From contig CALMOP010000049.1 in the NCBI GenBank assembly GCA_937871775.1, positions 1 through 32,500 on the forward strand: 32,500 nucleotides of DNA, in the 5' to 3' direction. The DNA is from an uncultured Gemmatimonadota bacterium (GTDB lineage: Bacteria; Gemmatimonadota; Gemmatimonadetes; Gemmatimonadales; GWC2-71-9). How positions within the stretch are numbered: the stretch's first letter is position 1; the number at the start of each line of letters is the position of its first letter. Below the pieces are notes generated by a model. The model worked only from the letters and a program-made list of their open reading frames with translations, did not search any database and was not told the origin of the DNA. Below, in pieces: positions 1-32,500 of the stretch. The translations under genes were made by a program, and so were the position numbers.

Positions 1-810
1 GGTGGAGGAAATGACCTCCGCCTTCACGTTTTCCTGCATGTCGGTGACTTCCTCGGGCCGCTCGTCGATCAGCAGCACGATGAGCACAATCTCGGGGTGG
101 TTCTCGCTGATCGCATTGGCCAGCTTCTGCATCAGGATGGTCTTGCCCGCCTTGGGCGGGGCGACGATCAGGCCGCGCTGCCCCTTGCCGATGGGCGACA
201 GCAGGTCCACCACCCGCATCGACAGGTCCCCCGTGGCCCGTTCCAGGCTGATCCGCTGGTCCGGATAACGGGGCCGGAGGTTGTCGAACGCGATCCGGTG
301 CTTGGTCTTTTCCGGCTCTTCGTAGTTGACGCTCTCGACCTTCAGGAGGGCGAGGTAGCGCTCGCCTTCCTTGGGGGGGCGCACCTGCCCCATGACCGTG
401 TCACCGGTGCGCAGGTCGAATCGCTTGATCTGGGAGGGCGAGACGTAGATGTCGTCTGGCCCGTAGAGATAGTTCCAGTCCTGGCTGCGGAGGAATCCGT
501 ACCCCTCGGGCAGGATCTCCAGCACGCCTTCGCCGCGGATGACCGTGTCCTGATCGAGCAGGGTCTGCTCGATCCGGAAGATCAGGTCCTGCTTGCGGAG
601 GCCCGAGTAGTTGGTGATGTTGAGCTGCTCGGCCAGCGCATGCAGTTCGGCGACCGATTTCTGCTTGAGCTCGGCGATATCCACGGGAGTGGTACTCCGC
701 TCTGTGGGATTCCGCTCAGTGCTGTTCCGCTCGGGAGCGGGCCGCCGATCGCCTGGCGGACGGGCATTGTTGGGGGCAGGCAAATGTGGTCGGGGTCGGA
801 ATTGGGCCAC
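1..810 (-). CDS. rho: Transcription termination factor Rho, N-terminal part (truncated at window edge); start uncertain (GTG 810, TTG 783 or GTG 684)
   Basis: Reverse-strand translation reads ...[38 protein letters not shown]...[17 protein letters not shown]...[37 protein letters not shown]...[24 protein letters not shown]...[12 protein letters not shown]: Rho N-domain, cold-shock-like RNA-binding domain and Walker A. The frame stays open upstream to the TGA at 868-870. Confidence 0.95.
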
Positions 811-928
811 GGACCGGATGGTCCGATCGGGTCTGCTCGATGTCGATGATGGGACTGCCGGGAGAGGTCACAAGCCTACCGCAAGTGCCCCATAATAGGG
901 GCGGCGGAGGGGAGCGTCAAGGGGACCC

Positions 929-2059
929 GTGGACGCACTGACCGATTGTTTTGAGGCCTGGCGGGTGGTGCGGGCCGGCGGCCGCGAGGTGGTGGAGGGG
1001 CTGGTGACGAGTCGACATCGTGGCCCGTCACCCGAACTCCGGAGCGCCCTCGCCGCCTGGCCCCATGCCTACTACTGGGCCGACCGTGCTCACGAGGAGC
1101 TGATCCTGGTGCGGCCGCTGGATCGGCCCCGCCGGGAAGCCTGGTGGCTGCATGTGACGCTCTTCATGGTCACCGCGCTCTGCGCCCTGGGCGCCGGGGC
1201 AGCCCTCCAGGGGACCTACACCCCCCAGCCGGACCCCGGGTTGCTGGGATTGCTCCGGGCCAGTCTCCGATTCTTCCCCGAGTTCCTGCAGCAACCTCCC
1301 GCTGTGCTGTGGAGCGGGTGGCAGTTCGCGCTGCCACTGCTGACGATTCTGCTGGTGCATGAGCTGGGGCATTTCTTCGCCGCCCGCCGCTACGGAATCG
1401 ATGTCTCGCCGCCGTTCTTTCTCCCCATTCCCGCGACGGTGTCACCGATCGGGAGTCTGGGCGCCTTCCTGCGACTGCGCTCTCCGGTGGTCGACCGCCG
1501 CCAGCTGGTGGACGTCGGGGCGGCCGGTCCGCTGGCCGGGTTCGTGGTGGTCCTGCTGGTGCTCGCCTGGGGCTACGCCTCGAGTCCGCTGCGGGAGGCC
1601 CCCGGGCCCGGGGTCCACACCTTCATCGCGCTGGGCGGGGTGGATTTCCCGCTGGGCGATTCCCTGCTGACCCGGCTGTTCCGCCACCTGTTCCTGCCGG
1701 GGCCCGGCGCGGTGCATCTCAGCCTCGGGGCTTTCGCCGGTTGGGCCGGGGCACTGATCACCGGGCTCAACCTGCTGCCGCTCAGCCAACTCGATGGCGG
1801 GCATGTGGCCTATGGCCTGCTCGGCCGGAAACAGATCCCGGCCGGTCTGGCGGCGCTCCTGGGGCTGGCCTTCCTGGCCGAATGGTGGTCAGGCTGGCTG
1901 TTCTGGGTGCTGGTGACGCTGGCTGCCGGGGGCTGGCGCTGGACCCACCCGTCGGTCCTGTGCCCGGACCGGCCGGTACCGCCGGACCGGCGCGTGATTG
2001 GCTGGTTGTGCATGCTGGTGTTCGTGGTGACGTTTGTGCCGGTCCCCTTCGGCCCCTAG
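929..2059 (+). CDS. Site-2 protease family (M50) membrane metallopeptidase
   Basis: HELGHFFAARRYG zinc motif in a hydrophobic segment, second motif NLLPLSQLDGGHV, several TM segments. Confidence 0.9.
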   Translation: MDALTDCFEAWRVVRAGGREVVEGLVTSRHRGPSPELRSALAAWPHAYYWADRAHEELILVRPLDRPRREAWWLHVTLFMVTALCALGAGAALQGTYTPQPDPGLLGLLRASLRFFPEFLQQPPAVLWSGWQFALPLLTILLVHELGHFFAARRYGIDVSPPFFLPIPATVSPIGSLGAFLRLRSPVVDRRQLVDVGAAGPLAGFVVVLLVLAWGYASSPLREAPGPGVHTFIALGGVDFPLGDSLLTRLFRHLFLPGPGAVHLSLGAFAGWAGALITGLNLLPLSQLDGGHVAYGLLGRKQIPAGLAALLGLAFLAEWWSGWLFWVLVTLAAGGWRWTHPSVLCPDRPVPPDRRVIGWLCMLVFVVTFVPVPFGP

Positions 2060-2124
2060 GTCCTCCGTTCTATATTCCGCAGTGCCGGTGCAGGGCCGCA
2101 CGCCCCTTCCACTAGGACGACACC

Positions 2125-2310
2125 GTGACCGTCGAAACCGATCGGCTCCACAAGCTGCGGCACGACCTGTCGAATCCGCTGTCGGCGTTGCTGGCGGAGA
2201 CGCAGCTCCTGTTGCTGAACGAGTCGAAGCTCGACCCGGAGACCCTCACCAGCCTGCGGGAGATCGAGGCGCTGGCGGTGCGGATGCGGGGGATTCTGCG
2301 GGAGGGTTGA
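2125..2310 (+). CDS. Small HisKA-like (dimerization/phospho-acceptor) domain protein, 61 aa
   Basis: RLHKLRHDLSNPLSALLAETQLLLLNE resembles a histidine kinase H-box; ORF ends without a HATPase domain. Confidence 0.55.
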   Translation: MTVETDRLHKLRHDLSNPLSALLAETQLLLLNESKLDPETLTSLREIEALAVRMRGILREG

Positions 2311-2319
2311 GCGGGCATC

Positions 2320-2382
2320 GGCCGTTGGCCGTCAGCCGTCGGCCTTCTGATGGCCGGTGGCTGACGCCTCAAGCCTGATGCC
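2320..2382. repeat. 7-bp-phased repeat array, two unit types (GGCCGTY-like, then TGANGCC-like)
   Basis: Consecutive heptamers GGCCGTT GGCCGTC AGCCGTC GGCCTTC / TGATGGC CGGTGGC TGACGCC TCAAGCC TGATGCC; GGCCGTCAGCC and GGCTGACGCC are near-inverted. Confidence 0.65.
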
Positions 2383-4143
2383 TGCCAGGTAGCGCCACCC
2401 ATTGCCCAGGTACAACACCAGAAAGACCAGGCTGGCGGAACTGACGCCGAGCCGGTACCCCAGCGGCATGGTGCTGGCGGACACGAAGCCTTCGATCAGC
2501 CCCGCCAGGACCAGCAGCACTACCACCGCGCCGATCATTGGGAGCGCCCGCCGACCCGCCAGCAGCAGGGCGTCCACCCGGTGGTATTCCCCCGGAGCGA
2601 TCAGCGCCCGCCCCAGCAGAAATCCCGCCGCCCCCGCGACCCAGATCGCGAACAGTTCCAGCACACCGTGCCCGATGACAAAGGTCCAGAGATACTCCAG
2701 CAGCCCCGTGTTGCCGAAGTGCCCCGAGACGGCGCCGAGTGCCAGCCCATTGTAGGCCAGCAGCACCAGGGACCCTACCCCGAGGAAGACCCCGCCGCCG
2801 AAGCAGGCAAACGCAACCCGGATGTTGTTCTGCATGATGCGGGACGCCATCAGGGGCCGGTCGTCGGGATCGGTCTCGACATAGCCACGCCCCTGCCGCT
2901 GCCGTTCGACGCCGGCCTCGGCCCGCTCGAGCATGGTGGCGGGGAGCACCTCCTCAGCCAGCGCGGGGCGCTCCCGGAGCAGCAGGTAACCGCCCGCCGC
3001 CGGCAGCGCGAAGCTCAGGAATGCCACCAACACGACCCGCCCGGCGAGGATGACGCTGGCGGGGCACTCGGCCACCAGGAATTCCCATATCCGGTGCGCG
3101 GGCCGGCGCTCATCCCGGTAGAGCGCGTTGTGTCCGGCAGCCACCAGCCGCTCCAGCCGAACCTGCACCGGGGGCGCTGCCCGATAGGTGCGGGCCCGAG
3201 CCAGGTCGGCGGCGACTTCGCGGTAGCGGGCTGCGAAGTCGGGCAGCTCAGCGGCGGCGAAGGCGTCGAGTCCCTCCCGCCCGGCGCGCTCCGCGAGGGC
3301 GTGGAACTCATCCCAGCGGGTGGACTTCCGGGCCACCAGCCGGTCCACCACTCCTCCGCCATCGGGGCGTGCGCCGCCGGCCAGCCGAGCCCCGAAGCGG
3401 CCCCGCCGCCGGGCCAGCTCATCCCGGTAGAGGCCCGCGAGAAACTGCTCCGGATCCTCGGGGCGATTGGGATAGCGTTCGGCGAGCCGCTGGGTCAGCC
3501 GGCGGGCCAGGCCGGTCCGGATCGGCGGGTCGAGTTCGGGGGCCCGTTCAGCGTACTCCCGCAGGAAGTGGAACTCCTGCTCCGACAGCTCGGGGATCCC
3601 CACAGGCTCGGCTGGGGCGGCATTGTCCGGGGGGGGCGGGACGGCTCCCAGCAGCACCGGATGGTCGCGAACGACCACCGTCCCGGCGACCAGGTCCCCG
3701 ATGCGCTTGCCCCGTGGATGCAGCGCAACCAGCAGGGTACCGAGCAGGTAGGGCGGGGGCAGGAAATCGGCGACCCGGAGCAGATTCCTGATCGCGGCCG
3801 CGCCCAGGGTGACCGGGTGGCCGGTGTCCTGCACCACGCGCAGTCCCAGCCAGCGCTTGCCCGGGGTCTGACCCTGGCGGAGCCCCTCGAAAAAGGTGTA
3901 GTAGCCCCACAGCGTCACGAAGGACACCAGTCCGAGGATCGGTGCCAGCCATGGGCTGTTGGACGGGAACAGCTGGCCCAGCACGTAGGCGGACGCGGCC
4001 AGCCAGAGCAGGATGACCGCCGTGTCCCCGATGGCCGCGAGGGCGCGCGATCCCACCCCGGCGATCTCGTAATCGAGGATCACGTGTTCCGGGGTCTCGA
4101 TCTCGAGGTGCTGCCGGAAGTCGCTCGCGGCTGGTTGCGGCAT
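2332..4143 (-). CDS. RDD family membrane protein fused to a SpoIIM (stage II sporulation protein M-like) domain
   Basis: N-terminus DYEIAGVGSRALAAIGDTAVILLWLA...GQTPGKRWLGLRVV...GKRIGDLVAGTVVVRDHP (RDD); C-terminus SRIMQNNIRVAFACFGGGVFLGVGSLVLLAYNGLALGAV...FVIGHGVLELFAIWVAGAAGFLLGRALI (SpoIIM). Internal ATG at 4143 preferred over the ORF-track start at 4248. Confidence 0.88.
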   Translation of the reverse strand: MPQPAASDFRQHLEIETPEHVILDYEIAGVGSRALAAIGDTAVILLWLAASAYVLGQLFPSNSPWLAPILGLVSFVTLWGYYTFFEGLRQGQTPGKRWLGLRVVQDTGHPVTLGAAAIRNLLRVADFLPPPYLLGTLLVALHPRGKRIGDLVAGTVVVRDHPVLLGAVPPPPDNAAPAEPVGIPELSEQEFHFLREYAERAPELDPPIRTGLARRLTQRLAERYPNRPEDPEQFLAGLYRDELARRRGRFGARLAGGARPDGGGVVDRLVARKSTRWDEFHALAERAGREGLDAFAAAELPDFAARYREVAADLARARTYRAAPPVQVRLERLVAAGHNALYRDERRPAHRIWEFLVAECPASVILAGRVVLVAFLSFALPAAGGYLLLRERPALAEEVLPATMLERAEAGVERQRQGRGYVETDPDDRPLMASRIMQNNIRVAFACFGGGVFLGVGSLVLLAYNGLALGAVSGHFGNTGLLEYLWTFVIGHGVLELFAIWVAGAAGFLLGRALIAPGEYHRVDALLLAGRRALPMIGAVVVLLVLAGLIEGFVSASTMPLGYRLGVSSASLVFLVLYLGNGWRYLAGIRLEASATGHQKADG

Positions 4144-4273
4144 ACCCGGATTGTAGCGCGCCGGATCGGGAGAAGGCAAAGCCACCCGCCATTCCCAACC
4201 GCCGGCACTGGCTGCATCTTCCAGCACGCCCCCCTGGTCAGTTTCCACGATCCCAGCCCCGGGTGGAGGTATT

Positions 4274-5086
4274 GTGTCCCAGACCCCGCTCCGACCTCTG
4301 TCCGTTGGCGAAGTGCTGGACGTCGCCTTCGGGGTTTACCGCCAGCACCTCGCGACGCTCATCACCATCGCGGTGGTTCTGACCGGACTGCCGCTGCTGG
4401 TGTTCGGGGCCGGGGCCGCGGTCGTGGCGCCGGCGCTGATGGGCAGCATCCCCACCCTGGTGCTGGTGGTGTTGGGGTTCATTGTGGGGTACCTGGTGCT
4501 CACCCAGCTGTCGATGGGGGCCACCGTGCTGGTGATTGCGGAGGGCTACCTGGGCCGCAGCCTCAGTGCCACCGAGGCCATGCGGCGGACGCTGGACAAG
4601 CTGGGGATGCTGGTGGTCAGCGGCCTGCTGGTGGGATTGCTGGTCGGTCTGGGCATGATCATCGGCATCATCCTGCTTTTTGTTCCGGGCATCATCCTGC
4701 TCTGCGGTCTGATCCTGACCACCCAGGTGGTCATGCTGGAGTCGCCGGCCGGCGCGACCGACGCGATGGGCCGGGCCTGGAGGCTCTCCCGGGGCTCACG
4801 GTGGCGGATTCTGCTGCTGCTGCTGGTCGCCCTGGTGCTCATGGTCGTGGTCCTCATGGGAACCGACCTGGTGGTGAGTCTGGCCCTGGGCACCCCGTTC
4901 ATCACCCCTGAACCGGGCAAGACGCCGGATCTGGCCCCGCTCCTGGTGCGTCAGGGCATCCAACTGGTGATGAACATCCTGGTGGCGCCGCTGCCGTACT
5001 GCTTCCTGACGGTGGCCTACTACGATGCCCGGGTACGCAAGGAAGGGTTTGACCTGGAGCTGCTGGCCGCCAGCCTGCCGACGTGA
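4274..5086 (+). CDS. Multi-pass membrane protein, glycerophosphoryl diester phosphodiesterase membrane-domain-like
   Basis: MSQTPLRPLSVGEVLDVAFGVYRQHLATLITIAVVL plus repeated hydrophobic segments; typical neighbour of DUF4129/MoxR genes. Confidence 0.7.
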   Translation: MSQTPLRPLSVGEVLDVAFGVYRQHLATLITIAVVLTGLPLLVFGAGAAVVAPALMGSIPTLVLVVLGFIVGYLVLTQLSMGATVLVIAEGYLGRSLSATEAMRRTLDKLGMLVVSGLLVGLLVGLGMIIGIILLFVPGIILLCGLILTTQVVMLESPAGATDAMGRAWRLSRGSRWRILLLLLVALVLMVVVLMGTDLVVSLALGTPFITPEPGKTPDLAPLLVRQGIQLVMNILVAPLPYCFLTVAYYDARVRKEGFDLELLAASLPT

Positions 5087-5715
5087 TCCACTCCGGAGTC
5101 CCTCAAGCCCCGGCGCCGTCTCCCGGCTCCCTGCGGGAGGTACTGGACTCGGTCTTCGCCGCGCCGGCGTATCGCTGGGCCCCCCGTACCGACCCGCCCG
5201 CCCAACTGCTCCGCTGGTGGTCCGACCTCACCGGCTGGCTGGGCCATCTTTCCGAACGGGCCCCGCTCCTCTACTGGGGCGTGGTGACAGTGCTGGTCGT
5301 GATTCTGGCCATGATCTTCGTGCATGCCGGATACGTCCTGCTGCAGACCTTCCGCGCCGCGAGCGCGCCGCCCGAACTCCCTGCCGCGCCGCCGCCGCTG
5401 CTGCGGGGGTCGCCCTGGTACCGGCGGGAGGCCGAGCGTCTCGCGGCCGCGGGGTGCTATGCGGAAGCCATGTCGGCCGGCTTCACGGCGCTGGTGCTGG
5501 ACCTCGATGCCCGTCAGCTGCTCCGGTTCCACCCCGGGAAGACTCCCAACGAGTACACCTACGAGGCCCGGCTGAACCAGCCGTCCCGCGAGGCGTTCCG
5601 GGAGCTGGTGCGGGCGCTGTACCGGTACGTCTTCGCGGGTGATGCCTGCGGGCCGGGCGAATTCGCCACCTGGCAGGAGCGGGCGGTGGTGGAGCGGTAT
5701 GCGCCCGCGAACTGA
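5083..5715 (+). CDS. DUF4129 domain-containing protein
   Basis: RREAERLAAAGCYAEAMSAGFTALVLDLDARQLLRFHPGKTPNEYTYEARL...FRELVRALYRYVFAG; GTGA overlap with upstream gene. Confidence 0.8.
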   Translation: MIHSGVPQAPAPSPGSLREVLDSVFAAPAYRWAPRTDPPAQLLRWWSDLTGWLGHLSERAPLLYWGVVTVLVVILAMIFVHAGYVLLQTFRAASAPPELPAAPPPLLRGSPWYRREAERLAAAGCYAEAMSAGFTALVLDLDARQLLRFHPGKTPNEYTYEARLNQPSREAFRELVRALYRYVFAGDACGPGEFATWQERAVVERYAPAN

Positions 5716-6928
5716 AGCGGTGCTCGGGTTGGGCGCACTGGTACTGGTGAGCCTCCTGCTGTCGCGGACCAAGGCCGCTCGTCAAGCCGCCCAGGAGGCC
5801 GACCGCCGACCCTCGGCCTATCTTGCCGGTCCCCTCGGAGTGAAGGGCCTGGCGGAGGCGCTGCGGCGCACCGGGGTGGAGGTGCGGCCGTTCCGGCGAG
5901 GGCTCCGATCGCTTCCGGTGGACAGCGTCGGGACCGGGAGAACACTGCTGGCGCTCCTGGATCCGAGTGAGCCGATCGAGGGGTACGAGCTGCAGCTGGT
6001 GCGGCACTGGTCCGACCAGAGTGACCGCCGTGCGCTGTTGCTGGCCGGCCCCGGCGCCGAAGCCCTCATGCGCTGCTTTGGGTTCGCGCTGGACTGGCGG
6101 GTCCTCGACAGCGTAGCCGTGGAGCCCGCGGCTCCGGTCGGGTCGGATCCCCGGCCCTGGCCCAAGGTGGCCGGGCTCCTCGCCGCGACCACCGACTCAG
6201 TGGTGGTAGACTCCTCGCGGTTGCGGGATGCCGGCATCCTCAGCTGCGCGGTGCCGGCGCTCTCGGGGGTCGATACGCTGCTCCGCACCCGGGCCGGCCG
6301 GGCGGTGGCGCTGCGACTGCATCGCATCGACACCGGGGGAGAGGTCCTGCTGGCGTCGGATGCGGCGCTGTTCCGCAACCGGGTGCTCCGGGAATCGGCG
6401 GCCGGACCCCGGCTGCTGGGATTCATCGCGGGCCGCTACCGTCGGGTCCTGTTCGAGGAAGCCCATCACGGTTTCGCGGAGAGCGGGTCGCTCGCCGGGG
6501 CAACCCTGGCCTGGAGCCTCCGCTCACCTTGGGGCTGGGCCATGTGGCAAGTGGCCGTGGTCGGGGTGCTGGCCCTGCTCGGCGGTGCAGTGCGTTTCGG
6601 GCCGCCGCTCTACCGCGTGGACCGACGCCGGCGCTCCCCGCTGGAACATGTGCGGGCGCTGGCCACCGCCCTCGCCGCTGCCCGGGGTCATGACGTGGCG
6701 ATCGGCACCATCGTGCAGGGCCTGCGGCGGCGGTTGCACCCCGCCGGACGAGCTCCGCGTGGCTCCTGGCAAAGCTGGCTGGACCGGCTGGTCGACCAGG
6801 TCCGCTCCCGCCGCGCCCGTGATGCAGTCGAGACGCTCCGTAGTCTGACGCGACCGGGGCAATCCCAGGACGGGGTTCTCCGGGCCGCCAACGCCGTGGA
6901 GGATGTGTGGGAGGAACTGCACCACTGA
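5699..6928 (+). CDS. DUF4350 domain-containing membrane protein
   Basis: MRPRTEAVLGLGALVLVSLLLSRTK N-terminal TM; SAYLAGPLGVKGLAEALRRTGVEVRPFRR typical of DUF4350; C-terminal TM; position between DUF4129 and MoxR. Confidence 0.78.
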   Translation: MRPRTEAVLGLGALVLVSLLLSRTKAARQAAQEADRRPSAYLAGPLGVKGLAEALRRTGVEVRPFRRGLRSLPVDSVGTGRTLLALLDPSEPIEGYELQLVRHWSDQSDRRALLLAGPGAEALMRCFGFALDWRVLDSVAVEPAAPVGSDPRPWPKVAGLLAATTDSVVVDSSRLRDAGILSCAVPALSGVDTLLRTRAGRAVALRLHRIDTGGEVLLASDAALFRNRVLRESAAGPRLLGFIAGRYRRVLFEEAHHGFAESGSLAGATLAWSLRSPWGWAMWQVAVVGVLALLGGAVRFGPPLYRVDRRRRSPLEHVRALATALAAARGHDVAIGTIVQGLRRRLHPAGRAPRGSWQSWLDRLVDQVRSRRARDAVETLRSLTRPGQSQDGVLRAANAVEDVWEELHH

Positions 6929-7884
6929 CGGGCGAGGAGGTCCGCACCCAGACCGAGCGGGCCCGGCGCCTTCTCGGCGAACTGGGGCGGGTGATTCTGG
7001 GGCAGCCGGCGGTGCTGCGCGAGGTGCTGCTCGCGCTCATGGCCCGAGGCCACGTCCTGCTCGAAGGCGCGCCGGGCACCGCCAAGACCCTGCTGGTCCG
7101 CACCCTGAGTCAGGCTCTGGGGCTCGAGTTCCGCCGGATCCAGTTCACTCCGGATCTGATGCCCAGCGACATCACCGGGGTAAACCTGCTGCTGGGGAGC
7201 GGCGACTTCAGCTTCCGGCCGGGGCCGCTGTTCGGGGATCTGGTGTTGGGCGATGAGATCAACCGTGCGCCGGCCAAGACCCAGGCCGCGCTGCTCGAGG
7301 CGATGCAGGAGCGCCACGTGACGGTGGACGGCACCAGTCACCCGCTAAGTCAGAGCTTCACGGTCTTCGCGACCCAGAACCCGATCGAGTTCGAGGGGAC
7401 GTACCCGTTGCCCGAGGCCGAACTGGACCGGTTCCTCATCAAGAGCCTGGTCGGCTACCCCGATGACCAGGCCGAGCAAGGCCTGCTGCAACGGGTCCTC
7501 GGTGGGTTCGAGGCCTCCGAGCCGGCCAGCTTCGGAGTCACACCAGTGATGGACGCCCGCGGGCTGGCCGAGCTCCGGCGGGCGGTAACCCGGGTCAGGG
7601 TCCAGGAGAACCTTATCGGGTACATCACCGGGTTGGTCCGGGCCACCCGCGACGCGCCCGCGCTGACGCTCGGCGCGAGCCCCCGCGCCAGCGTGGCCCT
7701 GCTGAAGCTGGCGCAGGCGGCCGCTCTGCTGGATGGCCGCGACTACGTCATCCCGGACGACGTCAAGAATCTGATCCGGCCGGTGCTCCGGCATCGAATT
7801 GCGGTGGCACCTGAGCTGGAGCTGGAAGGTGTGACGGCGGACCAGGCGCTGGTGACGATCGTGGAACGAGTCCCGGCGCCATGA
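6907..7884 (+). CDS. MoxR family AAA+ ATPase
   Basis: LLEGAPGTAKTLLVRTLSQALGLEFRRIQFTPDLMPSDITG...GPLFGDLVLGDEINRAPAKTQAALLEAMQERHVTVDG...FATQNPIEFEGTYPLPEAELDRF. Confidence 0.96.
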   Translation: MGGTAPLTGEEVRTQTERARRLLGELGRVILGQPAVLREVLLALMARGHVLLEGAPGTAKTLLVRTLSQALGLEFRRIQFTPDLMPSDITGVNLLLGSGDFSFRPGPLFGDLVLGDEINRAPAKTQAALLEAMQERHVTVDGTSHPLSQSFTVFATQNPIEFEGTYPLPEAELDRFLIKSLVGYPDDQAEQGLLQRVLGGFEASEPASFGVTPVMDARGLAELRRAVTRVRVQENLIGYITGLVRATRDAPALTLGASPRASVALLKLAQAAALLDGRDYVIPDDVKNLIRPVLRHRIAVAPELELEGVTADQALVTIVERVPAP

Positions 7885-9800
7885 ATCGCGGACTGCCGCT
7901 GCTGCTGGTGCTACTGCTGGCCGGGCCGTTGCCGGGCCAGCTGCCACCCCGCGCCATCCGCCGCACCGTGCCGATCACCAACAGCTTCCTGCGGGGCCTG
8001 GCGCTGGGCACCCGCGACTCGAGCGGCCGGCCGGGTCCCCGGTACTGGCAGCTGACTGCGGACTATGACATCGAGGCCCGGCTCGACCCCAGTGATGGTT
8101 CGGTCAGCGGGCGCGAGACAGTCACCATCCACAACGCCTCCGACTCGACGCTCAGTGCTGTGGTGCTCCGGCTGTACCAGAATCGGTTCACCGCGACCGC
8201 CCCGCGGTCGCGGGCGTCCCCGATCGAGACCCGTGGGATGCGGATCACCCGGCTGGTGGCCAATGGTATGGAGGTGGACCTGGCCGCCGCGGCCGACTGG
8301 TCCGGCACCACCGTGGTGACGGTCCCGCTCCTCCGGCCGATACCCGGCGGTGGCACCGGGAGTCTGGAAGCCGAATGGACCGTCGACATCCCGGATCAGC
8401 CGGCCGGCCGCGGTGGCGCCCGGGGCGGACGGGTCGGGACGCGGGTGTTCCAGGTCTCCCAGTGGTATCCCCAGCTGGCCAAGTACGATGACCTGCGGGG
8501 CTGGGATCACGAGCCCCACCTGGGCTCGAGCGAGTTCTACAACAACTTCGGCCGGTTTGACGTGCGGCTGACAGTGCCGGAAGGGTGGCTGGTGGGCGCG
8601 ACCGGAGTGCTGCAGAACCCGGGCGAGCTGCTCCTGCCGAGTGTGCTCGAGCGGCTGGCCCGGGTGACGGAGAGCGACTCCCAGCTGGTCATCGTCGGGC
8701 CAGGGGAGGGCGGGGTGGGGCGGGCCACGCGCGCGGGGGCCGGGCTGCCCTGGCACTTCACGGCGGATTCGGTCAACGACTTCGCGTGGGCCACCTCGCC
8801 CGAATACATATGGGAGGCGACCCGGGCCACTATTCCGGGCCGTGGAGCGATCCCGGTGACGCTACTCTACCTCCCGGAGCATCCGCGGTACCGCGAGACC
8901 GGCGCCATGGCCCGGCACGCCCTCGAGTTCTACTCGAAGCTGTGGATGCCCTATCCGTTTCCCCAGTTTACCCAGGTCGACGGACCGGAAACCGGCATGG
9001 AATACCCCATGCTCACCATGAGTGGAGCGGGTTTCGAAGTGACCGACCACGAGATCGGCCATCAGTGGTGGCCGATGACCGTGGGGGTCAACGAGACCTG
9101 GTACGGCTGGATGGACGAGGGCTTCAACGATTACATGAATATCCTGTCGGACGCGGCCTGGCGGGGCCAGCGGCCCCGGCTCGACAGCATCGGGGCCCGC
9201 GCCGGTCTCGCCGCCGGGCTGGAGTCCCAGGCACCGATGATGTGGGACAACAACTACGGCGGCCCGCTGACCAGCTACGTGACCTATGACAAGGTGGCGA
9301 TGATGCTGTCGATGCTGGGTGGGATCGTGGGCGACAGTGCGGTGCAGGCCGCGGTCCGGGACTACGCCCGCGCCTGGCGCTTCCGCCACCCGGCGCCGTG
9401 GGACTTCATGTTCGCGATGAATCGGGCCCTGGGCCGGAACCTCGACTGGTTCTGGTACTACTGGCTGTTCACGACCGAGACCGCCGATGGGACCATCAGC
9501 GGCGTGACCCGTCGTGGCGACCGGACCCAGGTGACCGTCAAGCAACTTGGGGAGATGCCCGCCCCGGTGGTGCTCCGGATCGAGCTCGCGCCGGGTGGAC
9601 CGCCGCTCCGCCCCATGGCGAACGCCGAGATCCGCGGCGACACCGCGGTGGCGCGGTGGCCGGTCGAGGTGTGGTTCTCCGGCGCTCGAGGCTTTGTGGC
9701 GAGCCTCGACTTCGGCCCGCGCCGGATCGCCCGCATCGTGCTCGACCCCGAAGCCAGATTTCCCGACAGCAACTGGAAGGACAACGTCTGGCCGCGCTGA
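7881..9800 (+). CDS. M1 family metallopeptidase, exported
   Basis: Signal peptide MNRGLPLLLVLLLAGPLPGQ; HEIGHQWWPMTVGVNETWYGWMDEGFNDY (HExxH-x18-E); GMEYPML substrate-loop motif. Confidence 0.92.
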   Translation: MNRGLPLLLVLLLAGPLPGQLPPRAIRRTVPITNSFLRGLALGTRDSSGRPGPRYWQLTADYDIEARLDPSDGSVSGRETVTIHNASDSTLSAVVLRLYQNRFTATAPRSRASPIETRGMRITRLVANGMEVDLAAAADWSGTTVVTVPLLRPIPGGGTGSLEAEWTVDIPDQPAGRGGARGGRVGTRVFQVSQWYPQLAKYDDLRGWDHEPHLGSSEFYNNFGRFDVRLTVPEGWLVGATGVLQNPGELLLPSVLERLARVTESDSQLVIVGPGEGGVGRATRAGAGLPWHFTADSVNDFAWATSPEYIWEATRATIPGRGAIPVTLLYLPEHPRYRETGAMARHALEFYSKLWMPYPFPQFTQVDGPETGMEYPMLTMSGAGFEVTDHEIGHQWWPMTVGVNETWYGWMDEGFNDYMNILSDAAWRGQRPRLDSIGARAGLAAGLESQAPMMWDNNYGGPLTSYVTYDKVAMMLSMLGGIVGDSAVQAAVRDYARAWRFRHPAPWDFMFAMNRALGRNLDWFWYYWLFTTETADGTISGVTRRGDRTQVTVKQLGEMPAPVVLRIELAPGGPPLRPMANAEIRGDTAVARWPVEVWFSGARGFVASLDFGPRRIARIVLDPEARFPDSNWKDNVWPR

Positions 9801-9805
9801 GCTTC

Positions 9806-11122
9806 GTGCCTGACCGCCGTTTCCTGGTGGGTGCGCTGGCTCTCGCCGCGGTCGCCCCGCTGGCCCTGTGGTGGCCTGGCGCGGCCGGTTTGCTGCTGCT
9901 GCTGGACCTCGCGTGGGTGGGCCTGCTACTGCTGGATCTGTGGCGCACCCTCGATCTCGATCCCGAGCGATTGGAGCTGACCCGAGAAGCGCCTCCGGCG
10001 TTTTCGGTGGGTCGCCCTCTGCCGATCACCTATCGCTGGACCAACCCGCTCCGGCGCCCGCTCCTGCTCCGGGTCCGGGAGAGCTTCCCGCGCATGCTGG
10101 CTCCGGTGGCCGGGCCCGAGCGCCGGCTGCTGCTGCCCCCCGCCGAGGTACAGAAAGAGGAGATCCTGCTGACCCCGGGCGCCCGCGGCAAGGATCGGGG
10201 CGGGCACATGGTGCTGAGACTGCGGGGGCCACTTGGTCTGGGCTGGCGCCAGTTCACCGTGGAGCGACCCTGGCAGGCCACCGTTTACCCCAACCTGGTG
10301 GGGGCGAGTCTCCGATCGCTGCCGACCCAGGCGCAGCGTCGGCGGGAGGCCGGTTTCCGGAGCGTGCGCCGGATCGGCGAAGGGCGGATGTTCGAGAGCC
10401 TGAAGGAATGGGTGCCGGGCGAGGATACCCGCACCATCGACTGGAAAGCGACGGCGCGCCGTGGCAAGGTCATGGCCCGACAGTACGAGGACGAGCGGCG
10501 GCAGCAGGTGCTGCTGGTGATCGATGCGGGGCGGATGCTGACCGCGGAGGTCGACGGACGAGCCCGGCTGGAGGCGGTGGTGGAGGCGGCGCTGCACCTG
10601 GCGCACAGCGCCGTGGACCACGATGACAACGTGGGCCTGATGGTGTTCGCCGACGAGGTCACCCACTGGTTGCCGCCGGCCCGGGGCCGGCGGGCGCTGC
10701 GGGCAGTGCTGGAGGCGCTGGCGGTGGTGGAAGGCCGACTGGTGGAGCCCAACTACCCGGCGGCGTTCGCCTATCTGGCGGCGCGCAATCGCAAGCGGGC
10801 CCTGACGGTGCTGTTTACCGACGTGATCGACCGCACCGCCAGTGAGTCGCTGGTGGCGCAGGTCGGCACGCTGCGGCCCCGGCACCTGCCGCTTGCGGTC
10901 ACGCTTCGGGATCCCGCGCTGGAGCGGCTGGCCACCGCGCGCCCGGCCACGGCCAGCGGGGCTTTCGAGCGGGCGGCGGCCGAGGAGCTGCTGCTGTCGC
11001 GGGAAGCGGCGCTGACCGACATGCGGAGTCGCGGGGTGCTGGTACTCGACGTGGCGCCGAGCGGGGCGAGTGCGGCGGTGGTGGAGCAGTACAACCGGCT
11101 GAAGCGGCGGGGGGTGCTGTAG
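9806..11122 (+). CDS. DUF58 domain-containing protein
   Basis: GRMFESLKEWVPGEDTRTIDWKATARRGKVMARQYEDERRQQVLLVIDAGRMLTA; N-terminal hydrophobic hairpin; GTG start inferred inside the longer ORF 9398..11122. Confidence 0.92.
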   Translation: MPDRRFLVGALALAAVAPLALWWPGAAGLLLLLDLAWVGLLLLDLWRTLDLDPERLELTREAPPAFSVGRPLPITYRWTNPLRRPLLLRVRESFPRMLAPVAGPERRLLLPPAEVQKEEILLTPGARGKDRGGHMVLRLRGPLGLGWRQFTVERPWQATVYPNLVGASLRSLPTQAQRRREAGFRSVRRIGEGRMFESLKEWVPGEDTRTIDWKATARRGKVMARQYEDERRQQVLLVIDAGRMLTAEVDGRARLEAVVEAALHLAHSAVDHDDNVGLMVFADEVTHWLPPARGRRALRAVLEALAVVEGRLVEPNYPAAFAYLAARNRKRALTVLFTDVIDRTASESLVAQVGTLRPRHLPLAVTLRDPALERLATARPATASGAFERAAAEELLLSREAALTDMRSRGVLVLDVAPSGASAAVVEQYNRLKRRGVL

Positions 11123-11125
11123 GGT

Positions 11126-11215
11126 GGGGAACGGGGAACGGGGAACGGGGAACAGGCCACCCTGCCCAACCCATTCGTGCCTATCCCGTTCCCCGGTCCC
11201 CGTTCCCCGTTCCCC
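11126..11215. repeat. Inverted heptamer array: (GGGGAAC)x4, 34-bp centre, then 4 units of GTTCCCC (one GGTCCCC)
   Basis: Units at 11126, 11133, 11140, 11147 (all GGGGAAC) and 11188, 11195, 11202, 11209 (GTTCCCC, GGTCCCC, GTTCCCC, GTTCCCC). Confidence 0.95.
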
Positions 11216-12377
11216 TGTCGCCCGACTTCGAACCGGGGAAAATGGTGTCCGGCTGGTGCCCCATCGCCTCGAGGTACTGCCGGTCGAAGGCGGCTGAGAT
11301 GGTCTCCCGGCGGGAGTAGGGGCCGGGCCGGTAGGCCCGTGACTGCACTCCCTGCTGGCTGAGTTCGCAGACGTGCCAGTCCTCGCGATTGGTCATGTCC
11401 CAGAATCGGGTGCCGTCCTCGATATCGAACGTCGGGTCCTTGAGGGTGTCCGGGTGGAACAGCCAGTGGCAGCTGATCCTGGTCCGGTCCACCGCCACCG
11501 GCCACAACAGGTGGAACATCACGTAGTCGGGGTGCAGGCTGAGCAGCATATTCGGCATGATCGAGTAGTAGTAGACCCGATCATGGTCCTCGGCCGGGAG
11601 CTGGGGGTCGACCGGCAGGCCGCACACCCGGCCCGACAGGGTCATGCTCCGGGAGCCGTCCGCCAGGATCATGTAGCCGCCGAGGAAGGGGCCCTCGACC
11701 AGGTCGTTCTCGCCCAGGTTCGGCGGGGTGCGCTTGGTCAGTGTGGGGTGCACCAGCGGGCAGTGATAACATTCGGAGTAGTTCTGCACCACCAGTTTCC
11801 AGTTGGCGCGGATGTCGTACTCGATCATCCGGCCCTGGTGCAGATTGGGAAGATTGAACCGGCTGAAGCGACCCAGCAGCGGGGCATGTTCCTCGGCGAA
11901 CGGCCGTGGGGCCTCGGCCAGGTTGATGAAGATGAAGCCTTCCCAGGTGGCCACCGCCACGGACCGGAGCGGCCAGTCCTGTTTCCGGAAGCCCTCGAGG
12001 TCGTTGGTGGCGGGGGCACCGATCAGTCTTCCGTCGAGCGCGTAGGTCCAGGCGTGATAGGGGCACTGGATGGTCTCACTGAACTGCCCCTGGTGCTCCT
12101 CGCACAGCCGGCTGCCACGGTGACGACACACATTGTAGAGGGCCCGGACCTCGCCGCTCTGGTCGCGCAGGATGATCAGGCTCTCCCCCGCGACCTCAAG
12201 CAGGAAGTAGTCGCCCGGCCTGGCGAGGCGCTGCTCGCGCTCGACGCATAGCCATTGCCGGGTGAACAACCGCTCCTGCTCCTCCGCCAGGATGGCGGGC
12301 GAGGTGAAGTAGCGGCCAGGAAGGGTGTGCTGCCCCTGGGTGGGAAGCTCGCGGGCATGCCAGCGCGTGGTGGTCAC
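11181..12377 (-). CDS. Rieske [2Fe-2S] aromatic ring-hydroxylating oxygenase alpha subunit
   Basis: CRHRGSRLCEEHQGQFSETIQCPYHAWTYALDG (CxH...CxxH) and the mononuclear-Fe region NYSECYHCPLVHP. The track start at 12386 is TTG; GTG at 12377 preferred. Confidence 0.93.
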   Translation of the reverse strand: MTTTRWHARELPTQGQHTLPGRYFTSPAILAEEQERLFTRQWLCVEREQRLARPGDYFLLEVAGESLIILRDQSGEVRALYNVCRHRGSRLCEEHQGQFSETIQCPYHAWTYALDGRLIGAPATNDLEGFRKQDWPLRSVAVATWEGFIFINLAEAPRPFAEEHAPLLGRFSRFNLPNLHQGRMIEYDIRANWKLVVQNYSECYHCPLVHPTLTKRTPPNLGENDLVEGPFLGGYMILADGSRSMTLSGRVCGLPVDPQLPAEDHDRVYYYSIMPNMLLSLHPDYVMFHLLWPVAVDRTRISCHWLFHPDTLKDPTFDIEDGTRFWDMTNREDWHVCELSQQGVQSRAYRPGPYSRRETISAAFDRQYLEAMGHQPDTIFPGSKSGDRGTGNGDRGTG

Positions 12378-12410
12378 ACGAAGCAACTCGTTGCGTGGTT
12401 ACCATGAAAC

Positions 12411-15116
12411 ATGACATCCGGACCGACTGTCGGGAAGAGTAGCATGACCGAAGCGCCGCGGCGAACCCCGGGTCGACGGGTCGTCCATCTCATCCCTCAT
12501 ACCCATTGGGACCGGGAGTGGTACCTGCCGCTGGGCGCCTTCCGGGCCCGGCTGGTCGAGGCCATCGACGGCCTGATCGCCTTGCTGGACCGCGATCCCA
12601 GAGTCGTCAGCTTCCTGCTGGATGGACAGACGGTCCTGCTGGAGGACTACCTCGCGGTCCGGCCTGAACGTCGGGCCGATCTGGTCCGGCTGGTCGAGTC
12701 GGGTCGACTGCAGGTGGGACCCTGGTATGTGCTCGCCGATCCGCAGATCCCCGCCGGAGAATCGCTGCTGCGGAACCTGTCCCTGGGTCGGGAGGATGCG
12801 CTCGCTCTCGGGGGCAGGTGGCCGGTGCTCTACTCGCCGGACGGGTTCGGGCATCCTCAGGCCTGGCCGGCGCTGGGTGCCGAGTTCGGCCTCTTGGCGG
12901 GTGCCGTGTGGCGCGGGGTTGATCCGGCCGCGCTGGCCGGTCGGGACCTGGCCCGGTGGGCGGCGCCTGACGGTCGCCGCCTGCTCTGCTACCTTTTTCC
13001 CGCCGACGGCTATGAAATCGGGTCCAGCCTGCTGGTCCCCCCGTCCGCACTTCCGGCCGCGTGGGCCCGGGTACGGTCCACGCTCCTCCCCCGGTCGGCC
13101 ACCACCCACGTCGCGCTGCCGGTGGGCGCCGATCATCACGCAGCGGATCCCGACCTCGGCGGCCTCGCGGACCGGCTGCAGGCGGTCGAGCCCGACGTCG
13201 AGTTCCGGTTCTCGAGCCTGGACCGCTTCCTGGAGACCGCGGTCGGCGCCGAGTTGCCGGTCATCGGGGGCGAACAGCGCTGGTCGGCCGGCCACGCCTG
13301 GACTCTGCAGGGAGTCCACGGCACCCGGGCTCCGCTCAAGCGCAGGAACAGTGCCGCCGAGCTGTTGCTGACTCGGCTGGTCGAGCCGCTGCTGTCCTAT
13401 GCCGGCTCCGCCTCGACCCGGGCCATCCTGCGACGAGCGTGGCGGGAGCTGGTGCAGTGCCACTTCCACGATACCCTGTGCGGCTGCTGCAGCGATCCGG
13501 TGGCCCGCGCGATGGCGGCCCGATTGGTCGAGGTGGAGAGCGCCTCCCGCGAGCTGCTGCGAGGCGTGGTGCACCGCCTCGCCGGCCACGACCCGGAGGC
13601 GACGACCCCCCAGGCCAGCGGATCACGCCTGGTGGTCTGGAATCCCGCGGTCCGGGCCCGGGGCGGGGTCGTGATCGCGGAGCTGAGCTTCTTCCGGCGC
13701 GACGTCCTGGTGGGACCACCGGGGAACCGGGTTCCAGGCCGCGGCAAGGGCATGCTGCCCTTCCTGCTTCGGGCCAGCGACGCGCCGGGCCTGTTGATCG
13801 CGCCGCAGATTCTCGAGGTAACCCGCGGGCTGGAGCGCCGCGACGGCGCCCGCCACTACCCTGACCAGGACATCGTCGACCGGGTCCGCTGCGCCGTGCC
13901 GCTCACCGGTCTGCTCGACGGCCACCAGGTCCGGCAGTTCGAAGTCGTCGCCGGGCGAGGTCAAGCGGCGGAGAGCTTCGCAGGCGCCGAGGGTCAGTTG
14001 CTCTGGAATGGCCGGGTGGCGCTGGCGGTCGAAGGGGACGGGACGGCGGTATTGCGTGCGCCCGGAGTGGAGCGGCCCTTCGTCGGGCTGCTGGGAATCG
14101 AGAGCGAGCCTGATCGCGGTGACAGCTACAGCTTCGCACCCGGTGCCCGGGAGCAGGTGATCCGGGCCCGCCGGGCCGGTCGAATCGGGGTCCTCGCCTC
14201 CGGGCCGCTGGTCGCCGGGCTCGGCTGGTCCGTCCGCCTGCGCGCCGCGGCGGCCGCGGGTCGTGGGGGGGTGGTGACCGCGCGGTTCCGCGCCGTGGCG
14301 GTGGGGGACAGCCGGGCGCTTCGGATCCGGGTGGCACTCGAGAACCAGGGGTGCGACCATCGGCTCCGGCTCTGTTTGCCCACCGGACTCGCTGGAGAGC
14401 CGGCTGTGGCGGGGACCCAGTTCGGGGTTGTGCATCGAGCCGCTGGCTCTCGAGTTCGGGCACCCAACGAGACCCGGGAAGCCACTGCTCCCGCGCACCG
14501 CTACGTCGCGATCGCGCGCGGGAACCGGGGACTGGCGCTGCTGCTGCCGGGGTTCTTCGAGTATGAGTGGACTCGGCGCGGCGACCTGCTGCTCACGCTG
14601 CTCCGGGCGATCGGCGAGCTGTCCCGCGACGACCTGCCCACGCGAAGGGGGCACGCCGGATGGCCCACGTCGATACCAGAGGCGCAATGCCAGGGCGCCG
14701 AGACCATCGAGTTCGGGCTGGCGCCGATCGAGGCGGCCGACTGGGAGCATCCCGAGCGGCTGGAGGAGTTGTGGGAGGATGTGTTCCTGCCGCCGCTCAC
14801 GACCCACATTCGGGGCTTCGTCGGGAGCAGCGAGCCGCCGGTCGCCGCCGGCCTTACCCTGGAAGGGGAAGGGCTGGTGCTCTCGGCCATGAAACCGGCG
14901 GATGACGGCTGCGGCAGCGTGATGCGGTGCGTGAATCTGCGGCAGGTCGAGGTCGAGGGCCGGCTCACGGTGGCGCGGCCGCTCGGGTCGGTTACCCTGG
15001 TTGGTGGCGACGAGTTGCCACGTCCCGGCCGGATTGAGCGCCCCGACAGCTCAACGGCAGTCTTCCGGGTGGCAGCCGGTTCGATGTGTTCCCTGCGGCT
15101 GGAGTACCTGGACTAA
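12411..15116 (+). CDS. Glycoside hydrolase family 38 (alpha-mannosidase-like)
   Basis: VVHLIPHTHWDREWYLPL...VSFLLDGQTVLLEDYL...LQVGPWYVLADPQIPAGESLLRNLSLG...YSPDGFGHPQAWPALGAEFGL. Confidence 0.93.
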   Translation: MTSGPTVGKSSMTEAPRRTPGRRVVHLIPHTHWDREWYLPLGAFRARLVEAIDGLIALLDRDPRVVSFLLDGQTVLLEDYLAVRPERRADLVRLVESGRLQVGPWYVLADPQIPAGESLLRNLSLGREDALALGGRWPVLYSPDGFGHPQAWPALGAEFGLLAGAVWRGVDPAALAGRDLARWAAPDGRRLLCYLFPADGYEIGSSLLVPPSALPAAWARVRSTLLPRSATTHVALPVGADHHAADPDLGGLADRLQAVEPDVEFRFSSLDRFLETAVGAELPVIGGEQRWSAGHAWTLQGVHGTRAPLKRRNSAAELLLTRLVEPLLSYAGSASTRAILRRAWRELVQCHFHDTLCGCCSDPVARAMAARLVEVESASRELLRGVVHRLAGHDPEATTPQASGSRLVVWNPAVRARGGVVIAELSFFRRDVLVGPPGNRVPGRGKGMLPFLLRASDAPGLLIAPQILEVTRGLERRDGARHYPDQDIVDRVRCAVPLTGLLDGHQVRQFEVVAGRGQAAESFAGAEGQLLWNGRVALAVEGDGTAVLRAPGVERPFVGLLGIESEPDRGDSYSFAPGAREQVIRARRAGRIGVLASGPLVAGLGWSVRLRAAAAAGRGGVVTARFRAVAVGDSRALRIRVALENQGCDHRLRLCLPTGLAGEPAVAGTQFGVVHRAAGSRVRAPNETREATAPAHRYVAIARGNRGLALLLPGFFEYEWTRRGDLLLTLLRAIGELSRDDLPTRRGHAGWPTSIPEAQCQGAETIEFGLAPIEAADWEHPERLEELWEDVFLPPLTTHIRGFVGSSEPPVAAGLTLEGEGLVLSAMKPADDGCGSVMRCVNLRQVEVEGRLTVARPLGSVTLVGGDELPRPGRIERPDSSTAVFRVAAGSMCSLRLEYLD

Positions 15117-15117
15117 C

Positions 15118-15567
15118 ATGGAGGCACTGATGCATCGCATGCTGTTGCTGGGTTCGATGATGATGCCGGTGGCGCTGGCCGCCCAGGAAAAACAGGTGCT
15201 CTCGGTGCCCGGTGCCGTGGCGGGGTTGCCGTTCTCTCCGGCGATACGAGTGGGCAACGTGCTCTATCTCTCGGGTCAGCTCGGCAACGTGATCGGGACC
15301 CGCAATCTCGTCCCCGGCGGGATTCAGGCGGAAACCCGGCAGACGCTGCAGAATATCGGCACCGTGCTGGAGGCGGCGGGCAGTTCGCTGGACCGGGTGT
15401 TCAAGTGCACCGTGTTCCTGGCGGACATCGCCGACTACGGGGCGATGAACGAGGTCTACGCCAGCGTCTTCTCCAAGGATCCTCCGGCCCGGTCCACGGT
15501 TGCCGGAAGCGGGCTGGCGCTGGGCGCGCGGGTGGAGATCGAGTGCCTGGCGACGGCGGGACCGTAA
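15118..15567 (+). CDS. RidA/YjgF/UK114 family protein with N-terminal signal peptide
   Basis: MHRMLLLGSMMMPVALAAQ signal-like; GNVLYLSGQLG...LQNIGTVLEAAGSSLDRVFKCTVFLADIADYGAMNEVYASVF...PPARSTVAGSGLALGARVEIECLA. Confidence 0.92.
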   Translation: MEALMHRMLLLGSMMMPVALAAQEKQVLSVPGAVAGLPFSPAIRVGNVLYLSGQLGNVIGTRNLVPGGIQAETRQTLQNIGTVLEAAGSSLDRVFKCTVFLADIADYGAMNEVYASVFSKDPPARSTVAGSGLALGARVEIECLATAGP

Positions 15568-15569
15568 GG

Positions 15570-15608
15570 GGGAATCGGGGAACCGGCATTCTCCAATCCC
15601 TCAACCCC
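15570..15608. repeat. Degenerate inverted heptamer array between convergent ridA-like and GDPD genes
   Basis: GGGAATC GGGGAAC on the left; ATTCTCC AATCCCT CAACCCC on the right (reverse complements GGAGAAT, AGGGATT, GGGGTTG). Confidence 0.5.
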
Positions 15609-16356
15609 GCGCCGCCCTGATCACATCCGGCCGGTTGGTCACGATCCCGTTCCCGCCCGCCTGCCAGACCTCCCATGCGTTCCGGGTATCATCGACGGTC
15701 CAGACGTGAACCGTGGCGCCGCGTCGGTGGGCCGCGGTGACCAGCCGCCGGGATGGGATCCGGAGGCGGTGGTGCCGGAAGGGTACCGCGTAGGACCGGC
15801 AGCGCGGGTCGGGCCGGGCATATCCGAAGAACAGCCGGGCGATATCGCGCTCCGACGCGCCCAGGGTGAAGGGTGGTTGGCGGAACGAGGTCAGGGCACG
15901 CCAATCAGCGCCGGCCACTATTGACCTGGCCGCCGCTCCCGAATTCTCCAGCAGTTCGGCCAGCGGTCCCGCGACCTGGCGTTCTTTCACCTCGATCAGG
16001 AGCGGCACCCCCGGGAATTCGGCGATCACCTGGCCGAGCAGCGGTACCCGCACCCCGGTACCGCGAAAGGGAAGCTGTCCGTCCTCATCGACGAAGTGGT
16101 ATCCGGCGTCCAGCTCGTTGAGTTCCGCCGCGCTCAGCCGATGCACCGGCCCGCGGCCGTTGCTGCAGCGATCCAGATCCGGATCGTGATGGACCACCAC
16201 CCGACCGTCCCGGGTGAGCCGCACGTCCAGTTCCAGCGCATCGGCTCCCAGGTCGAGCGCCTTCCGAAAGCTCGTCAGGGTGTTTTCCGGGGCGTAGGCG
16301 GCGGCGCCGCGATGGCCGATGACCGGCCGGGCTTCGAGGTCGAGCAGGATGGTCAT
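15601..16356 (-). CDS. Glycerophosphodiester phosphodiesterase
   Basis: VIGHRGAAAYAPENTLTSFRKALDLGADALELDVRLTRDGRVVVHHDPDLDRCSNGRG...VPLLIEVKE...VHVWTVDD; ATG at 16354-16356. Confidence 0.94.
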   Translation of the reverse strand: MTILLDLEARPVIGHRGAAAYAPENTLTSFRKALDLGADALELDVRLTRDGRVVVHHDPDLDRCSNGRGPVHRLSAAELNELDAGYHFVDEDGQLPFRGTGVRVPLLGQVIAEFPGVPLLIEVKERQVAGPLAELLENSGAAARSIVAGADWRALTSFRQPPFTLGASERDIARLFFGYARPDPRCRSYAVPFRHHRLRIPSRRLVTAAHRRGATVHVWTVDDTRNAWEVWQAGGNGIVTNRPDVIRAARG

Positions 16357-17234
16357 CGGCTGAGCGGTTCGGTCACGGCGGTTCCGGGCGTGGCGGAGGT
16401 CGGGTCCTGGCGGTCCCGGAGCGCATCGCCAACCAGGGTGCACGCCGCGACCACCAGCACCAGTGCGATGCCCGGGGCCAGTGCCACCCACGGGGCGTTG
16501 ACCAGAGTGTCGCGGCCCGAGGCGATCATGTTGCCCCAGGATGCGGCCGGCGGCTGCACGCCCAGCCCGAGAAAGGACAGGCCGGCCTCGAGCGCGATGG
16601 CGTTGCCGACGCCCAGCGCGGCGGCCACGATCACCGGAGTCCAGCTGTTGGGGAGGACATGGGCGAGGGCGATGCGGCGCCGGCTGCCGCCCAGCGCTTC
16701 GGCGGCGGTGACGAACGGCCGGGCCATGAGTGCGGTAGCCTCCCCGTACACCAGCCGGGCGATACCCATCCAGCCGGTCAGGCCCAGCACCAGCACCACC
16801 AGGGTACCGCTGGGAGTCCAGAAGGCGGCCAGCAGCAGGAGCAGCACCACGCGAGGGATGGCCAGCGCAAAGTCCGTGAGCGCCAGGAGCAGCACACCGA
16901 GCGGGCCGCGCCACACCGCGGCGATCAGCCCGGTGCTCAGCCCCAGCACCAGCGAGAGCAGGGTCGCCAGGAAGCCGGTGGTGAGTGAGACCCGGGCCCC
17001 GTACCAGAGCCGGCTCCACACGTCGCGGCCGAATCGGTCGGTGCCGAGCAGGTGGAACCCGCCGAGGCCGTCATGCGCCAATGGGGGCGTGAAGCGGGTC
17101 GCGACCACGTCGGGCTGGGCGGCAGGGTCATAACCCGAGACGACCGGGGCCAGCAGCGCGAGCAGGCCGAGCCCGAGGAGCAGCGCCAGCCCGATGCGGT
17201 GGCGGAGATCGGGCGGTCGGCGGGCGTCAGGCAT
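16353..17234 (-). CDS. ABC transporter permease (DppC/OppC type)
   Basis: LLGTDRFGRDVWSRLWYGARVSL...RPFVTAAEALGGSRRRIALAHVLPNSWTPVIVAAALGVGNAIALEAGLSFLGLGVQPPAASWGNMI. Confidence 0.94.
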   Translation of the reverse strand: MPDARRPPDLRHRIGLALLLGLGLLALLAPVVSGYDPAAQPDVVATRFTPPLAHDGLGGFHLLGTDRFGRDVWSRLWYGARVSLTTGFLATLLSLVLGLSTGLIAAVWRGPLGVLLLALTDFALAIPRVVLLLLLAAFWTPSGTLVVLVLGLTGWMGIARLVYGEATALMARPFVTAAEALGGSRRRIALAHVLPNSWTPVIVAAALGVGNAIALEAGLSFLGLGVQPPAASWGNMIASGRDTLVNAPWVALAPGIALVLVVAACTLVGDALRDRQDPTSATPGTAVTEPLSR

Positions 17235-18189
17235 CGCGCACCCGGGGATCGGTCCAGGCCCGCAGGAGGTCGGCCAGTGCATTCCCGGCCACCACCAGCA
17301 GCGCGCTGACGGTGGCGGCGGCCATCACCACCGGATAATCGCGGGCGGCCACCCCGTCGAGCAGAATCCGGCCCACCCCCGGCCACGCGAAGATCCCTTC
17401 CACGAACACTGCGCCCGAAAACAGTGCCGGGAGGGAGAGCCCCAGCAGGGTGAGGACCGGACCCAATGCGTGGCGCAGCAGGTGGACGGTGCGGATGCGG
17501 TGCTCAGTGAGCCCCCGGGCGCGGGCCGCGGCCAGGAAAGCGGCTCCCCTGATGTCGAACAGCGCTCCCCGAACGAAGCGGGCCGCGCCACCCATGCCGA
17601 TCAGGGTGAGGGTAGCGAGCGGCAGGGCGAGGTGGCGGAGCCGGTCAGCGACCCGGGCCCCGGGGCCGAGGAAATCCGCGTCGAGGCCGGCGGCGCCGAA
17701 GGCGGGCAGCAGTCGCAGCTGATAGGTGAAGATCCAGATGAGCACCACGGCCAGCCAGTAGCCGGGGACGGCGACCAGCGCGACCGAGATCGCCGACAGC
17801 GCGGTGTCGAGGCGGCGACCGGCGCGGGTCTGCAGCAATGCGACCCCGATGCCGAGGAGATAGCTGAGCCCGAGCGACAGCGACACCAGCAGAGCGGTCC
17901 ACGGCCAGGCCTCGGCGAGCATCCCGCGCACCGGGCGCCCGGTGGCGAGACTGAGTCCCCAGTCACCCCGGATCGCGCGACTCGCCCAACTCACGAACTG
18001 GGCCGGGAGCGGGCGGTCGAGCCCGAGACCGGTGCGCACCGCCGCCAGCTGGGCCGCCGTCGCCTCGGGACCGGCCAGCAGTCGGGCAGGGTCTCCCGGG
18101 GCCAGGTGCAGCAGCAGGAAGGTCAGGGTGACCACGCCGGCCACCACGGCCAGTCCGGCGAGCCCCCGGGTCACGATCCGCGACAGCAT
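17227..18189 (-). CDS. ABC transporter permease (DppB/OppB type)
   Basis: LTFLLLHLAPGDPARLL...ATAAQLAAVRTGLGLDRPLPAQFVSWASRAIRGDWGLSLATGRPV...YLLGIGVALLQTRAG...GRILLDGVAARDYPVV. Confidence 0.94.
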   Translation of the reverse strand: MLSRIVTRGLAGLAVVAGVVTLTFLLLHLAPGDPARLLAGPEATAAQLAAVRTGLGLDRPLPAQFVSWASRAIRGDWGLSLATGRPVRGMLAEAWPWTALLVSLSLGLSYLLGIGVALLQTRAGRRLDTALSAISVALVAVPGYWLAVVLIWIFTYQLRLLPAFGAAGLDADFLGPGARVADRLRHLALPLATLTLIGMGGAARFVRGALFDIRGAAFLAAARARGLTEHRIRTVHLLRHALGPVLTLLGLSLPALFSGAVFVEGIFAWPGVGRILLDGVAARDYPVVMAAATVSALLVVAGNALADLLRAWTDPRVRDA

Positions 18190-18251
18190 GGACAGAATGT
18201 AGCCCCGGCCCCGGAGTTTGCTTTCCGGAACCGACGCCTACCTTTCCCGGC

Positions 18252-19805
18252 ATGCGCCGGTTCATCCTGCTGGCTACCCTGGTGCTGCCCTGCTGCCGCG
18301 CGGCCGGGCATGGGGCCACCGTGCTGTATGCCTCCGGCGCCGACCTGCAGAGCGTGGACCCGCTGTTCACCCGGCACCCGCTGGCGCTGCAGGTGCAGCG
18401 CTACGTGCTGCTGACGACGCTGGTCCGCTATGACTCCGCGCTCCGCCTGCAGCCCTATCTGGCGCGGCACTGGACCTGGTCGCCCGACGGCCGCCGGTTG
18501 ACGCTGCGGCTCTTCCCGGGACTGCGGTGGCATGATGGGGTCCTCACCACGGCGCGGGACGTGGCCTGGACCCTCGAACGGGCCCGGGATCTGGCCACCG
18601 GATATCCGCGGTACCATGATCTGGCACCTCTCGCGGCCGTGACATCCGTGGACGACACCACCCTGGTGCTGCAGTTCCGGGACCCGCCCGGCGCCATCCC
18701 CGACGTGCTTGCCGAGTTGGCGATTCTGCCCCGGCATCTGCTGGACACGGTGCCATTGGCTCGGCTGCGCCAGGCGGGGTGGCACGAGCATCCCGTCGGC
18801 AACGGTCCGTTCCGGTTCGTGGCGCACGAGGCCCATCGCCGCTGGGTGTTCGAGCGCAATCCTGATTTTCCAGCGGAGCTCGGGGGCCCACCTCGGCTCG
18901 AGCGCTTCATCGTCGCGGTGGTGGACGAGCCGATGACCAAGCTGGCGGCGCTCACCGCGGGGGAGATCGACTTCGCCGGCATCCAGCCGGCTCACGCGTC
19001 GTTCGTGGCGCGGGATTCCGACCTGGTGGTACGCGAGTATCCGGTCCTGTTCCCGACCGGCATCGTGTTCAACGCGCGCCGCCCGCCGTTCGACCGGCTG
19101 GAAGCCCGCCAGGCCGTCGACCGGGCCGTGGACCGGCGCCAGCTGGTCGATGGCTTCGCCTGGGGCTTCGCCACCCCGGCCGAGGGACCGGTGCCGCCAG
19201 AGTTAAGTAGCGCGTTGACCGTGATGCGTGGTGCGTGGTACGTGGTGCGGGGTGCGTGCTGCGTGCCGTGTGTGGAGCACTGCGGGCAGGGGACCGAGTT
19301 TCGAGATCTGAGTTCCGAGTTCCGGGTGCCCACCGCCGGACAGAACACGCAGCACGCATCACTCAGCACGCACCACGCGTCACGCACCACGCACCATCCG
19401 GAAGTGGCCCTCCACTTCGAACTCCTCACCGTCGGCTCCGGCGAAGCTGCGCTGGAGCAGATGGTCCAGGCCCAGTTGAGCAGGACCGGGATCGGGGTGA
19501 CCATCCGGCAGCTGGAACTGTCGGCCTTCCTGGCCCGGGTGTACGGTCCCACCCATGACTTCGACGCCGCCCTGCTGGGCACGCCCGGCGATCTCGGCCT
19601 CGGGTACCTGGGCCCGCTGGCGGCACTCTCGGGACTGGAGCCGCCGAGCGGACGCGCGGCGCTGCTCCGCTTCTACCGGGACCAGCTGCCGGTCAGTGTG
19701 TTGTACCATCCGCATGGGGTGCAAGGCGCCAATCGCCGGGTCCGTGGTGTGGTGTTGAGCCTGGCCGGAGAGCTCGAGAGTGTCACTCGCTGGGAGACTC
19801 GGTGA
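18252..19805 (+). CDS. ABC transporter family-5 substrate-binding protein, interrupted in frame by a heptamer-repeat segment
   Basis: Signal/lipoprotein-like MRRFILLATLVLPCCRAA; ASGADLQSVDPLFTRHPLALQ...LARHWTWSPDGRRLTLRLFPGLRWHDGVLTTARDVAWTLERA...VGNGPFRFV; low-complexity TVMRGAWYVVRGACCV...TQHASLSTHHASRTTHHP is encoded by the repeat. Confidence 0.9.
   Translation: MRRFILLATLVLPCCRAAGHGATVLYASGADLQSVDPLFTRHPLALQVQRYVLLTTLVRYDSALRLQPYLARHWTWSPDGRRLTLRLFPGLRWHDGVLTTARDVAWTLERARDLATGYPRYHDLAPLAAVTSVDDTTLVLQFRDPPGAIPDVLAELAILPRHLLDTVPLARLRQAGWHEHPVGNGPFRFVAHEAHRRWVFERNPDFPAELGGPPRLERFIVAVVDEPMTKLAALTAGEIDFAGIQPAHASFVARDSDLVVREYPVLFPTGIVFNARRPPFDRLEARQAVDRAVDRRQLVDGFAWGFATPAEGPVPPELSSALTVMRGAWYVVRGACCVPCVEHCGQGTEFRDLSSEFRVPTAGQNTQHASLSTHHASRTTHHPEVALHFELLTVGSGEAALEQMVQAQLSRTGIGVTIRQLELSAFLARVYGPTHDFDAALLGTPGDLGLGYLGPLAALSGLEPPSGRAALLRFYRDQLPVSVLYHPHGVQGANRRVRGVVLSLAGELESVTRWETR
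19222..19400. repeat. Nested heptamer inverted repeat inside the SBP gene: outer arms TGCGTGG-type / CCACGCA-type, inner direct array CGAGTTC-type
   Basis: Left arm 19222-19270 TGATGCG TGGTGCG TGGTACG TGGTGCG GGGTGCG TGCTGCG TGCCGTG; inner 19295-19329 CGAGTTT CGAGATC TGAGTTC CGAGTTC CGGGTGC; right arm 19345-19400 ACACGCA GCACGCA TCACTCA GCACGCA CCACGCG TCACGCA CCACGCA CCATCCG. Confidence 0.95.
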
Positions 19806-20788
19806 ACCGGGTGGCGGCGCCGGTCCGGCTCGACTTTGCCGGCGGCTGGACCGACGTGCCACCGTTCGTGAGTCGCGAGGGCGGGGTGGTGGTCAACGCG
19901 ACCATCGATCGCTGGGTCGAGGCGGAGTTCGAGCCCGGGTGCGACGGGATCCTGGTGGTCGCCGAGGACCTGCAGCAGTCGATCCGGGCCCGGGGGCCGG
20001 CCGCTCTCGCGCGCGCCGGCCCGCTCGAGCTGCACCGGGCGGCGCTGCGCATGTTCCCCCCGGGGGCCGGCACGCTCCGCACCCGGTCCGCCGTACCGCC
20101 GGGCTCGGGCCTCGGCAGCAGCGGCGCGCTGGACGTCGCGCTGGTCGCGGTGCTGGCCGCGGCGCGCCAGGAACCCCTGACGCCGGAAGACCTGGCCCAC
20201 CATGGCTGGCAGCTGGAAACCGTGGAAGCCCGGTTTCCCGGCGGTCGCCAGGATCAGTACGCGGCGGCCCTGGGTGGATTTCACCGGCTGGCGCTGACCG
20301 ACGCCGCAACCCTTCCGCAGCCACTGCCGCTCGACCCGGCCTTCCTCGCCGAGCTGGGCCGCCGCACCCTGGTCTGTTACACCGGGCGGAGCCGAGTGTC
20401 CGGCGACACCGTCGCCCGGGTGATGGCGGCGTACGAACGGCAGGACCAGGTCGTCACTGGCGCGCTGCGCGAGCTGGTCGAGGTCGCCGAACGGATGACG
20501 GAGGCGCTGCTCGCCGCCGACCTCGCCACGGTGGGCCGGCTGCTCTCGAAAAACTGGGACTGCCAGCAGCGCCTCGATGGCGGCATGCGGACCCCCGAGA
20601 TGGCGGCCCTGGAGGCGGCCGTGGTGGAGGCGCGGCCACTCGGTGGCAAGGCCGCCGGGGCGGGTGCTGGCGGCTGCATGTTCTTTCTGATCGGAGGTGA
20701 CCTTGAGACAGCGCGGCAGGCGGCGGCACGGGTGGGGACCCGGGTGCTCGGCGCAAACTTCGTATCCCGGGGAGTCCACCCATGCTGA
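19802..20788 (+). CDS. GHMP family sugar kinase (HddA/fucose-kinase-like)
   Basis: APVRLDFAGGWTDVPPF; VPPGSGLGSSGALDVALVAVL; ETVEARFPGGRQDQYAAALGGFH; GGKAAGAGAGGCMFFL. Confidence 0.9.
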   Translation: MNRVAAPVRLDFAGGWTDVPPFVSREGGVVVNATIDRWVEAEFEPGCDGILVVAEDLQQSIRARGPAALARAGPLELHRAALRMFPPGAGTLRTRSAVPPGSGLGSSGALDVALVAVLAAARQEPLTPEDLAHHGWQLETVEARFPGGRQDQYAAALGGFHRLALTDAATLPQPLPLDPAFLAELGRRTLVCYTGRSRVSGDTVARVMAAYERQDQVVTGALRELVEVAERMTEALLAADLATVGRLLSKNWDCQQRLDGGMRTPEMAALEAAVVEARPLGGKAAGAGAGGCMFFLIGGDLETARQAAARVGTRVLGANFVSRGVHPC

Positions 20789-23520
20789 CCGGTGAAGCGC
20801 TCGCGGGTCGGGGCGACGCGATCGAACAGGCGCCTGATCTGGCGGCGCTGGCCCGGCGTCTGGGTGAGCGGGTCCGCCGCATCACGACTCGACGCCCGGT
20901 GGTGCCGGCGCTCAAGGGCATGCTCACCGCCGACGGCGGTTTTTGTCCCGTCGATCGCACCCCACTGGTGTTCGACCCGTGGAGCCCGGAGGCTCACCGT
21001 TGCCCGCGCTGTGGTCAGGTGGCGCGGGGTGCGCGGCACGACCGCCGCTGGGCCTGGCTGCAGCACCTCTGGCTGGGGGAACGAATCGCCGAACTCGCCG
21101 CCGTGGGCACTCTGACCGGGGAACCCGAGCCGCTGGAATGGGTGCGAAGCACCCTGCTGGAATACGGCCGCCGTTATGCCGGGTTCCCCAATGTCGACAA
21201 TGTCCTGGGACCGAGCCACCTGTTCTCTTCGACCTATCTGGAATCGGTGTGGCTGGTGAACTATCTCGCCGGCGCGTCGCTGCTCCGTGAGGCGGGGGAG
21301 CTCGATGATGAATTGGCGACCGCCGTCAGCACGGTGGTCGAGGAGGCCGCCGGCATCATCGGCGAGTTCGAGGAGGGTCTCAGCAACCGTCAGACGTGGC
21401 ATAATGCCGCATTGGCGGCGGTCGCGGTGTGGTTCGAGGACCCCGATCTGGCGGCCCGGGCGGTGGAAGGTCCCCGCGGCCTGGTCGGGCACCTGGTGGA
21501 TGGCTTCCGGCCGGACGGGATGTGGTATGAAGGAGAGAACTATCACCTCTTCGCCCTCCGGGGCCTCCTGGTCGGGGCCGAGTGGGCTCGGGTGGCAGGG
21601 GTGGACCTGTTCGAGGAACCGGCGAGTCGGGCCCGGCTGATCGCCGCGCTCCGGGCGCCGCTCCTCACGATGCTGCCGGACGGCAGCTTCCCCGCGCGCA
21701 AGGATGCGCGTTTCGGCGTCTCGCTGGCGCAGCCGATGTATCTCGAACTGTGGGAGCGGGGCATCGCGATCCTGGCGGCGCTGGGCGAGGACGAAGCGGC
21801 CCGTGACCTGGCCGGCGCTCTGCGATGCCTCTACGGGCTCCCCGCCCCGGAGGACCAGCGTTTCGACAGCTACCTGCACGAAGCCGGCGAGCCGTCGCCG
21901 CCCCACCGTGGCCGTGCCGACCTCTCCTGGTGGATGCTGCTGCAGATGCTGCCCGAGCTCCCGCTGGCGCCGGCTGAGGTGCCGTCGGGGAGTGTGCTGC
22001 TGCCGGCGCAGGGTCTCGCAATCCTCCGGCACCAAGGCCGCTACGTCAGCCTCGAAGGCGGCGAGCATGGTGGCGGCCACGGCCATCCCGATCGATTGCA
22101 CCTGACCCTGCACGCCGACGGCACCCACTGGCTGGCCGATCCCGGCACCGGCTCCTACGTCTCCCCCGATCTCTTCTGGTATCGCGCAACCCTGGCTCAC
22201 AATGCTCCCCGGGTCGACGGCCACTCCCAGCCCATGGGCGACGCCGAACTTGACGCTTTCGATGCATCGGGCGGGTGGGGCTGGGTCCGCGCCAGGTTCG
22301 GAGGACTCATCCGTACCGTGGTGTCCGGCCCGGGACACCTGGTGGATCTGGTGGAGTTCGCGGCGGAGCAGCCTCACCTGGTCGAGCTGCCCTGGCACCC
22401 GGCCGGCGAGCTCGAGGTGGATACCCCGGGGCGCTGGGAGCCGGTGACCTTCACCGATCCGCACGCCGACCAGGCCGAGCGCTTCGTTCCGGAGACCGGC
22501 CGGCTGCTTCGCTGGCACTCGGTGCTTGGCGACCGACGGCTGGCCGGAGTATTCGATGGAGCGGGGGAGCTGCTCCGGCTCCGCGGCCCCGATCGTCCCG
22601 GGCGGGAAGGTCAGCACCGGTTCCTGCTCCGGCAGGGCCAGGGCAGCTACGTCCGGTTCTCAACGGTACTCGGTTTCGGTGGATTGGATCTCCGCGAGGT
22701 CAGGTTCGCGGCCTCGGAGACTGTCGTGGAGACCGGTTCGGGGACTGTGGTTCATCGCCAGACCAGCCAGGGTTGGGAAATCGAGGCTGGTGGAGAGCGC
22801 CTGAGTCTGGGGGGACTGATTCGGGACCGCTTCACCCGGGCGCTGGCGTTGGCAGAAGTGGGGCAGGAGCTGTTCAAGTATCAACCTCCGGAGGTCGAAG
22901 TACCCCACCTCCCTGCGGCCCCGGCTCTGGATGGTACGCTGGCCGGATTCCCCGACCAGCCCCAGGTCATACTGGACCATGAGGATCAGTACCGCCGCAC
23001 CGAGGCGCCCTACTCGGGACCAGGCGAGTTCTCGGCCTCGGCACATCTTGGCTGGGACGAAGGCGCCTTGTACATCGCGGTCACCGTGGTGAAGCGGGAT
23101 CGGCAGTTCCCACCGATCGGGTCGCCGCCGAGGCGGCTCGACAATGAACCGGACTTGATCCATGCCGACGGGCTGCAGCTCTACCTGCAGCTGGAAGGGC
23201 AGGTCCCACATGGGTGGCTGGTGGTTCCCGATCCCGCTGGCGCCGGCCTGCAGACCGGCTCCACAGGAGTGTCGGGAGGCCAGGTGCGCGGGGCGTGGCG
23301 GGCGACCCATGATGGGTACCGGATCACGGTCGCGCTCACCGTTCCTGGGTGGCCGCCAGGTATCCATGATGCACCGGGTTTCGACCTCATCGTCAACGAG
23401 ATGGTATCCGGTCGGGAGCGGCGGCTGGGCCAGCTGGTCTGGACCGGAGGAGGTGGCTGGGCCTATCTCCGCGGCGATCGCCAGGATCCGGGGCGCTTCG
23501 GGAGAATGGTGCTGCGGTGA
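20782..23520 (+). CDS. Heparinase II/III-like polysaccharide lyase with C-terminal CBM9-like/DOMON-like domain
   Basis: CPVDRTPLVFDPWSPEAHRCPRCG Cys4 motif; SNRQTWHNAALAAVAVWF; FRPDGMWYEGENYHLFALRG; EHGGGHGHPDRLHLTLHADGTHWLADPGTGSYVSPDLFWYRATLAHNAPRVDG; C-terminal APALDGTLAGFPD...LGWDEGALYIAVTVVKRD...IHADGLQLYLQLE. Confidence 0.88.
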   Translation: MLTGEALAGRGDAIEQAPDLAALARRLGERVRRITTRRPVVPALKGMLTADGGFCPVDRTPLVFDPWSPEAHRCPRCGQVARGARHDRRWAWLQHLWLGERIAELAAVGTLTGEPEPLEWVRSTLLEYGRRYAGFPNVDNVLGPSHLFSSTYLESVWLVNYLAGASLLREAGELDDELATAVSTVVEEAAGIIGEFEEGLSNRQTWHNAALAAVAVWFEDPDLAARAVEGPRGLVGHLVDGFRPDGMWYEGENYHLFALRGLLVGAEWARVAGVDLFEEPASRARLIAALRAPLLTMLPDGSFPARKDARFGVSLAQPMYLELWERGIAILAALGEDEAARDLAGALRCLYGLPAPEDQRFDSYLHEAGEPSPPHRGRADLSWWMLLQMLPELPLAPAEVPSGSVLLPAQGLAILRHQGRYVSLEGGEHGGGHGHPDRLHLTLHADGTHWLADPGTGSYVSPDLFWYRATLAHNAPRVDGHSQPMGDAELDAFDASGGWGWVRARFGGLIRTVVSGPGHLVDLVEFAAEQPHLVELPWHPAGELEVDTPGRWEPVTFTDPHADQAERFVPETGRLLRWHSVLGDRRLAGVFDGAGELLRLRGPDRPGREGQHRFLLRQGQGSYVRFSTVLGFGGLDLREVRFAASETVVETGSGTVVHRQTSQGWEIEAGGERLSLGGLIRDRFTRALALAEVGQELFKYQPPEVEVPHLPAAPALDGTLAGFPDQPQVILDHEDQYRRTEAPYSGPGEFSASAHLGWDEGALYIAVTVVKRDRQFPPIGSPPRRLDNEPDLIHADGLQLYLQLEGQVPHGWLVVPDPAGAGLQTGSTGVSGGQVRGAWRATHDGYRITVALTVPGWPPGIHDAPGFDLIVNEMVSGRERRLGQLVWTGGGGWAYLRGDRQDPGRFGRMVLR

Positions 23521-24689
23521 GAGTCCCCGGGTTTACCTCGACCGGCAGCAAGCGCCCCGAGGCGTTGTTCGGCGCGGGGGCGCCTGTGGGTCTTCCCGTG
23601 CGGGTCGCCCGGGCCAGGGGTGCCGAGGTCTGGGACGACGCGGGGTGCCAGTACCTGGATTTTCTCATGGCGCTCGGAGCGGTGTCGCTGGGATATGGCC
23701 ATCCGGCCGTGAATCAGGCCGCCCACGCCGCGATCGATGCCGGCGTGGTGGGGCCGCTGCCGCCGGGGTCGGAGGAGCAGCTGGCGGAGCAGCTGGCCAT
23801 CCTGATACCGGTGATGGAACGGGTCCGGTTTCTAAAGACCGGCGCCGAGGCCGTCGCGGCGGCGGTACGGCTGGCCCGGGCCGCTACCGGCCGGGAGATG
23901 ATCCTCCGCGCCGGATACCAGGGCTGGCTCGACTGGTGTCAGCCGGCCGGGACCCCCGGAGTTCCGGTCGCGCTGTTCGGTCTCAGCGAGGCCCTCCAGT
24001 TCAATGACCCGGAGCGGGGCCGGTCCATGATCCGGTCGCTGGCCAACCGGCTGGCCGCGGTGGTGATCGAGCCGGTGGTCGAGGAGGCGCCGAGCCTGGA
24101 ATGGCTCGCGATGCTGCGGGAGGAAACCCGGAGGGTGGGTGCGCTCCTGGTAATCGACGAGATCAAGACCGGGTTCCGGCTCGCGGTGGGCGGCGCGACC
24201 GAACGCTATGGGCTCGACCCCGACCTGGTGGTGCTGGGCAAGGCGCTGGCGAACGGCTTCCCCCTCGCGGTGGTCGGCGGGCGACGGGCGGTGATGGAAC
24301 AGGCACGGAATACCTGGATTTCCTCCACCCTCGCCACTGAGTTCGTGGCCCTGGCCGCGGCCCGGGCCGCCGTCGGCGTCACCATCGCCGAGCGGGTCCC
24401 GGAGCACCTCGGCCGGGTAGGGTCGCTCCTGCACGACGGGCTCGCCGCGCTGGCGGAGCGCTACCCGTCACGGCTTACCGGGGTGACCGGTGTGCCGGAG
24501 ATGTGCGGCCTCCGCTTCCACAGTGAAGAGGACGGAGTCCAACTGGTCCGTACCCTGGCGCACCACGGCGTACTCTTCAAGCGCTCGGCCTACAATTTCG
24601 TCTCGCTGGCCCACGATCGCGCCGCGGTGCAGCGGGCGCTCGATCGGCTGGCCCAGGCCTGTGAGGATCTGAGGTGGCCAGCCGGCTGA
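23517..24689 (+). CDS. Class-III PLP-dependent aminotransferase (glutamate-1-semialdehyde aminomutase-like)
   Basis: VWDDAGCQYLDFLMALGAVSLGYGHPAVNQA; RFLKTGAEAVAAAVRLARAATGR; LLVIDEIKTGFRLAVGGATERYGLDPDLVVLGKALANGFPLAVVGG. Confidence 0.92.
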   Translation: MRVPGFTSTGSKRPEALFGAGAPVGLPVRVARARGAEVWDDAGCQYLDFLMALGAVSLGYGHPAVNQAAHAAIDAGVVGPLPPGSEEQLAEQLAILIPVMERVRFLKTGAEAVAAAVRLARAATGREMILRAGYQGWLDWCQPAGTPGVPVALFGLSEALQFNDPERGRSMIRSLANRLAAVVIEPVVEEAPSLEWLAMLREETRRVGALLVIDEIKTGFRLAVGGATERYGLDPDLVVLGKALANGFPLAVVGGRRAVMEQARNTWISSTLATEFVALAAARAAVGVTIAERVPEHLGRVGSLLHDGLAALAERYPSRLTGVTGVPEMCGLRFHSEEDGVQLVRTLAHHGVLFKRSAYNFVSLAHDRAAVQRALDRLAQACEDLRWPAG

Positions 24690-25528
24690 CCTCGGGCTGG
24701 ACTGCGGGGCCGGTCCCGGATCAGATTCCGGTCATGCTGGTTGACGTCCACGCGCATTTCTTTCACGACCGTTCCGGTCGGAGTCATTGGCGTGAGCTCA
24801 ACGCCAGCAGGCTCCGGGCCGGCGAGCGGATCGGTATTCACTGGCACCTGGCCTCCAGCCTCGGCAGCTGGGGGCACACCTCGCCGACCTACTTTCCCTC
24901 ACCACCCGATCTGACCTACGCCAACGCCCATCTCCGCGGCCTGGCGGCGGAGCACCCCGGCCGGATTCGCGGCCTGGTCACGGTCAATCCCAACTTCACC
25001 GCCCATGCGGTCGCTGAGCTGGAGCAGGGCTCCCGGGAAGGGATGATCGGCCTCAAGCTCGCCGCCAGCCGCCGGGCCGACGACAGTCTGCTGGACCCGC
25101 TGTGCGCCGCCGCGGGCCGACTCGGATTCCCCGTCCTTCACCACATCTGGCAGCATCGCCGGCGGGAATGGCCCGGCCAGGAAGCCTCGGACGCCGTGGA
25201 GCTGTGCCGGCTGGCGGCCCGCCACCCCGGGATCCACTTCATCCTGGCTCACCTGGGAGGTGGTGGCGACTGGCTCCCCACCCTGCGGGTACTCCGCTCC
25301 CAGCGCAACGTACTGATCGATCTGTCAGGCAGCGGGGTCGATGGCGGCATGCTTGAGGCCGCGCTCGCCGCCGTGGGTCCCGAGCGGCTCCTCTGGGGTG
25401 CCGACGCCACGCTCTGCACCGGGCTGGCCAAGCTCCGGGTGCTCGAGCGACTGCTCTCCCCGGCCGATTTCGAGCTGGTGAGTGCCGGCAACGCGGAACG
25501 GATCTTTCCCCGGGGGAGCTTCCGGTGA
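24674..25528 (+). CDS. Amidohydrolase family (Amidohydrolase_2) protein
   Basis: VDVHAHFF metal motif; FPVLHHIWQH; IHFILAHLGGGGD; RLLWGADATL. Confidence 0.88.
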   Translation: MASRLTSGWTAGPVPDQIPVMLVDVHAHFFHDRSGRSHWRELNASRLRAGERIGIHWHLASSLGSWGHTSPTYFPSPPDLTYANAHLRGLAAEHPGRIRGLVTVNPNFTAHAVAELEQGSREGMIGLKLAASRRADDSLLDPLCAAAGRLGFPVLHHIWQHRRREWPGQEASDAVELCRLAARHPGIHFILAHLGGGGDWLPTLRVLRSQRNVLIDLSGSGVDGGMLEAALAAVGPERLLWGADATLCTGLAKLRVLERLLSPADFELVSAGNAERIFPRGSFR

Positions 25529-26304
25529 TCGATGTGAACGTATTCGTCGGCGCCTACCCCTGGCGACGGGTCCCGGGCACCGCTCCCGAAGCGGTCCTGG
25601 CCGCCATGGATCGGGTGGGAGTGGAGACGGCCTGGGTCTCCCATCTCCCCAGCCTGTTCTGGAAGGACCCCGCCGAGGGCAACCCCTGGCTCTACGACCT
25701 GGCCCGCCGCTTCCCGCGGCTCCGACCGGTACCGGTCATCCATCCCGGCCTCCCCGACTGGGAGTCCGACCTGGCCCTGGCTGTGGACCAGCAGGCCCCC
25801 GCGGTGCGCGCCGATCCCGGTCAGCTTGGCCTTGCTCCGTTGGGCGCCGAGCTGCTGCAACTGGTGAAGGCTTGCGGGAGCAGCGGGATCCCGCTGCTCT
25901 CGGCGGTCCGGCTGGAGGACATCCGCGGGCGCCACCCGCTGGATGTCGCGCCGGAACTGGCGCCGTGGGCGGTGCGAGGCTGGCTGCGGCACGACGCCCG
26001 GGTGCGGGTCGTGATCACCCAGGCCGACCGGGGATTCATCGAGGAGGTGCATTTCGGGTCCACCGAGGCCGAGGCTGGCCGAGTGTGGTGGGACATCTCC
26101 TGGATCTGGGGGCCGCCGGAAGAGCACCTGGCGCTGCTGCTTGCGACGATGGGCCCGAAGCGGTTCCTTTTCGGGAGTGGCCAGCCCCTGCGACTCTCCG
26201 AAACCCCGGTGGCCCGGCTGGACCTGCTCGAACTGTCCGCCGAGGCCCGAGGGTTGATCGAGGAGGGCAACGCGACCTCGCTGACCCAGAGGACTCGGAG
26301 CTGA
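25525..26304 (+). CDS. Amidohydrolase-fold protein lacking the usual metal ligands
   Basis: MIDVNVFVGAYPWRRVPGT...VAAM-type early barrel, VPVIHPGLPDWE, VRVVITQADRGF, RFLFGSGQPL aligned by eye to the upstream amidohydrolase; ATGA overlap. Confidence 0.75.
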   Translation: MIDVNVFVGAYPWRRVPGTAPEAVLAAMDRVGVETAWVSHLPSLFWKDPAEGNPWLYDLARRFPRLRPVPVIHPGLPDWESDLALAVDQQAPAVRADPGQLGLAPLGAELLQLVKACGSSGIPLLSAVRLEDIRGRHPLDVAPELAPWAVRGWLRHDARVRVVITQADRGFIEEVHFGSTEAEAGRVWWDISWIWGPPEEHLALLLATMGPKRFLFGSGQPLRLSETPVARLDLLELSAEARGLIEEGNATSLTQRTRS

Positions 26305-26306
26305 CG

Positions 26307-26639
26307 ATGGAATTCAGGCGCCGGCATGTGCCGCGACTCTCGTTTACCGACCGACCTGGACCCCGGATTGAAACCGGAGACGGGGTCCACGAGGTCCTCG
26401 ATCTCTCCGTGGAGGGTCTCCGATTCCGGACCGAAGGCGACGGGGTCAAGACCACCATCGGTGAGATCCTGCACGCCACGATCCAGTTCCCCGCGGACCG
26501 GCGAGTGGAGATCGAAGGCCGGGTCCTCCGGGCCGATGCCAACGAGACCGCCATCCAGCTGGTCCGGGGACATGAGCGGCTCGCCCCGGTGCTGCCGATG
26601 GGGCCGGCGCGCCCCCGCCGGCGCGGGCTCCTCTGGTAA
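26307..26639 (+). CDS. PilZ domain protein
   Basis: MEFRRRHVPRLSF (RxxxR) and EVLDLSVEGLRFR (DxSxxG). Confidence 0.8.
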   Translation: MEFRRRHVPRLSFTDRPGPRIETGDGVHEVLDLSVEGLRFRTEGDGVKTTIGEILHATIQFPADRRVEIEGRVLRADANETAIQLVRGHERLAPVLPMGPARPRRRGLLW

Positions 26640-26648
26640 CCCGGAATC

Positions 26649-26981
26649 ATGCCCTGGCCACACGAACGAGAACACTACCGGGTCACGTACCCCAGCTCCC
26701 TGCGGCCCCGCCTGACGATCCAGGGACACTCCTTTGATGTCCTCGACCTGTCGGAACGGGGCCTCCGGTTCCGGCTCGGTGACGTGCCGGCGCCGGCGCC
26801 CGGCAACGACCTCGAGGGCACCGTCCGGTTCCGGCGGGGCGAGGCGCTCACGGTCCGGGGCACCGTCCTCCGGGTAATCGACCACGACGTGTCGGTTCGG
26901 CTCGAGGAGGGAATCCCGGTCCGGGTGATCATGGAGGAACAGCGGTTCCTGCTCCACCGGCACCGCCATCTCGGCACCTAG
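26649..26981 (+). CDS. PilZ domain protein
   Basis: EREHYRVTYPSSLRP (RxxxR) and DVLDLSERGLRFRLGD (DxSxxG). Confidence 0.85.
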   Translation: MPWPHEREHYRVTYPSSLRPRLTIQGHSFDVLDLSERGLRFRLGDVPAPAPGNDLEGTVRFRRGEALTVRGTVLRVIDHDVSVRLEEGIPVRVIMEEQRFLLHRHRHLGT

Positions 26982-26982
26982 C

Positions 26983-28116
26983 GTGACCCGCTCGGTCGAC
27001 GTCGCGGTCATTGGCCTGGGTGCGGCCGGCAGCGCCACGGCCCTCAGTCTCGCGCGGCGCGGTCTCCGGGTGGCCGGCTTCGACCGCCATACGCCGCCCC
27101 ATCCGTGGGGCTCCACCCACGGCCGATCCCGGGTCATCCGCGAAGCCTATTACGAATCTCCGGTCTACGTGCCGCTGGTCCAGCGGGCCCGCGACCTGTG
27201 GCTCCAGCTGGAGCGGGACAGCGGCCGGCCGCTGCTTCGGGTAACCGGTGGACTCATGCTGGGCCCGCCGGACGGCAGCCTGATCGCCGGATCGCGGCAT
27301 AGTGCCGAAATCCACGGCCTCCCCTTCGAGTGCCTCGAGGGGAGCGAACTCCGGCGCCGCTTCCCGATTTTCAGGCCCGGACCCGACACCGTGGGGCTCT
27401 ACGAACCCCGCGCCGGGTTCCTGGATCCGGAAGCCGCCGTGGAGGCTGCGCTGACCCTGGCGCGGGCCGCCGGCGCCGAGCTGTGGTTCGAAACCTTGGT
27501 GCGGGGCTGGGAGACCCGGGGCGACGGGTTGCTGCTGACCACCTCAGCGGGGCCGATCCACGCCGGCCGCGCGGTGCTGGCGGTGGGGCCGTGGCTGGGC
27601 GAGTGGCCGCCGCACCAGAAGCGGCCGCCGGAGATCGAGCGGCAGGTGATGCTCTGGTTCACCCCGTGCGCGAACCGGTCGCAGTTCTCCGCGGAGGTGG
27701 CGCCGGTGTTCATCTGGGAGTGGAGTCGGGGCCGGCTCTTCTACGGGATCCCCGATCACGGGACCGGGTTCAAGGTCGCGCGGCACCACGAGGGAGTGCT
27801 GACCGCGCCGGATACGGTGGATCGGACCGTGGGGGAGGTCGAGGTGGCGGAGCTGCGGGAGTTGCTGGCGCGCTGCATTCCCGACGCCAACGGTTCGCTT
27901 CGGGAGAGCGCGGTGTGTCTCTACACCAACACCCCGGACCGCCACTTCACCGTGGGACTGCATCCCGCAGAGCCAAGAGTGGTGCTGCTGAGCCCCTGTT
28001 CCGGACACGGATTCAAGTTCGCTTCGGTCCTGGGAGAGGTGGCCGCCGACCTGGCGACCGGGGTTACCCCGGGCTTCGATCTTGCGGCCTTCGATCCCCG
28101 CAGGGCGATGGCGTGA
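26983..28116 (+). CDS. FAD-dependent N-methyl amino acid oxidase (SolA/monomeric sarcosine oxidase-like)
   Basis: VDVAVIGLGAAGSATALSLARRGLRVAGFDRHTPPHPWGSTHGRSRVIREAYYESPVYVPL; CLYTNTPDRHFTVGLHP; SPCSGHGFKFASVLGEV. Confidence 0.9.
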   Translation: MTRSVDVAVIGLGAAGSATALSLARRGLRVAGFDRHTPPHPWGSTHGRSRVIREAYYESPVYVPLVQRARDLWLQLERDSGRPLLRVTGGLMLGPPDGSLIAGSRHSAEIHGLPFECLEGSELRRRFPIFRPGPDTVGLYEPRAGFLDPEAAVEAALTLARAAGAELWFETLVRGWETRGDGLLLTTSAGPIHAGRAVLAVGPWLGEWPPHQKRPPEIERQVMLWFTPCANRSQFSAEVAPVFIWEWSRGRLFYGIPDHGTGFKVARHHEGVLTAPDTVDRTVGEVEVAELRELLARCIPDANGSLRESAVCLYTNTPDRHFTVGLHPAEPRVVLLSPCSGHGFKFASVLGEVAADLATGVTPGFDLAAFDPRRAMA

Positions 28117-28125
28117 GGGCGCCTG

Positions 28126-28407
28126 TCAGCGGCGTGGTGGTCGGCTGTCGGGTGGCTGCAGTTGCTGCCAGCGTCGACTCAGTTCGCGGGTGGATTCCAG
28201 CACCACCACCGCGGGATCCCGCAGGGCCCGTTCCCGGGGTTCCAGCTTGAGATCCAGGTGGGGGCGGGTGCCGTCCCCCAGGTGAAAGGCCTGCCGTGGG
28301 GCCCCGACCCGGCGACGCAGCTGATCCAGTTCCTCGAGATCGTTGGACGAGGAGAGGACGTGGGAGTAGCCCGGGGCCATCAGATTCTGGCGATCCATGA
28401 GCAGCAT
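28126..28407 (-). CDS. Small protein, possibly DUF4031-like
   Basis: GYSHVLSSSNDLEELDQLRRRVGAPRQAFHLGDGTRPHLDLKLEPRERALRDPAVVVLESTRELSRRW; family call tentative. Confidence 0.45.
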   Translation of the reverse strand: MLLMDRQNLMAPGYSHVLSSSNDLEELDQLRRRVGAPRQAFHLGDGTRPHLDLKLEPRERALRDPAVVVLESTRELSRRWQQLQPPDSRPPRR

Positions 28408-28538
28408 ACGGGATGATACCCGCCCAGATTCCTCGCCGCCGGTACCGGTCGCTCCGCGGACCGCTACCGGGCCGGAGGCCGTCGTCGTAGGTTAGGTTCG
28501 GCGCTGTTGCCCAGCTTCTCGGTGTCTCGGAGTCTGTC

Positions 28539-29078
28539 GTGCCCCACACCCAGGCCCAACTCGATTCGGTGCCGGTTCCCGTACGCGCGGGTGAGCGGGT
28601 GGTCGCCCGCAGCGGGAGTGCGGAGATCCTGTTGGTCGCCGGCGAATCGAGTGAGGGTGAACGCAACCTCGCCGAGCAGGTGGCGCGGCGGGCGATGCGC
28701 GATACCCCGTTCCACGCTCCGGCCTACACTGTCGCCGATCCGGGAGACAGCCGGGTGTTCATCGTGCGGGAGGCCGGGGCGGCGGTGGGGCTGGCGGTGC
28801 TCCGGCTGCGGCCGCGCTGGGCCTGGTGGTCCTGGGACGACTGGGACGAAGAACGCCGCCCGGCGACCGGGGTGGCACCGCTGACCTCGTGGACCGTGGA
28901 AACGATCTGGACCCACCCCTCCTGTCAGTCGCGCGGGCTAGCCCGCAAGCTGGTCGAGGTCGCCAGCACCGAGGTGGGACAACCGGTGACCTCCTTCGGC
29001 TGGCGGCACCCGTTCACACCCTCCGGCGAGGCCTTTGTCCGCCAGCTGTGCCCCGAAGGGTTCTGGGTGCCGGACTGA
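28539..29078 (+). CDS. GNAT family N-acetyltransferase
   Basis: WTVETIWTHPSCQSRGLARKLVEVAS acetyl-CoA binding motif (QxxGxA). Confidence 0.75.
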   Translation: MPHTQAQLDSVPVPVRAGERVVARSGSAEILLVAGESSEGERNLAEQVARRAMRDTPFHAPAYTVADPGDSRVFIVREAGAAVGLAVLRLRPRWAWWSWDDWDEERRPATGVAPLTSWTVETIWTHPSCQSRGLARKLVEVASTEVGQPVTSFGWRHPFTPSGEAFVRQLCPEGFWVPD

Positions 29079-29079
29079 T

Positions 29080-29114
29080 CGTCGGCTGGTGGGGCGGTGC
29101 CCCACCGGCCGACG
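29080..29114. repeat. Long perfect-type hairpin 2 nt after the GNAT stop codon
   Basis: CGTCGGCTGGTGGGGC-ggt-GCCCCACCGGCCGACG, 15 Watson-Crick pairs plus one wobble. Confidence 0.9.
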
Positions 29115-29145
29115 GGTTGGGGCACCCGGGTCTCCATCGGGCCTG

Positions 29146-29174
29146 GTAAGGGCGATCCGTCGGGTCGCCCCTAC
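29146..29174. repeat. REP-like palindrome
   Basis: GTAAGGGCGATCC-gtc-GGGTCGCCCCTAC, 13-nt arms with one mismatch and one wobble. Confidence 0.75.
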
Positions 29175-29196
29175 GACTTCTTCCCCTTCCCCGTCT

Positions 29197-29613
29197 TCAA
29201 AAGAAGTTCCGCAGCACCGGAATCGAATCCCGCCGAAGCCACGCAACCAGCAGGGATCCCAGGAACACCACCACCGCCAGGCCGAACAACAGGCCGCCAT
29301 CGTCCTGCACCACGATGCCAAGCCGGGTCAGGTGGGAGATCAGGGCGCCACTGATCACGCCCAGCGCGATGATCGCGCCGGTGCCCGCCGTGGCCGGGAA
29401 CAGCAGCAGCAGCGCCGCCACCAGCTCCACCACGCCGCTCCCGATGCGGCCCCACGGCTCCATGCCGAGGGTCGTGAAGATGTAGACCGACTCCGGCGCG
29501 GCCGTGAACTTGAAGTAGAGGGTCTGCAGCAGAATGATGGCGACCACGATCTGAGCCCCCCAGCTCAGGAGGTTCGCCGTTCGGGTCAGTGGGACGGCTT
29601 CGATGCTCCACAT
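29197..29613 (-). CDS. DoxX family membrane protein
   Basis: LLSWGAQIVVAIILLQTLYFKFTAAPESVYIFTTLGMEPWGRIGSGVVELVAALLLLFPATAGTGAIIALGVISGALISHL; internal ATG at 29613. Confidence 0.8.
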   Translation of the reverse strand: MWSIEAVPLTRTANLLSWGAQIVVAIILLQTLYFKFTAAPESVYIFTTLGMEPWGRIGSGVVELVAALLLLFPATAGTGAIIALGVISGALISHLTRLGIVVQDDGGLLFGLAVVVFLGSLLVAWLRRDSIPVLRNFF

Positions 29614-29671
29614 GGGTTCTCCAAGGTCCGCCACGATGTTGGTCCACCCCGCCGGCGGTGTGGCGGAGAGG

Positions 29672-32338
29672 TCACTGGGTCCTTCCCGGGGACGTGGTTC
29701 CCGCCCCCGACCGATGGCTCGCCAGGGCCTGGCCGTGGGTCCGCCACAGCTGCCATAGCTCTCGCCAACTGGCCGGGCGGGCGCCCGCCGCCGCATTGGC
29801 CGCCGCGATCTCGAACATCAGCCGCCACTGGATGAACAGGGTCCGGTACGCGGACCAGAGTCCGTTGTGGGGGTCGTAGATGTGGGTGGCCTCCGAGGTC
29901 GCGCCGTTGAGCTCCACCACCTGAAATGCCTGTCCTGCCCGGAACGCCTCCAGGTCCGGGACCCGGATGTCGTAGCGCCCGAACCAGAACCCTTCATAGC
30001 CCCGGCTCAGGCGGTCGATGGCCGCTTCCAGCTCGGGGGTGCGGACCCAGTCGCCATCCAGAAAGGTCGCGCCGCGGCAATGGGTTCCCAGTTCGACCAG
30101 GGGGACCGGTTCCCCGGCTGCCGGCACCCAGGTGAGGTGCTGGGCGTGGCGCCGGAGGTGGAGCGAGGCCTGGGCGATGGCGCGGTCGTCACGCAGGATC
30201 AACTCCTCGAGTGTCGCCAGGCCATCTCCCAGCAGCACCGCCAGCCGCTTCTCGGTCACCGAGAAGATTTCACCCGTCGCGGCCCCCGGTCGGCGGAGGT
30301 AGAACACCCCGAATTCGGGCCCGGCAACATATCGCTGCACGATCGTGTCGCCGCGGGCGGCCTCGAGGTAGGCCCGGAGTTCCGGCTCGCTCCGCACGAT
30401 CGCCACGCCCGAGCCCCGCTCCCCGATGTCCGGCTTGAGAACCAGCGGCCATCCGTGATCGGCCTGGAACGCCTGGGCCCGGGTGGCGCGCGCGGCCGGG
30501 TCAAGCGACGCGGGCACCAGGATCCACTGGGCCACCCACTGGGGGTGGCCGGCGAGGCCGCGGAGGATGGCCGCCTTCGACTCGCCGACGAACCCACCCG
30601 CCGGAATCGCCGGGTTGACGGCGGTGAACAGTCGCAGCCCCCGATGTCGCAGCGCCAGGCGGAGGACCTCGATCACCACCGGCTGGTAGAACACCCAGCG
30701 GGGCCAGAACTCCCAGTGGCGCAGCCGCCGCCAGCGCCCCAGCAGCAGCCGCCGGCCCCGCCAGGTGGTAAGCGGCAGCAGCAGCCTGAGCAGGAGAAAC
30801 AGGACCAGCGCCATGCCCAGCACCCAGCCGGCGCGGCTGTACACCACGTGCAGAATCCGCTGGCTGGCTTTGCCGAACGCCGCCGCGGCCCCGACCAGCA
30901 CCGGGGTCCACACGACGCATGCCACAAAGAAGTAGAGAGTGAACTTGAGAAAACTGGTCCCCGCCATCCCGGCCGCGAAGTAGGTGGGCAGCCGGGTACC
31001 CGGCAGGAGCCGGGTCGCGAACACCAGCGCGGCGCCCTGCCGTTCCAGCCACTGTGAACTCCAGGCGATGGCCTCGGGGGTGATGAACCAGCGCACCGGC
31101 GCCCGCCGCAAGATGGGCCGGCCCAGCCGGCGTCCTGCCTGAAACACCAGCAGGTCGCCGATGAAGATCCCCAGGAAGCAGGCCAGGGTACCGGTCCAGA
31201 AGCCCACGCTGCCCCGGGCGATGATGAGGCCGGCGGTGATGCAGGTCAGGTCCTCGCTGATCAGGGTAGACCCGACGATCAGCAGGAAGAAGATCACCAG
31301 CGCGAGGCCGGTGATTCTGGGCAGCGTGTGGGGGTCGAACGGCGCCGCGGCCGCGGCCAGGCGGTCCGGTGCGGCGGTGGCCCTGGTGCGCGCCTCACCC
31401 CGTTCCACCCGCTGGACGAAGTGGTCTATGGACGCTGCGATCCGGTCCGGGTGCTGGAACGACGCGAAATGGTCGCCCAGGTCCAGCTCCAGCTCGCTCT
31501 GGGGGACGATGCGGGCGTGTTCGCGGGCCAGCGCCGGAGTCACCAGCACGTCGTGCTCCCCGTGGAGGATCAGCATCGGCCCGGCATAGTGCTCCAGGAT
31601 GTCACGCAGCGGACGCTGGTCGGTGTCGTAGAAATTCCGGGCGTAGGCCACACTCAGCATCGCATCGTCCAGCCACCCGAAGTGGGGCACCGCTTCGCGC
31701 AGCAACCACAGCCCCACCAGCTGCAGCCCATGGATTCCGTGATTCACGTGGTAGTCGCCCAGCAGCTCGTATTCCTGGACCCCGATGGCCGAGAGCATGG
31801 TGAGGGAGAGGACTCGTTCCGGCGCCAACGCCTCCAGCTGCAGCGCCACCCCGCCGCCCATGCTGAACCCAACCCAATGCGCCTGGCGGATTCCCAGGCT
31901 GTCCAGGAGCTGCAGCAGATATCGGGCGTGGGCCCGGTTGGAATAGTCCGGCACATCGTGAGTGGAGCCGCCGAAGCCGGGCAGGTCGGGGGCGATGGTG
32001 CGGTAGCGGCCACCCAGCTCAGAAGCGGCCCCGGTGACCTCACCGTTGTCGCCGGGGCTGCCGTGCAGCAGCACGATGACCGGTGTCGCCGGGTTCGAGT
32101 CCGCTGGCCCGAACTGGCGGAACGCGATCCGCACCGGGCGATCGAGTTCACGCTCCCCGGTCACCGCGCGAACGGTGACCGTCGCCTCCTCGGGATCCGG
32201 TGCGGGATCAGAGGGGTGAAGCCGGCGGACCAGGTGGGAGGCCAGCAACAGCAGCAGATAGCTCCACCAGAGCCAACGCCGCCCGCGAGGGCGGCCCGGC
32301 GATGTCCGGGAGGCCGACGGGTCGTGCCGAGGGGTCAC
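29672..32338 (-). CDS. Three-domain fusion: alpha/beta hydrolase + DedA (VTT/SNARE-associated) membrane domain + ATP-grasp
   Basis: VIVLLHGSPGDNGEV...PDLPGFGGST...WVGFSMGGGVALQLEALAPERVLSL...ILHGEHDVLV (hydrolase); EDLTCITAGLIIARGSVGFWTGTLACFLGIFIGDLLVFQAGRRLGR...FATRLLPGTRLPTYFAAGMAG (DedA); NPAIPAGGFVGESKAAIL...WPLVLKPDIGERGSGVAIV...TIVQRYVAGPEFGVFYLRR...FQVVELNGATSEATHIYDP (ATP-grasp). GTG start at 32338. Confidence 0.9.
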   Translation of the reverse strand: MTPRHDPSASRTSPGRPRGRRWLWWSYLLLLLASHLVRRLHPSDPAPDPEEATVTVRAVTGERELDRPVRIAFRQFGPADSNPATPVIVLLHGSPGDNGEVTGAASELGGRYRTIAPDLPGFGGSTHDVPDYSNRAHARYLLQLLDSLGIRQAHWVGFSMGGGVALQLEALAPERVLSLTMLSAIGVQEYELLGDYHVNHGIHGLQLVGLWLLREAVPHFGWLDDAMLSVAYARNFYDTDQRPLRDILEHYAGPMLILHGEHDVLVTPALAREHARIVPQSELELDLGDHFASFQHPDRIAASIDHFVQRVERGEARTRATAAPDRLAAAAAPFDPHTLPRITGLALVIFFLLIVGSTLISEDLTCITAGLIIARGSVGFWTGTLACFLGIFIGDLLVFQAGRRLGRPILRRAPVRWFITPEAIAWSSQWLERQGAALVFATRLLPGTRLPTYFAAGMAGTSFLKFTLYFFVACVVWTPVLVGAAAAFGKASQRILHVVYSRAGWVLGMALVLFLLLRLLLPLTTWRGRRLLLGRWRRLRHWEFWPRWVFYQPVVIEVLRLALRHRGLRLFTAVNPAIPAGGFVGESKAAILRGLAGHPQWVAQWILVPASLDPAARATRAQAFQADHGWPLVLKPDIGERGSGVAIVRSEPELRAYLEAARGDTIVQRYVAGPEFGVFYLRRPGAATGEIFSVTEKRLAVLLGDGLATLEELILRDDRAIAQASLHLRRHAQHLTWVPAAGEPVPLVELGTHCRGATFLDGDWVRTPELEAAIDRLSRGYEGFWFGRYDIRVPDLEAFRAGQAFQVVELNGATSEATHIYDPHNGLWSAYRTLFIQWRLMFEIAAANAAAGARPASWRELWQLWRTHGQALASHRSGAGTTSPGRTQ

Positions 32339-32500
32339 TCGGTGACGGACCCGCTGGGCTGGCGGCGGGGCAGGGCCAGTCGCGGCAGCGCCGTCCCCCG
32401 GCAGGGGGCCGTCGGCACGTGGGTCAGCTCGATGACGGTGTCGACTACTGTGACCCGGGTGAAGCTGCGAGTCTCCGCGTCGGCGCGGTGCATGCACACT
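32335..32500 (-). CDS. C-terminal end of an upstream gene of unknown function (partial)
   Basis: Reverse frame open from the window edge, ...ADAETRSFTRVTVVDTVIELTHVPTAPCRGTALPRLALPRRQPSGSVTE*, with its TGA overlapping the GTG of the fusion gene (GTGA). Confidence 0.45.
   Translation of the reverse strand, partial: VCMHRADAETRSFTRVTVVDTVIELTHVPTAPCRGTALPRLALPRRQPSGSVTE

Follow-up and report, generated by a model that had tools for sequence, protein, structure and literature searches.

Paired heptamer arrays and dispersed hairpins in bacteria

The STRR heptanucleotide repeats of cyanobacteria are intergenic heptanucleotide arrays, as are many of the arrays described here. Among the GGGGA(C/T)T repeats of Nostoc only a few inverted pairs have been reported, and bacterial genomes have long been known to be over-rich in heptamer repeats, with no mechanism to account for it (PMC4692102). 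In Xanthomonas, GGGAATC heptamer arrays are mostly intergenic and form 70-75 convergent inverted pairs near each other (Rehm et al. 2015, PMC4692102). In Geobacter metallireducens, octa- and heptanucleotide arrays of several classes are paired across the two strands at variable distance, and one heptanucleotide family also occurs within genes (PMC2700814). REPINs are short inverted, hairpin-forming pairs that are extragenic, genome-specific, and dispersed as units (Bertels and Rainey 2011, PMC3116915). Since paired arrays have been published for both Xanthomonas and G. metallireducens, the architecture discussed below is of a known kind, and to say that its inverted layout follows no known pattern would be too strong.

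A hairpin of heptamer arrays inside a solute-binding protein gene

The window, that is, the whole stretch of 32,500 nucleotides that was analysed (contig C49), belongs to a 3.06-Mb MAG of 360 contigs with ~66% G+C (the host, G000), which is compared below with a congener (G001), a genome of another family (G050), and further relatives. The features of the window are the following:

18252..19805, + strand: family-5 solute-binding-protein (SBP) gene with the insert, 517 aa (PF00496, E 1.8e-55)
19220..19272, + strand: 5' arm of ~7.4 TGCGTGR heptamers (CGTGGTG/TGCGTGG type), G-rich
19273..19345, no strand: hairpin loop, no second copy in the DNA examined
19295..19330, + strand: weak period-7 array CGAGTTC within the loop, without inverted partner
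19346..19396, - strand: 3' arm of ~7.3 CACGCAY heptamers (the unit's reverse complement; CACGCAC type), C-rich
11126..11215, no strand: second element of this kind, GGGGAAC x4 ... CCCGTTC x4, flanked by convergent genes and folding as RNA with -64.6 kcal/mol (z -7.0)

The mirrored heptamer arrays first noticed in the SBP gene are real. With period-7 scores of 26.0 and 21.5, both arms lie above the best score of any shuffled 32.5-kb window (n=100; mean 9.4, maximum 18.5), and they are complementary at 81% across 52 nt. The segment folds as RNA with -104.5 kcal/mol (z -6.3), a stability reached by 0 of 200 shuffles, and as DNA with a z of -4.2. A second array nested in the loop had also been described; it is visible as CGAGTTC units, but its score of 11.5 falls within the shuffle range and is not clearly above chance, so that this description is supported only in part. 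As the loop is unique, only the arms link the SBP copy to a wider family. Rfam gave no match in the window, and a plasmid search gave none to the SBP element.

Orthologues of the SBP are present in most of 60 relatives, and the identity to the SBP of Gemmatimonadetes bacterium NC_groundwater_1452 (51%) is in the range of order-level relatives, on which basis the MAG is assigned to Gemmatimonadota. As had been noted, the reading frame stays open through the arrays and over the whole of 18252-19805. The homologue alignment bears out the suspicion of extra sequence: from the GPVPP to the FELLTVG motif, the SBP has 72 residues, compared with 24-31 in same-family homologues and 42-43 in other families. 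The replaced stretch is not the ordinary folded region that had been assumed, being variable in length and not uniformly folded; it is thus read as a tolerant linker, because it varies and several relatives lack its DSARxLL helix. By this alignment, the insert is a derived, in-frame insertion replacing a short, length-variable linker. The C-terminal 128 codons differ from the congener with a dN of 0.23 and a dS of 1.28, similar to other orthologues, and on these estimates purifying selection still acts on the gene outside the insert, which is not decaying. In the congener, the SBP contig breaks off within a few bases of where the insert would begin, and a repeat may be present there too; the N-terminal half of the congener SBP was searched for and not found. 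A related-locus search with the SBP returned no confirmed relative.

Unit families across the genome

Scanning covered 712 kb of the host and 307 kb of the congener. In the first 473 kb of the host sample, which includes the window and two contigs chosen for their arrays (C284 and C73), 22 period-7, 13 period-8, and 8 period-11 arrays were found, plus multiples of these periods, compared with 0 after shuffling. The later 239 kb were picked for TGCGTGR or GGGGAAC matches, so that array densities over the full 712 kb are inflated. Recurring unit families include TGCGTGR, GGGGAAC, AGGCGARR, GGCGGTAN, GGGAATNN, GGGAAGACAAC, and GGCTGAC, among others.

A pattern search for TGCGTGR (x3, up to two mismatches) gave 171 matches in the host, 0 in the congener, 26 in G050, and few elsewhere. 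The reversed-pattern control is high (97 in the host), since reading this unit backwards gives a similar sequence, and the evidence therefore lies in the contrast between genomes. GGGGAAC matches number 48 in the host, 23 in the congener, and 179 in genome G027, with few elsewhere, and the 8-mer CGGGGAAR has 61 in the congener and 0 in the host; for both units, the reversed control gave 0 in all three genomes. Important to note here is that matches overlap within arrays, so these numbers are not element counts. Across the genomes searched, the unit families of 7, 8, or 11 nt are shown to be genome-specific, with reciprocal absence between congeners.

The variants TGCGTGG and TGCGTGA each recur at many loci, and an arm is on average as similar to the arms of other loci as to the arm it pairs with (mean identity 0.90 vs 0.88). 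The idea that the units are specific to their locus was accordingly rejected, since the TGCGTGR unit is one genome-wide family whose arms match other loci equally well. The same comparison speaks against an origin of one arm by fold-back duplication of the other, a candidate that it left unsupported.

Several further observations were made on the unit families. In the 11-nt family GGGAAGACAAC (L048-type; L094 on contig C48, L149, L045, L151, and L145), nearly every array mixes GGGAAGAC and GGTGAGAC. Over a dozen period-8 arrays, often in inverted pairs, are crowded onto one 14-kb congener contig (L173, G001:C366). Exact TGCGTGR x4 arrays (L174-L253) occur in Chloroflexota, Verrucomicrobiota, a Desulfococcaceae genome with many copies, and others; they are mostly unpaired, and independent expansion could also give this distribution. 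The same x4 array lies on eleven viral-contig stretches (L322-L332), and viral contigs are a possible vehicle for such arrays between hosts.

Loops and a dispersed palindromic core

Most loops differ between elements. Some share a dispersed palindromic core, GTCATTGCGAG...CTCGCAATGAC, and repeats of the GTCATTGCGAG type are found in many other bacteria; a literature search by letters for this core returned unrelated papers only. A core of the form GTCATTGCGAGGGCGC...GCGCTCGCAATGACTG was seen in 17 related pieces of the sample, often forming the loop that separates 7- or 8-nt arrays. Core-bearing loci are the following:

L045:4359-4483; L149 (three copies); L135:8968-9096; L075; L085; L053

Contigs C284 and C56 (L055:3946-4019 and L101:3786-3859) carry a loop that is 89% identical between TGCGTGR arms. 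The same flank stands on opposite sides of the two copies, as if the loop had been inverted, and both lie at contig ends.

Gene ends, empty junctions, and copies within genes

Most copies are located at the 3' ends of genes. With genes predicted by a caller trained on the host sample, 87 of the 94 arrays fall in non-coding stretches, though the sample is 86% coding. The second element of the window (11126..11215) follows this distribution, its right arm overlapping the 3' end of a Rieske-type gene (11181-12386).

The original prediction proposed to look for empty sites in sister genomes, and array-free junctions were indeed found in the congener for other copies. Among 46 syntenic junctions, arrays are present in the host alone at 7, in both genomes at 1, and in neither at 38. 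At five of the 7 host-only junctions, the congener genes either overlap by 4 bp or have a gap of 4 bp, compared with 90-150 bp in the host, most of which is array DNA. The congener contigs were chosen via genes flanking host arrays, so this comparison is conditioned on host arrays and cannot show losses from the host. In other relatives, adjacent orthologues (taken from matched fragments) lie nearer each other than in the host, which makes gain in the host the simpler reading. Together with the differences in unit families between genomes, the empty sites agree with the proposal that an element entered the SBP gene and was tolerated. The further proposal, that it may move or be copied, gains from the empty sites elsewhere, from which transfer into new sites is inferred.

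In-gene copies are rare (~3 of 68 sampled elements). A DUF885 gene of the host contains a period-7 GGGGAAC array (L151:3533-3563), and at the identical site in the congener (L289, reverse strand) there is a period-8 array with a score of 13.5, whose GGCTCGGC-type unit is frequent in that genome. In four other relatives, no 7-, 8-, or 11-nt array was found at this site. Furthermore, the linker of a kinase-PD40 protein contains a GGCGGTAC array, and the gene upstream of a maf-like gene has a C-terminal tail encoded by an array. Array-in-gene calls in contigs C209, C278, and C289 were set aside; they fall at predicted N-termini, where the start codon was probably mis-called.

Origin and spread

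The SBP segment is probably one copy of a dispersed, non-coding hairpin family that multiplied via a genomic pool and was then reshaped by local slippage, a reading held with moderate confidence. A hairpin or hairpin seed from the genome's pool would be copied into a new site, after which replication slippage would extend or shorten each arm independently. Such copies would persist chiefly just after stop codons, where they do little harm, and the SBP copy would have survived because it has no in-frame stop, changes the length by a multiple of three, and lies in a tolerant linker. The elements behave like REPIN- or MITE-type dispersed hairpins with micro-tandem arms. No target-site duplication was seen by eye in the element flanks, no transposase was tied to the arrays, and no transposition event was found.

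The strongest competitor, which we regard as possible and clearly less probable, is a local origin, in which slippage in place with a polymerase-set period creates the array, template switching adds the inverted arm, and units are common to several loci only because the process favours certain sequences. The 7-nt phase is kept while the unit drifts (contigs C113 and C209), heptamers are over-represented in many bacteria (PMC4692102), and the TGCGTGR unit is found in distant phyla, all as such a process would have it. It accounts less well for whole two-arm elements at junctions where the congener has none, for unit families that are strongly genome-specific and reciprocally absent in the congener, for the recurrence of both TGCGTGG and TGCGTGA at many loci, and for arms that are no closer to their own partner.

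It is rather improbable that the elements are gene-end hairpins selected for transcript ends, mRNA stability, or protein binding, with the SBP copy as a stray. The tight fit to gene ends would suit such a role, as the distance from an array to the facing stop codon is mostly <15 bp, few lie in divergent regions (3 of 52), and a G-rich 5' arm precedes a C-rich 3' arm in 21 of 24 two-arm elements. Several copies, though not all, are very stable, whereas others, such as L049:1459-1608, fold no better than shuffles. The hairpins are also missing from the orthologous congener junctions. No T-run follows the 3' arms at 11215 and 19396, a terminator scan restricted to loops of 3-8 found no terminator-like site at either element of the window, and the GC-rich hairpin with a U-tract that defines an intrinsic terminator is not present. 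Copies would likewise remain at gene ends if they were simply tolerated there; a role at these sites is possible and not needed to explain the positions.

A REPIN system proper, in which a RAYT (Y1 transposase) moves the hairpins, is very unlikely. The inverted hairpin-forming pairs, their extragenic location, and their high copy number would fit, and there is one weak Y1 match each in the host and the congener. However, no Y1 match was found in G027 with its 179 GGGGAAC matches or in G050 with its 26 TGCGTGR matches (both only 69-71% complete), no typical array lies near the congener Y1 gene, and arms made of tandem micro-units are not REP palindromes. The view that Y1/RAYT transposases track the arrays is thus not supported by these gene searches. 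An assembly artefact joining two loci via a shared repeat can practically be discounted. In its favour, the genome is a short-read-type MAG with arrays enriched at contig ends (9 of 151 vs 2.0% of random windows); against it, the flanks encode, in frame, the N- and C-terminal halves of a single orthologous protein, the kinase gene lies downstream of the SBP gene in the congener too, and the unique loop anchors the middle.

Beyond the preferred reading of a dispersed hairpin family, a more far-reaching and doubtful suggestion is that these elements form a distinct class of mobile DNA, in which what replicates is an array of short units and not one fixed sequence, and each genome has its own 7-, 8-, or 11-nt 'words' written as inverted pairs into gene junctions and at times into genes. 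If this were true, the differing words at one DUF885 site would imply a novel templated writing or copying activity.

Comparison with known systems

The lineage offers clean empty and filled sites between congeners together with reciprocal genome-specific unit families, and insertions have changed proteins (the SBP linker, the DUF885 loop, and a C-terminal tail). As a result, spread by copying as opposed to slippage in place becomes directly testable.

Like the Xanthomonas pairs, the SBP element consists of two heptamer arrays in convergent orientation and close together; its unit is TGCGTGR and not of the GGGNATC G-quadruplex type. Xanthomonas has one unit family with 83% of sites common to two species (PMC4692102), whereas the host has several 7-, 8-, and 11-nt families, mostly not found in the congener, and in-gene copies in addition. 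The arrays of G. metallireducens have fewer units per site and are read as IHF/HU binding sites (PMC2700814). An empty-site comparison was made for the host elements, and none was found in the available text on G. metallireducens (PMC2700814). With REPINs, the elements share two inverted copies that form a hairpin, but each REP is a palindrome associated with RAYT genes (PMC3116915), whereas the arms of the host elements are micro-tandem arrays of 7 nt. MITEs are scattered copies of one sequence that occupy some orthologous sites and not others; in the host elements, the units recur at many loci and the congener lacks arrays at matching sites, while most loops differ and only some have a common core. 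To these systems, the present elements add multiple unit families within one genome that turn over reciprocally between congeners, sites left empty, and a clear insertion within a gene.
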